A stretch of 64,000 bases of DNA, from NCBI RefSeq assembly GCF_030012215.1, contig NZ_JASCXX010000027.1:1-64000 (forward strand). Reading direction: 5' to 3'. The stretch's first letter is position 1. Each line of letters begins with the position of its first letter. Positions 1 through 64,000 of the stretch are shown here, piece after piece. Under the pieces are notes generated by a model. The model was not told where the DNA came from. It was given only the letters and a program-made list of their open reading frames with translations, and ran no database searches. The stretch comes from Anaerobaca lacustris (GTDB taxonomy: Bacteria; Planctomycetota; Phycisphaerae; Sedimentisphaerales; Anaerobacaceae). The position numbers and the translations under genes are program-made.

Positions 1-103
1 GAGACGTCGGGACGTGGTTGCGTCAGTGGGGCTGATCTGCTACCATCCCCCACCGTGCTGTCGGGCCTTGACGGCATAACAGGTTGGGCAAGCCCCGGGC
101 GAA

Positions 104-664
104 GTGGTGGGTGGGCTTCTGAACAGGATCGTTGAGACGTGGGAAGTTCCGGATGTCGGTCCGGTGGCCGTGGCGGTTTCGGATCGGGCCCGCTATGCGC
201 GGATCACGATCAAGCGGGACGGCACGGTGAAGCTGGTCCTGCCCAGGCGGGCATCTCTCGAACAGGGAAAGCAGTTCCTCAGGAACGGCACGCAGTGGAT
301 TCAGAAACATCTGCAGCGGGCTCGTGTCGAACCGGCGGCCCCCCGGATCGACCGGGCCCATGCCAGGCGATCGCTTGTCGAGCGACTCGAACACCTGGCG
401 ATACGGCATGGGTTCGTGTACAATAAGGTCTTCGTGAAGAACCAGAAGACCCTGTGGGGCAGTTGCTCGTCGGCCAACAATATCAACCTGAACGTGAACC
501 TCGCCCGCCTGCCGGATGAACTGAGGGACTACGTTCTCATTCACGAGTTGGTCCATACCCGGCACAAGAACCACAGTCGCCGCTTCTGGGCGGCGCTGAA
601 TGCCATTGTCGGCGACGGCAGGCAACTCCAGCGCCAACTTCGCCGCTACCAGCCGCGATCGTAG
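104..664 (+). CDS. YgjP/WssF-like (DUF45, M48-type) zinc metallopeptidase
   Basis: The 186-aa protein carries the zinc signature HELVH at residues 147-151, followed by HKNHSRRFW, as in YgjP-like metallopeptidases related to SprT and the M48 family. H147 and H151 would bind zinc and E148 would be the general base. The N-terminal part is the beta-rich region with a RYARITIKRDG segment that is typical of the family. It is predicted to be cytoplasmic, since no signal peptide or membrane helix is visible. The start is a GTG at 104; a GTG codon follows directly and no strong Shine-Dalgarno sequence precedes it, so the exact start is uncertain. The gene converges on the rubrerythrin-like gene. In other bacteria this family sometimes sits beside restriction systems, but nothing here indicates that. 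The substrate is unknown. Confidence 0.85.
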   Translation: MVGGLLNRIVETWEVPDVGPVAVAVSDRARYARITIKRDGTVKLVLPRRASLEQGKQFLRNGTQWIQKHLQRARVEPAAPRIDRAHARRSLVERLEHLAIRHGFVYNKVFVKNQKTLWGSCSSANNINLNVNLARLPDELRDYVLIHELVHTRHKNHSRRFWAALNAIVGDGRQLQRQLRRYQPRS

Positions 665-678
665 CCGGTGACGCGCTG

Positions 679-1179
679 TCAGAACTCTCCCTCAACGTAG
701 TCGTCGAAGTGGTACATCTCGGCGTTCTCCAGGAACGTCTCGGGCTTGGCCACGAAGTCGCACAGCCTCTGGACCAGGGCCAGGTGCTTGTTCTCCTCTT
801 CAGCGAGCTGTCTGAAGATCGCTCGATGGTCGCCGTCCTGGACTTCGCGGGCCTTCTGGGAGTAGAAATCCCGGCTCTGCTTCTCGATCTCACAGGCCTT
901 GCGATAGAGGTTCACCTCGCCGGCACTGAAGTCGAATCGCTCCGCACCATCTTTCATCCGGCCGAAGAACTCCTCGGCGTTCTTCAACACGGGTGTCTCC
1001 GTCAGCTTCTTGGCCGCCTGGGCCTGCATGGCCTGGACCGTCCGGTAGTGCTTGACCTCCTCGTCCGCCAGCATGTTCAGGACGTTCTTCAGTCCCATGC
1101 TGTCGGTCCTGTCGGCCAGTTCCCGGTAGTAATGCTCGGCGTAGTTCTCCTTCTCCATCGCGAACTCAAATATGTCCAT
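679..1179 (-). CDS. rubrerythrin-like ferritin-family protein
   Basis: This 166-aa all-helical protein has two Glu/His di-iron half-sites. The first is an EKENYAEHYYREL helix followed by DEEVKHY, and the second is a CEIEKQSRDFY helix followed by EEENKH. The arrangement matches the rubrerythrin/ferritin-like group (COG1633), which has the four-helix bundle without a C-terminal rubredoxin zinc ribbon. The expected role is peroxide or iron handling in the cytoplasm. The open frame runs much further upstream, but the ATG at 1179 has a good ribosome site (AGGAAG) and begins the first ferritin helix, so I chose it. The gene is divergent from a DPSL-type ferritin across a 261-bp gap, which suggests shared control by oxidative stress. 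The physiological substrate cannot be read from the sequence. Confidence 0.88.
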   Translation of the reverse strand: MDIFEFAMEKENYAEHYYRELADRTDSMGLKNVLNMLADEEVKHYRTVQAMQAQAAKKLTETPVLKNAEEFFGRMKDGAERFDFSAGEVNLYRKACEIEKQSRDFYSQKAREVQDGDHRAIFRQLAEEENKHLALVQRLCDFVAKPETFLENAEMYHFDDYVEGEF

Positions 1180-1440
1180 CGCTCTTCCTTTCAACAGCCG
1201 CCCTGAAGCCGACCGGGCGAGAACCCGTTCGGCGGTACGAATAGTCCTACTGCCGGACCGGTCTTGTGTTCTGGGAAACTGAAATGTTTCGGCCAGGACC
1301 TTGACTTGCGGCCGTCTTGCGCAACAATAGCGGCGAAGGCGAATGCGATTCTCGCGGATTTGCCGGCAGGTGCGCCGCACATTGCCCCACGGACAGGGCA
1401 GCAAGTGGGCCTGGAAGCATGCAGAGTAAGGAGGTAAGCA

Positions 1441-1938
1441 ATGGGAACCAGAGGCACCGAAATCGTTGGAATGGATGTCAAGGAACTGCTGGAACTGCTC
1501 AATCGAGCCTTTTGTGACGAGTGGCTGGCCTATTACCAGTATTGGCTGGGGGCCAAGGTCGTGAAGGGCCCGATGAAGGACGCCGTGATCGTCGAGCTGG
1601 AGCAGCACGCGACCGAGGAATTGAACCATGCGTTGATGCTGACCAACCGGATCATCCAGTTGGGCGGCACGCCGATCTCGACGCCACAGGCCTGGTACAA
1701 GTGGACCAACTGCGGCTACGATGCCCCGGACGACCCCTACGTCATGACGATCCTCGAACAGAACATCAAGGGCGAGCAGTGCGCCATCAGCACGTATCAG
1801 AAACTGATGCAGAAAACGCTCACAGCCGACCCGGTTACGTACAATATCGCCCTGCAAATCATCGAGCAGGAAGTGGAGCACGAAGAAGACCTCCAGGCCC
1901 TGCAGGAGGACCTCGAACTGATGCTCAAAAGGCATTGA
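1441..1938 (+). CDS. Dps-like (DPSL/thioferritin) ferritin-family protein
   Basis: The 165-aa protein is a ferritin-like four-helix bundle with a bacterioferritin-type di-iron site: E27, the E60-x2-H63 pair, E112, and the EVEHE motif around residues 144-148. Two cysteines, C91 in TNCGYDAPDDP and C114 in GEQCAIS, match the conserved pair of the DPSL or 'thioferritin' class described in Sulfolobus and Bacteroides. In those proteins the pair lies next to the di-iron centre and the dodecamer consumes peroxide while storing iron. Length and motif order agree with that class. The start ATG has a strong AAGGAGG ribosome site. It is divergent from a rubrerythrin-like gene, so the two may form one peroxide and iron stress locus. 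Family membership is confident; oligomeric state and exact activity are inferred. Confidence 0.88.
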   Translation: MGTRGTEIVGMDVKELLELLNRAFCDEWLAYYQYWLGAKVVKGPMKDAVIVELEQHATEELNHALMLTNRIIQLGGTPISTPQAWYKWTNCGYDAPDDPYVMTILEQNIKGEQCAISTYQKLMQKTLTADPVTYNIALQIIEQEVEHEEDLQALQEDLELMLKRH

Positions 1939-2047
1939 TTCGGGGAAACGGCAGAAATTGCGGCGCTTCGAGGTGGGCCAGACGGGGCCTTCTTTGCGTT
2001 TTTTCGCCGGAGCAGCCGTTTTTTCACAGAATCCCAAAGAATTCGAC

Positions 2048-2077
2048 TTGACACTCGTTGAAGCAGTAGCCTATACT
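2048..2077 (+). promoter_or_regulatory. sigma70-type promoter of a candidate small RNA
   Basis: TTGACA at 2048-2053 and TATACT at 2072-2077 are separated by 18 bp. This is a near-consensus housekeeping promoter. No good start codon with a ribosome site follows it, and a terminator-like hairpin lies about 150-200 bp downstream. Confidence 0.7.
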
Positions 2078-2083
2078 ACACTT

Positions 2084-2290
2084 GTTCCTTCTATGGGTGG
2101 GTACAATGTCCAAGTGAAAGGAAAATGCGGTTGGTTTTCTGAACACTGGGTTCTACTGAGTCGTATGCAGTGAACAAGGATATCGAGAATACAAGCCCTG
2201 AGAAGGAGTTCTGACAACTTAATAGCATCTTAAAGCCCCTGCGTAGTCTCGCTTCCTCTCCCTCCGCACCGCAGGGGCTTTCCTTTTTGC
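2084..2290 (+). ncRNA. candidate small RNA of about 205 nt, unknown family
   Basis: The stretch lies between a near-consensus sigma70 promoter and a perfect 12-bp hairpin (arms 2232-2243 and 2270-2281) followed by a T-rich run (2281-2287), so it looks like an autonomous short transcript. The only frame inside is a 26-codon one from the ATG at 2092, which has no Shine-Dalgarno sequence. The 5' end (CTTGTTC at 2081) is complementary to GAACAAG at about 2173, giving a possible closing stem. The length would suit 6S RNA, but I could not recognise the 6S bubble or any tmRNA, SRP or RNase P signature. The family is therefore left open. Confidence 0.4.
2232..2288 (+). terminator. rho-independent terminator of the candidate small RNA
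   Basis: AAAGCCCCTGCG at 2232-2243 pairs perfectly with its complement at 2270-2281 across a 26-nt loop, and the run after the stem is CCTTTTTG. The loop is longer than usual for an intrinsic terminator. Confidence 0.6.
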
Positions 2291-2417
2291 CCCTTCGCAG
2301 TCCCCCACCAGGACAGTTATCGCATCCAATATGATCCTCGGCAACTCGCCTGGGCCGCCAGACGATGGCTTTGCCGATGATCCGCCCCACTCTGACGCGG
2401 ATTGCATGCATTCATTC

Positions 2418-2545
2418 CCTGAAGATGGACATCCTTTGTGCCGATAGAACGGCCGTGTGTTTGCGGAATTTTGTTGCCTCCCCGCCGCTGGTTTGGTATG
2501 ACTGACGAGGCTCAGAATCGTGCTTTTTCGGACCCACCGCAGCCG
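2418..2545 (+). promoter_or_regulatory. promoter block homologous to that of the surface gene at 48129
   Basis: This block aligns with 47626-47755, sharing TTTGTGCCGATAGA, TTGTTGCCTCC, GGTTTGGTATGA and TTTTTCGGAC in the same order and spacing. It contains a possible sigma70 promoter, with TTGCCT at 2474-2479 and TATGAC at 2497-2502, 17 bp apart. The start codon of the surface protein is about 400 nt further on, so the transcript would have a long leader. Confidence 0.55.
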
Positions 2546-2905
2546 AAGCGGTCCGCATCAAGGCGGTTTGCTCCCAGGACCGAGTCGGCAATCGGTGTGT
2601 TTATCGGTCGAATTGTCCGATGCCCAAGGTTTCCCGTCGCTCGGACTGAGGCCGAGACGCAGGACACCAGGCCGGTAGTTTCGCGCTCTGCCGAGTCGAT
2701 CTCGCAGGCAGAAGCCTGCGAGGAAGGAAGGAGGTGAGCCCAGCCTGACAGCGATTCACGTCTGAAGGAAAGATCCGGAAGTACTCTCCTTGCGGGGAGC
2801 GTCTGCCGACCAAGGCAGTCAGCCTGTGCGCCGCGGCCGGGGGCGAAAGCGTTGACATTCGAATGAAGGTCGATCTTGTCTTTGGCTTGTGGAAGGAGGA
2901 CAATC
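2510..2905 (+). promoter_or_regulatory. long 5' leader of surface protein gene 2906
   Basis: No convincing gene is visible in this stretch. It holds a perfect hairpin at about 2700-2722 (CTCGCAGGC, loop AGAA, then the complement). An SD-like AAGGAGGTGAGCC at 2728-2740 has no start codon at a useful distance. The true ribosome site GGAAGGAGGACAATC lies just before the ATG at 2906. The length and structure suggest leader-based control, but no known riboswitch was recognised. Confidence 0.4.
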
Positions 2906-5900
2906 ATGTCCAAGAGGCTGAGTCGTTTCATTGTTGTGATGTCGTTGTTGGGGGTGGCCGCGGGCCTGGCCCAGGGCAGCCCGTACATCCGTGTTGCCTA
3001 CTGGGACAGCAGCCAGGGCACGGCCTGGGCGGGAGACGGCGGCCCGGTGCGCGATGCCTTGGCGGCGATTGGCTACCAGGTCGTCAATGCGGCTGAACTG
3101 AAGACCTGGATGGATGACCGCATCGCCGACCGGCGGCTCAGTGTGGTCGTGATGTGTCGAGACGTGGTTCCGGACACCGTGGCCGAGACCCAGGACGCCA
3201 ACTGCACGATCCGTCGCTATCTGGACGCCGGCGGCAAGGTCGTGTGGTATTCCGACTGGCCCTTCTACTACCGGGGCACCACGGGGACGACCTGGGGCTC
3301 GAACGGCGCCGTCCAGGTGCTGGGTTTCAACGCCTCGACCGGCCCCAACGACCAGAACCAGCAGGTGACGTTCACTGAGGCCGGGATTCAATGGGGATTG
3401 GTCACACCCTGGTCGTCGCTGCGGCCGACGTCGCCGACCGTGACCGACAACCTGACCGTCCTGGCGACGGACAACAACGGCAACGCCGCCGGCTGGGTCA
3501 AGCACTATTTGCCGGGCGACACCTTCCGCGGATTCGTCCGCATCGAAGACCACAGTGGCGGGCCGGTGGACATCCAGAACCTCATCGCCGTGGCCGAATA
3601 CGCCGAGTCGATCAACACGGCGTCCGGGCCGGCGCCTGAAAGCGAGGCCATCGACGTCCGACGCGACGTCGTATTGAGCTGGACGGCGGGAGAATCCGCC
3701 GTCACGCACGACGTCTACTTCGGCACGTCGTTCGACGACGTCAACGCCGCCAGCCGGGGCAATCCGAGGGGCGTATTGCTCAGCCAGAGCCAGACGGGTA
3801 CGACCTTCGATCCGCCCGGCCTCCTCGATTTCGGCACAACCTACTACTGGCGCATCGACGAGGTCAACGGAGCCCCCGACTTCACGGTCTTCAAAGGCGA
3901 CGTCTGGAGCTTCACCGCCGAGCCGTTTGTCTATCCCGTGGCCAACGTCATCGCCACCAGCAACGTGGCATTCGATCCGGGAGCCGGGCCGGAGAACACG
4001 ATCAACGGGTCCGGACTCGATGCCGCCGATCAGCACTCGATCACCAGCACCGACATGTGGCTGGCACGGCCGACCGGTGACGAAACCGTTTGGATCCAGT
4101 ACGAATTCGATAGCGTCTACAAACTCCACGAAATGCTCGTCTGGAACTACAACGTCCAGTTCGAACTGCTGCTCGGCTTCGGACTCAAGGACGTCACAAT
4201 CGAATACTCCGAGAACGGAACCGACTGGAGCGTTCTGGGCGACGTGCAGTTCAACCAGGGTACGGCCAGGGCCACCTACACCGCCAATACGACGGTCGAC
4301 CTCCAGGGCGTGGCCGCCAGGTTCGTCCGCCTGAACGTCATCAGCGGATGGGGGATGATGCCTCAGTACGGCCTCAGTGAGGTCCGCTTCCTGTACATCC
4401 CCGTGCAGGCTCGCGAGCCCCAGCCGGCCGACGGCGCCATCGGCCTGAGCCCCGACGTTGCGCTGAGTTGGCGAACGGGACGCGAGGCGGCGGTTCACGA
4501 GGTCTACCTGAGCACCAGCAGGTCGGCCGTCGAGAACGGCACGGCCCTGGTCGGCACCGTCGCCACGAGCAGCTACACCCCAGCCACTGTCGAATTCGGA
4601 TCGCGCTACTACTGGAAGATCGACGAGGTCAACGACACCGAGGCCATCAGCACGTGGGCCGGTCCGCTCTGGACCTTCGTCACGCAGGAGTACGCGACCA
4701 TCGAAGGCTTCGAGACGTACACCGACAACATCGAGGCCGGTGAGGCCATCTTCGACACCTGGCTCGACGGCTGGGTCAACAGCACCGGCTCGACGGTCGG
4801 CTACCTCGACACTCCGTTCGCCGAGCGAACCATCGTCCGCAGCGGCCGGCAGTCGATGCCGTTGCAGTACGACAACGGCACCTCGCCGTTCTACTCCGAG
4901 ACCGAGCGGACGTTCGACTCACCGCAGAATTGGACCGGCAACGGCGCCAATACGCTACGGCTGTTCGTCGCCGGGCGGGCCCCCGCCTTCCTCGAAACGG
5001 CTGGCGGTACGGTCCTGATGAACGCCATCGGCAACGACATCTGGGACAGTGCCGATCAGTTCCGCTACGCGTACAAGAACCTCAGCGGCAACGGCTCGAT
5101 CACGGCCCGCGTCGATATGCTCGACATCAGCCCCGACATCTGGGTCAAGGCCGGCGTGATGATTCGACAGAACGCCGAGGCCGGCGCGATCAACGTGTTC
5201 ATGGCCATGACCGGCACCGGTGGCGGCGGGTCAACGTTCCAGCAGCGTATGACGGCCGGCGGCGTCTCGGTCTCGCAGCACACGTACGCCGACGGGCCGT
5301 TTACTGCACCGTACTGGGTACGAGTCACTCGTGAAGGCAATACGCTTCGCGGGTATACCTCGCCGGACGGACAGAACTGGACACAGCGCGGCGACACGAT
5401 CACGCTGGCGATGACCGATCCGGTGCTCATCGGCCTGGCGCTGACCAGCCACAACGTCAATCAGGCAACCAGCGCGCAGTTCTCCAACGTGGCCTTCACA
5501 GGCAACGTCACGGGCGCCTGGCAGGTGGCCGAAGTCGGCGCCGCGCAGCCGGAAGGCAATGCCGTAGTGCCGCTGTATGTGGTACTCGAAGATGCGACCG
5601 GTCAGACGGCGACCGTGGTCCATCCGGACGAGATGATCGTCGCCAGGTCCGGCTGGAGCGAGTGGGCGATCCCGTACAGCGATCTGGCCGGTGTGAATGT
5701 GAGCCGGGTTCGGACGATGTACATCGGTCTGGGCAGCCGCAATGCCCCGACCGCCGGCGGATCGGGTCTGATCTACATCGACGACATCGGCTACGGCAAG
5801 CCCTTCCCCCGTACCGAGGCGACCGACGTAACGGCGCCGGGCGACGTGGTTCAGGGTGTTCCGGACGACGGCGATTGGCCCGCCGCCGAAACGCCCAACC

Positions 5901-6298
5901 TGGCGATCGACAACGATCCGGCCACGAAGTTCCTGCACTTCAAGGGCGAGACCGAGCCGACCGGCATTCGGGTGACCCCGTCCGTAGGCGCCACAGTCGT
6001 GACGGGTCTGACCCTGACGACGGCCAACGACGCGCCGGAGCGCGACCCGGTGGCGTTCGAACTGTACGGTTCGAACGACGGGATCGACGGGCCGTACACG
6101 CTGATCGCGACAGGCGATGTGCCGGACTTCGCCGGTGCCGCCGCATGGCCTCGGTTCACCGGAAACGCCACGCCCATCGAGTTCGACAACGATGTGGCGT
6201 ACGAGCACTATCAACTGCTGTTCACGGCCGTACGCGACCCCGGCTCGGCCAACAGCATGCAGATCGCCGAGATCGAGCTGCTCGCTGTCACCAATTAG
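2906..6298 (+). CDS. secreted modular surface protein: ThuA-like, Fn3-like, two F5/8C (discoidin) domains
   Basis: This 1130-aa protein begins with a signal peptide (residues 1-25, ending near GLAQG). Residues 27-245 resemble a ThuA/glutamine-amidotransferase-like alpha/beta domain. Next come an Fn3-like module (about 245-345, with YFGTSFDDVNAASR and YYWRIDEVNG), a discoidin F5/8-type C domain (about 345-500), a second Fn3-like module (about 505-595), a beta-sandwich region beginning FETYTDNIEAGEAIF with a DUF1349-like part (about 715-865), and a second discoidin domain at the C-terminus (about 975-1130). Carbohydrate or matrix binding at the cell surface is the likely role. No catalytic residues, membrane anchor, dockerin or PEP-CTERM motif was seen. 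The start ATG at 2906 has GGAGGACAATC before it; an in-frame start 30 bp upstream is less likely. Large parts are shared with the proteins at 48129 and 44679. Confidence 0.85.
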   Translation: MSKRLSRFIVVMSLLGVAAGLAQGSPYIRVAYWDSSQGTAWAGDGGPVRDALAAIGYQVVNAAELKTWMDDRIADRRLSVVVMCRDVVPDTVAETQDANCTIRRYLDAGGKVVWYSDWPFYYRGTTGTTWGSNGAVQVLGFNASTGPNDQNQQVTFTEAGIQWGLVTPWSSLRPTSPTVTDNLTVLATDNNGNAAGWVKHYLPGDTFRGFVRIEDHSGGPVDIQNLIAVAEYAESINTASGPAPESEAIDVRRDVVLSWTAGESAVTHDVYFGTSFDDVNAASRGNPRGVLLSQSQTGTTFDPPGLLDFGTTYYWRIDEVNGAPDFTVFKGDVWSFTAEPFVYPVANVIATSNVAFDPGAGPENTINGSGLDAADQHSITSTDMWLARPTGDETVWIQYEFDSVYKLHEMLVWNYNVQFELLLGFGLKDVTIEYSENGTDWSVLGDVQFNQGTARATYTANTTVDLQGVAARFVRLNVISGWGMMPQYGLSEVRFLYIPVQAREPQPADGAIGLSPDVALSWRTGREAAVHEVYLSTSRSAVENGTALVGTVATSSYTPATVEFGSRYYWKIDEVNDTEAISTWAGPLWTFVTQEYATIEGFETYTDNIEAGEAIFDTWLDGWVNSTGSTVGYLDTPFAERTIVRSGRQSMPLQYDNGTSPFYSETERTFDSPQNWTGNGANTLRLFVAGRAPAFLETAGGTVLMNAIGNDIWDSADQFRYAYKNLSGNGSITARVDMLDISPDIWVKAGVMIRQNAEAGAINVFMAMTGTGGGGSTFQQRMTAGGVSVSQHTYADGPFTAPYWVRVTREGNTLRGYTSPDGQNWTQRGDTITLAMTDPVLIGLALTSHNVNQATSAQFSNVAFTGNVTGAWQVAEVGAAQPEGNAVVPLYVVLEDATGQTATVVHPDEMIVARSGWSEWAIPYSDLAGVNVSRVRTMYIGLGSRNAPTAGGSGLIYIDDIGYGKPFPRTEATDVTAPGDVVQGVPDDGDWPAAETPNLAIDNDPATKFLHFKGETEPTGIRVTPSVGATVVTGLTLTTANDAPERDPVAFELYGSNDGIDGPYTLIATGDVPDFAGAAAWPRFTGNATPIEFDNDVAYEHYQLLFTAVRDPGSANSMQIAEIELLAVTN

Positions 6299-6333
6299 AC
6301 GGGGCGGTACACGACCCACAGGCGTGTCTCAGA

Positions 6334-6367
6334 GGGGCCTGCGTCTTCATGGCGCAGGCCCTTTCTA
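6334..6367 (+). terminator. rho-independent terminator after surface gene 2906
   Basis: GGGCCTGCG and CGCAGGCCC form a 9-bp stem around a 9-nt loop, followed by TTTCT. It overlaps the end of the convergent kinase-phosphatase gene and could also limit read-through in that direction. Confidence 0.75.
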
Positions 6368-8284
6368 TTTGGATCGTGCCCCTGCAGAGGGCCCGAAGAG
6401 GAGACCGAGCAGGTCGTGCCATTGGGAGAAGTCAGGCACAACAACCTGGGCGCCGGCCTTGATCAGGCGGGTGCGCTTCTCCGGATGGAGGCCATAGCGA
6501 CGAACTTCATCGGAGGCCACGCCGACGGCGATGCCGTCCCGCTTTCGACACTCGCGCATCTCGACGGGGCCGTCACCGACGACGACCAGCTCGGCGCCGG
6601 ACAGCCGGTTCTCGGTCATGATCCGGTCGATGACCATGCGTTTGGAGTACTTCGTGACATCGCCGACCGCGCCGTAGATGCCGCCGTCAAAGAACTCGGC
6701 ATAGCCCAGTGCGTGGGCCTCCCGGACCACGTCGTCCCGGTCGGTCCCGCTGGCCAGATAGAGCGTGACGCCTCGATTGCGCATCGCCGCCAGAAAACCG
6801 ACGGCCCCCTTGACCGTGAAATCGCTGACGTCGAGCTGCCCGCGTTCCAGCCGGGCGATGCGGTCGTTCACCACCTCCATCAGGGCCCGGTTGTAGATCT
6901 CCTTGTAACCGAATTTGTCGAGCACCTTGCCCGCCGGGACGATGGCGAACTCCCTGACCATCTCGACGAGGACCTCCATCTGGAGGATCGTCTGAATCCC
7001 GGTGGACTGGTCGATGTATTCGAGCACGCGTTGCCGCACCTTCTCGTAAAGCGCCATGTCGGCGGTGCGGTACTGCTCGCCGAGGATCGCCTCGATCATC
7101 ACCGGGGCCATCACCTGCTCCCAACCCTGGCGAAGCGTGCTGACCGTGCCGTCGGCATCGAAGACGGCATGTTTGATCTGGCCGAACGGGATGGCCTCGG
7201 CGCACAGCTCGATGTCGCCTCCGTCCACGTAGCAGGCCCTGCGCAAGTCCTCGGCCAGCTCGGGCTGATAGACATAGTCGGGTGACCTGCCGACCGCGAG
7301 GACTTCCTCACCCGAAGCCGTGCCCGTCTGGAACAGCTTCTGAACCGTCACCGCAGCGGCGAGATTGGCGAACTCGGCCGCCTCCTCGGGCAGCACACCC
7401 GCCCCAAGACACAAAGCCAGGGCGCTGGTCACGGTGTCGCCGGCACCGACCGGATCGAGCTTCTTGAGCAGTTGAATGCCCGGGACCTCGTGCAGACCGT
7501 CACGATCGACGGCGAGGATGCCTCGCGAGCCACGGGTCAGGAACACGGGCTTGTTGAACTGCTCGTATAGACGATGGGCATAGCTCTTCACGTCTTCCAG
7601 CGGCAGATCGTCGTCCAGGCCGACCTCGACACCATTGAGCGCGGCCGCCTCGCGATCGTTGGTCTTGCGGTAGATGCCCTTGAACTTGCCGCCGCAGTGA
7701 CGCGAATCGAGCAGGACGACCTTGTCGGGAAACTCTGCAAACAAGGCGTTGGCCCGATCGATGAAGATCTCGTTCGTGATGCTGCCGGGGACCTGCTGAT
7801 TGACGATCAATGCGTCGGCCGTCTCCAGCGCATGACGGATGCCGGCCAGGAGGGCCTCATCGGTCGCCTCGCTGCGCCGATTGAAGAAGCCGAAATCCAT
7901 CCGAGGCTGCTCGCGTCCCTCCACGTACGGCTTGGCGAATGTCACCGTATCGTAGTTCTCGCTCTGGATCACCAGGGCTGTCGTATCGACACCCAGGTCG
8001 TCCAACTGCCGCCGCAGCTCGCGGCCGTACAGATCGCCTCCGACAGCGCCGATGACCTGAATGGCCTCCGGCTCCAGCGCCGCGAGGTTGGCCACAACGT
8101 TCGAAGCCCCGCCGAGCGAGTAGTAGTGCCTGGCCACCGCCTGCGCCTGCAGTCCCGTCTCCACCGAAATCTCCGACCCGTTCGGATCGAGAATCCAGTA
8201 GGCGTCGAGACAGAAATCGCCGTAGACGGCGACGCTGACGTTCTTGATACGGTCCAGAATCTCACGGATGCGCTGCTCGTCCAT
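6365..8284 (-). CDS. PfkB-family sugar kinase fused to a HAD phosphatase
   Basis: This 639-aa protein is a two-domain fusion. Residues 1 to about 340 form a ribokinase/PfkB kinase resembling RfaE/HldE heptose kinases, with an N-terminal VAVYGDFCLDAYW, a GGASNVVANLAAL motif, and a C-terminal DPVGAGDTVTSALAL signature that includes the catalytic Asp. Residues from about 355 form a HAD hydrolase with DADGT (motif I), LYLASGTDRDD (motif II) and VVGDGPVEMRE (motifs III/IV). The N-terminal 'bifunctional' layout recalls HldE, but the second half is a phosphatase rather than a nucleotidyltransferase. It may phosphorylate one position of a sugar and dephosphorylate another. The start ATG at 8284 lies 10 bp after the stop of the upstream gene, so the two are in one operon. 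The substrate is unknown. Confidence 0.85.
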   Translation of the reverse strand: MDEQRIREILDRIKNVSVAVYGDFCLDAYWILDPNGSEISVETGLQAQAVARHYYSLGGASNVVANLAALEPEAIQVIGAVGGDLYGRELRRQLDDLGVDTTALVIQSENYDTVTFAKPYVEGREQPRMDFGFFNRRSEATDEALLAGIRHALETADALIVNQQVPGSITNEIFIDRANALFAEFPDKVVLLDSRHCGGKFKGIYRKTNDREAAALNGVEVGLDDDLPLEDVKSYAHRLYEQFNKPVFLTRGSRGILAVDRDGLHEVPGIQLLKKLDPVGAGDTVTSALALCLGAGVLPEEAAEFANLAAAVTVQKLFQTGTASGEEVLAVGRSPDYVYQPELAEDLRRACYVDGGDIELCAEAIPFGQIKHAVFDADGTVSTLRQGWEQVMAPVMIEAILGEQYRTADMALYEKVRQRVLEYIDQSTGIQTILQMEVLVEMVREFAIVPAGKVLDKFGYKEIYNRALMEVVNDRIARLERGQLDVSDFTVKGAVGFLAAMRNRGVTLYLASGTDRDDVVREAHALGYAEFFDGGIYGAVGDVTKYSKRMVIDRIMTENRLSGAELVVVGDGPVEMRECRKRDGIAVGVASDEVRRYGLHPEKRTRLIKAGAQVVVPDFSQWHDLLGLLFGPSAGARSK

Positions 8285-8294
8285 CCTGCCCCTC

Positions 8295-9326
8295 TCAGAG
8301 TCCCTGGAGAATCGCCTGATACAACAACGGAAACGTCGCCCGCTGGTCGCCCTGCACGTAGAGCCCTCGGCCGCCAAACGCATGGGGAATCCGCGTCACC
8401 ACGCTCTTCTGGTCCCGGAAATAGTAGCCCTGCGCCGCCTCATCGGTCATCTCGTCTGGGTCGTGCCGACGCAGATCGAAATCGGCCGTCAGGATGTCAT
8501 GCGGGACAGCGCCGACGTTGGCGGCCATCGAAGCGGCTTTGAGCAGCACCTCCGGCCCGGTAACGGCGCTGCCGATGTTGAGCACGACGCCGCCTTCGCT
8601 CAGCTTCGTGACCTCGTGCGTGTAGATCAGGAAGTCGCGGCCGGAGCAGCCGCCTTTGGCTTTCCCGTCGAAGCTCGGATGCTGGTCGATCACGTCGGTC
8701 CCGATCCCAACGTGCACCGTGAACGGCACCTCATGCCGGTAGCACGCCGCCAGAACGCTCGTCTCTGGGTGGGCGAACGTTCGGGGCGAGCCCTCCGTTG
8801 CCGCCAGCGCGAGAATCTGCTTGCAGAACGCCTCGTCGCAGATCATCCGGCCGAGCGTCTCGCCATAGCCCAGCTTCTGCTGGTTGCCCACGCTCAGCGC
8901 CGTGTTGATGTAGGCGAACTCGTAGGCCATGCCGAACTGCCCCTGCCCCAGAGCGGCCGGAACGTTCTCGCTGGTCTGCCCGATCAGGGCCAGCTCGAAA
9001 TCGTGTATCGTCGTGGCCGCGTTGCCCGCCACAAGCGTAACGAAGCGTCGCTCGACGAGGTCGGCCAGCAGCGGACCCAGCCCGTTCTTGATCAGGTGCG
9101 CGCCGGTAAAAAGAATGACCGGCTTCTTGGCCCGGCGGGCGGTGACCATCGCCTCGGCCACCGTCTGGATATCACGCGCCGTCTGTTCGGGCACGTCGAG
9201 ATTCAATGCATCGAGCCCGCCCGGAAAGATCAGATCGTCGAGCGTGACCTTATTGCTGCGGCCTTCGAGCGGATAGGTCGCGATCCGGCTCGAATCGAAT
9301 GCCTTGTAACGCCCTTCGTACTCCAT
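8295..9326 (-). CDS. deoxyhypusine-synthase-like Rossmann protein, function unknown
   Basis: The 343-aa cytoplasmic protein has glycine-rich Rossmann-type segments, LFTGAHLIKNGLG and LVAGNAATTIHDFE. A GGVVLNIGSAVTGPEVLLKA stretch resembles the GGVVLNVGGGVPK region of deoxyhypusine synthase. The active-site lysine motif of true deoxyhypusine synthases was not identified, and no eIF5A substrate is expected in bacteria, so it is probably an NAD-binding relative with another role. It sits between an AGE-family epimerase (16 bp away) and a PfkB-HAD fusion (10 bp away), which ties it to sugar metabolism. I recall such proteins near RfaE-like kinases in other bacteria but could not check. The start is the ATG at 9326. 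Confidence 0.65.
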   Translation of the reverse strand: MEYEGRYKAFDSSRIATYPLEGRSNKVTLDDLIFPGGLDALNLDVPEQTARDIQTVAEAMVTARRAKKPVILFTGAHLIKNGLGPLLADLVERRFVTLVAGNAATTIHDFELALIGQTSENVPAALGQGQFGMAYEFAYINTALSVGNQQKLGYGETLGRMICDEAFCKQILALAATEGSPRTFAHPETSVLAACYRHEVPFTVHVGIGTDVIDQHPSFDGKAKGGCSGRDFLIYTHEVTKLSEGGVVLNIGSAVTGPEVLLKAASMAANVGAVPHDILTADFDLRRHDPDEMTDEAAQGYYFRDQKSVVTRIPHAFGGRGLYVQGDQRATFPLLYQAILQGL

Positions 9327-9341
9327 CGCACCGTCGTCCGC

Positions 9342-10619
9342 TCAGAGGCTCGCCTGCAACTTCTCCAGCCGCTTGATGCACTCGATCATGCAGCGGATGG
9401 TGTGGTAGTTGACCTTCCACGAGTGGCTCATGTGCGTCCAGATCGGCTGGCCCTCGCGCGTCGTCAGCGGCCACCACTCGCCGACGGGATGGTGAATCAT
9501 CTTATCGAACACGAAGCGGTGGACGTTCAAGTAGCTCGGCCAGTAGTCCGCCGGGCCGAATCGCAGGCAGCCTTCGAGCATACCGATCATCACCTCGGCC
9601 TGCTGCCAGAACTCCTTCTCCATGTCGTAGACGCCGCCGGCGTGCGGGCCTTCGGTGTAGACGCCGCCATACTCGGGGTCGATGCCGTTGTCCCGGCCGT
9701 GGTCCATCGCCTTCTTGATAATGCCCTTGCACTGGTCCCAATGGCCGCCCAGCACGTCGGTGGCATGGGCCAGCAGCCAGGCGAACTCAACGTTATGCCC
9801 GGCCGACGTGTTGTCCTCGGCGTTCGGCTTGGCGCCGCCCTCGGCGAAGCGGTCCCAGCCCCAGACGATGTCGAACTTGATCTGCGGAGCGATCTTCCAG
9901 TCCACCGTGAACTGCGGAATCCCCGTGGCATACTTCGGGTGCAGGATCCGCGTGAACAGCAGGTCGATATCCTCCAGCAGCGTCCGGCGGTGGATGCTCT
10001 TGCCCGTGCACTCGTACAGCGTCGTGAACGCCTCCATCAGGTGCATGTGCACGTCGAGCGTCTTGCGGTCGCCGCCCTGCGGTCCGGGCCCGCACAGGTC
10101 CCAGTTGCGTTCGAACATCTCGAAGTAGCCGCCATACATGGTGTCGGCCGCGTATTTCTTGACCAGGTCGAACGTCTTCTCGGCGTACTCCTGCCCGCGT
10201 GGGTCGCCCGTGGCCAGGGTGTATTCCGCCATCGCATACATGCCGAAGCTCAAGCCGTACATGATCTTCTTGTCGATGGCCACGTTGCCCGCCCGGTTCG
10301 TCGTCCAGTAGAACCCGCCGTACTGCTTGTCCCAGACCTTCTCGATCAGGAAATCCACGCCGTGCCGGGCGTATTCGGCGCAGCGGCCGCCGCCAAAACC
10401 GGCCCGGTGGGCCGCCGACATCGAATAGACCGTCCGCAACTGCGCCAGCGACGATTTCTCATCCTCGCCCGTGTCCTTGCCGTCCTTGTCGAAGTGCGTG
10501 ATGAACCCGCCATTGGCGTCGTCCTTGCACCGATCCAGCCAGAACGGTAGCAGCTCCATCGCAAAATGCTTCCTGCACTCGTCCAGACACGCCGAGACTT
10601 GACCGCGATCGATAGCCAT
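9342..10619 (-). CDS. N-acylglucosamine 2-epimerase (AGE)/cellobiose epimerase family protein
   Basis: The 425-aa protein is an (alpha/alpha)6-barrel of the AGE superfamily, as shown by GGFITHFDKDGK near the N-terminus, YGGFYWTTNRAG, YGGYFEMF, LDVHMHLMEAF, SAGHNVEFAWLL, and WPLTTREGQP near the C-terminus. The conserved histidines in HMHLMEAF and GHNVEFAWLL match the general acid/base pair of the family. The length fits cellobiose 2-epimerases and related mannose isomerases. It would interconvert epimers at C2 of a sugar or disaccharide in the cytoplasm. The ATG at 10619 is preferred over the adjacent GTG because AAAGGAATCGG lies at suitable spacing. It is the first gene of a three-gene operon with the DHS-like protein and the kinase-phosphatase, suggesting epimerisation followed by phosphorylation. 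The exact sugar cannot be assigned. Confidence 0.85.
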   Translation of the reverse strand: MAIDRGQVSACLDECRKHFAMELLPFWLDRCKDDANGGFITHFDKDGKDTGEDEKSSLAQLRTVYSMSAAHRAGFGGGRCAEYARHGVDFLIEKVWDKQYGGFYWTTNRAGNVAIDKKIMYGLSFGMYAMAEYTLATGDPRGQEYAEKTFDLVKKYAADTMYGGYFEMFERNWDLCGPGPQGGDRKTLDVHMHLMEAFTTLYECTGKSIHRRTLLEDIDLLFTRILHPKYATGIPQFTVDWKIAPQIKFDIVWGWDRFAEGGAKPNAEDNTSAGHNVEFAWLLAHATDVLGGHWDQCKGIIKKAMDHGRDNGIDPEYGGVYTEGPHAGGVYDMEKEFWQQAEVMIGMLEGCLRFGPADYWPSYLNVHRFVFDKMIHHPVGEWWPLTTREGQPIWTHMSHSWKVNYHTIRCMIECIKRLEKLQASL

Positions 10620-10784
10620 CACCGATTCCTTTCATCCAGGGCTCTGCAAACACGAATACCCGCACTCAATCCAGGCATTCTATGCCTCCCCGCCACAGCC
10701 GTCAACACACCCTTCGCTGAACGCCCGCGAAGGGGTGCAATTCACGGTTGCAGGCGAGTCTTCGCGGAGTGCAGCACCCGATCT

Positions 10785-10884
10785 TGTCATTCCGACCGCA
10801 GCAACGCGGAGCGGAGGAATCTGGCCGCGAATGAGGTGCATGCCCGGTCTCTGGCCAGATGTTTCGACTTCGCTCAACATGACA
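10785..10884. repeat. 100-bp imperfect inverted repeat (REP/MITE-like)
   Basis: The ends are TGTCATTCCGACC and its imperfect complement ending CAACATGACA. The inner parts GGAATCTGGCC and GGCCAGATGTTTCGAC also pair. Small palindromic elements of the type 'GTCATTCnGAGCGnAG...' are widespread intergenic repeats in many bacterial genomes. No coding capacity is visible. Confidence 0.6.
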
Positions 10885-10935
10885 AATGCGCGATCGCGCC
10901 CCTCCGTCGTGCGAACTCCTTCCCGCTCAACCCGC

Positions 10936-10971
10936 CCCGGCGTTCCTCCCCGTATCGCGGCCATCCTGGCC
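10936..10971. repeat. direct repeat, copy 1, left of the MNT gene
   Basis: A 36-bp segment (CCCGGCGT, then CCTCCCCGT, then TCGCGGCCATCCTG, then CC) recurs at 11429-11463 with only a few differences and in the same orientation. The two copies flank the nucleotidyltransferase gene. Confidence 0.6.
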
Positions 10972-11040
10972 ACGTGCTACGAGCGGCCGGCGTCACGCCT
11001 CTCTATCGCGTCGACGAACTGCTCCCAGATTCCCTGGATG

Positions 11041-11313
11041 TCACCCACCATGGATCCTCAATCCGGTTTCTTCGACGAGATCATTGAACAGCGACTTGCG
11101 GGACAAATCCACAAGGTCAACCGGCTGTGACAAATGCTTCACAAGATCGGCATAGAACCGGAAGAATCGCGCCGGGTCGATCCCTTTGACTGCCAAATCC
11201 ACGTCGTGCGGAGTCTGCGTGGGGTCCAGAGACGAGCCGAACAGGACAACCTCATCGACCTGGTATTCCCGGGCATAATGCAGAATGATCTGTCTCTGGG
11301 CCTCGGTTATCAT
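11041..11313 (-). CDS. MNT-type minimal nucleotidyltransferase (possible antitoxin)
   Basis: This 90-aa protein is a minimal nucleotidyltransferase of the Pol-beta superfamily. It carries the GSS-x-D motif LFGSSLDP...DVDLAV at about residues 25-45, where the two Asp residues would bind metal, followed by a C-terminal helix pair. MNT proteins normally work with a HEPN/HepT partner as a toxin-antitoxin pair that modifies the toxin with nucleotides. No HEPN-type gene is visible on either side, so it is either solitary or a remnant. It is flanked by 35-36-bp direct repeats, which supports mobility or past insertion. The family is confident; the antitoxin role is inferred. Confidence 0.75.
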   Translation of the reverse strand: MITEAQRQIILHYAREYQVDEVVLFGSSLDPTQTPHDVDLAVKGIDPARFFRFYADLVKHLSQPVDLVDLSRKSLFNDLVEETGLRIHGG

Positions 11314-11428
11314 CGCATCTCTTTCTGCCGGCTATAGGCTTATAGCGCCAAGCGACCAACGAACATTGTACGGTGCAATGCCGGCAGCGTCAACGGACCA
11401 CCGAACACAATGGTGTCTATTCGACCCG

Positions 11429-11463
11429 CCCGGCGTGCCTCCCCGTGTCGCGGCCATCCTGCC
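11429..11463. repeat. direct repeat, copy 2, right of the MNT gene
   Basis: This is the second copy of the 10936-10971 segment, in the same orientation. The 11314-11605 gap around it has low-complexity C-rich sequence and no supported gene. Confidence 0.6.
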
Positions 11464-11605
11464 CGCGCGTGCCGAGGGCGTCCCGCCCTCCCTCCCCGTC
11501 ACCACCCCCGCAAACCCACACGCCCCCCAGCAACCCTCCCGCCACCAGAAGCCTTCGCGAATTGAGTAAGGCGTCCGCGACATTCCGATCATGACTGGCC
11601 ACATT

Positions 11606-12742
11606 CTAAGGCAGTCCAGCCATTGGGTGTGCTCTATTGAGATCCTCCGTAATATACCCCTCTGGAAGAAACGGGGAGTTGACTCCTATATATCCCAACT
11701 TTTCAAATTCAATCTCAAAAAGCATGTCCCAATAGCCTGGGGTTGTCAGTTTGTACATCGGCGTATTGCTGAATGTGGTCGTCATAATAGTGTCTCTGTC
11801 TCTTACTGCTTGTGCCAATGTCGTACCTGGTTTGTAGTACACATATCGCATTGGCCATATAGACTTGTGCTTCGACGTGCTCTCATGGGCCTTTGGGTCG
11901 GCCGCTTTCTGGGAGGCACCCCCCATTTGCCCTTGAGCCACGGCAGTAGAGTCACCTGCAAACGTGAATTCACAGGGGGATGACCGCACGGTTATACCCA
12001 GAGCGTCCCTAGTAACGAGTGGTCCAGCTAATCTCTCGCCGTTCGCGCCAACCACTAGTTGAACACTGTGTGGTTGTAGGCGGACGCCAGGCATGAGGAC
12101 GTCAGCAACATACACTCCTCTGCAAAAGCCATTTGCCCCACCCAAGGGTTCACTCCGGAATCTGCCACCATCTGTGACAGAACACCTTGCCTGGCCAATG
12201 GTGCGGGAACCGCTCTTCTCTTTGATGTTGATCCACAATTCCGTTCCCAGGGGCAGATTCGTCTCGCCCCAGATTCGTACACGTCCGTCCGGTTCGAACT
12301 CTGGGCGGATTGATATTGTGACCTCGAGCTCACCCGATGAACTTGCTGCGTACTCATGTTGCCGTTTCTCACATTCAACTTTGGCTTGTGCATATTCCTT
12401 CAGCGAGGATGCGACCCTGTCTGGTTGAAGGTCAGGGTATTCTTGGCGCAGCGTCTCCAGCAAGCGTAGCGCCGAGTCGTATCTTTCTTCTTCATTTTCG
12501 TCATATGCGCGCGCAAACACACTGCCGGGTTCATTTTTCAAGACTTCAACTTCCTTCTCTAAAGCCTTGACCTTCTGACTCAATTCAGCGTTTTCTCGTG
12601 TCAGGGCCAAGACTTTGTTCGACAATTCATCCCTGACGAACTGCAAAGCCTGAACCTCTTTGACATTGGAGGTTTCACATCCGACACAGAACGTAACAAA
12701 AGTCGACACGAGAATGGTAAGGATTCGCATTAGCTTCTTCAT
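11606..12742 (-). CDS. putative lipoprotein with N-terminal coiled coil, function unknown
   Basis: The protein is about 378 aa. It has a hydrophobic export segment (MRILTILVSTFVTF) ending in a lipobox-like CVGC, then a heptad-rich coiled coil (about residues 28-75, with LSNKVLALTRENAELSQKV and KALEKEVEVL). A short helical region like a tetratricopeptide unit (YDSALRLLETLRQEYPDL) follows, then a beta-rich C-terminal half. The residue at -3 of the lipobox is Cys rather than Leu, so lipidation is likely but not certain. The ATG at 12742 is preferred because GGGAAG lies six bases upstream; an in-frame ATG two codons earlier is possible. Neighbours are accessory genes, and no homologue was recognised. 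Its start region overlaps a short repeat that recurs at 14252. Confidence 0.6.
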   Translation of the reverse strand: MKKLMRILTILVSTFVTFCVGCETSNVKEVQALQFVRDELSNKVLALTRENAELSQKVKALEKEVEVLKNEPGSVFARAYDENEEERYDSALRLLETLRQEYPDLQPDRVASSLKEYAQAKVECEKRQHEYAASSSGELEVTISIRPEFEPDGRVRIWGETNLPLGTELWINIKEKSGSRTIGQARCSVTDGGRFRSEPLGGANGFCRGVYVADVLMPGVRLQPHSVQLVVGANGERLAGPLVTRDALGITVRSSPCEFTFAGDSTAVAQGQMGGASQKAADPKAHESTSKHKSIWPMRYVYYKPGTTLAQAVRDRDTIMTTTFSNTPMYKLTTPGYWDMLFEIEFEKLGYIGVNSPFLPEGYITEDLNRAHPMAGLP

Positions 12743-12758
12743 CTTCATCTTCCCGTTA

Positions 12759-12783
12759 GTCTCGTAGGTGTGCATCGCACACC
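12759..12783. repeat. 25-bp repeat with palindromic core, copy 1
   Basis: GTCTCGTAG followed by the palindrome GGTGTGCATCGCACACC recurs at 14252-14277 with one inserted base, in the same orientation. A further shared CGCCTATCGGC lies beside both copies, at 12802 and 14221. The two copies bracket the nuclease and PIN genes. Confidence 0.55.
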
Positions 12784-12826
12784 GCTCTGTCTGTGCCGCT
12801 TCGCCTATCGGCATTCGTGGTTGTCC

Positions 12827-13489
12827 CTATCTCCCACTACCTGCGTCACCGCGGAAGAACTCAACGACGGATGGATGTCGGTTGTTCTTGAGAAAGGCGA
12901 CATATCGCTTTGCCTTCTCCAGCGGAATGTTCAACTTAGCCGCTATCTGAGCAGCATCGTATCCACTCCTCATTAGATAAGCAGATTGGACAATAACGCC
13001 TTCTTTATGGGCAAAATCTCCTCTTCTTTGTCTTGTATCTGTTGTCGATTTCCCCGCTATCGCCTTCTCGCTCTTTGTTGGGTGCTGTGCTACATCCGGT
13101 ATCCGTTCGGGGCCGATTATGTTTATAGCATCGCTGTCACTCACAAATACGCGTTCCGGTATTTCTCTGAACGATACTCCCCAGTCACGCAGCCTCTCCT
13201 TCCTTTCGTCGGATATCTTGTTTGCGATGACAAGCAGTTCAATGAAGTCGAGGGGGTTGTTCTTTTTGTATTCGTGATAATAGTCGAGGATCTTGTAGGT
13301 ATGGTTACGATCTAATGGCCCCTTCTGTATTTCTACAATCAGTTTAGCACCGTGACGATCCTCAAATAAGAGGTCAAACATGTAAGACCCAATGTGGTAT
13401 TGCTGAGAAAGTAGGCGCAAACCCGCTTCACCCAAATACTTCTCAGGGTCCGCAATTATCAGAGTTTCCATGTCTTTTTCAGAAATCAT
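12827..13489 (-). CDS. NucS/DUF91-like PD-(D/E)xK endonuclease-family protein
   Basis: This 220-aa protein has an N-terminal NucS-like nuclease fold. The order is SEKDMETLIIADPEKYLG, then SYMFDLLFEDRHGAKLIVEIQKG (about residues 36-58), where FDLLF...IVEIQKG corresponds to the D...ExQ/K strand pair of the family, followed by a helical HTYKILDYYHEYKK segment. A C-terminal helix-turn-helix-like segment (YDAAQIAAKLNIPLEKAKRYV) is added. NucS-type domains act on single-stranded or mismatched DNA in other organisms. The start at 13489 follows AAGGAAAGCTCAC; earlier in-frame starts exist. It lies with a PIN toxin-antitoxin pair in a segment bracketed by repeats, so a defence or mobile-element context is plausible. 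The function is inferred from the fold only. Confidence 0.6.
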   Translation of the reverse strand: MISEKDMETLIIADPEKYLGEAGLRLLSQQYHIGSYMFDLLFEDRHGAKLIVEIQKGPLDRNHTYKILDYYHEYKKNNPLDFIELLVIANKISDERKERLRDWGVSFREIPERVFVSDSDAINIIGPERIPDVAQHPTKSEKAIAGKSTTDTRQRRGDFAHKEGVIVQSAYLMRSGYDAAQIAAKLNIPLEKAKRYVAFLKNNRHPSVVEFFRGDAGSGR

Positions 13490-13556
13490 GTGAGCTTTCC
13501 TTCGCATGAAGGCCGGGGTCACAAAACGGCCCGATATCCGGGCTGAAGGGACAGCC

Positions 13557-13751
13557 CTATTCTCTCGTCGCGTTCTTGCCCGACGTGGAGGAAGTCCGCT
13601 TGTCCGCGTGTTGTCGCCACAACGGGTCGTTCTTCAGCGCCTCCTGTATCCGCTCTTCCATCTGCTCGGCGGTCAGACCGGCATAGGCACGGGACAACTC
13701 TTCACGGCGCTTACGCATGAACGCCACGGCGTCAAACGTCTTCTTCTTCAT
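13557..13751 (-). CDS. small putative antitoxin paired with the PIN-domain gene
   Basis: The 64-aa charged protein (MKKKTFDAVAFMRKRREEL, then a helix with TAEQMEERIQEAL) overlaps the 3' end of the PIN toxin gene by 20 bp. It resembles the small helical proteins that follow PIN-domain genes and wrap the toxin, as VapB-type antitoxins do. The start ATG at 13751 lies inside the toxin gene, so translation is probably coupled. No DNA-binding ribbon or AbrB motif was recognised at the N-terminus. The order toxin first, antitoxin second is the reverse of most VapBC pairs. Confidence 0.55.
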   Translation of the reverse strand: MKKKTFDAVAFMRKRREELSRAYAGLTAEQMEERIQEALKNDPLWRQHADKRTSSTSGKNATRE

Positions 13752-14202
13752 ACAAGACCTCTCTGGGCGTGCGTATCTCAATCAGGCCGTATCCCTGCTC
13801 AAGATTCACGGCATTGAACAGTCTTATTCTACCAAGATTGACGATGTGTTTGAAGTTCCAACTCACGAGTACGTCGACGCCGCTGACCGTGGCCAAGGCC
13901 ACGTGAAGCGCATCGGCCAGAGAGCCCGGCCCTACGACTCCGTGAGCGATGTATGCGCGGGCCAATTCCTCGACGTCCGTGCTAAGGGCAACCCGGACCT
14001 GATGGTCGGCGGAGACCTCTTCAAGACGCCGGCGGACCCTGAGCGGAGCACCTTCGAGTTCCTGCAGGGTCAGATCAGAGATAACCAGCACATACTCATC
14101 CGTCTGGAACTTGGACCAGAGCTGCCGCGATACGGCGGAGAACTCTGCGTCTTCACAGCCGCCAATCACCGATGTGTCCACATGGATATGGAGTTTCTTC
14201 AT
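13732..14202 (-). CDS. PIN-domain ribonuclease toxin (VapC-like)
   Basis: This 156-aa protein begins with the PIN motif HVDTS (Asp at residue 9) and contains acidic residues in LTLQELEGAP and SLADALHVA, followed by the characteristic WNFKHIVN motif. These form the metal site of PIN RNases. The ATG at 14202 has GGGAAG seven bases upstream. The small overlapping gene downstream would be its antitoxin, and together they form a type II toxin-antitoxin module. The cleaved RNA cannot be predicted. Confidence 0.78.
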   Translation of the reverse strand: MKKLHIHVDTSVIGGCEDAEFSAVSRQLWSKFQTDEYVLVISDLTLQELEGAPLRVRRRLEEVSADHQVRVALSTDVEELARAYIAHGVVGPGSLADALHVALATVSGVDVLVSWNFKHIVNLGRIRLFNAVNLEQGYGLIEIRTPREVLYEEEDV

Positions 14203-14251
14203 GCTGTTACTTCCCAAATCCGCCTATCGGCTTTGGCCGCCGCAAACACCA

Positions 14252-14277
14252 GTCTCGTAGGGTGTGCATCGCACACC
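14252..14277. repeat. 26-bp repeat with palindromic core, copy 2
   Basis: This matches 12759-12783 with one extra G; the core GGTGTGCATCGCACACC is palindromic. Related 'GTGTGCATCGCACACC' elements occur as dispersed repeats in several bacterial groups. Confidence 0.55.
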
Positions 14278-14404
14278 ACTCCTTCTCTCCGCCTCGGAGT
14301 TCACGCACGCCTCCGAGTGTCGCAATCACCCCATTCTACAGCGGACGAAGGCCCAAGGACAAGGAAGACGTGGGCCATTCCGCTCACGAGGGCCTGACGG
14401 TGGG

Positions 14405-14466
14405 CTACGCTTCTACGCTCCAACGCTTCTACGCATCTACCCATCTACGCGTCTACCCATCTACAG
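14405..14466. repeat. degenerate short tandem repeat (CTACGC/CTACCCAT units)
   Basis: CTACGC, CTACCC and CAACGC units recur every 8-10 bp; ATCTAC(C/G)C is the commonest form. The tract is non-coding and lies just upstream of a mobile-type HNH-AP2 gene. Confidence 0.6.
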
Positions 14467-14637
14467 CCTCCCGGCGTCCCTGGCGGGGGAGACTTTCCGG
14501 GGGCTTGTCGTTAACCCATCCAGCGCAAGGGTTTACAACCACCTTAAAATCGTGGTTTTGTAGATATTTCTGTTGCTGACAAGGCTTTTCTTTATGGCTA
14601 ATAGAACATATTACTATCCAAATAGCGAGGTAGACCG

Positions 14638-15513
14638 ATGAGCAAACGAAGGAAAGTCAAACCGCCAGACGAAGCCGATGCCGAGAGCAAGCCGCCGCAG
14701 CGCAAGTGGAAGCCGCCTCGGGTGCCGCCGCCGGACAGTCCGATCTGGCCCGAGCAGTATCGGGGCAAGAACTGGAAATCGGTCTACGCGGTCCTGTTCG
14801 AAGGCAAGTGCCTGTTGTGCGTGCATTCCTGTCCCCTGTCGAAGTGGCGCCAGGGGGAGGACAAATTCCAGGGCCAGCCCCGCCTGCTGCTGTGCACCAA
14901 CCACCCGGACCATCCCGGGGAGTTGCACGAGGTCCTGCCCATCGAGACGTGCCGCCGTTTCGCTCCGAAACGCTGGCGGTCCCCCTCTCTCCACCCGCCG
15001 AAGCGTCGCGTGCGCGCGACAACGAACGAGTATGACCCCGAGGTCCGCCGCATCCACCTGGGAAACGGCCTGTTCGCCACCGTCGATGCCGAGGACTACG
15101 AGCAACTCCGCAAGTATCGCTGGTATGCGATCGCCCGCGGACGCAACGTCTACGCCACCGCAAAGATAGATGGGCGAACGGTCTACATGCACCGCATGCT
15201 CATGAAGCCTCGCGAGGGCTACGTAGTCGACCATATCGACGGCAACGGTCTGAACAACCGGCGCTGCAATCTGCGGGTGTGCACGCCCGCCCAGAACCTG
15301 GCCAACAAGGCGCCATGCGGCGGCTCGTCGCAGTTCGTCGGTGTGTACCGGTACCGGGACAAATGGATGGCGCGTGCCGTGTGCCGTGGGAAGCACTACC
15401 ACCTCGGGATCTTCGCCGATGAAGTGGAGGCGGCCAAGGCGCGCGACCGCAAGGCCTACGAACTCCACGGTGAGTACGCCTATCTGAACTTCCCGGAGGA
15501 TTTCACATCCTGA
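14638..15513 (+). CDS. HNH endonuclease with C-terminal AP2 DNA-binding domain
   Basis: This 291-aa protein has an N-terminal basic region and a Cys cluster (CLLCVHSC, with later Cys residues) that may bind zinc. The central HNH nuclease runs from MHRMLM through YVVDHIDGNGLNNRRCNLRVCT (about residues 182-220), where DH, N and N/H form the beta-beta-alpha metal site. The AP2-like domain follows (about 228-285, with SQFVGVYRYRDKWMARAVC and HLGIFADEVEAAKARD). HNH-AP2 proteins are typical homing-endonuclease relatives in phages and are common in Planctomycetes genomes. The start ATG is preceded by AGGTAGACCG. It is free-standing rather than inside an intron or intein, so it may be a domesticated or selfish copy. 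Confidence 0.85.
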   Translation: MSKRRKVKPPDEADAESKPPQRKWKPPRVPPPDSPIWPEQYRGKNWKSVYAVLFEGKCLLCVHSCPLSKWRQGEDKFQGQPRLLLCTNHPDHPGELHEVLPIETCRRFAPKRWRSPSLHPPKRRVRATTNEYDPEVRRIHLGNGLFATVDAEDYEQLRKYRWYAIARGRNVYATAKIDGRTVYMHRMLMKPREGYVVDHIDGNGLNNRRCNLRVCTPAQNLANKAPCGGSSQFVGVYRYRDKWMARAVCRGKHYHLGIFADEVEAAKARDRKAYELHGEYAYLNFPEDFTS

Positions 15514-15620
15514 GCGTGCCGGCGCACTTGTTTGTAGTGACGACGTGAGGCGTTATCTTCCCACACGCGTACTGCACGCTTCGTGCGAGGTATGCTCTTA
15601 CGAACAGACTACGAACGGGC

Positions 15621-17405
15621 TCAGCTCTGGGACTGGTCGAGGATCAGGTCCTTGACCTTCTGGCTGGGCAGGTTCAGGGCGCCGTAGGCGGCGGCGGCGG
15701 CGGCCCGCAGATCGGGATCGGTCTCGTCGGAACCGGTCAGCTCGTAGATCTGATTGACGGCCGGGTCGGGCAGGAGACTGCCGTGGAGCTTGGCCGAGTT
15801 GGCCAGCGAGGCAAAGGCCTCGATCCGCACGTCCATCTCGTACTCGTCGCTCAGCGCGGCCTCGGCAATGGCCCGCTGGGCGTCGGGACTGCTCAGATAA
15901 GCCAGCGTCCGGGACGCGAGGACCTGGAGGTCGTGATTCTGGCCCTTGGTCGCGGCGATCAGAGCCGATTGCGCCAGGGAAAGGTCGATCACCGGATTGC
16001 GGCTGACGCCCACTTTCAGCAGGGCCTCAACCGCTCGCATCGCGTATTCCTCCGCCAGTTCGGGGGTCCAGGCGCCGGCGACGGCCTGGGGGCCGAGTGC
16101 CTCGGCGAGGTTCTGCACGACCAGGCGGCTCTCGTTGAAGGCCTGTCGCGGTCCGGCGTTGGCGATGGCGATGGCGGCTGTGTACCGCACCGCCCGATCC
16201 GAGAAGGACAAGGCCTGGAGCATGGGCTGGGCCGGGCCGACGGTGTAGAGCAGCGAGTTCTCGCCGGCGTTCGTCGCCAGGGCCTCGGCCGCTCCCAGGG
16301 CGACCGCCGCATTCTGATCGTTAAGACCGCGAAGCAGCGTCTGCTGGAGGTACTCGGGGCCGGCAGTCCTGGCGTAGGTCAGCGCCGAGGCGTGCTGAGG
16401 GCCGAAATATTCCGGCATGGGCAGGCCCGTCGCCTCGGCCTTGAAGAACGCCGCCAGCCACAGTCCAATCGAAAGGCCAAACTGCGGGTCGGCCTTAAGC
16501 GACCATTCGCAGCACCGCATCGCCATCAGTTCGTAGAAATACGCGCGGTCCACCTCTTCGCGGATCAGACGCTCGCCATCGGGGTCCCAGAACCAGATAT
16601 TGGCGAACGCCGGACCCTCCTGCGGGGCCAGCGACTCGTCCTGGTAGTAGTACTTCTCGGCCAGTTGGAAGAACATCGCCGCAGCGGAGGCATTGCTCAT
16701 CCGCGGGTCGATCTTCTGGACGCTCTGGGCCGCCAGATTGCGGAGTTCGACCGAGGTGTCCTTCTCCACCACGTATTTCAGGTACGGCAGCGCCTGCGGA
16801 TAGCCAATCTGCCCCAGCGCCCGGATGACCTCGGCCTTGACCGCGTCGTTGGACATCTGGAGCGCCGCTGTGAGGGGACGAATCGCGTTGCGGCCGATCT
16901 GAGGAAGCGCTTCGAGAAGGTTGTCCAGCTCATCGCGACGGGCCGGGTCGGCGATCGCATCGAGCATGAACGGGATCGCGTATTCGCCCGAGTCTCTCAG
17001 ACGCGAAATCGCGTTCATCTTCCCACGGATCGTCGTGCTCAGCCGGGCGATCTCCTCGACGATGACGTGCGGATCGGACCGAAGCTCGAAACGCCCCCGA
17101 TCGATCACACCCAAGAGCTGTTTGGCCAGCGACGCCAACTCGCTGTCACGCGACGTATCGACGACACGCATCGCCAGGTCGTACCCTTGGGGATTGGCCT
17201 GGCTCAGTTCGAGCAGCGCCACAGGGTCGGGACTGCCGTCGAGAATGGCCTGCGCATACCCTTTCGCCAAGTCGAGCCGCCCGATCTTGGAAAAATGGAG
17301 AAAGTCGTTCCAATCGTCGGCGAGGGTCCGCTGCTGTGCAAAACTCGTCCCTGCAATCAGACTTCCGATCAGAAAAACCACGGCAACGGTTCGTCCGTTC
17401 AACAT
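15621..17405 (-). CDS. exported HEAT-repeat protein
   Basis: The 594-aa protein has a signal peptide (residues 1-24, AVVFLIGSLIAGTSFA) followed by helical repeats of the HEAT/PBS-lyase type. Examples are IRPLTAALQMSNDAVKAEVIRALGQIGYPQALPYL and later AVALGAAEALATN, AVRYTAAIAIANAG and AQRAIAEAALSDEYEMDVRIEAFASLANS. Such repeats form protein-binding solenoids; no enzyme motif was seen. The ATG at 17405 follows GGGAGGCATCTCG and gives a proper signal peptide, while the longer frame upstream lacks one. It is a single gene convergent with the HNH-AP2 gene. It may act as a periplasmic scaffold; the partner is unknown. Confidence 0.75.
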   Translation of the reverse strand: MLNGRTVAVVFLIGSLIAGTSFAQQRTLADDWNDFLHFSKIGRLDLAKGYAQAILDGSPDPVALLELSQANPQGYDLAMRVVDTSRDSELASLAKQLLGVIDRGRFELRSDPHVIVEEIARLSTTIRGKMNAISRLRDSGEYAIPFMLDAIADPARRDELDNLLEALPQIGRNAIRPLTAALQMSNDAVKAEVIRALGQIGYPQALPYLKYVVEKDTSVELRNLAAQSVQKIDPRMSNASAAAMFFQLAEKYYYQDESLAPQEGPAFANIWFWDPDGERLIREEVDRAYFYELMAMRCCEWSLKADPQFGLSIGLWLAAFFKAEATGLPMPEYFGPQHASALTYARTAGPEYLQQTLLRGLNDQNAAVALGAAEALATNAGENSLLYTVGPAQPMLQALSFSDRAVRYTAAIAIANAGPRQAFNESRLVVQNLAEALGPQAVAGAWTPELAEEYAMRAVEALLKVGVSRNPVIDLSLAQSALIAATKGQNHDLQVLASRTLAYLSSPDAQRAIAEAALSDEYEMDVRIEAFASLANSAKLHGSLLPDPAVNQIYELTGSDETDPDLRAAAAAAYGALNLPSQKVKDLILDQSQS

Positions 17406-17960
17406 CGAGATGCCTCCCATACCCCTTGTGCCCAGATATAGGACCTGGCCCGGCTGCGGACAACGGGAAGACGCGTCAGGCAGACGCTTTCCTGCCGGTC
17501 TCCACAGTCGGGCGGTCCGTCCCTTTCGAAGGCGGTTACACCAACAAGCCACTGTATTATTCGGCCTCAATCCATTTCATCATAAGGCCAATTCGGCCTT
17601 CTGTCAACAAAAAACCCCTTTCCCAAGCTTCCCATTTCCATTGCATTGCCACTGGCAATGGCGAACGTTTTTCCTATCCGGCTCAAGTTGCAGAGGCACA
17701 ACCGGCTCACACACATGCCCTGCCAGGCGACAGGCCTGACAAGACGTCCTTGACCCCCAGAACCACGCCGGCACTCCTCACTGCCATCCCGGCTTGCAGG
17801 CCTTCGTGGCCGGCCAAAGCCGCAAATCCACGTGTTATTGGGACGTCCCGGGTGGTCTGAATCGCCCGACACAGCCACAGAAAGGGCCGGGGAACGCAGG
17901 ACACACGGCAATCTGCGGTATATTATAGGCGATAAAATAGCGAAGACAGGAAGGTTTTTC
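17406..17960. other. gene-free gap between HEAT gene and next surface gene
   Basis: No open frame here has a ribosome site or recognisable product. An AAGGCC-AATTC-GGCCTT palindrome lies at 17584-17600, in the region upstream of the minus-strand HEAT gene, where an operator would be expected. Confidence 0.4.
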
Positions 17961-17990
17961 TTGATGTCCCCCTATCGGACGTGGTATAAA
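17961..17990 (+). promoter_or_regulatory. possible sigma70 promoter of surface gene 18350
   Basis: TTGATG at 17961 and TATAAA at 17985 are separated by 18 bp, about 350 nt upstream of the start codon. Confidence 0.5.
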
Positions 17991-17997
17991 CACCTGT

Positions 17998-18349
17998 TGT
18001 GGCGTTCCAAGAAAACGATCCCGCAAGGGGATCGTTGGTGCAGAGAGAGTGAAATGTTAGGCAAGTGGGTAGAGTGGCAGCAATACCTTTGAACAGGGGC
18101 ACGTTCTCTGTGCTCCCGGACGGTTTCTCTCGTCCTTGCGACAAGGTTGTGCCGACACGCAAGAAGAAAGGAGGTGATCGCGCGGATTCTACTGTCTTCT
18201 CTCTGTGGCAAGACAGGACGGTTTCAACGTGTATGTGTGGCAAGGGCATGCCAAGATATTCGGAGAATCCCGGCGTGCCACTGGGGGAGCGAGTGTACGG
18301 GCATGTGCCCCGGCACAATGAAGTTGCGGTCATTTGAAGGAGGACGGTC
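17998..18349 (+). promoter_or_regulatory. long 5' leader of surface protein gene 18350
   Basis: The leader contains several hairpins, for example AACGATCC (18014-18021) with GGATCGTT (18029-18036), and CTGTCTT with AAGACAG near 18190-18216. A near-perfect anti-16S sequence AAGGAGGTGATC at 18169-18180 has no start codon downstream at useful spacing. The ribosome site in use is GAAGGAGGACGGTC, directly before 18350. The arrangement parallels the leaders at 2510 and 47717. Confidence 0.4.
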
Positions 18350-21300
18350 ATGTTCAAGAAGCTTACCTGGTTCACATTCCTATTGGTGGCCCTGAGTATG
18401 GCTACCGGCCTGGTATACGGGCAATCGGTCAACATCAATTTCCAGCCGGCGAGCAGCGAGGAGCCGAACGACTACCTGCCGGACACCGGTCTGCTCTTCG
18501 GCGATCGCGGCAATGGGTTCAGCTACGGCTGGGACCGTGACACTACGGCCGACACGCGCGATCGCAACAGCGCCAACGCACTCGATCAGCGGTACGACAC
18601 CGTGATGCACTTCTCCAAACAGGGTGATGCAACGTGGGAGATCGCCCTGATCGACGGGGAATACGATCTGTTCATCGTTTGCGGCGATCCCGGCTACACC
18701 GACCAGACCAACACGCTGGACATCGAAGGCACACTCGTCGTCGATCTCGACGGACAGTCGGCGGAGAACTACTTCGACGAGTTCGCCGTGACGGTCGAGG
18801 TGGTCGACGGCCGCCTGACGATCACGCCGGGCCCCGGCGCCAGCAACGCCAAAATCTGCTTCATCGACATCACATACGTCGGGCCGCCGAAGCAGGCCAC
18901 ACAGCCCACCCCGGCAGACGGCGCCACCGACCAGCTTTACGATGCGGTCGTCCTGGAGTGGACTCCGGGCCTCTACGCCGAACTGCACAACCTTTATTTG
19001 GGTACGAGCCTTGAAGAGGTCGCCGCCGCCGATATCGACGCCATCGTGATCGACGACGAGATCGACGTTATCGATGTCAATGACATTGTCGATGTCAACG
19101 ACATTGCCGATGCCAACGATGTCGCCGACGACGATATCGCTGATGACGTCGTCGACGACGTTACGAGCAGCGTTGTGGCCGTGGCACTGGAGACGGCCAG
19201 CTACGATCCGGGCCGGCTCGAACTCGGCCAGACGTACTACTGGCGCGTCGATGAGGTCAGCAGCGATCCCAATATCGGTGTGGTGCGGGGCGCGATCTGG
19301 AGCTTCACGGTCGAGTCGTTCAGCGTTCAGATCGTCAATGTCACGGCCAGCGCGTCCAGCTCCGAGAGCGCCGCGTTCGGACCGGAGAAAACCATCGACG
19401 GTTCCGGCCTCGATGAAAACGATCTGCACTCGGCCAGTGGAACCGCCATGTGGCTCAGCTCGGGTGCGGTCGACGAAGTGGTCTACATCGAATACGCCTT
19501 CGACAAGCCGTATCGCCTCGGCGAGGTCCAGGTCTGGAATTCGAACACCGCGATCGAGGCTTCCTACGGCTACGGCCTCAAGGACGTGACCATCGAGACC
19601 TCGGTCGACGGCAGCACGTGGACGGTCTTCGGCGACGTCGAGTTGGCCCAGGCCCCCGGCGCTCCCGGTTATGCCGCTGACAGCCTCGATATGGCGGGCA
19701 CCGTCGCGATGTACGTTCGCTTCGTGGCCAACAGCAACTGGGGCGGAGGGCTCAGGTACGGCCTGAGCGAAATCCGCTTCTTCGCGATTACGGCCCCGAT
19801 CGTCGCACAGAATCCGCAGCCGGCCGCAGGGACCGCTGAGGTGTCCGTCGATGCCACCCTGAGTTGGCGTCCCGGTCTGTACGCCGTCGCACACGAGCTG
19901 TACATCAGTAGCGACAAGGCTGCCGTCGAGAACGGCACGGCGTTCGTCGGCTCGACGGACGGCAGTAGCTTCAACGTTGCCACGCTGGGTCTGAACATCG
20001 GGACCACCTACTACTGGAAGGTCAACGCGGTCCACGACGCCAACGCTCCGGCGGCACAGGACGGCGACGTCTGGAGCTTCACAACGCAGCAGTATTTCGT
20101 GGTGGACAACTTCGAGAGCTACACCAGCGACGACCTCACGAAGACGTGGGTCGACAACTGGAAGAGAACCGTTGGCAAGACCAGCATCTACCCGTCGACC
20201 GGCAGTCCCGTGATCGACCAGGAGGTTGCCAACAGCGGCGATCAATCCGCGTTCCTGGCCTATGACAACGCCAAGTCGCCGTATCACGCCGAGTACTATC
20301 GGGCCGTTTCCGGTCGAACCAACTGGAAGGCCAACGGCGTCCAGAAGCTCGTGTTGTTCTTCCACGGCGATCCGGGCAACTTCGCCGGCGACAAGCTCTC
20401 CGTGACGATCAACGACAAGAGGGTCGTGTACAGCGGTGACTTGTCCAAGCCGTGGTGGAAGTCCTGGACCATCGACCTGGCCTCGCTGGGCGTCAACCTG
20501 CAGGACGTCAAGGGCATTTCGTTCGGCGTCGGCGACAACCCGCTGCCGGCCGGACGCAAGGGCAAGGTCTGGATCGACGACATCCGCCTGTATCGTGAGG
20601 CGCCGGCTCTGCCGAACCTCGTGGATGCGGCGGTCGCCGTCAACGAGAGCGAGGAATTCGCCGGCCAGTTCGACACCCTGCTGGCGGCATTGGGCAAGGC
20701 CGATCCGGCCATTCTCGAGGCCCTGTCGAGTGAGTCGGGCGCCTACACGGTGTTCGCGCCCACCGACGATGCGTTCGCCGCGATGGGCATCACAGCCGGC
20801 AACGTCGGCGGCGTGGACACGGGCGTGTTGAACGAGATCCTGCTGTACCACGCGGTCGCCGGCAAGCTGACGGAAAGCGACATCCTGGCGACCGGCGCGA
20901 TCGCGACGGTCCAGGGTGCATCGATCCGGCAGGCCGACGGCGTGCTGACCGATGCAGTCGGGCGTACGGTCAACCTCGTGGCAGTCGACGGCGTGGCCGC
21001 GAACGGCGTGATCCATGTCATCGACACGATGATGCTTCCGTACGAGATCCGCAACATCGTCGAGATGCTGACCCTGGTGAACGGCGCCGGCGACCTGGCC
21101 GGACAGCTCAATGGGATCATCGGCATCGTGCAGGGCGATCCGGCCCTGCTGGCACTGCTGACCGGCGCGGACGAGTACACCGTCTTCGCGCCGACGGACG
21201 CGGCCATCGACGTGCTGCGCGTCAACGCGGATGAGAACCTGCTGAAGTACCATATCGCGGCCGGCTCGTTGCTGGCGGCCGATGTCCTCGCTGCCGATGA

Positions 21301-21895
21301 GATCGAAATGCTCAACGGCGGCATGCTGACCCAGGCGGGCGGTGTCCTGATCGACGCCGCCGGACGGCAGGTGATGCTCCTGGCGACCGACGTAATTGCG
21401 GCCAACGGTGTCGTCCATGTCATTGACGCCGTGCTGCTGCCGGTGCCCGTCGTTGAGAGCGCCAGCCTCGAATTGATGGGCGGCGATCCGGCGGTCGAGC
21501 AGATGACGCCGGTAATTCTCGGTGAAAGCGACCTCTTCACGCTGAACTTGGATGCCGCCAAGACCACCTTCACGGCTACGACGCTGCGGATGAGCCTGTA
21601 CTACGAGGATGCCGATGGCGCGCCCGTGGTGGTGGCAACCGCCGACGTGGTGTTGAGCACCAAGATGCAGGAATACGCACTGGAGCTCAATGCTTACGAG
21701 GCGCCTGATGCGGTCGGCAAGACGATCGGCATCGCGTTGGAGAACCTCACCAAGTACGCCAGCGCAGGAATTGCCATCGACAACCTGCGTCTTGAAGGCC
21801 CGACGGCCGCTCCCGAACCCGAGCCGGAGCCGGAACCTGAGCCCGAGCCCGAGCCGGACGAAGAGCTGGAACTGGAGCTGGAAGAAGAGGCCTAA
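18350..21895 (+). CDS. secreted modular surface protein with malectin-like, F5/8C and two FAS1 domains
   Basis: The 1181-aa protein has a signal peptide (about 1-24, LVALSMATGLVYG). A malectin-like carbohydrate-binding domain spans about 25-185. An Fn3-like module (about 185-325) is interrupted by an acidic Asp/Val/Ile-rich insert at about 224-273. A discoidin F5/8C domain (about 327-480), a second Fn3-like module (about 485-582) and a jelly-roll-like region beginning NFESYTSDD (to about 750) follow. Two fasciclin FAS1 domains, each with TVFAPTD, lie at about 755-900 and 903-1033. A final beta domain ends in an acidic Pro-Glu tail (about 1152-1181). FAS1 domains mediate cell adhesion in many organisms, so an adhesive matrix role is likely. 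There is no anchor motif. The start is chosen from GAAGGAGGACGGTC before the ATG. Confidence 0.85.
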   Translation: MFKKLTWFTFLLVALSMATGLVYGQSVNINFQPASSEEPNDYLPDTGLLFGDRGNGFSYGWDRDTTADTRDRNSANALDQRYDTVMHFSKQGDATWEIALIDGEYDLFIVCGDPGYTDQTNTLDIEGTLVVDLDGQSAENYFDEFAVTVEVVDGRLTITPGPGASNAKICFIDITYVGPPKQATQPTPADGATDQLYDAVVLEWTPGLYAELHNLYLGTSLEEVAAADIDAIVIDDEIDVIDVNDIVDVNDIADANDVADDDIADDVVDDVTSSVVAVALETASYDPGRLELGQTYYWRVDEVSSDPNIGVVRGAIWSFTVESFSVQIVNVTASASSSESAAFGPEKTIDGSGLDENDLHSASGTAMWLSSGAVDEVVYIEYAFDKPYRLGEVQVWNSNTAIEASYGYGLKDVTIETSVDGSTWTVFGDVELAQAPGAPGYAADSLDMAGTVAMYVRFVANSNWGGGLRYGLSEIRFFAITAPIVAQNPQPAAGTAEVSVDATLSWRPGLYAVAHELYISSDKAAVENGTAFVGSTDGSSFNVATLGLNIGTTYYWKVNAVHDANAPAAQDGDVWSFTTQQYFVVDNFESYTSDDLTKTWVDNWKRTVGKTSIYPSTGSPVIDQEVANSGDQSAFLAYDNAKSPYHAEYYRAVSGRTNWKANGVQKLVLFFHGDPGNFAGDKLSVTINDKRVVYSGDLSKPWWKSWTIDLASLGVNLQDVKGISFGVGDNPLPAGRKGKVWIDDIRLYREAPALPNLVDAAVAVNESEEFAGQFDTLLAALGKADPAILEALSSESGAYTVFAPTDDAFAAMGITAGNVGGVDTGVLNEILLYHAVAGKLTESDILATGAIATVQGASIRQADGVLTDAVGRTVNLVAVDGVAANGVIHVIDTMMLPYEIRNIVEMLTLVNGAGDLAGQLNGIIGIVQGDPALLALLTGADEYTVFAPTDAAIDVLRVNADENLLKYHIAAGSLLAADVLAADEIEMLNGGMLTQAGGVLIDAAGRQVMLLATDVIAANGVVHVIDAVLLPVPVVESASLELMGGDPAVEQMTPVILGESDLFTLNLDAAKTTFTATTLRMSLYYEDADGAPVVVATADVVLSTKMQEYALELNAYEAPDAVGKTIGIALENLTKYASAGIAIDNLRLEGPTAAPEPEPEPEPEPEPEPDEELELELEEEA
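19040..19165. repeat. internal short repeat encoding the Asp-rich insert
   Basis: GA(C/T)GTCAA(C/T)GACATT-type units (GATGTCAATGACATTGTC, GATGTCAACGACATTGCC and degenerate forms) are repeated in frame. They encode D-V/I-N-D-I/V strings inside the first Fn3-like module, between the YLGTSLEEV and YYWRVDEV motifs that are adjacent in sister proteins. This suggests expansion by slippage. Confidence 0.65.
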
Positions 21896-21940
21896 AAGCA
21901 GGTGGTGGGAACACCCACCCTGTGCTCTGCAAGGTTATCG

Positions 21941-21980
21941 CGGGGTCCGTATCGATACGGTACGGGCCCCGTCTTCTTTT
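21941..21980 (+). terminator. rho-independent terminator after surface gene 18350
   Basis: CGGGGTCCGTA and TACGGGCCCCG pair with one mismatch around a 9-nt loop and are followed by TCTTCTTTT. Confidence 0.75.
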
Positions 21981-22099
21981 CTGCGCGCCGGCGGCAGAGA
22001 TAAGAAGGCGGCCAGCGCGATAGAGTCGGGAATCCCCTTTCTGTCTGTCGTGCGAGTCAGACAGTTGCGCAACAACCGAGGCCGCGCATTGTGGCTCGG

Positions 22100-22342
22100 T
22101 CAATGCTTGTAGTGCGGGTGCGTTTCCTTCGCCATGCCGCTGCCCATCGCGGCAAGCAACAGCAGCTCAGCCGCAATCAGCAGGTAGATGGGCCCCAGCA
22201 GAAGACTGCACACGATGGCAACCTCCCGCGTGGACCGGTCCCATGAGCCCTTCGCGCAGCACATCGCCGCGCCTTCCGTGCAGAAATAGGCCAGCACGGC
22301 CGAGAGGACCCACACGAGCACCAACACCAATACCACAGACAT
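22100..22342 (-). CDS. small two-helix membrane protein, function unknown
   Basis: This 80-aa protein begins MSVVLVLVLVWVLSAVLAYF (first membrane helix, with Cys residues after it). A polar loop containing CCAKGSWDRSTR follows, then a second long hydrophobic segment (VAIVCSLLLGPIYLLIAAELLLLA) and a His-rich tail. The ATG at 22342 has a GGGAGG ribosome site, and the longer frame upstream is rejected. It is a monocistronic gene of unknown role. The short hydrophobic design resembles small stress or envelope peptides, but no family was recognised. Confidence 0.5.
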   Translation of the reverse strand: MSVVLVLVLVWVLSAVLAYFCTEGAAMCCAKGSWDRSTREVAIVCSLLLGPIYLLIAAELLLLAAMGSGMAKETHPHYKH

Positions 22343-22508
22343 AGCCTTATCCTCCCGATAAGAGGATGATGACGGCTCGTTCAGGTGCCGGGTAAATGAT
22401 TCTACCACGAAATGCCAAAGATATCGCAACCACCTCTATTATACCACGACGTGCAGCAAGAAACCGTCTGCGCGCATTTTTTTCAGCAAAAGGTGAGAAA
22501 GTTTCCGC

Positions 22509-23969
22509 TCATCCGTCGCTGTAGCGACCGAATCGGAACGCCTCGACCGCAGGCCGCGTCCGCGCTTCGACCATGATCCGCTCGATTCGCGCCGCAATCT
22601 CCGGGTGCTCGGCCACGATGTTTCGCCGCTCGCCGATGTCGGTTTCCAGATCGTACAACTCCAGCGGCGCATTGGGGTTCTTCACAAGGCCCTGCTTGAT
22701 CCCCTTCCACCGGCCCATGCGTACGGCGAGTTGCCCGCCGTAGCCGGCGAAATCCCAGAACAGGTATTCCCGCCGCTCCTGCCCGGCCGGCCTTGAAAGC
22801 AGCACCGGCAGCAGGCTCATGCCGTCCGTCTCAGGTGGCCGCTCGACCCCGGCGACTTCCGCCAGCGTTGCCGGCACGTCATAATGCGCGGCCGGACAAT
22901 CGCTCAACGAGCCAGGTCGGATTTGCCCCGGCCAGCGCGCGATCATGGGCACGCGAATCCCGCCTTCATAGAGTGAGCCCTTCAGCCCCCGAAATGGCCC
23001 GACGCTCTCGAAGAACTCGTAGTCAACTTGCTCCTTCAGATGGCTGGTCCCATTGTCCGACGTGAAGAAGACAATCGTGTTGCGGTCCAAACCCTCCTGC
23101 CTGAGCAATTCCATCACACGTCCGACCTGCCGGTCAAGGAAACTGATCATCGCGGCGTAGCACGCCCTGGGCGTCGGGTGCGGCAGATACGACTTGCCCG
23201 TATACGGCGTCTCAGGCCAGCGGCCCTTGTACTGCGACAGGTCGGACTCCGGCACCTGCAAGGCCAGGTGCGGGATCACCGTGGGGTAATATGCGAAGAA
23301 CGGCCGGTCCTTGTTCTCGCGGATGAACGCCAGCAACTCGTCGGCAATCGCCTGCGGCGCGTAGCGATCGCCCGTGAGGCCCCGCGTATTGCCTTCGAGC
23401 GCCACCTGCCCACGGTCGCGGATCAGGTACTTCGGATACAGGTTGTGTGCGTGCCGCTGGCAGTTGTAGCCGAAGAAGCGGTCGAAGCCCTGATTCAGCG
23501 GGTCGCCCGTCGAGCCGACTTCGCCGAGGCCCCACTTGCCGAACGCGCCGGTGACGTAGCCCTGCCGCTTGAGCAGCTCGGCCACCGTCAGGGTCTGGGC
23601 CGGCAGCGGCAACTGCCCGCGAAAGCTGTCCCACTCGCCGACCTCGCTGTTGCTGCGGATATAGGCGTGCCCGCCGTGCCGGCCCGTCAGCAGATTGCAC
23701 CGAGCCGGGGCGCAGACGGCCGAGCCGCTGTAGTAATCGGTGAACCGCATCCCCTCGGCGGCCAGCCGGTCGATGTGGGGCGTTTCGATCTTCTTCTGCC
23801 CGTAGCAGCCCAGTTCCGCATAGCCCAGATCGTCGGCCATGATGAAGATGATGTTGGGCTTGCCCGGCGTCAGCCGCTCGCCGAACCCCCGCCCCGCGAC
23901 CGTCGGCCCTAGTGCCGCCGCCAATCCCATGGTCTTGAGGAAATCGCGCCGTTTGAGAACTCCATGCAT
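22509..23969 (-). CDS. Tat-exported sulfatase (arylsulfatase type)
   Basis: The 486-aa protein has a twin-arginine signal (LKRRDFLKTMGLAAALG) and the sulfatase core. This includes NIIFIMADDLGYAELGCYG with the metal-binding DD pair, the formylglycine motif CAPAR in SAVCAPARCNLLTGRH, TGAFGKWGLG with the conserved Lys, and FFTSDNG further on. The Cys of CAPAR would be converted to formylglycine by a maturase that is not in this window. It hydrolyses sulfate esters, probably on sulfated polysaccharides, outside the cytoplasm. Planctomycetes carry many such genes. The ATG at 23969 begins the Tat signal. It stands alone, so the polysaccharide target is not indicated by context. Confidence 0.9.
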   Translation of the reverse strand: MHGVLKRRDFLKTMGLAAALGPTVAGRGFGERLTPGKPNIIFIMADDLGYAELGCYGQKKIETPHIDRLAAEGMRFTDYYSGSAVCAPARCNLLTGRHGGHAYIRSNSEVGEWDSFRGQLPLPAQTLTVAELLKRQGYVTGAFGKWGLGEVGSTGDPLNQGFDRFFGYNCQRHAHNLYPKYLIRDRGQVALEGNTRGLTGDRYAPQAIADELLAFIRENKDRPFFAYYPTVIPHLALQVPESDLSQYKGRWPETPYTGKSYLPHPTPRACYAAMISFLDRQVGRVMELLRQEGLDRNTIVFFTSDNGTSHLKEQVDYEFFESVGPFRGLKGSLYEGGIRVPMIARWPGQIRPGSLSDCPAAHYDVPATLAEVAGVERPPETDGMSLLPVLLSRPAGQERREYLFWDFAGYGGQLAVRMGRWKGIKQGLVKNPNAPLELYDLETDIGERRNIVAEHPEIAARIERIMVEARTRPAVEAFRFGRYSDG

Positions 23970-24145
23970 CGTTGCACCGCCTTTCTGATCCGACGAGCCC
24001 CCTGCCCCCCCAGGACGCCGTCTATTGTACACGCTCCTGCCCGTCTGCGAAACGGCGCAGACTCCGCTTCTGCACCGGGACCAGGATACGGGGTTCATGG
24101 GCGCAGGCGTTGGAATCGGATGGCGTATTCGGATATGGTAGAGGC

Positions 24146-24175
24146 TTGGCTCCGTTGGGCTCCATCGTGTATACT
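24146..24175 (+). promoter_or_regulatory. sigma70-type promoter of the TraB-family gene
   Basis: TTGGCT at 24146 and TATACT at 24170 are separated by 18 bp, about 46 bp before the start codon. Confidence 0.6.
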
Positions 24176-24220
24176 TCCGGGTCGATACGGCACGAAACGA
24201 ACCCGAATTGAAAGCCCAGG

Positions 24221-25399
24221 ATGGAAACGACTGACAACATTGCCCTGCCGGAGCGCGTCTCTCATATCAGGGCCGCTGACCGAGACATCTACCTCGTCGG
24301 CACCGCCCACCTGTCGAAGGACAGCGTCGAGGACGTTCGCACAATGGTCGAACGGGTCAAGCCCGACGCCATCTGCATCGAATTGTGCCAGGGGCGTTAC
24401 CAGGCCATGACCCAGGCCGACAACTGGGCCAAGATGGACATCTTCAAGATCGTCCGGCAGAAGAAGGCCACCTTCCTCCTGGCGCAGTTGATTATGACCA
24501 GCTTCTATCGGCGTCTGGGCGAGAAGCTGGGCATCCAGCCGGGGGCCGAGATGCTCAAAGGCATCGAACTGGCCGAGCAGACCGGGGCCCAACTGGTTCT
24601 GGCCGACCGCGACATCGAGATCACGCTCAAACGCGTCTGGGGCTATCTGAGCTTCTGGAGCAAGTTCAAGCTGTTCCTCCACATGGCCACGGGCGTCCTG
24701 GTGCGTGAGGAAATCGACAGCGACATGATCGAGACCCTCAAGAAGCAGGACCAGCTCGAGGCCGTGATGGCCGAGTTCGCCGCCAAGTATCCCGAGATCA
24801 AGCGAAGGCTGATCGACGAGCGGGACACCTACCTGGCCGAGAAGATCCGCACGGCGCCGGGCAAGACGATCGTCGCCGTCGTCGGAGCCGGCCACGTCCC
24901 AGGCATCACGCCGCAGGTTCACGAGCCGCACGCGCTCGATGAGTTGATGGAGTTGCCCACGAAATCCGTCTGGCCGACGATCATCAAGTGGGGCGTTCCG
25001 CTGGCAATCCTGATGCTGATCGCCTATGGCTTCACGAAGGGGGCCGACCACGGGTTCCAGAACATCACCATCTGGTTCCTCGTCAACGGCGTGCTTTCGG
25101 CCCTCGGCGCAGCGGTGGCCCTGGCGCATCCTCTGACGGTGCTGTCGGCGTTCCTGGCGGCCCCGCTGACCAGCCTGAATCCGCTTTTTGCCGCCGGCTG
25201 GGTGGCGGGCATCGTGCAGGCCCTCATCAAGAGGCCCAAGGTCAGCGACCTGGAAGACCTGCCCGACGCCATCGGCAGCGTGCGCGGCTTCTGGACCAAC
25301 CCGGTCACGCGAATCCTGCTGGTCGTGGCACTGGCCAACCTGGGCAGCATGATCGGCACGTACATCGCCGGCGTATGGATCGCCGCCCGGTCGGTGTAG
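24221..25399 (+). CDS. TraB/PrgY-family membrane protein
   Basis: This 392-aa protein has the TraB-family N-terminal domain (about 1-230) with the conserved YLVGTAHLSKDSV, a CIELCQGRY Glu, and VVGAGHVPGI near 215-225. These residues resemble the ChaN/Tiki-type metal-dependent protease fold. Four or more hydrophobic segments fill the C-terminal half, ending in a helix near LLVVALANLGSMIGTYIAGVW. PrgY in Enterococcus blocks pheromone signalling, but the bacterial and archaeal homologues mostly have no known function. It is predicted to be in the cytoplasmic membrane. The start ATG lacks a strong ribosome site, but the frame and the N-terminus fit the family. It is followed by a tRNA gene with its own promoter. 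Confidence 0.85.
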   Translation: METTDNIALPERVSHIRAADRDIYLVGTAHLSKDSVEDVRTMVERVKPDAICIELCQGRYQAMTQADNWAKMDIFKIVRQKKATFLLAQLIMTSFYRRLGEKLGIQPGAEMLKGIELAEQTGAQLVLADRDIEITLKRVWGYLSFWSKFKLFLHMATGVLVREEIDSDMIETLKKQDQLEAVMAEFAAKYPEIKRRLIDERDTYLAEKIRTAPGKTIVAVVGAGHVPGITPQVHEPHALDELMELPTKSVWPTIIKWGVPLAILMLIAYGFTKGADHGFQNITIWFLVNGVLSALGAAVALAHPLTVLSAFLAAPLTSLNPLFAAGWVAGIVQALIKRPKVSDLEDLPDAIGSVRGFWTNPVTRILLVVALANLGSMIGTYIAGVWIAARSV

Positions 25400-25426
25400 G
25401 CTGAAGAAGGTTAGAGGAATTGCCTG

Positions 25427-25455
25427 TTGACGGCCGCGAACCCATTCCGTATGAT
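25427..25455 (+). promoter_or_regulatory. sigma70-type promoter of tRNA-Leu
   Basis: TTGACG at 25427 and TATGAT at 25450 are 17 bp apart, placing transcription start about 20 bp before the tRNA. Confidence 0.65.
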
Positions 25456-25482
25456 GACCGCCTCAATAGACAGATCGCCCGA

Positions 25483-25566
25483 GCCGGAGTGGCGGAACTG
25501 GCAGACGCGCGGGATTCAAAATCCCGTCCTGGCAACAGGGTGAGGGTTCGAGTCCCTCCTCCGGCA
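25483..25566 (+). tRNA. tRNA-Leu (CAA)
   Basis: The 84-nt type II tRNA has an acceptor stem GCCGGAG/CTCCGGC with discriminator A, anticodon stem CGGGA/TCCCG with loop TTCAAAA giving anticodon CAA, a long variable arm (TCCTGGCAACAGGGTGA region), and the T-arm GGGTTCGAGTCCC. The 3' CCA is not encoded. Confidence 0.95.
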
Positions 25567-25669
25567 GTTGTCGCCGCGCCGCGCGGAACAGGGGCGTCGG
25601 GCATGTCCGCAGAACCGCGATGGTCACACCGTTGATCGACGCGCCAGAATTCCACGGGGATGGATCCGC

Positions 25670-26866
25670 ATGCAAAGAGAGAACCCTCAGATCACGCCGG
25701 AGTCACTGCATTCGTTCTTCGGACCCGACGGAGCTGCCTTGGGCCATCTCGTGATCGATTCGAACACCGGCGGCGTCAGCGCCGGCGGCATTCGAATGGT
25801 CTCGCAGATGCCTACGGCCGACCTGTGCCACCTGGCTCGGGCAATGACATTGAAGTATGCGTTCTTGCGGTGGCCGTTCGGCGGCGCCAAGGCGGTCATC
25901 TTCGCCCGTCGCGACATGCTGTCGCACCAGGACAGAGAGCAACTCATCCGAGAATTTGCAGAGCGGCTTGTGCCGTTCAGGGGACGCTATCTGCCGGGCA
26001 CGGACGCCGGCACAGACGACGACGATCTGCGTCTGATCTGCCGGACCGCCGGTCTGATGCGGCCGCGATCGGCGCGGGATTCGGGATATTATACGGCGCT
26101 GACACTACGCCTGTGTATCGAACATGTCGCTGTGGCACAGAAACTCGCCCTGAAAGGCTCCCGCGTTGCCATCGAAGGGTTTGGCAAAGTCGGCGGCGCA
26201 TTGGCTCAGCAGCTTGTCGAGATCGGATGCCGCATCGTGGCCGTCTCGACGGATCGCGGCGCCGTCCACGATGCCGAGGGGCTCGACGTGGCACGGCTGT
26301 TGCGCGAGCGAGACATCGCCGGAAGCGATTGTGTGAACCGATACGATCCATCGCGACGGATCGCGCCAAGCGACGTGCCGACGGTGCCGGCCGATTTCTT
26401 CGCGCCCTGCGCCCTGTCCTGGAGCATCGACAGCTCCAATGCCGACCGTGTCCAGGCCAGGGCGATCGTATGCGGAGCCAACAACCCCGTCACGGAAAAG
26501 GCCCGCCAGGCGCTGTTGGCCAGGAGCGTCCTTTGCTTTCCCGATTTCGTCTCCAATGCCGGAGGCACGCTCGGCGGCATTGTCGGTTCGCTGGCGGTCA
26601 GCCACAAAACCGTCGTTCGATTCATCGAACAGCAATTCTCGCCCAAGGTTCACCACCTGATCGCCCTGGCTCACAAGACGGATCGGCCTCTGGAAACGGT
26701 CGCCCTGCAGATCGCCTCAGCGAATCTCGACGCCATGAAGCAGGCCGGACCGCGCCGCAGAAACCCGCTGTTCTCACACTTCGTGAACCTCGTTCGACGT
26801 GGACGTTTGCCCGGCGTCCTGACGAGAACATTCGGCCTGGCGTACGTCCGCAGGACCATGTCCTGA
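25670..26866 (+). CDS. Glu/Leu/Phe/Val-type amino-acid dehydrogenase
   Basis: The 398-aa protein follows the leucine/phenylalanine/valine dehydrogenase pattern. GGIRM and LARAMTLKYAF (substrate-binding Lys) come first, then FGGAKAVIF with the catalytic Lys, LPGTDAGTDDDDL with the catalytic Asp, and the NAD-binding Rossmann motif GFGKVGGALA (about residues 170-180). The LCFPDFVSNAGG motif follows near the C-terminus. It would oxidatively deaminate a branched-chain or related amino acid with NAD(P). The motif details differ from well-studied members, so the substrate is open. The ATG at 25670 is chosen because the longer frame would overlap the tRNA region. Its last 93 bp overlap, on the opposite strand, the end of the adenylate-forming gene. 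Confidence 0.8.
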   Translation: MQRENPQITPESLHSFFGPDGAALGHLVIDSNTGGVSAGGIRMVSQMPTADLCHLARAMTLKYAFLRWPFGGAKAVIFARRDMLSHQDREQLIREFAERLVPFRGRYLPGTDAGTDDDDLRLICRTAGLMRPRSARDSGYYTALTLRLCIEHVAVAQKLALKGSRVAIEGFGKVGGALAQQLVEIGCRIVAVSTDRGAVHDAEGLDVARLLRERDIAGSDCVNRYDPSRRIAPSDVPTVPADFFAPCALSWSIDSSNADRVQARAIVCGANNPVTEKARQALLARSVLCFPDFVSNAGGTLGGIVGSLAVSHKTVVRFIEQQFSPKVHHLIALAHKTDRPLETVALQIASANLDAMKQAGPRRRNPLFSHFVNLVRRGRLPGVLTRTFGLAYVRRTMS

Positions 26867-28291
26867 TTGGGGCCGGCAGTCTCCGCCGATCAGAGACAAC
26901 ACCGTTGCGTACTTGTGCGAGCCCGGACGGGCGGCGATATCCGTCACCGTATCGAGATCGACCGTCACTTGGGGACCGAGAATGCGCGAGAAACGCTGGA
27001 CAATGGTCTTACCCAATTTCCCGTCCTTGGCAAATGAGACATCCGCCGCCTCGACGACGGCATCCTTGACCAGCAGGACACGGATATGGTCGTGTCGCTC
27101 CTGGCGAATCTGGAACTTGGCCAGATGCGGAACGTCTTCCAGAGCCAGCGTGAGATGATAGGGATGAAGGATGCGACCGTCGGGCCGGACGATCGAGTCT
27201 ACCCGGCGCCCGTCGATGCGGGCAAGCATGGGCAACGCCCTGCCGCAACGACATGGCTCGACCGCCCTTGAGGCGTAATCACCCAATCCCGAATACCGGA
27301 TAATCGGCGTCGCACGATTGAACAGATCGGTGACCACCACTCGGCCCGTCCGGCCGGGAGCGACTTCCTTGTCGTTATCGCCCAGCAGCTCCACGAGCAC
27401 TTTCCACGTCAGCAGATGCAGGCCGCAGTGCTCCGGGCACTCGGCGGCAAGGAATCCCGCCTCCGTCGAACCGTACACATCCATCAGCTCGCCGTCGAAC
27501 GTCCGGCCGATCAGCTTGCGAAGCGGCTCGTCCAGAACCTCGCCGATGACCATGATCAACTCAGGCTGATACACCGCCGTGCCGCTGGTGCGGACCGCCA
27601 TGCAGATGTTGCGCAGGATGCTCGGATACGTCATCAGAAGCTCCGGCCGCTTGCGATTGATCGCCTCAATGTGCTCCTGCGGTGACAGGAGCGAGTTCAC
27701 CACGGCGTGCTTCATCGATGGAAACACCCGACGTTGCAGGCTCTCATAGGCCCGCGGCTCATCGACCACGATAGACAGGTGCCGGATATTCGTTCGCAGC
27801 AGGAAGTCCTTAGAGGCCGAGACCACCGTGATGGGACGGCGTCCGGCCATGATTTGCGGCAGATTGACGGAGAAATCGAAGAGGGCCTTGTCGAGGTCCA
27901 AAAACACGCGCACCGGAGTGCCCGTCGAGCCCGAGGTCCCCACAATGTAGCATCGGCGAGATGGATACGTTCGCGACAGAATGCCGTCCGGGAAGTTCCG
28001 TCGGAGATCGTCCTTCGTGACGACCGGGAGTTTCTCGATATCGGCCAGCGCTTGGATGTCCTCCGGCCGCACACCGGCCCGGCGCCACAGGCGGTGGTAG
28101 AGCTCCACGTTCTCATACGCGTGGGTAACAACCTCCCGCAACCGTTCTATCTGAAACTGCTCGGTTTCCTCCGGCGTCATCGCCGCCAGACGCCGCACCT
28201 GCCTGCAATACTGCCCGTAGCGAATGCCGCGAAGAAGGTCGGTCAGGCCCACTCGTTCGCGGAACGGTCGCGTCCGCACCTCAACGCTCAA
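26774..28291 (-). CDS. phenylacetate-CoA-ligase-like (PaaK/CapK-type) adenylate-forming enzyme
   Basis: The 505-aa protein is an AMP-forming ligase of the PaaK/CapK branch. It has an N-terminal YHRLWRRAGVRPEDIQALADIEKLPVVTKDDLR, the ATP loop GTSGSTGTPVRVF (about residues 115-130), YGSTEAGFLAAEC, and a C-terminal DGRRVDSIVRPDGR domain. It should activate a carboxylic acid as the acyl-adenylate and perhaps transfer it to CoA or a carrier. The start is a TTG at 28291 that overlaps the SDR stop codon (TTGA), so the two are probably coupled. The last 37 or so residues form an unusual tail past the usual end. That tail overlaps the convergent dehydrogenase gene by 93 bp. Confidence 0.75.
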   Translation of the reverse strand: MSVEVRTRPFRERVGLTDLLRGIRYGQYCRQVRRLAAMTPEETEQFQIERLREVVTHAYENVELYHRLWRRAGVRPEDIQALADIEKLPVVTKDDLRRNFPDGILSRTYPSRRCYIVGTSGSTGTPVRVFLDLDKALFDFSVNLPQIMAGRRPITVVSASKDFLLRTNIRHLSIVVDEPRAYESLQRRVFPSMKHAVVNSLLSPQEHIEAINRKRPELLMTYPSILRNICMAVRTSGTAVYQPELIMVIGEVLDEPLRKLIGRTFDGELMDVYGSTEAGFLAAECPEHCGLHLLTWKVLVELLGDNDKEVAPGRTGRVVVTDLFNRATPIIRYSGLGDYASRAVEPCRCGRALPMLARIDGRRVDSIVRPDGRILHPYHLTLALEDVPHLAKFQIRQERHDHIRVLLVKDAVVEAADVSFAKDGKLGKTIVQRFSRILGPQVTVDLDTVTDIAARPGSHKYATVLSLIGGDCRPQSGHGPADVRQAECSRQDAGQTSTSNEVHEV

Positions 28292-29205
28292 CGGTCACCT
28301 CGATCCGAGGCATGGCCCGATGCATCGCGACTCGATGCGGATTGAGACAATCGTCGAGAGATCCGGCTATCGATGTATCGTTCCTTGTTCGCACGGCCCC
28401 GTCGTTCCAGCCAGGGTCGAACCACGCGCCGCAGGCCGGGAAAGACGTAGCCGATCGTACAGATGGCACCCATGGGGGGCGGCACGGCTCGCTCACGCCG
28501 CCCGTCGGCGGCGCAGGCAAGAATCTGCCCGGCAATCTGTTCGGCCGTGCTCATCCGCTGGGAGAAGGCCAGAGCCGTGACGTCTTCGACCTGGTCGGCG
28601 AAGAACTCCGTGTCCACCAGGCCGGGGCTGACCACGGAGACGGTGATGCCGGTGCCTTCGAGTTCCTCCGCCAGCGACAGGCTGAAGGCACGCAATCCGA
28701 ATTTCGTCGCACAATAGGTCGCCGTTCCGCCGCTGGGCACGCGACCGGCCAGCGAGGCCACGTTGACAATCGCACCGCCACCCGCTCGACGCAGATAAGG
28801 CAAGGCCATGCGGCACAAGACCGCCGGCGCTTTTAAGTTCACGTCGATCATCCGCGCCAGTTCGTCCGGGCAGCGCCGCTCGAGCGGCCCTCGGGCGTGA
28901 TAACCGGCGTTGTTGACGAGAACGTCCACCCCCCCGAACTGCGTCTGCGTCCGCTCCAGCATCGTCCCCATGGCGTCCGTATCGGTCACGTCGGCGGCGA
29001 CCACCAGCACCCGGTCGGGCCCGATCTGGCGGGCGACGGTTTCGAGGGCCTCTCTGCGCCGGGCCACGAGAACAACGCACGCCCCCTCGACGGCAAACTG
29101 CTTTGCGGCCGCCGCTCCGATCCCGCAGGACGCCCCCGTAACGATCACACGCTTATCGATGAATCTGCCTGCCACCTGCGTTCCTTGCGACCCCCCAGAA
29201 CCCAT
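28288..29205 (-). CDS. short-chain dehydrogenase/reductase
   Basis: This 305-aa protein is a classical SDR. The cofactor motif VTGASCGIG is near residue 22, NNAG near 95, the catalytic Ser is in IVNVASLAG, and Y-x3-K is YCATK. A C-terminal extension beyond residue 250 ends in a basic tail (RRGRANKERYIDSRISRRL). It reduces or oxidises a hydroxyl or keto group with NAD(P). It is translationally coupled to the adenylate-forming gene and so may supply or consume the same acyl or polyketide-like intermediate, for instance in lipid or cell-wall synthesis. The substrate is unknown. The start ATG at 29205 is the first in frame. Confidence 0.85.
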   Translation of the reverse strand: MGSGGSQGTQVAGRFIDKRVIVTGASCGIGAAAAKQFAVEGACVVLVARRREALETVARQIGPDRVLVVAADVTDTDAMGTMLERTQTQFGGVDVLVNNAGYHARGPLERRCPDELARMIDVNLKAPAVLCRMALPYLRRAGGGAIVNVASLAGRVPSGGTATYCATKFGLRAFSLSLAEELEGTGITVSVVSPGLVDTEFFADQVEDVTALAFSQRMSTAEQIAGQILACAADGRRERAVPPPMGAICTIGYVFPGLRRVVRPWLERRGRANKERYIDSRISRRLSQSASSRDASGHASDRGDR

Positions 29206-29296
29206 CCGGAAGAAGATGGGCAGATTCTATCCGCTTCGGGGCTGCACGACAAGCCCTCGTTCCGTCGGGCGGCGCCGGCGCCAACGGGGTCTAACG

Positions 29297-29674
29297 CTAC
29301 TCTCTCCAATATCGGGTGACGATTCCGTCGGTGATCTCGAAGTAGAGCACGGTACGTTCCTCGCGCTTGTCGTCGAAGTTCAGGAAGATGAAGGCCTTGA
29401 AGTCGCTGTCGACCTTCTTCGTGTAGACGTATCGGAGGATCTCTGTTCCCTCGGGTGTCTGCGTCTGGCTCGTCGGTTCGCCGAGGGTGCCGAGCACCCA
29501 TTCCCTGCTGGTCGAGCCCACCCGGACCTGCCGGAGCGTCTCGGCGCCGACGGCCGGGCCCTTCGGGCCGTAACGCACGTCGGACCGGCCCGAAATGCAC
29601 CCGGTCAGTACGAAACCGAAAACCGCACACAAAAGGATCGTCCCTGCTGACGCCATCGTCTTTCGTTCGGCCAT
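29297..29674 (-). CDS. small SmpA/OmlA(BamE)-like lipoprotein
   Basis: The 125-aa protein has a lipoprotein signal with lipobox LTGC (about residues 20-23). It continues with LRQVRVGSTSREWVLGTLGEPTSQTQT, the pattern of the SmpA/OmlA (BamE) beta-alpha fold in which a conserved G-x-S/T-x2-x2-L/V-x4-G-x-P segment recurs. BamE-type lipoproteins join outer-membrane assembly complexes; many small homologues have other roles. AGGAGCGACGATT precedes the ATG at 29674. The assignment rests on pattern, and similarity over the full length is not assured. Confidence 0.65.
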   Translation of the reverse strand: MAERKTMASAGTILLCAVFGFVLTGCISGRSDVRYGPKGPAVGAETLRQVRVGSTSREWVLGTLGEPTSQTQTPEGTEILRYVYTKKVDSDFKAFIFLNFDDKREERTVLYFEITDGIVTRYWRE

Positions 29675-29920
29675 AATCGTCGCTCCTAAACCACCATCAT
29701 CACACATGATCTTCTCTGATCTCGTGACGCACCGCGCGCCAGATCGTAGTCCTGCGTGCCTTGGCTGTCAACCGACACCGCTCGAAGATAAGAGGCACAA
29801 TGGAAACCGCAAAGTCACGGAGAAAGCCGGATGGGCAATTGAGGGTTGCACAACGAACAGGAATCATGCTACAAGCGGGCCTCAATGCCCAACGAAACGG
29901 TCCAGGACAGGGAGCAGGCT

Positions 29921-30826
29921 ATGACGATGCGATCCGATCTACGGCTGAACAGACGCGAATTCCTTGCCGCCGGCACAGCGGCGTTGGCGACGGGCGCCCT
30001 CGGCTTGCCGGGCTGTGCAACGAAACCGTCGAGCTACGCGCCGGCCCCCGCCAGCCGATGGGCGCTGCTGGCCGATACGCACATCGCCGCCGATCCCGAC
30101 GACCACAGCGGCGAGTTCTATCCGCACCGCCACATGGCAAAGGTTGTCGAGCACGCGCTGGCGAACCCGCCCGAGGGGATGGTGATCGCCGGCGACGTGG
30201 CCCGCCTGCAGGGGCTGGCCGACGATTACGTCCAGGTCCGCAAGCTCCTGTCGCCACTCGACAGCAAGGTACCGGTCTACATGGCGCTGGGCAACCACGA
30301 CGACCGGGCAAACATCCTGGCCGAGTTCACAAACCCGCCCGGTCGGATTCAGCCGGTCAAGAACAAGCACGTGACCATCGTCGACGCGGGGCCCGTCCGG
30401 CTGGTCCTCCTCGATTCGTTGTGGAAGGTCAACGAGACGCCGGGCCTGCTCGGCAAGGCGCAGCGGGACTGGCTCAAGGCGTATCTGGCCGAGTCCGACG
30501 AGACCCCCCTGCTGCTGTGCTTCCATCATTCGCTGCGCGACAGCGACGGCGACCTGCTCGATTCGCCGAGGCTCTTCGAGATCATCGAGCCGGTACGAAA
30601 GGTCAAGGCCCTGGTCTATGGCCATTCGCACGATTACCTCTACGCCGTGCACGAAGGGATTCATCTGATCAACCTGCCGGCCGTCGGCTACAGTTTCCGA
30701 GCCGAGATGCCGCTCGGCTGGGTCGAGGCGAACCTGACCGCCCGAGGCGGCGACTTCACCCTGCACGCCGTGGCCGGCAATACCGACATCGACGGCCAGG
30801 TCACATCGCTGACCTGGCGAACGTAG
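29921..30826 (+). CDS. Tat-exported calcineurin-like metallophosphoesterase
   Basis: The 301-aa protein has a Tat signal (LNRREFLAAG) with a possible lipobox (GLPGC, Cys around residue 28). The calcineurin-fold motifs follow in order: ADTHIAAD, IAGDVARLQG, LGNHDDR, the FHHSL histidine and YGHSHDY, together forming the di-metal site. It would hydrolyse a phosphoester outside the cytoplasm. The start ATG at 29921 follows AGGGAGCAGGCT. It is convergent with the methyltransferase gene, leaving a 1-bp gap. The substrate is unknown. Confidence 0.85.
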   Translation: MTMRSDLRLNRREFLAAGTAALATGALGLPGCATKPSSYAPAPASRWALLADTHIAADPDDHSGEFYPHRHMAKVVEHALANPPEGMVIAGDVARLQGLADDYVQVRKLLSPLDSKVPVYMALGNHDDRANILAEFTNPPGRIQPVKNKHVTIVDAGPVRLVLLDSLWKVNETPGLLGKAQRDWLKAYLAESDETPLLLCFHHSLRDSDGDLLDSPRLFEIIEPVRKVKALVYGHSHDYLYAVHEGIHLINLPAVGYSFRAEMPLGWVEANLTARGGDFTLHAVAGNTDIDGQVTSLTWRT

Positions 30827-30827
30827 A

Positions 30828-31508
30828 TCAACAGCGCGCAACCAACAGAAAGACGGGATAGTCCTTGGGCCGATCGGCGCCTTCGCCCTGGCGACGGATC
30901 GTGTGGACCGTCCGTATGCTCCTGACCGAAAAGCCCACCGTCTCGATCTGCGATCCGAGCCAGACCGGGTCGATGCCATGATGGACTTCATGCGCGCCGT
31001 CCCTGTGGAAAGTCCCGTCCTCCGGTTCGAGGTCGGCGACAGCGATCCAGCCGCCCGGCCGAACCCACTGCGCGAACCGCGCCAGAAGCGCCGGAATGTC
31101 CTCGATGTGGTGAAAAACCATGCTGCTGACGATGGCGTCGAACTGTACGCCCGATGGTTGTGGATATCCATTTTCGAGCACAAGGGTCCGGACGTGATCC
31201 AGGCCCGACGCCTTCGCCTTGGCTTCAAGCACCGCCAGCATCTGCACCGACGTGTCCGCCGCCGTGATCGAAGCAACCTTCGTCGCCAGCTCACGTGTAA
31301 TCAGCCCGGTCCCGCACCCGAAATCCATGACCGCCATCCGAGACGTCAGCGGAACCGCCGCGAGCATCGCCCCGGCAACCGCCTTCGCCAGCTCCACACG
31401 CGTCGGATTGTCATCCCAAGTCACCGCCGCCGCGTCGAAATAGTCCTTCGCCCCTGCGGCCTCCTGCATCGCATCTCCCGGTGTCGGTCCCTTGCGATCC
31501 ACGTTCAT
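30828..31508 (-). CDS. class I SAM-dependent methyltransferase
   Basis: This 226-aa cytoplasmic protein has the Rossmann methyltransferase motif I (VMDFGCGTGLITREL, about residues 60-75), an acidic TAADTS at motif II, and FDAIVSSMVFHHIEDIPALLARF with LRPGG-like VRPGGWIAVADLEPEDG, as in small-molecule methyltransferases such as UbiE/Methyltransf_11 types. The ATG at 31508 has a GAGGTTAGACC ribosome site. The ABC transporter genes lie upstream, 26 bp away, but no functional link is evident. Confidence 0.8.
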   Translation of the reverse strand: MNVDRKGPTPGDAMQEAAGAKDYFDAAAVTWDDNPTRVELAKAVAGAMLAAVPLTSRMAVMDFGCGTGLITRELATKVASITAADTSVQMLAVLEAKAKASGLDHVRTLVLENGYPQPSGVQFDAIVSSMVFHHIEDIPALLARFAQWVRPGGWIAVADLEPEDGTFHRDGAHEVHHGIDPVWLGSQIETVGFSVRSIRTVHTIRRQGEGADRPKDYPVFLLVARC

Positions 31509-31534
31509 GGTCTAACCTCTATCCGCTTTGCAGT

Positions 31535-33280
31535 CTATTCCACTTCTCGGGCGACGACGTCGAGGACCTGCCTCTCGCGTCGTTCCAGCAGGTCGCCGAG
31601 GGCGGGCAGGCTGAAACGATAGCACAGGACAAGCGCTGCCAGCAGCACTGCCGAGGCGATGAGGTTTACCGTTGCAGCCGAGGCCCAGCCGGACCTGTCG
31701 AACAACAAACCCGCCAGAGGCATGAGGAAGATCGGGATCAGCGTCACGGGAAACAGCAGATGCGACAGCAGAATCAGAAGGGTCGTCGTCGTGCGCGTCT
31801 TCGTCCGTTTCATCGAGCCCGGAGCGACCCGGTACGGCACGAGGACCGAGAGGAGATTGCCCATCATGCTCAGCAACAGGAAGGCGGCGGGCAACTGCAG
31901 GATCGTCGCGACCACAACCGTCGCCGGCGGATGCGCGACAAACGTCACGAGCATCAACAGGACCAGACCGATCGCGGCGCCGATCGGAAACAACGCGAGG
32001 TTTTTGCCAAGCAGAATCCACTGGCGCCGCGTCGGCAGCAACACCAGTGTGCGGAACCCTCCCCGGTCGAAGCCGAACAGATTGAACATGAGCTGGCTCA
32101 TGCCGAAGAACGTCACCGCCACAGCACCGGTCGCCATGAACGGTTTGACAATATCGGGTGTGGTGGAAGATCGCTTGAACAGCGCCATCCCACCAAACAT
32201 TACCAGCCACATCAGGTTCATCCCCAACGCCATCTTCACTTCCGGCGCGCGTTTGAGAGACCGAAAGAACGCCCAGGCCAGCGTGGACGCCTCGTGGGGT
32301 ATGCCCGGCAGGCGCCGGTCGCCGTCGTCGCGGACGCCTACGACAACCCTGGTCTTGGCCTTCGGCCTGGTCTTCTTGTCGGTCTCGCCGCCCTGATAGA
32401 AACGAAGGGTGGACCGATAGGCGCGTCCGAGCCCCAGCGTCCCGATGGTGAAGACGCCGAGGGTCGCCAGAATTGTGGGCCGGACATCGCCGGCGGCCAG
32501 CGTCATCGCCCCGTTGCCCACCCAGAGAAACGGAACGACCTTGTGCGCCGTCAGCATGAGCGGCGGAATCGTTCTTTCCCGCTTGTCCTGTGAGGGCGTC
32601 TGGTCCTGCTCCTCGGAGGGCACGGATGAGACGGCTCTTGGCCGGTGGCGGCCACGATCCGAAGTCGCCTGAACCAGGAGATTGGGCAGTTGGGTCAGGA
32701 GGATGAAACCCACGGTGACGCCCGCGATGATCGCCCGCCGGCGTCGTGGGTTGATCATCAGCGCAACCAGCCAGCCGCGAAGGCAGTAGATCCACGAGGT
32801 AATCATGAAAACGAAGCCGATCACCAGCGGCAGCATCCAGAGCATCTCCGCTCCTCGGCCCAGAGCCAGTCCCAGGGCTAATCCGATCATGCCGGGAACG
32901 AACAGGATAACGCTCAGAGACAGATGCGAGGCAAGGTAATTGATGACGAAGATCTGCCTCAGCGAGATCGGCAGGTGCAGCATGCGTCCGATGTCGATCG
33001 TTTCGGAACGCTGAATCTCCGAGACGATGGACATCATGCAGAAGAACAGGAACACGACGATCACCGCATCCCAGATGGCCAGCAGCACGGTCGGTGGGAC
33101 CTTCGGCAGCGCCAAGCTCCCCGCCAGCAGGCCCGCCAGTGCGCCGCCGGCGCCGGCGACCAGCCCAAGGGCAACGATGATCAGCGTGAGCACCGCCCCC
33201 AGGCCGCCGGCTCGTGCCCATTGGCTGCGGCTCAGACGCCAGCGCAGCCACAGGATCGTGCGGAGCTGGTCGGTGTCCAT
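31535..33280 (-). CDS. ABC transporter permease-like multi-span membrane protein
   Basis: The 581-aa protein has about 10-12 hydrophobic helices and no enzyme motif. A hydrophilic loop (about 205-240) with SEEQDQTPSQDKRER is followed by a second membrane half. It starts at the base after the stop of the ABC ATPase (TAG at 33281, ATG at 33280), so it is the partner permease of an exporter. Its large size and two membrane halves resemble ABC-2-type permeases such as those of gliding or lipid/peptide efflux systems. The transported substrate is unknown. Confidence 0.75.
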   Translation of the reverse strand: MDTDQLRTILWLRWRLSRSQWARAGGLGAVLTLIIVALGLVAGAGGALAGLLAGSLALPKVPPTVLLAIWDAVIVVFLFFCMMSIVSEIQRSETIDIGRMLHLPISLRQIFVINYLASHLSLSVILFVPGMIGLALGLALGRGAEMLWMLPLVIGFVFMITSWIYCLRGWLVALMINPRRRRAIIAGVTVGFILLTQLPNLLVQATSDRGRHRPRAVSSVPSEEQDQTPSQDKRERTIPPLMLTAHKVVPFLWVGNGAMTLAAGDVRPTILATLGVFTIGTLGLGRAYRSTLRFYQGGETDKKTRPKAKTRVVVGVRDDGDRRLPGIPHEASTLAWAFFRSLKRAPEVKMALGMNLMWLVMFGGMALFKRSSTTPDIVKPFMATGAVAVTFFGMSQLMFNLFGFDRGGFRTLVLLPTRRQWILLGKNLALFPIGAAIGLVLLMLVTFVAHPPATVVVATILQLPAAFLLLSMMGNLLSVLVPYRVAPGSMKRTKTRTTTTLLILLSHLLFPVTLIPIFLMPLAGLLFDRSGWASAATVNLIASAVLLAALVLCYRFSLPALGDLLERRERQVLDVVAREVE

Positions 33281-34042
33281 CTACGCCTCCAGCCAACTGA
33301 GCTTCTGGCGTTCGATGTGGTCGCTTCCGACGACTTCGAGGAACCGCTGCTCCAGCGAGCCGCGATCTCGAATCTCATCCATCGCGGACTGGTGCACGAG
33401 CCGGCCCTGGGCGACGATCCCCACGTCGGTACACAGCTTCTCGACGATCTCCAGCACGTGGGACGTCAGGAACACGGTCGCGCCCCGGCGGACGCACTGC
33501 CTCAGCGTGTCGCGCAGCACGGCCGACGAAACGGCATCGACGCCTTCAAACGGCTCGTCCAGAAACAGCAGGTCCGGATTGGGGATCAGCGCGGCCGCCA
33601 GCGCCAGCTTCTTCTTCATGCCGTGCGAATACTCGACCGTCAGCTTCGCCTCCTCGTGCGCCAGCGTCATCATCGCCAGCAGTTCGTCGCAGCGCTGCCG
33701 CACCACCGCTGCGGGCAACTGGTACATCCGTCCGACGAACGTCAGATACTCCCGCCCGGTCAGGTTGTCGAACAGGGCCAGGTCCTCGGGCACCACGCCG
33801 ACCCGCCGTTTGACCTCGCGGGCCCGACGCAGATCGCTCGTGTCTTCGCCCAGGACGCACATGGACCCCGAGGTGGGGGCCAGCAGACCCGTGAGCATCT
33901 TGATCGTGGTGGACTTGCCGGCGCCGTTGGGACCGAGGAAGCCGTAGAACGTCCCGGTCCGGACGTGCAGATCCAGACCGTCCACGGCCGTCAGATCACC
34001 GAAGCGACGTGTCAACCCGCTTGTCTCAATCGCCAGTTCCAT
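33281..34042 (-). CDS. ABC transporter ATP-binding protein
   Basis: This 253-aa ATPase has Walker A GPNGAGKST, a Q-loop region VGVVPEDL, a divergent signature YSHGMKKKLALAAAL (in place of LSGGQ), Walker B LLFLDEPFEGVD and the switch His in FLTSHVLEI. The signature divergence is typical of ABC-2 efflux ATPases. The ATG at 34042 begins the MELAIETSGLTRRFG domain; an upstream TTG is possible. It is directly coupled to the permease gene. A perfect palindrome lies 71 bp upstream. Confidence 0.88.
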   Translation of the reverse strand: MELAIETSGLTRRFGDLTAVDGLDLHVRTGTFYGFLGPNGAGKSTTIKMLTGLLAPTSGSMCVLGEDTSDLRRAREVKRRVGVVPEDLALFDNLTGREYLTFVGRMYQLPAAVVRQRCDELLAMMTLAHEEAKLTVEYSHGMKKKLALAAALIPNPDLLFLDEPFEGVDAVSSAVLRDTLRQCVRRGATVFLTSHVLEIVEKLCTDVGIVAQGRLVHQSAMDEIRDRGSLEQRFLEVVGSDHIERQKLSWLEA

Positions 34043-34112
34043 GGGCGACAAATCTACGCTGCCCAAAAGCGAAAAGCAAGCCCCTTCCTCCCGCCGGGCT
34101 CCATCGATGCGC

Positions 34113-34140
34113 GTAGGGGCGACGCATGCGTCGCCCCTAC
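34113..34140. repeat. 28-bp perfect palindrome
   Basis: GTAGGGGCGACGCA and its exact complement form a palindrome with no loop. It lies between the end of glnN and the start of the ABC ATPase gene, 21 bp after the glnN stop. Similar GGGGCGACGCATGCGTCGCCCC-type elements are frequent intergenic repeats. A terminator role is possible but there is no T-tract. Confidence 0.7.
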
Positions 34141-34161
34141 AGATCGAATGCGAAAGCGTCT

Positions 34162-36261
34162 TTATCGCAGAAACAGCATCTCGGCGTAGATCGGCAGCGG
34201 CCAGAGCTTGGCGTCGACGAGGGCCTCCAACTCATCGGCCGCCGCCCGAACGACGCCCATCGCCGGCAGAACATCGTGCGCGTAGCTCTCGGCATGGGCC
34301 TCACAACCAGTCGTCGCAGCTGCCTTGGCGGTGGCTTCTTCCAGTTTGCCGATCCCATTCTCCAGGGTCGTGACGAGTTCGCAGACACGCGCGAGCATCT
34401 TGCTCTGGGTCTCGGCGTTGCCGCCCACTCCGGAGACGGCTGCCACGGCGGCCGCCAGGCGAGCCGAGTACTCGCAGGACGCCGGGAGAATCTGCCGCTT
34501 GGCGATGCTCAGCATGGTCTGCGCCTCGATGTTGATCTGGCGACTGTAGACCTCGAGCAGAATCTCGGTCCGCGCCTTGAGCTCCTGCCCCGAGAGCACG
34601 CCATGCTTGCTAAACAGCGCAAGATTCTCTTTGGAAGGGATGCCCTTGAGCGATTCGACGGTCGAGCGGATGTTCGACAGCCCGCGTCTCTCTGCTTCGG
34701 CCACCCACTCGGCGGTGTAGTTGTCGCCGTTGAACAGAATCCGGGCGTGCTTGACGGCGATGTCCTGCAGGATGTTCTGCGCGGTCGCCTTGACGTCGCG
34801 GGCTTTCTCCAGTTCGTCGGCGATGTCACAGAGGGCGTCGGCCACGATCGTGTTGAGCACGAAGCTGGGGCCCGAGACGGATTGGGTCGAGCCGACCATG
34901 CGAAACTCGAACTTGTTGCCCGTAAAGGCGAACGGCGACGTCCGGTTGCGGTCCGTGCAGTCCTTCGGCAGCGGCGGCAGGGTCGAGACCCCGAGCTTGA
35001 GCTGCCCGCCGACCTTGCTGCTCTTGGCCGGGCCCTTGGCCAGTTGCTCGAAGATGTCGGTCAACTGATCGCCGAGGAAGACCGACACGATGGCCGGCGG
35101 CGCCTCGTTGGCGCCGAGCCGATGCTCGTTGCCGGCATTGGCCACACTGGCGCGGAGCAGCATCGCGTTCTTGTCCACCGCCTTGACGACAGCGCAGAGC
35201 ATCACGAGGAAGACCATGTTGTCGTGCGGCGTGTCACCCGGATCGAGCAGGTTGATCCCGTCGTCGGTCACCATGCTCCAGTTGTTGTGCTTGCCCGAGC
35301 CGTTGACCCCGGCGAACGGCTTCTCGTGCAGCAGGCATACGAACCCGTGATGCAACGCCACCTTTTGCAGCGTGTCCATCGTCACCTGGTTGTGGTCGGC
35401 GGCCACGTTGACCGTCGAGAAGACCGGGGCCAATTCATACTGCGCCGGCGCGACCTCGTTGTGCTGGGTCTTGGCCGTGACGCCGAGCTTCCACAGTTCG
35501 TTGTTGACCTCGTTCATGAAATTGGCCACGCGCTCGTGGAGCGAGCCAAAATAGTGGTCCTCCAGTTCCTGTCCGCGCGGTGGCTTGGCGCCGAACAGCG
35601 TCCGCCCGGCCAGAACGAGGTCCAGACGCTTTCTGTAGAATTCCTGATCGATCAGGAAGTATTCCTGCTCGGGGCCCATCGTCGCCGTGACCCGCGAACT
35701 GCTCGTGTTGCCAAGGGCCCTCAGCACGCGAACCGCCTGCTTGTTCAGCGCGTCCATCGAACGCAGCAGCGGCGTCTTCTTGTCCAGGGCATCGCCCGTA
35801 TACGAGCAGAACGCGCTGGGAATGTACAGCGTGATGTTCTTGCCGTTCTCCTTGACGAACACCGGCGAGGTGCAATCCCACGCCGTATAGCCTCGGGCCT
35901 CGAACGTGGCCCGCAGACCGCCGGAGGGGAACGACGAAGCATCGGGCTCGCCCTTGATCAGCTCCTTGCCGCTGAACTCCATGATCGTGCGACCGTCGGG
36001 CGTTGGCGAAATGAACGCATCGTGCTTCTCGGCCGTCAGACCGGTCATCGGCTGGAACCAGTGGCAGTAGTGCGTCGCGCCCTTGGCGATGGCCCAGTCC
36101 TTCATGGCATTGGCGATCACGTCGGCGGTCACGGGATCCAGCGGCTGCGCGCCGTCCAGCGTCTTCTTGAGTGAGCGGAACACGTTCTTCGGCAGACACT
36201 CCCGCATCGTCGCCTCGTTGAACACGTTGCGTCCAAATGAATCACTGACTGTAATCGACAT
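34162..36261 (-). CDS. glnN: type III glutamine synthetase
   Basis: The 699-aa enzyme matches the GSIII (GlnN) family in length and motifs. These include THYCHWFQPMTG, the ammonia/glutamate region TMGPEQEYFLID, NEVAPAQYELAP, NGSGKHNNWSM with the ATP-binding residues, and EHRLGANEAPP. It condenses glutamate and ammonia with ATP in the cytoplasm. ATG 36261 is used because GAGGAG lies six bases upstream; a start seven codons earlier is less likely. A consensus sigma54-type promoter (36695-36711) and two ACA-N4-TGT sites lie upstream, so transcription is probably induced by nitrogen limitation. The two amt-glnK operons precede it on the same strand. No GSI gene is present in the window. Confidence 0.92.
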   Translation of the reverse strand: MSITVSDSFGRNVFNEATMRECLPKNVFRSLKKTLDGAQPLDPVTADVIANAMKDWAIAKGATHYCHWFQPMTGLTAEKHDAFISPTPDGRTIMEFSGKELIKGEPDASSFPSGGLRATFEARGYTAWDCTSPVFVKENGKNITLYIPSAFCSYTGDALDKKTPLLRSMDALNKQAVRVLRALGNTSSSRVTATMGPEQEYFLIDQEFYRKRLDLVLAGRTLFGAKPPRGQELEDHYFGSLHERVANFMNEVNNELWKLGVTAKTQHNEVAPAQYELAPVFSTVNVAADHNQVTMDTLQKVALHHGFVCLLHEKPFAGVNGSGKHNNWSMVTDDGINLLDPGDTPHDNMVFLVMLCAVVKAVDKNAMLLRASVANAGNEHRLGANEAPPAIVSVFLGDQLTDIFEQLAKGPAKSSKVGGQLKLGVSTLPPLPKDCTDRNRTSPFAFTGNKFEFRMVGSTQSVSGPSFVLNTIVADALCDIADELEKARDVKATAQNILQDIAVKHARILFNGDNYTAEWVAEAERRGLSNIRSTVESLKGIPSKENLALFSKHGVLSGQELKARTEILLEVYSRQINIEAQTMLSIAKRQILPASCEYSARLAAAVAAVSGVGGNAETQSKMLARVCELVTTLENGIGKLEEATAKAAATTGCEAHAESYAHDVLPAMGVVRAAADELEALVDAKLWPLPIYAEMLFLR

Positions 36262-36694
36262 CTTTGACTCCTCAATTGCCATCCCATTGATTCCCGGTCA
36301 ATCCCATCTGCGCCGTCCGGCGGACGGCACCCGTCGTTTCACGACATGAGCCGCACACAGACGCGCCTTGAGATGCCTGCCCACGCTCTGGCCTCCGCTG
36401 GAACGATGAATGCGGCTTGCATGCTATCCCTGTGGCGCAGGGCTGTCAACAAAGGGCGAGGCTCGCGCCGCCGGGCGGTTTCCCCAGCAGAATCCGTCCG
36501 CGACCAACAAGCCTCACCCGTAACCCAATGCCATTGCGCATGACCTACCGGTGCGCGCCCCCGCCACGGCGAGACATGAGAATCCCTCACCAACCAGAAC
36601 GTCTGGTTCTTGCCACCGATCATCGTTTCAGACTCCATCATCGTCTGTTGTCATCTGCGCCGGGTGCGACTCCGACACATACCATACGAGTCTT
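36262..36694. other. glnN 5' leader, no gene seen
   Basis: This stretch would be the roughly 420-nt leader of glnN if transcription starts about 12 bp after the sigma54 promoter. No supported open frame was found, and no riboswitch could be named, though its length leaves room for one. Confidence 0.4.
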
Positions 36695-36711
36695 AGCAAC
36701 CCCCGTGCCAA
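36695..36711 (-). promoter_or_regulatory. sigma54-type promoter for glnN
   Basis: On the minus strand the sequence is TTGGCACGGGGGTTGCT, which matches the -24/-12 consensus (TTGGCACG-N4-TTGCW) exactly with GG and GC 10 bp apart. It lies 434 bp before the glnN start. Confidence 0.85.
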
Positions 36712-36800
36712 TCCCGCCCACCGGGCACAATAACATTTAACCATTTATGAATAGAACACTTATGGAAATGTCGCAAGATGACTGGCGGGGACAGAAAACC

Positions 36801-36843
36801 ACATTTATGTCGATGCATCGACCCAAACAGCACAAAATTGTAG
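36801..36843 (-). promoter_or_regulatory. paired ACA-N4-TGT sites upstream of the glnN promoter
   Basis: CACATTTATGTC (36801-36810 core) and CACAAAATTGTAG (36832-36843 core) each have ACA-N4-TGT. Their centres lie 109 and 140 bp upstream of the -12 element, i.e. 31 bp or about three helical turns apart. They are candidate enhancer sites for a sigma54 activator such as an NtrC-type protein. Confidence 0.55.
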
Positions 36844-36857
36844 AATGAAACGCACAG

Positions 36858-36896
36858 CGGAATAACCGAGCCCCGCCCGGAAGGACGAGGCTCGGA
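36858..36896 (-). terminator. weak terminator after glnK (36984)
   Basis: CCGAGCC (36866-36872) pairs with GGCTCGG (36889-36895), and the minus-strand tail is TTATTCCG, so the T-run is short. It lies 88 bp after the glnK stop and about 15 bp upstream of the distal ACA-N4-TGT site of glnN. Confidence 0.45.
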
Positions 36897-36983
36897 TCGC
36901 GTGCCCAACGGGTGGGCACAGACGATGATGGCTCATGGCGGTTCCTGCGACGCGCTCGCTCGGTGCGCGACCCCAGGTCCTGC

Positions 36984-37325
36984 CTATCCTATGGCGTCGC
37001 CGCCGCGTTCGCCCGTGCGGATGCGGATGCACTCGGGCAGGTCCAGGACGAAGATCTTGCCGTCTCCGATCTGACCGGTTCTCGCCCCGGCGATAATGGC
37101 CTCGATGGTCGGGGCGACAAAGTCCTCATTGATCGCGATTTCGATCCGGACCTTCTTGAGAAGGTTGACCTCGAACTTGATGCCGCGATAGCTCTCCTGA
37201 TACCCGCGCTGGGCCCCGCAGCCCAGCGCATTGGTCACGGACATCTTGTGGACCTCGGCCTTGTACAGGGACCGTTTCACGTCGTTGAGTTTGTGCGGCT
37301 GGATATAGGCGATAATCAGTTTCAT
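36984..37325 (-). CDS. glnK: P-II nitrogen regulatory protein, copy 1
   Basis: This 113-aa protein begins [20 protein letters not shown], has the T-loop segment [19 protein letters not shown] with the modifiable Tyr near residue 51-53, the B-loop [11 protein letters not shown], and the C-terminal [11 protein letters not shown]. It follows the first amt gene by 27 bp, so it should regulate the AmtB-type channel and perhaps glutamine synthetase by binding ATP and 2-oxoglutarate. It resembles copy 2 (39110) closely. I use glnK because of the amt linkage. Confidence 0.92.
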
Positions 37326-37352
37326 CTGTTTGCTCCCATGCTCTGGCGTGTG

Positions 37353-38714
37353 TTAGCTGGTGGTGAACACCTGGAACCCGGCGTACGCCTCCATGCCGTG
37401 CTCTCCGATATCAAGCCCTCGCAACTCTTCATCGCGACTGACCCGCAGCCCGATCGTGCGATCGATCAGCTTGAAGACCGCCCCCATGCTCAGCGCCACG
37501 AACAGCACAGCACTGAGGCTGCCGAGCGCCTGAATCGCCAGTTGCGTCGGATTGCCGCTGTAGATCAGGCCGTTGTGGGCCAGGCCCAAAGAGGCTTTGC
37601 CGAAAATGCCGATGCTCAGCGTGCCGAGAATGCCGCACATGCCGTGGACCGGAACGGCGCCGACGGGGTCGTCGATTCGGAACCGGTCGAGCAGCTCGAC
37701 GCCACGAACCACAACGAAGCCTGCCACGGCCCCAATGATCAACGCCGCCCACGGGGCAACGTAGGCACACGGCGCGGTGATCGCCACCAGACCGGCCAGG
37801 GCGCCGTTCATCGCCATCGACAGGTCGGGCTTACCGAACCGCTTCCAGACGGTCAGCATCGCCGCGATACCGCCGGTGGCCGCCGCCAGGTTCGTGTTCA
37901 TCGCCACCAGCCCGATCAGCGTGCCGTCGCCCACAGCCAACGTGGAGCCCGCGTTGAACCCGAACCAGCCGAACCACAGGATGAACACCCCCAACGACGC
38001 CAGCGGGATGCTGTGACCGGCCAGGACATTTGGCTTGCCTTGCGCATCGTACTTGCCCTCTCGCGGCTTGAGAATCGCAGTGCCCATCAGCGCTGCGACG
38101 CCGCCAACGGTATGGACGACCGTCGATCCGGCGAAGTCGGCGAAACCGAGCTTCGACAACCAGCCGCCGCCCCAGATCCAGTGGCCAACGATCGGATAGA
38201 CCAGCGCCGAGATGATGAACGAGTAGATCAGGTACGCGGGGAACTTCATCCGCTCGGCCATGCCGCCGGCCACGATGGTCGCGGCCGCCCCGCAGAACGC
38301 CGCCTGGAACAGCCAGAAGGCGTACAACGGAATTCCGCCGACCGTCGCCTCCAGCCCTGCCAGGCACCAGCCCTGCGTGCCGAACAGGCCGTTGCCGTTG
38401 CCGAACATCAGCCCATAGCCGATGAGAAAGAAGCCCAGCGACGCCATGCAGAAATCCAGGAAGTTCTTGGTGAGGATGTTGCAGGCGTTCTTGGCCCGGA
38501 TGAAGCCGGTCTCGACCATGCCGAAGCCGGCCTGCATGAAGAACACCAGAAACGCCGCGACCAGGACCCAGACCGTATTCAGTCCCTGCTCCAGCGACTG
38601 GACGATCGGCCCTTCCTCGGCCGCTGAGGCGGCCCCCGCCGTCAACAGCACAAACAACCCTACCACAAGGGGCTTCCAACCCCGTCGCCAAACAGACCTT
38701 CTTCGTTCTGCCAT
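37353..38714 (-). CDS. amt: ammonium transporter, copy 1
   Basis: The 453-aa protein has a cleavable signal peptide (LFVLLTAGAASA) followed by the 11-helix Amt pattern: [28 protein letters not shown] with the conserved pore histidine, and the second pore histidine in VHGMCGILGTL. Residues ending GMEAYAG form the C-terminal tail that GlnK binds. It moves ammonium across the inner membrane. The ATG at 38714 starts the signal peptide; the longer frame lacks it. It is the first gene of an amt-glnK pair, with a sigma54-like promoter at 38791 and paired sites further upstream. Confidence 0.92.
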   Translation of the reverse strand: MAERRRSVWRRGWKPLVVGLFVLLTAGAASAAEEGPIVQSLEQGLNTVWVLVAAFLVFFMQAGFGMVETGFIRAKNACNILTKNFLDFCMASLGFFLIGYGLMFGNGNGLFGTQGWCLAGLEATVGGIPLYAFWLFQAAFCGAAATIVAGGMAERMKFPAYLIYSFIISALVYPIVGHWIWGGGWLSKLGFADFAGSTVVHTVGGVAALMGTAILKPREGKYDAQGKPNVLAGHSIPLASLGVFILWFGWFGFNAGSTLAVGDGTLIGLVAMNTNLAAATGGIAAMLTVWKRFGKPDLSMAMNGALAGLVAITAPCAYVAPWAALIIGAVAGFVVVRGVELLDRFRIDDPVGAVPVHGMCGILGTLSIGIFGKASLGLAHNGLIYSGNPTQLAIQALGSLSAVLFVALSMGAVFKLIDRTIGLRVSRDEELRGLDIGEHGMEAYAGFQVFTTS

Positions 38715-38790
38715 CGCCTTCCTGTGCCTCCACGTCGGACCCCTGTTCAGCCGGTGACAACATGCACCGAACCCAAGACCATCTTCCCTA

Positions 38791-38807
38791 AACAAAACAC
38801 ATGCCAG
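38791..38807 (-). promoter_or_regulatory. sigma54-like promoter for amt-glnK, copy 1
   Basis: The minus-strand sequence CTGGCATGTGTTTTGTT resembles the -24/-12 consensus, but the -12 is GT rather than GC, so it is a weaker match. I found it only by looking at the position predicted from the other two units. The amt start is 76 bp further down. Confidence 0.55.
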
Positions 38808-38894
38808 GGTGACCGGCCGGACCGACAATCACATATCCATCGCACTGACAGCATCTTATGAAGAGCCGACCGGAATGCGACAATAGTGGCGAAT

Positions 38895-38938
38895 CTACAT
38901 CTCTGTAGTTTCTGTGAATCTAAGTAACAGTTTTGTAG
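38895..38938 (-). promoter_or_regulatory. paired ACA-N4-TGT sites upstream of amt copy 1
   Basis: CTACATCTCTGTAG (38895-38908) and AACAGTTTTGTAG (38926-38938) each contain ACA-N4-TGTAG. Their centres are 109 and 139 bp upstream of the proposed -12 element, the same spacing as the other two nitrogen units. Confidence 0.55.
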
Positions 38939-38972
38939 ATTATCTACTCATGCACCGGTGTCCGCCCCCGCC

Positions 38973-39011
38973 AGAAAAACCGGGCCCTGCCCTTTCAAGG
39001 AGCAGGACCCG
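38973..39011 (-). terminator. rho-independent terminator after glnK (39110)
   Basis: CGGGCCCTGC (38981-38990) pairs with GCAGGACCCG (39002-39011) across an 11-nt loop with one mismatch. The minus-strand tail is GTTTTTCT. It separates the two amt-glnK operons. Confidence 0.75.
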
Positions 39012-39109
39012 CCTTCTGGCCCGACGGGCACACGAAGTGATGGCCCTGAGGCAGGGGCGCCCAACGCGAACCATCGCGTTGGGCAACCCAAGGGAAGTAT
39101 CCGCTGGAA

Positions 39110-39451
39110 TCACCCTACGGCGGCACTGCCGCGTTCGCCGGTACGAATGCGAATGCACTCGCCCAGGTCCACGACAAAAATCTTGCCATCTCCGATGGTG
39201 CCGGTCCGGGCGCCTGCAATGATGGCCTCGACGGTCTTCTCAACGAAGTCTTCGTTGACTGCAATCTCGATCCGGACCTTCTTGAGCAGGTTCACCTCGA
39301 AATCGACCCCACGGTAGCTCTCGTGGTATCCCTTCTGAGCGCCGCAGCCGAGGGCATTCGTGACCGAGAGCTTGAACACCTCGGCGGCATAGAGCGACTT
39401 CTTCACGTCCTGCAGTTTGTGTGGCTGTACATATGCGATTATCAATTTCAT
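39110..39451 (-). CDS. glnK: P-II nitrogen regulatory protein, copy 2
   Basis: This 113-aa protein begins [20 protein letters not shown] and has the T-loop [19 protein letters not shown] with the conserved Tyr, and [11 protein letters not shown]. It differs at scattered positions from copy 1, mainly in helices outside the T-loop. It is the last gene of the porin-amt-glnK operon, 26 bp after amt copy 2, and is followed by an intrinsic terminator. Confidence 0.92.
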
Positions 39452-39477
39452 CGGTTCAACTCCACAAGAATGCGTGC

Positions 39478-40815
39478 TTAGCTGGTGGTGAAGATCTGGA
39501 ACCCGGCGTAGGCTTCCATGCCGTGTTCACCGATATCGAGCCCCTTCTGTTCCTCTTCCTCGGAGACCCGCAGGCCGATCGTGACCTTGATCAGGTAGAA
39601 CAGGCCCAATCCGAGCCCGAAGGCCCAGGCGAACGCGGTGACAACGCCCAGCGCCTGCACGCCCAACTGCCCGAGGCCGCCGCCGTAGAACAGGCCGGAT
39701 TCGAGGTTGAACAGACCCGCCGACAGAGTCCCCCAGGCCCCACAGACGCCGTGCACGCTGACGGCGCCGACCGGATCGTCCACCTTCAGCACATGATCGA
39801 TGAACAGTACGCTCAGCACAACCAACACCCCGCCGACGGCACCGATGAGGATAGCTCCCATCGGGGAGACGCCGTCACACGGTGCCGTGATTGCCACCAG
39901 ACCGGCCAGCGCTCCATTGAGCGCCATCGAGGCATCCGGCTTCTTCAGCAGAACCCAGGCAGTCGCCATCGCCACGATGGCTCCGGCCGCCGCCGACAAA
40001 TTCGTAGTCACCGCGATGTAGCCGATCGAGCCGTCGCCCGTGGTAGTGCTGCCCGGATTGAAGCCGAACCAGCCGAACCACAGGATGAACACCCCCAACG
40101 CCGCCAACGGCAGGTTGTGGCCGAGGATCGCCCTCGGTTTGCCGTCGGGACCGTACTTGCCCACACGCGGGCCGAGAACGACCGCCCCGGCCAGCGCCAG
40201 CCAGCCGCCGACGGAATGGACCACCGTCGAACCGGCAAAGTCCAGAAAGCCGAGCTTCTCCAGCCAGCCGCCCCCATCGAGCAGACCGCCCCAGGCCCAG
40301 GAGCCGAAGATTGGATAGATGAACAGCGTGATAAAGAAGCTGTATGCCAGGTAGCCTGTGAACTTGGTCCGCTCGGCCATCGCGCCGGAGACGATCGTCG
40401 CGGCCGTCGCGGCGAAGACCGTCTGGAAGATCAGAAAGGTCCAGTTCCAGTCGCCGCCCGGCTCGACGCCGCTGAGCCCGAACAGGGTCGTGCCAAAGAA
40501 GCCGTTGGTCTGGCCGAACATCAGACCGAATCCCACCAGGAAGAACGCGATCGAGCCGACCGAGAAGTCCATCAGGTTCTTCATGAGGATGTTGACCGCG
40601 TTCTTGGCCCGCGTGAAGCCCGTCTCGACCATGGCGAACCCGGCCTGCATGAAGAACACCAGGAATGCGGCGATACAGGTCCAGACAATGTTGATATTGG
40701 TCTGTAGTTCATCCTTGGCGACCTCCACGGCCGAGGCGGCGGTCTCGTCCGCCGCCCCGGCGGTGATCGGAAGGACCAGGACGAACAACGTTAGAAGCAT
40801 TCCAAACAATCGCAT
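39478..40815 (-). CDS. amt: ammonium transporter, copy 2
   Basis: The 445-aa protein has a signal peptide ([19 protein letters not shown]) and Amt motifs [28 protein letters not shown] and [13 protein letters not shown] with both pore histidines. The C-terminal [21 protein letters not shown] is identical in kind to copy 1. GAGGTG six bases upstream supports ATG 40815 over a GTG three codons earlier. It sits 26 bp after the porin gene and 26 bp before glnK copy 2, so all three are one operon. Why two amt-glnK sets are kept is unclear; they may differ in affinity. Confidence 0.92.
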
Positions 40816-40841
40816 GACGTTCACCTCATATCCCTTAGGAT

Positions 40842-41582
40842 CTAAAACTCTTTCGAAAGACTGACACCCACCACGAGGATGCTGTTGTCCTTGTCATAAG
40901 CGTCGGAGTCCTTGACATCGCCGCCGAGCAGGGCGACGTAGCTGACACTCGGCGTCACACTCACACCGGCGACCTCAAACGGCAAGCCAACGGAAAGCAC
41001 CAGATCGTTCAGCTCGGCTTTGTCAGTACCCCAGTAGTATTCATTGTACTTCTTGTCGCCCCAGCCGATGGCGGCGCTCAGGTCGATGCCCACCGGGATC
41101 TTCTCGGTCGCCTCGATGCTGTGGCCGACGCCGAGCGAGACGTAGATGCCGTCGGCCTCGTCCACGTCATGATAGACCGTAATGGACGGACTGGCCGGAA
41201 CGTCCAGGTTGAATCCCCAGTACAGTTCGGTCGTCGTGCCAACGCTCGGGAAGTAGTAATAGATCGCCCCGATCGAGTAGCCGACGGTATCGTTGATCTG
41301 CCCGGAGTAGTCGAGGTACCAGTCGTATTCGATGAACTCGCCACGCTGATCGTTCTCATCCGTCAGATCCAGGCTGCCCCAGACCCCGGCGGTCAGGCCC
41401 CGATACGTAGCGCTGACGCCCGGCTGGAACACCCAGTCGTCGGTCAGGTTCTGACCGCGCCAGACATACTTGCTGAAGAAGTCCGCCGTCACCTCGACGC
41501 TCACCTTCTCTTCGGCCCACCCGGCTCCGGTCATCCCCAGCACCACCAACGCCACACACGACACTGCCTTGAACTTTCTCAT
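40842..41582 (-). CDS. TorF-family putative outer-membrane porin (Gcw_chp family)
   Basis: This 246-aa protein has a signal peptide (about 1-22, AVSCVALVVLGMTGAGWA) and a predicted beta-barrel. Its N-terminal ADFFSKYVWRGQNLTDD motif is typical of the TorF/Gcw_chp family (TIGR02001). It ends in a Phe (SLSKEF) as many outer-membrane beta-barrels do. It is the first gene of the porin-amt-glnK operon and has a sigma54-type promoter, so it could be an outer-membrane channel for ammonium or another nitrogen source in low-nitrogen conditions. Its substrate is inferred from context only. Confidence 0.8.
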   Translation of the reverse strand: MRKFKAVSCVALVVLGMTGAGWAEEKVSVEVTADFFSKYVWRGQNLTDDWVFQPGVSATYRGLTAGVWGSLDLTDENDQRGEFIEYDWYLDYSGQINDTVGYSIGAIYYYFPSVGTTTELYWGFNLDVPASPSITVYHDVDEADGIYVSLGVGHSIEATEKIPVGIDLSAAIGWGDKKYNEYYWGTDKAELNDLVLSVGLPFEVAGVSVTPSVSYVALLGGDVKDSDAYDKDNSILVVGVSLSKEF

Positions 41583-41686
41583 CTGTTTTTCTCTCCTACT
41601 GCTTCGGTTGCTGTTGCCATCACTTGACGAAAGCTCTTGCCATCACGGTTCGATCCATGGACGATCAATGACACTCGCACAGGGGT

Positions 41687-41703
41687 AGCAAGCAGCGTAC
41701 CAA
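41687..41703 (-). promoter_or_regulatory. sigma54-type promoter for porin-amt-glnK
   Basis: The minus-strand sequence TTGGTACGCTGCTTGCT matches the -24/-12 consensus with GG and GC 10 bp apart, and lies 105 bp before the porin start. Confidence 0.85.
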
Positions 41704-41793
41704 AGCCCGCAGGTTTCCAGAAAACACCACAAGCCCTTGCTCTATAAGGACCTGCAAGCCCACCCTGCATGCCGACCTGCACAACAGGCAGAA

Positions 41794-41834
41794 ACAAAAA
41801 TGTAGGCATGTGACCGCATGTATACAAATTTGTA
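41794..41834 (-). promoter_or_regulatory. paired ACA-N4-TGT sites upstream of the porin operon
   Basis: ACAAAAATGTAG (41794-41805) and TACAAATTTGTA (41823-41834) each contain ACA-N4-TGT. Their centres are 110 and 140 bp upstream of the -12 GC. The more distant site is a perfect 12-bp palindrome. Confidence 0.6.
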
Positions 41835-42026
41835 AGCCAATCCTCCCCGTCGCGTCACGATCGACAACAAGCCTCCGCCGTAATGCCACCACCTCTGAGC
41901 ACGCGTCCGCGACGCCGGGCGCCATTGAAGTGGAACGGGCGTTCTTGACAGGGCGCGGCCGCGCCAGCATAATGCCGCAGACTTTCGCCACGACATTCGA
42001 CACGGATTCGAGATCTGGGCCTGCCT

Positions 42027-42878
42027 ATGAAAGAGACACCCTTTCTCTGTGAGCGGCAAACCGCCATCGCGGCGGCTCGTCGCGCAGGCGCCTATCTGAA
42101 AGCCCATCAGCATCTGGCCGTGATCGAACGGATCAAGAGCGGCCCGAACGATTACGCCACCGCGCAGGACCTCGGCGCTGAGAAGCTGATCCTCGACACC
42201 ATCCGGGAGCGTTTTCCGACCGATGCCATCCTCTCGGAAGAGTCCCATACGCAACCATCGGCCGGCGAGCGACTCTGGGTCATCGACCCCTTGGACGGAA
42301 CGCGCAACTACGCCAACGGACTGCGCCATTTCGCGGTCTCGATCGCCTTCTGCCACCGCGACCGCGCGGTGGCCGGCGTCGTCTATGTCCCGTGCGACGG
42401 CGATGAGCTGTTCTGGGCCGAGCGAGACCAGGGCGCATTCCTCAACGACGCACCCTTGCAGATGGCGGCCCCGTCGGCATCCCTGGCGAGCAGTCTGGTC
42501 GCGACCGGCTTCGCGTACCATCTCGGCGCCGCACTGCACCCCCACGTTGCGACGCTTGAGAAGGTGATGAACGCCGCGACGGACGTCCTGCGGTTCGGGT
42601 CGGCCGCCACCGACATCTGCTACGTCGCCGCCGGGCGATTCGGGGCCTACTACGAATCGGGCCTCAAGCCCTGGGACGTTGCGGCCGCGTCGCTGATCGT
42701 GCAGGAGGCCGGCGGGATGGTCTCCGACGTCTCCGGCGCGCCTCTCGACCTGTTCGCCAGGAACCAGACGACGTTTTGCCTGAACGTGCTTGTCGCGAAG
42801 AGCGCCGGCATTCACCGCCAGATGGCCGATCTGATCGGCCGCCCATCTTACCCAACCTCGCCACTCGACAATACGTAA
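42027..42878 (+). CDS. inositol monophosphatase-family phosphatase
   Basis: The 283-aa protein has the metal-binding motifs of this family: EES (near residue 72), DPLDGTRNY (near 89) and, at the C-terminal end, WDVAAASLIVQEAGG with its Asp. Members remove phosphate from inositol phosphates, related sugar phosphates or PAP, so the substrate is open. It is cytoplasmic. The start ATG has no strong ribosome site. It is divergent from the nitrogen block, and its upstream region of about 440 bp is shared with the porin promoter. Confidence 0.88.
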   Translation: MKETPFLCERQTAIAAARRAGAYLKAHQHLAVIERIKSGPNDYATAQDLGAEKLILDTIRERFPTDAILSEESHTQPSAGERLWVIDPLDGTRNYANGLRHFAVSIAFCHRDRAVAGVVYVPCDGDELFWAERDQGAFLNDAPLQMAAPSASLASSLVATGFAYHLGAALHPHVATLEKVMNAATDVLRFGSAATDICYVAAGRFGAYYESGLKPWDVAAASLIVQEAGGMVSDVSGAPLDLFARNQTTFCLNVLVAKSAGIHRQMADLIGRPSYPTSPLDNT

Positions 42879-42887
42879 TTGCCACAA

Positions 42888-42917
42888 TTGACGGACGCCG
42901 GTGCGTTGTCGTATAGT
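42888..42917 (+). promoter_or_regulatory. sigma70-type promoter of secreted gene 43022
   Basis: TTGACG at 42888 and TATAGT at 42912 are 18 bp apart, 105 bp before the start codon. Confidence 0.6.
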
Positions 42918-43021
42918 GAGATCGTGCTCGTGCTTTCGGAGAGCACCGGCACTGGAGGAACGCCCGTCCGACGTAAGGCGGGGCAAATCAACGGAACCAT
43001 TTTCTGCAAGGAGGCAGGACG

Positions 43022-43813
43022 ATGGACAAGATTCGAGTCAGTCTGGGTATGTTGCTCGCGATGGCGGCGGTCACCACCGCTCAAAGTATCACCTTTCCGT
43101 CTCTTCTACAGCGAAAAGGCGCCATCGAGAGCCTGTACGTAACGCCGGCCACCCCCACCACCGCCGCCCCCGTGGTGCTGCACGTGACGGTGGCCGACGC
43201 ACTGCAATTCGATCGGGCCGAGACACAGCAGATCGGAAACACATTCATCATCCGGGTCTACTGGACCGAGCCACCGGCCGGCGGCTACGCGCTGTCGCCG
43301 GGACACGGCGAGAAGTCGCTGGGGGTGCTGGCCACCGGGACCTACCGCCTGCACGTCCAGTCCCTGTGCAACAATCTTCTGGCCGGCAGCAAGCAACTGA
43401 CGTTCGACGTTGTCGATGCCCCGCCCGCTCCGACCCCCATGCTGGACGTGATCGACCGTGTCTGGATCACACCGAGCCGACCCAACATATCGGACAGCGC
43501 CACGCTGCGCGTTGCCGGCACCTGGCCGACGGGCGGCCATCAACTGTCCATCTCGATCATGCGGCTCACCGGGTGGGACGTCACGGTGGATCTGTACTGG
43601 AACGCGCCGCGCGAGCCCGTCACTCAGGTGGAGACACCTTTCACCTATGAGACACCGGTGAAACTGAGCATCGCGGGAACGTATACGGTCCGCGTGCGGG
43701 TGTATCTCAACGGACTGCTCGTGGATTCCGAGGCAATCTCGGTCGAGGCCACGGAGAACAACGGCAGCGATTGGCCGTGGGTCTTCCCTTGGGAATTCTC
43801 CCTGCCGTGGTAG
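43022..43813 (+). CDS. secreted protein with two beta-sandwich repeats, function unknown
   Basis: This 263-aa protein has a signal peptide (about 1-20) and two similar immunoglobulin-like domains. The first (about 35-130) contains IESLYVTPATPTTAAPVVLHV and YWTEPPAGGYALSPGHGE. The second (about 140-245) contains VIDRVWITPSRPNISDSATLRV and DLYWNAPREPVTQVETPF. Both end in a GTYRLHVQS/GTYTVRVRV strand. The paired repeats suggest a duplication. It lacks enzyme motifs, and it ends in an aromatic-rich tail (DWPWVFPWEF). An AAGGAGGCAGGACG ribosome site precedes the ATG. A structural or adhesive role outside the cell is likely, but unproven. Confidence 0.65.
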   Translation: MDKIRVSLGMLLAMAAVTTAQSITFPSLLQRKGAIESLYVTPATPTTAAPVVLHVTVADALQFDRAETQQIGNTFIIRVYWTEPPAGGYALSPGHGEKSLGVLATGTYRLHVQSLCNNLLAGSKQLTFDVVDAPPAPTPMLDVIDRVWITPSRPNISDSATLRVAGTWPTGGHQLSISIMRLTGWDVTVDLYWNAPREPVTQVETPFTYETPVKLSIAGTYTVRVRVYLNGLLVDSEAISVEATENNGSDWPWVFPWEFSLPW

Positions 43814-43834
43814 AAGAGCGTAGGCGGATGGTTC

Positions 43835-44092
43835 TCAGTACGTCCGTTCGATGAACGCTCTCAGCAGCGGTTGCTCGTAGCACTCGGCAAGGTCTCTTTC
43901 CAGCTTTGCCGCATAGTCGGGGGCAATGCCAAGTGGGGTCCGCCACCTGAGCCAGCACTGAAGCATGTGGTCGGCATGGCGTCGGACCCACTGCTCCTTG
44001 CCGAGCGCGCCATCTTCGGTTTGCCCGTCGGTCAGGCCGACCCTCGCGGCGGGGCCGTCGGATGCGTCAACACGTGCGGCTTGCGCGCTCAT
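43835..44092 (-). CDS. small hypothetical protein
   Basis: The 85-aa protein (start MSAQAARVDASDG, later WVRRHADHMLQCWLRWRTPLGIAP) is helical and charged. The ATG at 44092 has a very good AAAGGAGG ribosome site, which is the main support for the gene. No homologue was recognised. It is convergent with the secreted protein gene at 43022. Confidence 0.5.
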   Translation of the reverse strand: MSAQAARVDASDGPAARVGLTDGQTEDGALGKEQWVRRHADHMLQCWLRWRTPLGIAPDYAAKLERDLAECYEQPLLRAFIERTY

Positions 44093-44449
44093 CGCAACCA
44101 CCCTCCTTTCCACCGGCCGTCGAACGCACGACGAGCCGGACGATTGCTGCCGGGGACGCCGCACCGTCGCTTTCGACGGGACGAAACAACAATGGCGGGC
44201 ACCGCCTCCTCCTTCGTTCATCACCCTGTCTGCACGACAAGAAGAATCCGTTCCTGTGAAACGGTGCCCACCGCCCTTCCATGGGCATAGTCTCATCCTA
44301 CAGCGGTTGCGGCCGACGTCAATTGGGGCAATTGCGTATTCTGCATCGTCAATTCCGATGAACAGATCCCACACAGACCATCTGAGTGAGCCTCGGCGCA
44401 GTGGCCGCAGTGCAGTGCACCCATGGATGGTTCGCCACGCGGATTCCTG

Positions 44450-44478
44450 TTGCTGCCAAAGCCGTTATGTGATACAAA
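44450..44478 (+). promoter_or_regulatory. possible sigma70 promoter of surface gene 44679
   Basis: TTGCTG at 44450 and TACAAA at 44473 are 17 bp apart, within a CTGTTGCTGCC stretch like the TTGTTGCCTCC stretches at 2471 and 47679. The start codon is about 195 nt downstream. The 44485-44678 leader has no gene. Confidence 0.45.
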
Positions 44479-44678
44479 GGAACGCGTATGGAGGCGCGTT
44501 TCGTGAGCTTGTCAGCCGGGGCACAGGATCATGAACGAGACAGCCCGCCGACACAGTTCACATCGAAGTCGGCGTCGGAGGCCTGAATGTGATGGGCACT
44601 GCGGGGCACATGGCAGGAAAGGAACATACGTGCATCTCTTCCACAGATGATCTCTGGCTTTCTTGAAGGAGGACGATC

Positions 44679-47462
44679 ATGTCGAACAAACTGATCTGTA
44701 TCATGGCGATGGCGTTTGTGCTTGGATGGTCCGGCGGCCTCATCCGAGCCCAGGAGAACCAGATCGTCAACAGCGAATTTGATGACGGCCTGACCGGATG
44801 GGGTCGGTATGGAGCGACCGGCTTCGATGTGGTCGTGGTACAGAACGCGGGCCTGTCCGGCGCGAACGCGGTTCTGCTCGACATCACCGACGCCGCCGCA
44901 ACCGCCAGTATTGGGATTGCCCAGAGCGGCCTGCTCCTGGAGCCGGGAGTGACCTATCCCATCGGGTTTACCGCGCGAGCGCAGCAGAGCCGAGAAATGG
45001 TGGTTCTGCTCCAGACCAACCTCAACAATGTGAGCTGGCCCACCCAGGTGGAGCGGAGGGTCAATCTGACGACAACCGCCCAGACCTATGTCATCGAATA
45101 CACCCACACCGGAGACACCCTGGGCGACGATCCCGGCGAAAGCGTGAATCTCTACCTGATGCTGAAGGGCGCCTGGTGGCCGATGGTCGGCGACGATCTG
45201 AACACAAAGGTATGGATCGACCGGGTCTACTTCGGCGCCGAGCCGCCGCTGCCGCGACGCGACCTGCCGACGAATCCCGAGCCCGGTGACAGCGCCACCG
45301 ACGTCTGGCGGGACACGCGCCTGGCTTGGACACCCGGTGCGTTTGCCCAGAGGCATGACGTCTATTTCGGAACGGTCTTCGAGGACGTCAACGAAGCGAG
45401 CCGAGCCAATCCGATGGGCGTGCTTCTCAGCCAGGGGCAAAGTGCCGACACGTACGATCCGGGTCGCCTTGAACTCGGCCAGACCTACTACTGGCGAATC
45501 GACGAGATCAACGCGCCGCCCGACAGCACGGTTGTCCGGGGCCCCGTCTGGAGCTTCACAGTCGAACCTGCGACCTATCCGATCACTGCGATCACAGCCA
45601 CCAGCGACGCTGCATCGCCGGATACAAGCGGGCCGGAGAAGACGATCGACGGCTCCGGCCTCGATGCCAATGACCAGCACTCGACCACCAGTAATGATAT
45701 GTGGTTGGGCCAGTCGGCCGACGGCGAGCCCGTATGGATTCAGTACGAATTCGACCGGGTCTACAAGCTCCACGAAATGCTCGTCTGGAACTACAACGTG
45801 CAGTTCGAGCTGCTGCTCGGTTTTGGCGTCAAGGATGCCAAAGTCGAGTATTCCACGGACGGGCTGGACTGGACCTCGCTGGGCGACGTGCAACTGGCCC
45901 AGGCCGAGGCTCAGGCCACGTACCGTGCCAACACCACGATCGATTTTGAGGGCATCGCGGCCCGATACGTCCGGCTGACCGTCCTGGGCGGCTGGGGCAT
46001 GCTCGGTCAGTATGGGCTCAGTGAAGTGCGCTTCCTCTACAGCCCCGCACACGCGACGCGGCCGCTGCCGACCGACGGCACCGCAGACGTAGACGTGGCC
46101 ACGGCGTTGCGCTGGCGGCCCGGTCGGGACGCCGCGCTGCACCGGGTCTATATCGACACCGATCCCGATACCGTCACAGACGGCACAGCACCCGCTGTAA
46201 CCGTAGGTGACAACCTCTATCGGCCTGATACGGTGGAGTTCGGTGGCACGTACTACTGGAGAGTCGATGAGGTCAACGAGGCCGAGCCGATCGCCCTGTG
46301 GGAAGGCGACGTCTGGAGCTTCAGCATGCAGCCGCACGCGGTCATCGACGACTTCGAGGGCTACACCGACAATCTCGAAGCCGGCGAAGCGATCTTCGAC
46401 ACGTGGCTCGACGGCTGGGTCAACGGCACCGGCTCGACCGTGGGCTATCTCGACACCCCGTTTGCCGAGCGCTCGATCATTCACGGCGGCGTGCAGTCCA
46501 TGCCGCTGGCGTACGACAACACCACTTCGCCCTGGTATTCCGAGGCAGAGCGAACCTGGGATGCGCCGCAGGACTGGACGGTGTTCGGGGCCGACACGTT
46601 GACCGTCCACTTCCGTGGCAATCCACCGGCATTCCTTGAGACCGCCGAAGGCCACATCGTCATGGGCGCCATCGGAGCGGATATCTGGGGCACGGCCGAT
46701 CAGTTCCGCTTCGCGTACAAGAGCCTCAACGGCAACGGCTCGATCGTGGCACGGGTCGAGAGCATCGCGAACACCTGGCCCTGGGCCAAGGGCGGTGTGA
46801 TGATCCGCGAGCGCATCGACCCGGGCGCGGCACACGCGATGGTCGTGCTGACGCCGGAGAACGGAGTAGCCCTGCAATATCGGCCCACGATGAACGGCCC
46901 CAGCTTGAGCGTCGATGAACCCGGTCCGGTCGCGCCGTACTGGGTGAAGCTGACCCGCTCGGGCAACACGTTCACGGCCGAACGCAGCGAAGACGGTGTC
47001 AACTGGGTCAGCATCACTGCCGATCCGGCCGCCTCGTCGGTGCAGATCTCGATGGCCACCAACGTCTATATCGGACTGGCCGTGACCAGCACCAACGCCA
47101 ACGCCGTCACCGGGGCCGAGTTCTCGGCCGTGGCCACGACGGGGAATGTGACCGGCCAGTGGCAGACGGCCTCCATCGGGCGCGAGCAGCCGGAGGGCAA
47201 CGCCGCCGAGCCGCTCTATGTCGCGGTGGAAGACAACGCCGGAAACACCGCCGTCGTGCCCCATCCCGACCCGCTGGCGGTCCTGCGGGCCGAATGGCAG
47301 GCGTGGCGGATTCCGCTGAGCGAGTTCCACGCGGCCGGCGTGAGGATGAACAGCGTCAGGACCATGTTTATCGGCGTCGGCGACCGCAACAACCCGACCG
47401 CCGGCGGCGCCGGCCTGGTCTACATCGACGACATCCTGTTCGGAAGGCCGGCGGCGGACTGA
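44679..47462 (+). CDS. secreted modular surface protein: CBM-like, Fn3-like and F5/8C domains
   Basis: This 927-aa protein has a signal peptide (about 1-25). The N-terminal domain (about 25-190, beginning NQIVNSEFDDGLTGWGRYG) resembles a CBM_4_9 carbohydrate-binding module. An Fn3-like module (about 190-295), a discoidin F5/8C domain (about 297-455), a second Fn3-like module (to about 550) and the FEGYTDNLEAGEAIF jelly-roll and DUF1349-like region (to the end) follow. The last segments are closely similar to residues about 598-975 of the protein at 2906. The C-terminal discoidin domain of that protein is lacking here, so the protein ends after LVYIDDILFGRPAAD. GAAGGAGGACGATC precedes the start ATG. 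It is secreted and probably binds polysaccharide. Confidence 0.85.
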   Translation: MSNKLICIMAMAFVLGWSGGLIRAQENQIVNSEFDDGLTGWGRYGATGFDVVVVQNAGLSGANAVLLDITDAAATASIGIAQSGLLLEPGVTYPIGFTARAQQSREMVVLLQTNLNNVSWPTQVERRVNLTTTAQTYVIEYTHTGDTLGDDPGESVNLYLMLKGAWWPMVGDDLNTKVWIDRVYFGAEPPLPRRDLPTNPEPGDSATDVWRDTRLAWTPGAFAQRHDVYFGTVFEDVNEASRANPMGVLLSQGQSADTYDPGRLELGQTYYWRIDEINAPPDSTVVRGPVWSFTVEPATYPITAITATSDAASPDTSGPEKTIDGSGLDANDQHSTTSNDMWLGQSADGEPVWIQYEFDRVYKLHEMLVWNYNVQFELLLGFGVKDAKVEYSTDGLDWTSLGDVQLAQAEAQATYRANTTIDFEGIAARYVRLTVLGGWGMLGQYGLSEVRFLYSPAHATRPLPTDGTADVDVATALRWRPGRDAALHRVYIDTDPDTVTDGTAPAVTVGDNLYRPDTVEFGGTYYWRVDEVNEAEPIALWEGDVWSFSMQPHAVIDDFEGYTDNLEAGEAIFDTWLDGWVNGTGSTVGYLDTPFAERSIIHGGVQSMPLAYDNTTSPWYSEAERTWDAPQDWTVFGADTLTVHFRGNPPAFLETAEGHIVMGAIGADIWGTADQFRFAYKSLNGNGSIVARVESIANTWPWAKGGVMIRERIDPGAAHAMVVLTPENGVALQYRPTMNGPSLSVDEPGPVAPYWVKLTRSGNTFTAERSEDGVNWVSITADPAASSVQISMATNVYIGLAVTSTNANAVTGAEFSAVATTGNVTGQWQTASIGREQPEGNAAEPLYVAVEDNAGNTAVVPHPDPLAVLRAEWQAWRIPLSEFHAAGVRMNSVRTMFIGVGDRNNPTAGGAGLVYIDDILFGRPAAD

Positions 47463-47520
47463 GATGACGACCGAGGCCCTGCCACAGGGCAACGGGCCTC
47501 TCGCGAACACGACAGCACCC

Positions 47521-47557
47521 AAGGGGCCGCGAGCATTGGCTTGCGGCCCCTTCTTTC
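47521..47557 (+). terminator. rho-independent terminator after surface gene 44679
   Basis: AAGGGGCCGC (47521-47530) pairs with GCGGCCCCTT (47543-47552), followed by CTTTC. Confidence 0.75.
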
Positions 47558-47625
47558 GACTGTCATGCGATGCATCGACGAGATCCGGACCTGCCCGCTC
47601 TGCCGTGGATTGCGTGCCCTTCCCG

Positions 47626-47755
47626 CCTGAAGACGAACGTCTTTTGTGCCGATAGAGCGCCAGACGTACGTGAAATTGTTGTTGCCTCCGCGGCACGGGT
47701 TTGGTATGAATAGAGAGGTCCAGAAGGATGTTTTTTCGGACCTGCCACTGCCCAG
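47626..47755 (+). promoter_or_regulatory. promoter block homologous to that at 2418-2545
   Basis: The block repeats TTTGTGCCGATAGA, TTGTTGCCTCC, GGTTTGGTATGA and TTTTTTCGGAC. The proposed promoter is TTGCCT at 47682 and TATGAA at 47705, 17 bp apart, about 420 nt before the start codon at 48129. Confidence 0.55.
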
Positions 47756-48128
47756 GCGGCCCCGATGGGGGTCAATCGCCTCAGGTCGTCTCAGTGGATT
47801 GGTCTCCTTATCGGTCGGCGGGTGCAGTGCCGAGAGCGATGTCTTGCTCGGGCCGAATCTCAGGCACGGAACATTGAGTCTGCAGGACCTCCGGGTGGTC
47901 AAGTCGACCCCATCGACAACCGGAGTGCGGAAGGAACAGGAAGGAGGTAAGTCCGAGGAGAGTTCACAGTCAGTCAGGTGTGAGGGAGACTCCCCAGTCG
48001 GCCCACAGCGAATACGGCGGGCAATTCGATGGCGTCGGACAGTCCGGCGACAAGAGAATGGTGCGTCGGCGCGTCACCGGGGCCGAGTCTCTCATCCGTC
48101 TTCAGCAAGAACTTAGGAGGAAACGAAA
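47717..48128 (+). promoter_or_regulatory. long 5' leader of surface protein gene 48129
   Basis: This would be a leader of roughly 410 nt with no supported gene. It has an SD-like AAGGAGGTAAGTCC at 47941 with no start codon at useful spacing. The used ribosome site is TTAGGAGGAAACGAAA before 48129. A frame starting GTGCCGATAGA... is conserved with the 2418 block, but a peptide is not convincing. Confidence 0.4.
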
Positions 48129-50915
48129 ATGAGAAAGATAGCGTTGGCATGTCTTATCACACTGGCATTGGGCACGACGGCTACGGCTGTTGACATAGCA
48201 ATTTTCACACGAGCAGGCTGGTGGCCGCAAGCGGCGGCTGACCGTGAAATGCAGAAGGTCGTTGACAACGTGACGAGGGCCACGGTGCAGTTGTTTGCCC
48301 CGGCCGACGAAGCGGCCCTCGCCGATTGGGTGATCGCCCACACAAACAATGGGGTGGCAGACCTTCTCATTCTGTGTGGCAACTTCCCCAACAGCATCTA
48401 CCCGGTGGGCAATGCGCAGCCGGACGGGTCCTTGGCGGAATCGTTTCTGGATGCCGGCAACACCATCATCAATACCGGCGACTACATCTTCTACGTCGGC
48501 AGCACAGGAAACAACGACGCCGGTGGACTGCAGAACATGATGGACCTTCCCGCCGTCGACATGTGGGGCGACGACGCGATCCCCTGTGTGGTCACGCCCG
48601 AAGGTCAGCAGATCACACCGTCGCTGCAGGATATCCCAAGCACCCGCCCCTTCTTCCTCGAACAGCTCGAAGGCGGCTGGTACCCGGAATTGATTCTCGC
48701 CCAGACCGCCGACGGGACGCGAGCCGATCCCGTGATCGTACGCAACGCTGTAACCGGCGGTCGCATCGGGATTTTCTTCCAGGTGGCCGATATCCTCACG
48801 GAGACGCGCGGCGATGTCATCAGTGAGTGGATCAACAACTGGTATCTTCCCACCGCCGCCGCTCCCAAGACGAGCACCGCTCCGTCGCCGGCCAACGACG
48901 CCGTCGATGTCCCCCGTGACGTGGTGTTGAGCTGGAAGCCGGCTCCGGACGCGGCCACGCACGACGTCTACTTCGGCACGTCGTTCGACGACGTCAACGC
49001 CGCCAGCCGCAGTAATCCCATGGGTGTGCTCCTCAGTCAGGACCAGACGGGCACGACCTTCGACGCGCCCGGTATGCTCGATTTCAGCACGACTTACTAC
49101 TGGCGCGTCGATGAGGTCAACGGCGCCCCGGACTTCGCAATCTTCAAGGGCCCCATCTGGAGCTTCACCGCCGAGCCGTTTGCCTATCCGGTGGCCAACA
49201 TTCTCGCCACCAGCAACGTCGCGTCCGATGACGGCGCCGGGCCCCAGAACACGGTCAACGGGTCCGGACTGAACGCCGCCGACCAGCACTCGACCACAAG
49301 CACCGACATGTGGCTTGCACGGCCGGCCGCTGGCGAGCCCGTGTGGATTCAGTACGAGTTCGACGGCGTCTATAAGCTTCACGAGATGCTCGTCTGGAAC
49401 TACAACGTCCAGTTCGAGCTGATCCTCGGCTTCGGCGTCAAGGACGTCACCGTCGAGTATTCCGAGAACGGGACCGACTGGACCGTGCTGGGTGACGTGC
49501 AGTTGAACCAGGCCACGGCCAGAGACACGTACGCCGCGAACACGACGGTCGATCTCCAGGGTGTGGCGGCCCGATTCGTTCGCCTCCACGTCAACAGCGG
49601 GTGGGGGATGATGCCTCAGTACGGCCTGAGTGAAGTGCGCTTCCTGTACATTCCCGTGCAGGCTCGCGAGCCGCAACCGAGCGATGGGGCCGTGGATGTC
49701 AGCGTCGACAGCACCCTGGCCTGGAGAGCCGGTCGCGACGCCGTCTCGCACGAGGTGTACCTCGGCACCGACGCCGACGCGCTGGCGCCGGCGAGCACCG
49801 TCAGCGGCAACAGCTATGCACCCGGCGGGCTGAACCTCGCCTCCACGTATTACTGGCAGGTCAATGCCGTCCAGGAAACCGAGTCGTGGGACGGTCCCGT
49901 CTGGAGCTTCGCCACGCAGGAGTATCTGGTCGTCGAGGACTTCGAGAGCTACACCGATGACATCGACGCCGGCGAGGCCATCTTCGACACCTGGATCGAC
50001 GGTTGGGTCAACAATACCGGTTCGACAGTCGGCCACCTCGAAACGCCGTTTGCCGAGCGGAGCATCGTCCACAGCGGTCGCCAGTCCATGCCGCTGTTCT
50101 ACGACAACGCGACTACTGCCACCTCCGAGGCCGATTACACGCTGTCGGGCAATTGGACGCAGTACGGCATCAAGAGTCTGTCACTGTACTTCTACGGCGC
50201 CGAGGGCAACACCGGCCAACTGTACGCCAAGATCAACGGGACGAAGATCGCCTACGACGGTCCGGCCGTCAACCTCGCCCGTCCGTCCTGGCAACTGTGG
50301 AGCATCGATCTGTCCCAGGCGGGCAACGTCAGCAACGTCAGCTCGCTGACGATCGGCGTCGAGGGCGCGGGGGCCAAGGGCGTCGTGTACGTTGACGACA
50401 TCCGACTGTATCCCGAGGTTCTTTCGTACATCTCACCCGATATCACCGGCGCCGGCGACACCGTCCAAGGCGTTCCGAACGACGGCGACTGGCCGGCCGC
50501 AGAGACGCCCAATCTGGCGATCGATGACAACGTCAATACGAAGTTTCTGCACTTCAAGGGCGTGACGGAGCCGACCGGGATCCGGGTCACCCCGTTGGTG
50601 GGTGCGACAATCGTGACGGGTCTGACGCTGACGACGGCCAACGATGCGCCCGAGCGCGACCCGGCGGCGTTCGAGCTGTACGGCTCGAACGCGAGCATCG
50701 ATGGGCCGTATACGCTGATCGCCGCCGGCGATGTGGTGGACTTCACCGGCGCGACGGCCTGGCCTCGCTTGACCAAGAACGCCACGCCCATCGAGTTCAA
50801 CAGCAGCGTGGCATACCTGCATTACCAGGTGCTGTTCCCGACCGTGCGGAATCCCGCCTCGGCCAACAGCATGCAGATCGCCGAGATCGAACTGCTCGGC
50901 ACTGTCGTTCCGTAG
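48129..50915 (+). CDS. secreted modular surface protein: ThuA-like, Fn3-like, two F5/8C domains
   Basis: This 928-aa protein has a signal peptide (about 1-20). Residues 20-240 form a ThuA-like alpha/beta domain (VDIAIFTRAGWWPQAAADRE, then LLILCGNFPNSIYP). An Fn3-like module (about 255-345), a discoidin domain (about 350-510), a second Fn3-like module (about 515-595), a jelly-roll-like region beginning DFESYTDDIDAGEAIF (about 598-755) and a C-terminal discoidin domain (about 775-928) follow. The first discoidin domain and the C-terminal one are nearly the same as those in the protein at 2906. It has no DUF1349-like segment, unlike 2906 and 44679. The ATG follows TTAGGAGGAAACGAAA. Carbohydrate or matrix binding is likely. 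Confidence 0.85.
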   Translation: MRKIALACLITLALGTTATAVDIAIFTRAGWWPQAAADREMQKVVDNVTRATVQLFAPADEAALADWVIAHTNNGVADLLILCGNFPNSIYPVGNAQPDGSLAESFLDAGNTIINTGDYIFYVGSTGNNDAGGLQNMMDLPAVDMWGDDAIPCVVTPEGQQITPSLQDIPSTRPFFLEQLEGGWYPELILAQTADGTRADPVIVRNAVTGGRIGIFFQVADILTETRGDVISEWINNWYLPTAAAPKTSTAPSPANDAVDVPRDVVLSWKPAPDAATHDVYFGTSFDDVNAASRSNPMGVLLSQDQTGTTFDAPGMLDFSTTYYWRVDEVNGAPDFAIFKGPIWSFTAEPFAYPVANILATSNVASDDGAGPQNTVNGSGLNAADQHSTTSTDMWLARPAAGEPVWIQYEFDGVYKLHEMLVWNYNVQFELILGFGVKDVTVEYSENGTDWTVLGDVQLNQATARDTYAANTTVDLQGVAARFVRLHVNSGWGMMPQYGLSEVRFLYIPVQAREPQPSDGAVDVSVDSTLAWRAGRDAVSHEVYLGTDADALAPASTVSGNSYAPGGLNLASTYYWQVNAVQETESWDGPVWSFATQEYLVVEDFESYTDDIDAGEAIFDTWIDGWVNNTGSTVGHLETPFAERSIVHSGRQSMPLFYDNATTATSEADYTLSGNWTQYGIKSLSLYFYGAEGNTGQLYAKINGTKIAYDGPAVNLARPSWQLWSIDLSQAGNVSNVSSLTIGVEGAGAKGVVYVDDIRLYPEVLSYISPDITGAGDTVQGVPNDGDWPAAETPNLAIDDNVNTKFLHFKGVTEPTGIRVTPLVGATIVTGLTLTTANDAPERDPAAFELYGSNASIDGPYTLIAAGDVVDFTGATAWPRLTKNATPIEFNSSVAYLHYQVLFPTVRNPASANSMQIAEIELLGTVVP

Positions 50916-50944
50916 ATTGGGTTCCTGACCCACACGCAGTACGC

Positions 50945-50979
50945 AAGGGGCCTGCACCGCTATGGCGCAGGCCCCTTTT
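50945..50979 (+). terminator. rho-independent terminator after surface gene 48129
   Basis: AAGGGGCCTGC pairs with GCAGGCCCCTT across a short loop, and the tail is TTTTCC. The stem closely resembles the one at 6334, as expected for duplicated loci. The remaining 50980-51213 gap holds no supported gene. Confidence 0.78.
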
Positions 50980-51213
50980 CCATTCCTGTCCGCCCGTGTC
51001 CATGGGCTACTGCCTCGACGCGCCTGCGCCATGGGTCTATTGCTGACGTCGCGCGGGAACTTGATGCTCTGCACGATCGTGTTGTCGAAACTCAACGTCG
51101 GGTCCGACAGTCCGACGGGCCCTTGATAGGTGCCACCCCCATGCCAGGAAATCTCCACACACACATCCGATTCGGCCTCGGATGGAGGGGACCGGGCTTC
51201 GATCCGCCACGAG

Positions 51214-52359
51214 TCAGGAGGCAGCAGTCGCGGGGCAGCGGACGCGGAAGGTGGTGCCGAGGTCGGCTGAACTGGTGAACGAGACGCTGCCCTTGAGGTA
51301 GCGCTCGGTCAGCAGCCGGACGCTATACGTGCCCAGACCCCGCCCAAGACCCTTGGTCGAGAATGACCGCTGGAAGACCTGCAATTGGACCTCACGCGGC
51401 ATGAAGCCGGCGTTGTGAACCCAGAACTCCGCCGTCCCACCGTCGGCGGTGCAGCCAACCGTAACGGTCTGGCCCTCGCGGCAAGCCTCGAGCGCGTTCT
51501 TGATCAGATTGCACACGACACGCAATAGAAGGACGCGGTCGCTCACGACCGTTGCGTCCTGCGCCCGCTCGTCGAGGCGAAGCAGACGGCCCTGGGCCAC
51601 GGGATGGCTGCGATAAAGATCGACGGCCTCCTTCAGCAGGGCCAGCGTGCCGACCTCGGCCGGCGCAAGGACCAGTTCGCCGCTTTCGGCTCGAAGCAAC
51701 GTGCGTTGGGCCCCGATCTCTTCGTTCAGTTCCCGGCACAGGCGACGAATATCGTCGAGGTGCCGGCCCCGCTCCTGGGGTCCGGCTTCGTCGAGAAAGC
51801 CGATGCACCAGGACAGGCCGCACGCGACGTTGTGGATATCGTGCAGAAAGATGCGTTCCAGGGCCTGCCGGCGCTTCTCGTGGCTGATGTCCAGGGCCGC
51901 AAAGACCGAGAACGACTCGCCCCCAACCTCCACCGGGCTCGCCCAGACCCGCAGGTCGAGGGCCTCGCTGCTCTCGCCACGAAGGATGCGACACTCCCGG
52001 ACCTCCGCCTGCCCCTGCTGGCTGGCCAGGATGGCCCCGACGGCGCCACACGTGCTGCAGAACTCCGTAGTCCCACAGCCGCCGGGGTCTTTCGAGGCAT
52101 GGATGCAGCCCAGGGCCTCGCCCGGACGAAGTCCGTAGATTTGATCTCTCCGCTTGCCTGGATAGGCTAAGTCCATGAAGCGATCGTTGGCGAAGACGAT
52201 CTGACGCTGGGCATTGAGCACGACCAGCGCGCAAGGCACGACCTCAGGCAGGATGCGCAGCAGCATCCGCTCGCTGAACAGGCGAGACTGCCGCCGAACT
52301 TCTCCGGCAGCGGCACGCTCTACCAAGGCGGCTCTCGTGGGGTCGGGCTTCAATTCCAT
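51214..52359 (-). CDS. PAS-domain sensor histidine kinase with a four-cysteine PAS insert
   Basis: The 381-aa protein has no membrane segment and so is probably a cytosolic sensor. A PAS domain (about 40-165) contains CIHASKDPGGCGTTEFCSTC, with C85, C95, C101 and C104 in the order C-x9-C-x5-C-x2-C. The transmitter follows: H-box FLHDIHNVACGL with the probable phosphoryl-accepting H173, then the N-box NLIKNALEA (N288) and KGLGRGLGTYS as the G-box. The four cysteines could bind a metal or an iron-sulfur cluster, as the NreB PAS domain does, although the spacing differs. No response regulator gene lies beside it. It is divergent from the PPOX-MarR operon. Confidence 0.8.
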   Translation of the reverse strand: MELKPDPTRAALVERAAAGEVRRQSRLFSERMLLRILPEVVPCALVVLNAQRQIVFANDRFMDLAYPGKRRDQIYGLRPGEALGCIHASKDPGGCGTTEFCSTCGAVGAILASQQGQAEVRECRILRGESSEALDLRVWASPVEVGGESFSVFAALDISHEKRRQALERIFLHDIHNVACGLSWCIGFLDEAGPQERGRHLDDIRRLCRELNEEIGAQRTLLRAESGELVLAPAEVGTLALLKEAVDLYRSHPVAQGRLLRLDERAQDATVVSDRVLLLRVVCNLIKNALEACREGQTVTVGCTADGGTAEFWVHNAGFMPREVQLQVFQRSFSTKGLGRGLGTYSVRLLTERYLKGSVSFTSSADLGTTFRVRCPATAAS

Positions 52360-52502
52360 CGGTCACTCTCTTCAACCAGGGCTTTCATAATCCCAGAAAC
52401 GCCGTCGGCGTGCAAGGCCAATTCACCGCGCGTGGCCTTGAAGGGTGCATACCATCTCTTTTCGACGGCGGTCTCTTTTTCGGAAGTTCGGAACATTCGC
52501 CC

Positions 52503-52532
52503 TTGACATACAGTTTGATATCGTACTATCTT
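52503..52532 (+). promoter_or_regulatory. sigma70-type promoter of the PPOX-MarR operon
   Basis: TTGACA at 52503 and TATCTT at 52527 are 18 bp apart. The AT-rich spacer and downstream region could hold a MarR operator, but none was defined. Confidence 0.65.
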
Positions 52533-52619
52533 ATAGCGAACCAATTGGTGTCGATGGAGGCGTCCGGCGGCAGTCCGGGCGATGATCTGTGTCTACGCAC
52601 AGAAGAAGGGAGAAGCACG

Positions 52620-53111
52620 ATGGATCAGTCGCGTATGCAGACTTCCAAGGAGATTCAGGAGGTGTGCCTGCGTCTGATGGCCGCAGCGCCGGTATGTTAT
52701 CTGACGACGCTCGATGTCGACGGATTCCCGATAACGACCGCCATGAACAACCTGCGCTGCGCCAAGGACTTTCCTGCTCTGGCCCCACTGTACGACGAGG
52801 CCGAGAATGACTTCCTTGTCTACATCACCACCAACAAGCCGTCGGCCAAGATGGCTCGCCTGCGGGCGAATCCGAAGGTCTCCGTCTACTTCTGTGAGCC
52901 TGGGCAGTTCATCGGGTTCACGTTGAGCGGCGAGATCGAAATCGTCACCGATCAAGCTCGCAAGGACCGCGTCTGGCAGGAGGGCTGGACGATGTATTAT
53001 CCCGATGACCCTCACGGTTCCGAATACGACATTCTCCGACTCGCCCCGAAACTCGTCGGGGGCTGGTGCCGAAATCAGCCGTTCGAGATTCGGATCGCAA
53101 AGCCATCGTAG
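52620..53111 (+). CDS. pyridoxamine 5'-phosphate oxidase-family (flavin split-barrel) protein
   Basis: This 163-aa protein has the split-barrel features VCYLTTLDVDGFPITTAMNNLR, LVYITTNKPSAKMARLRANPKVSVYFCEPG and FTLSGEIEIVTD, as in the FMN- or F420-binding PPOX superfamily. Members bind a flavin and reduce various substrates or remove stress molecules. It is the first gene of a five-gene unit with a MarR-type regulator, and such pairings are common for stress-responsive enzymes. The ATG at 52620 follows GGGAGAAGCACG; the earlier in-frame starts would place coding sequence over the promoter. Confidence 0.85.
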   Translation: MDQSRMQTSKEIQEVCLRLMAAAPVCYLTTLDVDGFPITTAMNNLRCAKDFPALAPLYDEAENDFLVYITTNKPSAKMARLRANPKVSVYFCEPGQFIGFTLSGEIEIVTDQARKDRVWQEGWTMYYPDDPHGSEYDILRLAPKLVGGWCRNQPFEIRIAKPS

Positions 53112-53142
53112 CTTCAAAGAGATCACAGGGAAAGGAGAGACG

Positions 53143-53580
53143 ATGACTGTGAAATGCCTTTGGGCATGCCTGCTGAGCACCTTGATCGTGGTGGACACGC
53201 GAGGGCACGGCCGATCCACCCTCGGCGAACAGGCGATGACTTACCCCCTGCTCGCTGACGACATGGCCAGACTGCTGGATGAGCTTGGCACAGGCCCAGT
53301 CACCGTTGTGGGCCATAGCGATGGAGGGGTGATCGGCTACATTCTTGCGGCCAAATACCCGGAGAAGGTTCGCGCCCTCGTCGCCAACGGCGCCAATTTC
53401 CGCAAGGCCGGACGCGGAGGACTGACGCCCCAGATCAATGAATGGATCAAAACCCTTACGCCCGTGGCAATCGAGCAATGGGGCGACATCCGCCGGCGGT
53501 ACGAGGGCCTCAACCCCGAGATCGAGGCATTCGCCCCCATCCTCCTGCGATTTCTGAACCGGGTCCATGACACTCGATAG
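53143..53580 (+). pseudogene. alpha/beta hydrolase with missing N-terminal core, likely degraded
   Basis: The 145-aa product begins with a signal-like MTVKCLWACLLSTL that runs straight into VVDTRGHGRST, which normally lies about 60 residues after the signal, past the HGGG oxyanion strand. The nucleophile elbow GHSDGG is intact, but the chain stops soon after ALVANGANF and the expected catalytic Asp and His part is gone or replaced. An internal deletion plus a short C-terminus is the simplest reading, so it is unlikely to be an active enzyme. The ribosome site AAAGGAGAGACG is good. It follows the PPOX gene in the same operon. Confidence 0.65.
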
Positions 53581-53597
53581 CCCATTGGGAGATGACG

Positions 53598-53840
53598 ATG
53601 GAAAAGCCCTGCCTGAGTAATCCAGATCAGTTTCCGGATGATGAAGTCCTGAGCGGCTGTCTGGGAAAGGCCAAAGCCGCGTGGGATTCGTTTCTCTCCG
53701 TTCTCGTTGAGGGCTCTCCCGCCTTCGCTGCGGAATGGCGCTATTACCGGGACGGCAAGAGCTGGCTCTACAAGGTCACGAAGACGGCGGATTTGAGGGC
53801 GATCCGAACCCTGATCGACATCAAGGAACAACTGAAATGA
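53598..53840 (+). pseudogene. DUF3788-family protein with apparent internal deletion
   Basis: The 80-aa product has the DUF3788 N-terminus (NPDQFPDDEVLSGCLGKAK and WRYYRDGKSWLYKVTK). It then jumps to the family C-terminus (RTLIDIKEQLK). Family members are about 140 aa, so about 60 residues with the core beta-strands appear to be missing while the frame is kept. I chose the ATG at 53598 because GGGAG lies at suitable spacing, and an ATG two codons earlier overlaps it. The stop overlaps the MarR start (ATGA). It may be non-functional. Confidence 0.55.
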
Positions 53841-54319
53841 GCGTGTGTGGCAGCATGAAACAGCAGCGACAGGCGGGGTTTCTGATGGCGAAGATTCGCC
53901 AGGTGGGCGAGCGCCTCTTCCTGCGCCGGCTCAAGGAGGCGGGCATCGAGATCAACCCGGCCCAGGGGCGGATCATGTTCGCGCTCTGGCAGAAGGATGG
54001 CGTCTCCATCCAGGAGCTGGTCAGGAAGACGCAGTTGGGCAAGTCGACGCTGACCAGTATGCTGGATCGGCTCGAAGCGATGGGCTACCTGCGCCGGCAA
54101 CGATCCGACGAGGACCGGCGGCAGATCCTGATCTACCGAACCGAAAAGGATCGGGCCACCGAGACGCAGTACGTGCAGCTCTCCGAGCAGATGACCGAAA
54201 TCTGGTACCGAGGCTTCACCGACGCCGAAGCGGATCGATTCGAGGCATGTTTGCAGCGAATCCTGGACAACCTGACGGAGTACGAAAGAGGCGAAGAGGC
54301 GGGAGGTCGCCGTGAGTGA
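53837..54319 (+). CDS. MarR-family transcriptional regulator
   Basis: The 160-aa protein has the MarR winged helix-turn-helix: VSIQELVRKTQLGKSTLTSMLDRLEAMGYLRRQRSDEDRRQI (about residues 55-95), where the wing carries the typical DRRQI motif. N- and C-terminal helices form the dimer interface. It starts within the stop codon of the preceding gene (ATGA), so the two are coupled, and it overlaps the next gene by 8 bp. It may control its own operon through a site near the 52503 promoter. Confidence 0.9.
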   Translation: MSVCGSMKQQRQAGFLMAKIRQVGERLFLRRLKEAGIEINPAQGRIMFALWQKDGVSIQELVRKTQLGKSTLTSMLDRLEAMGYLRRQRSDEDRRQILIYRTEKDRATETQYVQLSEQMTEIWYRGFTDAEADRFEACLQRILDNLTEYERGEEAGGRRE

Positions 54320-55031
54320 CATGCGCGAGCAGCAGCGAAGGTTCCAGGGATTCCGCCCCAAGGCATTCCGATTTCTGAAGGACATTCGAACGCACAACGA
54401 CAAGGGCTGGTTTCGCGAGCATCGGGCCGACTACGAGCGGTACCTGCTTGCGCCGTTGCGCGACCTGGTAACGGATCTGGCCGATTTCATGCTCGACATC
54501 GACCTGTCCTTCGAGGTCGCGCCGGCCGTGGGCAAGACCATCTCAAGGATCTACCGCGACACGCGATTCAGCAAGGACAAATCGCCCCTGCGGGACTGTA
54601 TGTGGATCACCTTCAAACGCAGCACCAAGGACTGGGCCCGCTGGAGCGTGGGATACTTCCTGGAGATCAATGCGACGTGGTACCGCTATGGCCTGGGGTT
54701 CTACGACGCGGCCCCCGACGTCATGGCGCAGTTCCGGGCCCAGCTCGACGAGGCCCCGGAGACGTTTCTCAAGGCCATCGACTGGTTCGAGAAGCAGGAC
54801 ATCTTCACGCTCGAAGGCGAAACCTACAGGCGGCCCAAAGGCGCCGACAGACCCGAGCCCATCCGCACGTGGTACAACCATAAGAGCTTCTACCTCTCGT
54901 GCAGCCGCAAGAACGACGCGGCTATCCGCAGCGGGCAACTGGTGGACGATCTGAAGGCCGGGTTCGGCCTGACCGCCCCGCTCTACCACTATCTGCTCGA
55001 CACCCTGGCCCGCGTCCGGCCCCCAGAATAA
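54312..55031 (+). CDS. DUF2461 (TIGR02453) protein
   Basis: The 239-aa protein fits the DUF2461 family in length and motifs: FRPKAFRFLKDIRTHNDKGWFREHRADYE, then ISRIYRDTRFSKDKSPLRDCMWITF, and a C-terminal KSFYLSCSRKND. The family is widespread and has no established function. It starts at a GTG with GGAGG just upstream. Eight bp overlap the MarR gene, so they are coupled. Confidence 0.88.
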   Translation: MSDMREQQRRFQGFRPKAFRFLKDIRTHNDKGWFREHRADYERYLLAPLRDLVTDLADFMLDIDLSFEVAPAVGKTISRIYRDTRFSKDKSPLRDCMWITFKRSTKDWARWSVGYFLEINATWYRYGLGFYDAAPDVMAQFRAQLDEAPETFLKAIDWFEKQDIFTLEGETYRRPKGADRPEPIRTWYNHKSFYLSCSRKNDAAIRSGQLVDDLKAGFGLTAPLYHYLLDTLARVRPPE

Positions 55032-55546
55032 CCACCCAGGACCCCGAAACGGGGTGCAGAACAGCCTGGATGTAAGTCCTTTTCCGCTAATGGCCTATGG
55101 CACGTCCGAAAAAAACTTATCCGGATTCGTGAAAATCGCGTTACGGACAGCTCCTTGCAGGGCACTTAAAGGGTGAGCACAACGACAAACGCAGCATTGA
55201 CCGGAATACGGAGGTGGCACGATGGCAGGCGGCAGAACGCAACGCATGGACGCTTGGGCGTGGGGTTTCGACGGCAGCGGCAAAGCCGCCGGCGGTCGAA
55301 GTCCGTTTTCTGCCCGCCTCACTCAAACCAGACCCAGAAAGGCCCTCACGGCCTCTAACTCTAACCCAGTTGAACCCAGGTCAGGTCGAAGGTCAAAGTC
55401 CACATCACACCCGCTATCGCCTCTCTTACGGTAGCAGCTCTCTATCACCTGCCTCCACCAGTCAAGCCCCGTTCCGCACGGGACGGGGCTTGGCCCTGGT
55501 GGTCGGCCCGCCCATCCGAATCTCCTGCGATGGCGTCTTTTTCTGA
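55032..55546. other. intergenic stretch; one doubtful small ORF, hairpin
   Basis: The gap between DUF2461 and DUF2959 genes has a 70-codon frame (55222-55434) with a good GGAGGTGGCACG ribosome site but a composition that looks non-coding, and a hairpin at 55464-55491 (AAGCCCCG and CGGGGCTT). No other gene or RNA was supported. No tmRNA structure is present, despite a GGTTTCGACGG string near 55262. Confidence 0.35.
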
Positions 55547-55574
55547 TTGATCGCACCTCGACACACCCTACAAT
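55547..55574 (+). promoter_or_regulatory. sigma70-type promoter of the DUF2959 lipoprotein gene
   Basis: TTGATC at 55547 and TACAAT at 55569 are 16 bp apart, 42 bp before the start codon. Confidence 0.55.
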
Positions 55575-55615
55575 AGCGGCCGTGTACCGGCTTGGTAGTC
55601 TTGAAAGGGACGGAC

Positions 55616-56269
55616 ATGAGATCGCTAACCTTGGGCGCCCTTGGCCTTGCACTGGTTGCGCTCTGCGGCTGCGGCGGGGTCTACTACAACACCATGGAGA
55701 AGCTCGGCTACCCCAAGCGGGAGATGCTCGTCGATCGCGTGCAGAAGGCGCGAGACGCCCAGGAAGAGGCCAAGCAGCAGTTCCAGTCGGCCCTGGAGGA
55801 ATTCACCGCCGTGACCGGCTACCAGGGCGGCGATCTGGAGAAGATGTACAACAGGCTCCGAGACCAGTTGCAGCGCAGCGAATCGAAGGCGCAAGCGGTC
55901 GGCAAGCGCATCGACGACGTCGAGAGCGTCGGCGAGGCCCTGTTCAAGGAATGGCAGTCCGAGCTCGATCAGTACTCCAGCCCCGACCTGCGTCAGGCCA
56001 GTGAGAACAAGCTCGGCCAGACGCGGCTTCGTTACGCCCGCCTGGTCGCGGCGATGCGTAGCGCCGAGATGAAAATCGAGCCGGTCCTCACGGCGTTTCG
56101 CGATCAGGTCCTGTTTCTCAAGCACAACCTCAACGCCCAGGCGCTGGCGGCGCTTCAGAACGAGCTGACCACCATCCAGACGGACGTCGCCGGCCTGATC
56201 CGCGAGATGGAAGCCTCCATCGCCGAGGCGAACGCGTTCATCGACGCGATGAACCGCGACCAGAACTAA
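55616..56269 (+). CDS. DUF2959-family lipoprotein
   Basis: This 217-aa protein has a lipoprotein signal with lipobox LCGC (about residues 16-19). It is a long helical chain (EKLGYPKREMLVDRVQKARDAQEEAKQQF and later ERxLGQTRLRYARLV-type helices), the layout of DUF2959. The heptad pattern suggests coiled coils. The role is unknown; the family is a periplasm-facing lipoprotein. A weak GGGACGGAC precedes the ATG. It is convergent with the PHP gene. Confidence 0.85.
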   Translation: MRSLTLGALGLALVALCGCGGVYYNTMEKLGYPKREMLVDRVQKARDAQEEAKQQFQSALEEFTAVTGYQGGDLEKMYNRLRDQLQRSESKAQAVGKRIDDVESVGEALFKEWQSELDQYSSPDLRQASENKLGQTRLRYARLVAAMRSAEMKIEPVLTAFRDQVLFLKHNLNAQALAALQNELTTIQTDVAGLIREMEASIAEANAFIDAMNRDQN

Positions 56270-56291
56270 CCGACGACCCCACGGGACCAGA

Positions 56292-57416
56292 TCAGTTCTC
56301 GGTCTCCACGCCGATCTCGATCGTGATCTGGGGCGGGATTTCCAGACTAACCGGCAGGCCTTTCGCCGGGGCGACGAGGAAATTGCTGACCGCATACTCG
56401 AACCGATGCGATTCCGAGCCGGCCGGCACCTTCGCCCGGATCAGCGTGCTCGCATGGGGCGGCACACTGACGGACTTCGGCCCCAGTTTCCCCGTCCGCT
56501 CCAGTTCGAGGGCAACGTCGCAATGGTTCGTCAGACGAAATCGCACGGTGTTATCCTGGCTGTAGTCGATGTCGGCGATCGTAGTGGCGGCATCGAACAT
56601 GGCATCGAGGTACTCCTTGCGACCGATGAGCTGGCCCTCGTACCAGACCAGGGTGCGCCCGGCCACCAGGGCCTCCTTCAGGGCGGCAAGCGTCTTGCCC
56701 CGCGCGAACACCAGCGTCATCGAGCGATGCTTCTCCGGGCTGCTTTGCTCGAGCATCGAAGGCGCGTGGATGTCGGAGGTTCCCATAAACGTCAGGTTCT
56801 TTTCCAGCGCCCATTCGTGGGCCTCGGGATAGTAGCTGCGTCCGTTGACGACCTCGATCCCGTGCATGTACTTCTTCTCATAGAGCGTGGTGTGGATATC
56901 GAACCAGCCCTTGCGGTCCGGCTTCCAGCCGGGATGGTTCCAGAAGATGAACGCTCCCTGCTTTGCTGCGGCCGCCATGCAGTCGAGGAGGTCCGGCGTG
57001 TCGAGCGGATTGACGTCGTCGAGGAAGAGCGCGTTGAAGTGTCCGGGCGGGGTATCCCGTGTAATCTCGGTGCCCCGGATCAGCAGAATCCCGCGTTCCT
57101 TCGCCCTCGCCAAAGCGATCTCATAGGGCCGATTGTGGTTCGTGGGAACATCCGCCTTGTGCGGCTGGTACTCGATATGATCCGTGATCGAGATGACGTC
57201 CAGACCCTCCCGCCACGCCTCGTCCACGCGGACGGTGGGCCAGACCAGGCCGTCGGAAAACACCGTGTGCATGTGCAGATCACATTTCAGGGTCTTGTAT
57301 CCCAGTATATCCGGGAATTGAATCTCCCGTCGGGTCTGTGCCCCCAGCGTGCCCACCATCAGCAGGACGACCAGAATGCCGGCTACCATCAGCCTGGATC
57401 GCAGAATCCGTCTCAT
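56292..57416 (-). CDS. secreted PHP-domain phosphoesterase
   Basis: The 374-aa protein has a signal peptide or membrane anchor (VAGILVVLLMVGTLGAQ). The PHP metal-binding motifs follow in order: CDLHMHTVFSDG, ISITDHIEY, GTEITRDTPPGHFNALF, WNHPGW and GTSDIHAPS. A beta-rich C-terminal domain follows (about 275-374). PHP enzymes hydrolyse phosphodiesters or phosphomonoesters using three metals. Export is unusual for histidinol-phosphatase relatives but known for Sb-PDE-like groups. The ATG at 57416 follows GGAAAGGGGCGTTTCG. Confidence 0.82.
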   Translation of the reverse strand: MRRILRSRLMVAGILVVLLMVGTLGAQTRREIQFPDILGYKTLKCDLHMHTVFSDGLVWPTVRVDEAWREGLDVISITDHIEYQPHKADVPTNHNRPYEIALARAKERGILLIRGTEITRDTPPGHFNALFLDDVNPLDTPDLLDCMAAAAKQGAFIFWNHPGWKPDRKGWFDIHTTLYEKKYMHGIEVVNGRSYYPEAHEWALEKNLTFMGTSDIHAPSMLEQSSPEKHRSMTLVFARGKTLAALKEALVAGRTLVWYEGQLIGRKEYLDAMFDAATTIADIDYSQDNTVRFRLTNHCDVALELERTGKLGPKSVSVPPHASTLIRAKVPAGSESHRFEYAVSNFLVAPAKGLPVSLEIPPQITIEIGVETEN

Positions 57417-57683
57417 CGAAACGCCCCTTTCCTTCCATACACACACCATTTGAGCATCGGCCATCTGCTGCCGACGTCCATTGCCCGTAACATAGCAGTT
57501 CGGCAGTCCAGCCGCAACGACCGACCGGAATCGCTGCATTTTATCACCTCGCGGATTGACCGACCGTTAGAATCAAATTATTGTCACAGGGTGGCCCGGA
57601 CCCCGGTCAAGTTGCAGGTCCACTGCCAAACGTCGGCTGGAAGTGCCTGTGCCACATGACGTTCTTCTTGGAGAAGTCGTAGC

Positions 57684-58190
57684 ATGGACGAAACCGATCC
57701 GCTGTTTGTCACCATCGACAAGCTCATCCGGATCTCACGGCTCAAGGAGATCGAGTTCATCATGGGCAGCGATCAGACCGACCGGATCTATGAGATCCGC
57801 ACGGCGCTGCGCCGTCTGGAACCGGGACACTACCTGCTGGGCACCGGACCATCCACCGCAGGGATCATCTCCCTGGACGCCCAGGACATCGTGCTCGGTC
57901 GCCCCTCCACCGTTCTGGAGCCTCCGTCGGCATCGGCACCCGACTACTGGGCCATCGATACGCTCTTTTTCGTGCCGCGGGAGGTCTCGCGGAACCACGC
58001 CCGGGTGACGCTGCGAGTCACCGACGGCGGCCCCCGCCGCGTCGTGTGCGACCTGAGCAGCACGTGCGGCACGTTCGTCAACGACACGCAGGTGGACCCG
58101 CACGGTCCGGGGATTATCCTCAAGCACGGGGACATCCTCAGTCTCGGACCCTCGCGCATCAGCACGTACATCTACTACGAAGTGCCTTGA
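57684..58190 (+). CDS. FHA-domain protein
   Basis: The 168-aa protein has a C-terminal FHA domain (about 65-165). GRPST, the EVSRNHARV core with the Ser and His that contact phosphothreonine, and SSTCGTFVND mark it. It would bind phosphothreonine peptides. The N-terminus (about 1-60) contains a helical segment with HYLLGTGPST. No kinase lies next to it, so its partner is unknown. It is convergent with the nitrilase-like gene. Confidence 0.85.
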   Translation: MDETDPLFVTIDKLIRISRLKEIEFIMGSDQTDRIYEIRTALRRLEPGHYLLGTGPSTAGIISLDAQDIVLGRPSTVLEPPSASAPDYWAIDTLFFVPREVSRNHARVTLRVTDGGPRRVVCDLSSTCGTFVNDTQVDPHGPGIILKHGDILSLGPSRISTYIYYEVP

Positions 58191-58203
58191 CCCACGCGCC
58201 GCT

Positions 58204-59271
58204 TCACGCACCTCGCATGACACCCTCACGTCGCCGTCGCTGCGCGGCATCCGCTTCGGCAATATGCTGCTCGTGCGTCTTCAGATCGAACTCCTTGAGG
58301 ATATCGGCAACGCGCACGTCGCGATCCAGGCTCTCGATGATCGTCCATTCCTCCTCGTGAAACGTGCGGATCGAGACCTTGCGGCCGTACTTCGCCTGGA
58401 TCTCAGGGAACCGCCGGCAGAATGGCCAGGAATGCAGAAACGCCTTTTCCAGATTCACCGGAGCGCAGACCCAATCGGCGTACTGTCCCGTGCCGGCGAT
58501 CGCACGGCCGTCGATGTCACAGATCTTCGTCGTGCCCTTCCACGTGCTCGATACGACGCAGTACTTGTTCTCCCACGCCTTCGTGTTGACCATCGCACCG
58601 CCCCCGAACGCCGACGGCCAGAACACCAGTTCGGCGCCCGCCTCGCGCAGCTTTCGCCAGCCGTCGGACCACGCGATATCGAAGCAGATCTGCGCTCCAA
58701 GCACACCGATATCCGTCTTGAAGACGGGCGGATCTGGCGTGCCCGGCGAAACGCCATTGTCAAGTTCTCCAACAGTCGGATGCATCTTGTGATACTGTCC
58801 GATGTACCGGCCGTGGCGGTCGATGAAGACGGCCGCGTTGTAGTATCGGCCGTCGGCGACCGTCTGGATCGGACAGACAACGTAACACTTGTGCTTCTCG
58901 GCAAACTGGGCGAACGGACGCGAAAACGGCCCAATGGGCTCCTCTGACGATTCCGCCAGCGACGGCGCCGGGCCCGTCAGGTGAGCAAACGGAAACACCT
59001 CCGGCAGACAGATGATGTCGGGCCCGAACGGGACCACCTCGTTCATCCGGGCCAGCACCCTCTTCGTCATCTCTTTCGGGTTGGCGGCCCGCAGACCGCT
59101 GAGCGACACGCTCGCAATCCACACCTCCCGGGGCAGGCGCTGTCCCTTCGGCACCCCCCCCATCGGCCCTGGTGCGGCCCGGAGCCGACCGGCCGCCATG
59201 CCCAGACCCAGACCGACCGATGCCGTCTCGAGGAAATGCCGCCGCGTCCATCCAGCCCTGCGTTCGTCCAT
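58204..59271 (-). CDS. Tat-exported carbon-nitrogen hydrolase (nitrilase superfamily)
   Basis: The 355-aa protein has a Tat signal (TRRHFLETASVGLGLGMAA). The catalytic triad of the superfamily is present: Glu in ICLPEVFPF, Lys in YHKMHPTVGE and Cys in QICFDIAW. It would cleave an amide or nitrile C-N bond. Export through Tat is uncommon for this family. The ATG at 59271 is preferred because AAGG lies nine bases upstream; an ATG three codons earlier is possible. The C-terminal tail is charged. Confidence 0.85.
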   Translation of the reverse strand: MDERRAGWTRRHFLETASVGLGLGMAAGRLRAAPGPMGGVPKGQRLPREVWIASVSLSGLRAANPKEMTKRVLARMNEVVPFGPDIICLPEVFPFAHLTGPAPSLAESSEEPIGPFSRPFAQFAEKHKCYVVCPIQTVADGRYYNAAVFIDRHGRYIGQYHKMHPTVGELDNGVSPGTPDPPVFKTDIGVLGAQICFDIAWSDGWRKLREAGAELVFWPSAFGGGAMVNTKAWENKYCVVSSTWKGTTKICDIDGRAIAGTGQYADWVCAPVNLEKAFLHSWPFCRRFPEIQAKYGRKVSIRTFHEEEWTIIESLDRDVRVADILKEFDLKTHEQHIAEADAAQRRRREGVMRGA

Positions 59272-59384
59272 CGCTGCCATCCTTTCTCCCGCTGTGTCCG
59301 GCCCCGAGGTACGTCGGAATCGGGCAGGTCCATGTCACTGCCCTGCCGAACCCGACGCCTCAACAAAGATTCGTGCGATCCAGC

Positions 59385-59412
59385 TTGACCTTGCCGCCTC
59401 GTGCGGTATAAT
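59385..59412 (+). promoter_or_regulatory. sigma70-type promoter of the subtilase gene
   Basis: TTGACC at 59385 and TATAAT at 59407 are 16 bp apart. Transcription would start about 225 nt before the start codon; the leader has no gene. Confidence 0.65.
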
Positions 59413-59642
59413 AGTCTATGTTCGTTCCTGGGTCCAGGAGTGAGGTGATCCGGGGCCGGGGAAAAGAGACTGGAGGAGCAGTGCGTAGGAGGGACGAGGA
59501 TCTGTTCTGGATTTCGTGCGACATGCGGGAGCGTCGGCGTGGCACGTGCCGTTCATTCGCATCTCGGTTGCACCGGAGACGATCCGCCATCCTTTGAATC
59601 AGACCGTGAGAATCCGTGCCGGAAGAGAAAAGGGAGACACAC

Positions 59643-62600
59643 ATGAAGACGAGCAGTGGGAGCGGGACCCCGGCGGCGATGGCCAGAGCGGCGATGGTGT
59701 TACTGTGGACAATCGCGACGCTGTCGGCGGCCGAAACGACGACACAGCCCTCGGAAGAGGCAAGTCCCGGAGTGCGGGGCTCGCGCCCGCCTGAGGACCT
59801 GAGATATGTCCCGGGCGAGGTCCTGGTCCGGCTTAAGGCCGACCCGACCGCGGTGAGCGAGGCGGTCGCCCTCAAGGACGAGATCGTCCTGCAACGTCTC
59901 CAGAAGCGTCATCGACTCGCGATCCAAGGATCGGTGTTCCACGGCGTCGGCGCCAGGGACGGATCGCGGACACGTCCCGCACGCCCGTTTCACCTGCTCA
60001 GGACGGAGGGCGATGTCCGAACGCTCTGCGCCGAGCTTCGCAACGACCCCGAGGTGGAATCCGCCCAGCCGAACTACATCTATCACCCCTGCCGGGTGCC
60101 GAACGACCCGGATTTCGCCGATCAGTACGCCCATCAGATGATTCAGATGACCAAGGCCTGGGACATCTCAACCGGCAGCCGCGACGTCGTGGTGGCGGTA
60201 CTCGGCACGGGCGTCGATATCACTCACCCGGACCTGGCCGACAATATCTGGCTGAACGCCGGCGAGATCCCCGACAATGGCATCGACGACGACGGCAACG
60301 GCTATATCGACGACGTGCATGGGTGGAATTTCGAAAGGCAGAACAATCAGGTGGCGCCGACGTCGGCCCCCTACGGGATTGAAGGCCATGAGACGATGGT
60401 GGCCGGCGTCATCGCGGCGGTCGGCGACAATGGCGAAGGCGTCTGCGGCGTCAACTGGCAGTGCAGCATCATGCCGCTGCGCGTGAGCCTCTATATCACA
60501 ACGGCCGAGGTGGCCGAGGCGCTGGACTATGCGGCGGCCAACGGCGCCCATATTGTGAATATGAGCTTCGGCGCAGGCACCGACGAACCGGATTGGATGG
60601 ACGACCCCATCATGCGAGAGGCCATCGACAACGCCTTCGCCCAGGGCGTTCTGCTCGTCGCCAGCGCCGGCAATTCGGCCACGGATGACATCTTCTACCC
60701 GGCCGGCTACTACAACGTCATGTCCGTCGCCTCCACCGACGGCGAAGATGCCAAGACCGACCACAGCACGTTCGGCGCCTGGGTGGACATCGCGGCGCCC
60801 GGGACAGACATCGTGACGACCGACCTCAACGGTGAATACATCGCCACCGCCGGAACGTCGTTCTCGGCGCCGTACGTCGCCGCCGTTGCCGCTCTCGTGC
60901 TGGCCCACCGGCCGGAACTGACTCACGTCGAACTCCGGGCCATCCTGGAAAACACATCGGACCCCATTCACTACGGGGTGGTCGAGTCCGACGCCGGCTA
61001 CGTCGGGACCGGACGCGTCAACGCCTACAAGGCCCTTCAAGCGGCGGATCGAAGGTATCCACTGGGCGAGATCGTCACCCCCAGACACAACGAGTCTCTC
61101 GCGCCGGATGTCGATGCGGTCGAGGTGCTTCTGTTCGTTCACGGGGACACCTATCGCCTCGAATACAGCGAGTACGCCACGCAGGACTGGACCTTGGTCG
61201 CCGAGGACGTCGGTCCGACCAACCCGGACGGGTTCGTCCAACTCTCACTGCCCAGTCCGGGCCCCGGCACCTATGAACTGAGACTCACCGTAACCAGCGA
61301 CGGAATCGTGCACAGCGACCGGAAAATCGTCGGCATCGAAGCGGCGCCGAGTCAGGCCCCCTGGCCGGCCCCGACAACGGTCGCCTATCCGCCGGAGGAT
61401 CAGTTCTACGGCGGCCCAATCTGCATGGACGTCAACGGGGACGGACAGAACGAGATCATCCAGTCGTCGATCGCCTGGGACACCGCCTGGGGCGACCCTC
61501 GACTCGCCATCTGGCGCCAGGATGGAACGGCCCTGCCGGGCTGGCCCAAGCTGCTGACCTTCGCCTACGACCCGCCTCTCTGCGCGGTCGGGGACATCGA
61601 CGGCGACGGCGATTACGAGATCATCGGCACGTGCAATTACGATGGGATCGTCTGCGCCTGGCACGTCGAAACCGGCAAGTACGTTGACGGCTGGCCCATT
61701 CCACTGGGCGGTTGGTACGGCAGCATCGTCGGCTATCCCGTCCTGGCCGACCTGGATGGCGACGGTGTCAGCGAGGTCCTCGTCGCCCTCGATTACCAAT
61801 CGGCCGACTCGGCCGCGCTGCACGCACTCAAGGGCGACGGCACATCGCTCTGGCAACGACGCTATATCTGCGAGAGCCCCATCAGCGTGGCCGACTTCGA
61901 CGGGGACGGCAAAGTCGAAATCGCCTTTTGCGGGTACGGCCCGGGCGTCAGCAGCATGTACACCTACATTCTCGATCATCAGGGCCAGCAGATCGCCCGA
62001 TGGCGAGGCGGCAGCCGCAAGGGGCCCGTCATCGCCGATCTCGACGGCGACGGACAATCCGAGCTGATCTTCTGCACGGAGGACGGCGTGCAGGTGGTGA
62101 GCATCGATGGCAGCACCCTGTGGAAGACGCGGCTCAATGACGGGTTCGACACCGACGGCGCATTGAGCGTCGGAGACATCGACAACGACGGGCGAAAAGA
62201 GATCTTCGTCAACAGCTATGTCCGGTCCGACGGCTACTCGTTCACTCGGGTCTACGCCCTGGACCATGCGGGCCGCCAGATGACCGAAGCCGGGTTCCCG
62301 AAGACCGTCATGGGCTATCCGGGCAACAGCGCGCCTCTGATTGCCGACATCGACGGAGACGGGCAGAAGGAGATACTCGTCGGCCCAGCGGGCGCCCGGC
62401 TGATTGCCTGGAAACCGGATGGTTCGACCGTGACCGGGTTCCCCATGCTGACACTGCCGGCGGAGATCGACTGCACCGCGACGATCGCCGACCTCGATCA
62501 GGACGGGGATCTGGAGATCCTGGTCGGCGGCTACGACTATCGCTTCCACGTCGTGGATATGCCCGGCCGCACCGATCCCGACACGATCGATTGGGGCGCC

Positions 62601-63416
62601 GCCAGGGGCAACCCGCAGAACTCCGCCTGGGCCGTGAAGGCCCCCACGCTCGACCTGAGCGAGGCGCCGCAGCAGATCCAGCCGGGACAACGGCTCCTGC
62701 TGGAGTTGCGCGCGTCGAACCCGGACAATCGCCCTCTGCGTTTTGTCGTCGGCACGCTGCCCGAAGGGGCCCTGTTTGATGAGGAAACACTCATCGTCTC
62801 CTGGAAACCCACGGCTGCCCAGGCCTTCCAGACGTATCGCTTCTCCTTCCTGGTCACCGACGGCATTCATCAGACCAGCCGCACCCTCGCCATTGAGGTG
62901 GTGCCCAACGCCATCTACTCGACCAGCATGGATACCGACCCCGGTTGGCAGCTCGACGAGGGCTGGGCCTGGGGCGCTCCCACGGGCGGCGGCTCCTGGC
63001 ACGGCGACCCGACCTCCGGCCACACCGGGCAGAACGTGATCGGATACGCCCTCGATGGAGACTATGAGAACAATCTGGCCGAGACCCGCTACGCCACGAT
63101 GGGGCCGGTCAACTGCGAAGGGTATACCAACATCCGCTTGGGCTTCTGGCGCTGGCTGGGGGTGGAATCGCCTTACGACCGCGTATGCATCCAGGTCTCC
63201 AACGACGGCCTTGACTGGTTCGACCTGTGGGCGGGCGGCGGTTCACAAGTCTCCGACGACTCATGGCGGTTCGTCGAATACCTCGTGCCCTCGTCCGTTG
63301 GCGATGGCCAGGCGACGCTCTATTTCCGTTGGGGCATCGGCCCGACGGATGACTCGGTCACCTACGCCGGCTGGAACATCGACGACGTCCAGATTACTGG
63401 CGACGCCATGCAATAG
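59643..63416 (+). CDS. secreted subtilase (S8)-like protein with FG-GAP repeats; catalytic Asp position is Gly
   Basis: This 1257-aa protein has a signal peptide (about 12-30, ending near LSAAE), a propeptide-like region (about 55-150, VPGEVLVRLKADPT), and an S8 domain (about 165-460). The His motif EGHETMVAGV (H249), the oxyanion Asn in SAGNS (N344) and the Ser motif GTSFSAPYVAA (S406) are present. The Asp motif reads VAVLGTGVD, with Gly188 in place of the usual Asp. The Ser motif is normal, but the His motif deviates from HGTHVAG. An Ig-like part follows, then eight FG-GAP repeats of the xADxDGDGxxE type (about 590-970, probably a beta-propeller), and a C-terminal putative-Ig and MAM-like domain. 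AAGGGAG precedes the ATG. It may be inactive. Confidence 0.85.
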   Translation: MKTSSGSGTPAAMARAAMVLLWTIATLSAAETTTQPSEEASPGVRGSRPPEDLRYVPGEVLVRLKADPTAVSEAVALKDEIVLQRLQKRHRLAIQGSVFHGVGARDGSRTRPARPFHLLRTEGDVRTLCAELRNDPEVESAQPNYIYHPCRVPNDPDFADQYAHQMIQMTKAWDISTGSRDVVVAVLGTGVDITHPDLADNIWLNAGEIPDNGIDDDGNGYIDDVHGWNFERQNNQVAPTSAPYGIEGHETMVAGVIAAVGDNGEGVCGVNWQCSIMPLRVSLYITTAEVAEALDYAAANGAHIVNMSFGAGTDEPDWMDDPIMREAIDNAFAQGVLLVASAGNSATDDIFYPAGYYNVMSVASTDGEDAKTDHSTFGAWVDIAAPGTDIVTTDLNGEYIATAGTSFSAPYVAAVAALVLAHRPELTHVELRAILENTSDPIHYGVVESDAGYVGTGRVNAYKALQAADRRYPLGEIVTPRHNESLAPDVDAVEVLLFVHGDTYRLEYSEYATQDWTLVAEDVGPTNPDGFVQLSLPSPGPGTYELRLTVTSDGIVHSDRKIVGIEAAPSQAPWPAPTTVAYPPEDQFYGGPICMDVNGDGQNEIIQSSIAWDTAWGDPRLAIWRQDGTALPGWPKLLTFAYDPPLCAVGDIDGDGDYEIIGTCNYDGIVCAWHVETGKYVDGWPIPLGGWYGSIVGYPVLADLDGDGVSEVLVALDYQSADSAALHALKGDGTSLWQRRYICESPISVADFDGDGKVEIAFCGYGPGVSSMYTYILDHQGQQIARWRGGSRKGPVIADLDGDGQSELIFCTEDGVQVVSIDGSTLWKTRLNDGFDTDGALSVGDIDNDGRKEIFVNSYVRSDGYSFTRVYALDHAGRQMTEAGFPKTVMGYPGNSAPLIADIDGDGQKEILVGPAGARLIAWKPDGSTVTGFPMLTLPAEIDCTATIADLDQDGDLEILVGGYDYRFHVVDMPGRTDPDTIDWGAARGNPQNSAWAVKAPTLDLSEAPQQIQPGQRLLLELRASNPDNRPLRFVVGTLPEGALFDEETLIVSWKPTAAQAFQTYRFSFLVTDGIHQTSRTLAIEVVPNAIYSTSMDTDPGWQLDEGWAWGAPTGGGSWHGDPTSGHTGQNVIGYALDGDYENNLAETRYATMGPVNCEGYTNIRLGFWRWLGVESPYDRVCIQVSNDGLDWFDLWAGGGSQVSDDSWRFVEYLVPSSVGDGQATLYFRWGIGPTDDSVTYAGWNIDDVQITGDAMQ

Positions 63417-63444
63417 GCCCGGCCGGTTTCGTCCAGGACACCAC

Positions 63445-63487
63445 AAGCCCTGCCCTCTCCGCTGGTGAGGGTCAGGGCTTTCTTTTT
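63445..63487 (+). terminator. rho-independent terminator after the subtilase gene
   Basis: AAGCCCTG (63445-63452) pairs with CAGGGCTT, with further CCCTC/GAGGG pairing inside, followed by TCTTTTT. Confidence 0.78.
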
Positions 63488-63705
63488 GCGCCACAGGCCG
63501 TACCTCTTCCTGCGGGAGCATGGAAAAGGACTGTTACGATATCGGCGAGGTGCGGCACTACATTGTAGACGCAACAACAGCAGAGCCCGACATGCATCGG
63601 GAAGCCGGACCGCAACATGGAGTAATCTCCGTTCCCTCCGGAGATACATCGCGACCGGGGCCGTGGGGTGCGACAACCCACGGCCTCGTCTGTTCGTCCA
63701 CCCTG

Positions 63706-64000
63706 TCAGGCGGGTGCGACCTTGGCCTTCGAGTCAGCGGACGCCTCTTCGGCGACTTCGCGCCCGAAGCCGAGCCATTGCGTCAGGCGGGTGAGCATCA
63801 CATAGAGCGACGGGACGACCACCAGCGTCAGGATCGTCGCAAAGGCCAGACCGAAGATAACGACGACCGCCATATTGCGCCACCACTGAGCCGACTCGCT
63901 CTTGGTGGCCCAACTGAAGGTGTGGAAGTCGTATGAGATGCCGACCGCCATGGGGATCAGCCCGATGATCGTGGTCGTCGCCGTCAGCAGCACCGGTCGC
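63706..64000 (-). CDS. RND efflux transporter (HAE1/AcrB-type), C-terminal end, truncated by window
   Basis: About 98 codons of a minus-strand gene are visible; the remainder lies beyond the window end. The frame reads on to the edge (RPVLLTATTTIIGLIPMA). This is the last part of the RND fold: TATTTIIGLIPMAVG and the final membrane helix with FGLAFATILTLVVVPSLYVML, followed by a short cytoplasmic tail. Such pumps export drugs, metals or other solutes in an AcrB-like trimer. The 63420-63705 gap beyond its stop contains a hairpin (63660-63688 region) without a T-tract, but no gene. Confidence 0.85.
   Translation of the reverse strand, partial: RPVLLTATTTIIGLIPMAVGISYDFHTFSWATKSESAQWWRNMAVVVIFGLAFATILTLVVVPSLYVMLTRLTQWLGFGREVAEEASADSKAKVAPA

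Follow-up and report, generated by a model that had tools for sequence, protein, structure and literature searches.

The window, a stretch of 64,000 nucleotides from Anaerobaca lacustris (the first 64,000 bases of the 100-kb contig NZ_JASCXX010000027.1, in a genome of 5.7 Mb), carries a gene for a soluble histidine kinase in which a PAS domain with a loop of four cysteines precedes the kinase module (Table 1). The open reading frame can be regarded as a real coding sequence, because its differences from two orthologues are concentrated at the third codon position: 13, 16 and 63 differences at positions 1, 2 and 3 against a 93% identical orthologue, and 44, 39 and 158 against an 83% identical one. 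The nearest named relative is found in the Phycisphaerales MAG LVBB01000057 (locus L059), where the PAS domain is 97% identical. A hydrophobicity scan with 19-residue segments revealed no membrane helix in the kinase. The peak segment (mean 1.77, starting at residue 32) spans the helix at the start of the PAS domain and strand A-beta, which bears out the sequence-only reading of a soluble kinase without a membrane segment. The neighbouring gene, which encodes a pyridoxamine-phosphate-oxidase-like (PPOX) protein, is divergent, with 260 bp between the two starts. An open reading frame for an alpha/beta-hydrolase (53005-53580) lies between the PPOX gene and a MarR gene (53879-54319); it apparently lacks its N-terminal part, the Pfam match starting at profile position 30 of 245. 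The sole Rfam match in the window at the gathering score is a tRNA gene on the forward strand (25483-25566, RF00005, 57.2 bits).

Table 1. Features of the kinase and its divergent neighbour, in window coordinates.
Feature	Position	Strand	Description and basis
PAS histidine kinase gene	51214..52359	-	ATG start, 381 aa, soluble; ORF and codon-position bias
HATPase_c catalytic ATP-binding domain	51226..51669	-	approximately residues 231-378; Pfam 4.6e-13
DHp helices	51685..51885	-	residues 159-225; model and alignment
Phosphoacceptor H173	51841-51843	-	within FLHDIHN
PAS domain	51889..52266	-	approximately residues 32-157; AlphaFold models and structure match
PAS elements before the cysteine loop			A-beta 44-48, B-beta 54-57, C-alpha 59-65, D-alpha 79-82
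PAS elements after the cysteine loop			F-alpha 105-114, G-beta 119-127, H-beta 133-145, I-beta 148-157
Four-cysteine loop	52045..52113	-	residues 83-105; C85, C95, C101, C104; spacing x9/x5/x2
C85 codon	52105-52107	-	
C95 codon	52075-52077	-	
C101 codon	52057-52059	-	
C104 codon	52048-52050	-	
C123 codon	51991-51993	-	fifth near-invariant cysteine, 77/81; strand G-beta (119-127)
PPOX (pyridoxamine-phosphate-oxidase-like) gene	52620..53111	+	divergent neighbour, outside the sensor; PNPOx_N 1e-15

The output module is that of a histidine kinase. Its ATPase domain is of the GHKL type, and N288 and E291 within it are invariant in the alignment. Pfam HisKA gave no match on the kinase; a DHp domain with a phosphoacceptor histidine is nevertheless present, as H173 lies in an HDxxN motif whose H, D and N are each found in 80 of 81 aligned proteins, and the model of residues 157-378 resembles HK853 (6rgy_B; Z 23.6, rmsd 2.7 Å, 221 aligned residues). 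A conserved link, D157-I-S-x-E-K-R-R (157-164), joins the PAS domain to the DHp helix.

The PAS domain of the kinase falls below the Pfam threshold (PAS_4, 14.1 bits against a cut-off of 23.1). AlphaFold gave a mean pLDDT of 88.1 and a pTM of 0.73 for the whole kinase (81 sequences), and values of 88.4 and 0.83 for the PAS domain alone (72 sequences). The best structural match of the latter model in VIA-align is PpSB1-LOV (7r4s; Z 13.4, rmsd 2.4 Å, 122 aligned residues). According to these models, the sensor domain of the kinase is a PAS fold. The predicted fold is shared with LOV, NifL-FAD and FixL/DosP heme PAS domains (Z up to 13.4), whose cofactors sit in the E-alpha/F-alpha region; however, identity in the listed matches is 10-23%, and the cysteine loop replaces the E-alpha region. 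The loop sits between D-alpha and F-alpha in the AlphaFold model and is among the least certain stretches of the model of the PAS domain (mean pLDDT 73-75). At the corresponding place, other PAS domains have E-alpha and make contact with heme or flavin, and the loop is modelled as occupying this usual cofactor region. As for the cysteine loop in solved relatives, the five PDB sequence alignments shown among the best matches reach only the PAS core. Four relatives (L017, L018, L022 and L025) have long N-termini, in which Pfam found no domain ahead of the PAS and which may be mere open frame.

The sequence around the four cysteines is RPGEALGCIHASKDPGGCGTTEFCSTCGA. The pattern C-x9-C-x5-C-x2-C, claimed for C85, C95, C101 and C104 inside 52006-52116, was verified in exact position and spacing. 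Alignment A1 had been trimmed around the cysteine motif, so that invariance of the motif in A1 is no evidence. A pattern-guided search for relatives over species genomes gave 182 confirmed relatives, from which the best 80 were kept. These come from planctomycetes, Desulfobacterota-type bacteria, Chloroflexi, Sumerlaeota, Acidobacteria, Ignavibacteria, Bacteroidetes, Kapabacteria, KSB1, Elusimicrobia, Verrucomicrobia, Kiritimatiellota, Eremiobacterota, a Desulforamulus and a Rhodospirillales MAG. The four cysteines are present in all 80, the invariance of C85 being partly built in, as it was included in the search pattern. The x5/x2 spacing is likewise found in all 80 of these best relatives, while the first gap varies from 8 to 11 residues (9-5-2 in 72, 8-5-2 in 6, 10-5-2 in 1 and 11-5-2 in 1). 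In the alignment of 81 proteins, each of the four cysteines is kept in every row. Among the other nine cysteines of the kinase, C123 is the best preserved, followed by C303 (53/81), and the remaining seven occur in 3 to 11 of the 81 proteins. R78, G80 and G96 are also invariant, and G80, G94, G96, T97 and G105, which surround the cysteines, occur in 77 to 81 of 81.

Within the genus, a match was found in five of five other genomes sampled: two full-length proteins (93% and 83%), a 97% fragment, a 65% partial match and a C-terminal fragment. The motif is kept in all four of these that include the PAS domain. In another set of matches, L024 begins downstream of the motif and its frame contains a stop; a second G243 copy was left out of that set. 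A search for plasmid relatives gave no match at 1e-15. The sequence-only reading had named a lack of conservation in close homologues as grounds for giving up its proposal of a redox, iron-sulfur or zinc sensor. That objection falls away, because the four cysteines are conserved far beyond close homologues (80 of 80 loci and 81 of 81 rows), and a cofactor- or redox-sensing role of the four-cysteine PAS is the best reading.

A search independent of the cysteines used the kinase part (residues 156-381) as the query against 195 genomes of the class of Trichlorobacter thiogenes, the source of L137, and 96 of them contained a match at 1e-25 or better. Ninety of the 125 matches listed were read, namely the 30 best loci and the 60 weakest of those left; the 31 middle matches, three second copies and the match of the centre genome itself were left out. 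The strict motif is present in 79 of the 90 proteins thus picked by the kinase domain alone, and L222 has all four cysteines with a one-residue insertion. Two further proteins (L181 and L214) are truncated frames. In L223, L232 and L237, which have no PAS, the same kinase domain stands behind a hydrophobic membrane-type N-terminus, which is a sensor exchange on the same kinase domain. Five proteins from four genomes (L224, L228, L239, L254 and L261) lack C95 and carry a cysteine four residues beyond C123, on the neighbouring strand. Fewer than four PAS cysteines were found in none of the 85 proteins with a readable PAS. As judged from these sequences, the joint conservation of the cysteines is more than chance.

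The exchange of C95 was followed in a pooled set of 195 PAS domains. It comprises 166 rows, obtained by pooling the kinase-only set with alignment A4 after the two truncated and three PAS-less proteins had been dropped, and 29 PAS domains found in the Trichlorobacter phylum with L254 as the query. C85, C101 and C104 are present in all 195 and C95 in 190. A cysteine at position 127, in strand G-beta, occurs in all five sequences without C95, compared with 6 of the 190 that have it (Fisher p 2e-7, a value that ignores the kinship of the five). Because these five sequences are related, they represent one or a few events rather than five. On a beta strand, residues 123 and 127 point to the same face; C123 itself had been missed in the sequence-only reading. 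In this exchange, the loop ligand C95 may have been traded for one on G-beta (127), as a common metal site would permit.

The four-cysteine PAS is combined with several outputs. The genome of the window contains a second carrier, a multi-PAS HisKA kinase with the C-x9-C-x5-C-x2-C pattern (L002/L140, contig C35), and in L037 the domain is located on a sigma-54 activator. A further 22 proteins were read, consisting of 20 regions from the Trichlorobacter phylum together with L296 and L297. All 22 keep the four cysteines, with a first gap of 8 or 9 and the others at x5 and x2. The outputs are sigma-54 activators (L342 and L343 by Pfam, L344 by eye), HisKA kinases (L341, L347), a SpoIIE phosphatase (L346) and HDxxN kinases (L296 and L297, by eye). 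The remaining 14 are open frames of 194 to 368 aa (L328-L340, L345), in which the four-cysteine PAS is followed by a C-terminal ICxxC-K...HGxCPxC-like stretch. Pfam gave no match on this stretch in the three frames scanned; it may form another Cys4 site alongside that of the PAS. Other cysteine-rich PAS loops also occur. One Planctomycetota family (L161-L165) has the loop CG-x-I-F-x-C-H-T-S-T-G-x-C...C-P-G with a different spacing, and a third cysteine-rich PAS of the window's genome (L005/L141, contig C28) has a rearranged cysteine loop, SCTLCGTGPQCCHNMTEDVPC.

The distribution of the domain over phyla is uneven. At 1e-12 or better, a 72-row PAS profile matched 86 of 395 genomes of the Trichlorobacter phylum, compared with 3 of 398 genomes of the phylum of the Rhodospirillales MAG, that MAG included. 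An 18-row profile at 1e-6 or better matched 25 of 199 genomes of the window's phylum, some of them with other cysteine loops. This distribution appears to fit an anaerobic role, which it supports and does not prove, because phylum is a proxy for lifestyle and the profiles contain Desulfobacterota-type rows.

Given the joint conservation of the four cysteines across many phyla, the PAS domain very probably contains a metal or iron-sulfur cofactor for sensing redox state or oxygen. More specifically, the protein is rather likely to be a cytosolic two-component sensor kinase with a cysteine-ligated iron-sulfur cluster in its PAS domain. In such a mechanism, an oxygen- or redox-labile cluster would be bound by C85, C95, C101 and C104, with C123 beside them, at the site that heme or flavin occupies in other PAS domains. 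If the cluster were lost, oxidized or otherwise altered, F-alpha and the beta sheet would shift. This movement would be passed through the D157-I-S-x-E-K-R-R link to the DHp helix and alter the phosphorylation of H173 and, in turn, that of an unlinked response regulator. The cofactor, the cluster type ([4Fe-4S] or [2Fe-2S]), the signal, the direction of the response and the partner are putative. C95-x5-C101-x2-C104 has what is presumably the spacing of the adrenodoxin-type [2Fe-2S] loop, and therefore [2Fe-2S] is as open as [4Fe-4S].

Among the closest known systems is NreB, with cysteines spaced C-x2-C-x11-C-x2-C, unlike the x9/x5/x2 found here in 72 of 80 relatives; it had rightly been chosen as a comparison with a different spacing. 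According to the available parts of PMC4601167, the PAS domain of NreB from Staphylococcus carnosus binds an O2-labile [4Fe-4S] cluster that is disassembled by O2, and the kinase is active without O2. The likeness lies in a soluble kinase, an N-terminal PAS and four PAS cysteines (PMC4601167, same parts), whereas the cluster is demonstrated in NreB only. By analogy, the present kinase might also be active without oxygen, although this is a guess. AirS (YhcS) is likewise a kinase with a cysteine-ligated cluster, there [2Fe-2S] and here putative, and senses redox state or NO. However, its C-x7-C-x-C-x17-C pattern is located in the N-terminal region (available parts of PMC4601167). The sensor-kinase review PMC8534201, in the parts available, names NreB for a PAS-bound cluster. 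In the available parts of the PAS survey PMC10468136, Fe-S PAS domains are mentioned only through the NreB paper and a Cys motif that nine members of a single cluster have. No Pfam or NCBIfam model specific to the four-cysteine PAS was matched, and no publication on this motif was found in the open-access literature, subscription papers being mostly outside coverage. PAS-bound cysteine cofactor sensing is thus already known from NreB, and the widespread x9/x5/x2 variant, with its putative cofactor, appears to be new. Of the proposed new spacing class, the spacing itself stands; the kinase is not a single odd protein and belongs to a widespread family with several outputs.

The main rival to an iron-sulfur cluster, and an unlikely one, is zinc: the four cysteines would bind it as a structural or regulatory ion, and the PAS would sense zinc or something else. 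Zinc ligands with a structural role would show the same conservation as those of a cluster. Four cysteines are enough for zinc and the C101-x2-C104 pair is zinc-like, but it is the only CxxC pair in the loop, whereas two are usual in Cys4 zinc sites. In favour of zinc, the PAS of short relatives is followed by another CxxC/CPxC module; that the domain is concentrated in one phylum rich in anaerobes is more in keeping with an oxygen-labile cofactor. A precedent is the regulatory zinc site of WalK, located, like the putative metal site here, in the cytosolic PAS of a kinase; compared by description, however, its ligands are surface His/Asp/His/Glu, while the candidate ligands here are cysteines (PMC6624279, available parts). 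Less probable still is a thiol switch that acts directly and needs no cofactor (disulfide, persulfide or nitrosothiol). Five conserved cysteines lie near each other in the sequence, and ArcB offers a PAS-linked thiol precedent (PMC4601167, available parts), yet two cysteines suffice for a switch and four are jointly invariant. The glycines and the threonine around them are conserved as well, and the loss of C95 accompanies the gain of another cysteine, as in a ligand set. Another cofactor, either a thiolate-ligated heme held by C85-x-H87 or a signal in the form of a heavy metal or metalloid, is very improbable: H87 is found in 66 of 81 proteins, and heme and flavin PAS domains are among the structural neighbours of the model, but other residues, N, Y and R among them, often stand in place of H87, and heme alone leaves four invariant cysteines unexplained.

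The genomic surroundings of the kinase are heterogeneous. Control of the divergent PPOX gene, whose operon had been suggested as the target, is scarcely credible: the divergent pair is kept in L040/L059 (PPOX gene, 63% identical) and in L060 two ORFs separate the kinase from PPOX by position (73% identical), all within the same genus, but the gene is absent at L061, despite a kinase of 83% identity, and at all remoter loci compared, and Pfam found no response regulator in the five neighbours scanned. As a conserved partner of the kinase, PPOX is thus ruled out beyond the genus. Neighbour clustering of the 80 loci gave one 15-locus cluster with mixed positions and otherwise clusters of at most three loci, so that a conserved operon partner was rejected too. 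Among 61 close same-strand neighbours around these loci, Response_reg occurs in three, and no iron-sulfur or respiratory theme was found. Because its neighbours show few Response_reg domains and no theme, the kinase is apparently an orphan in the majority of genomes. A hint of the missing partner is given by L296, from a genome of the Rhodospirillales MAG's phylum, in which HisKA-HATPase-REC is followed in frame by a four-cysteine PAS kinase.

Beyond the single kinase, the chances are about even that a large unnamed family exists, with a Cys4 Fe-S PAS of the pattern C-x8..11-C-x5-C-x2-C, spread over many mostly anaerobic phyla with at least five outputs. It would serve as a general cytosolic oxygen or redox sensor of strict anaerobes and include a small branch in which the ligand has moved from C95 to position 127. 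If this is true, the family would be an oxygen or redox sensor distinct from the FNR, NreB and heme types. Redox sensing is poorly known in strict anaerobes and in environmental bacteria without well-studied oxygen regulators. A single small PAS with a fixed set of cysteines and many outputs lends itself to expression and assay, and its spectrum alone would provide an annotation for hundreds of kinases and activators.
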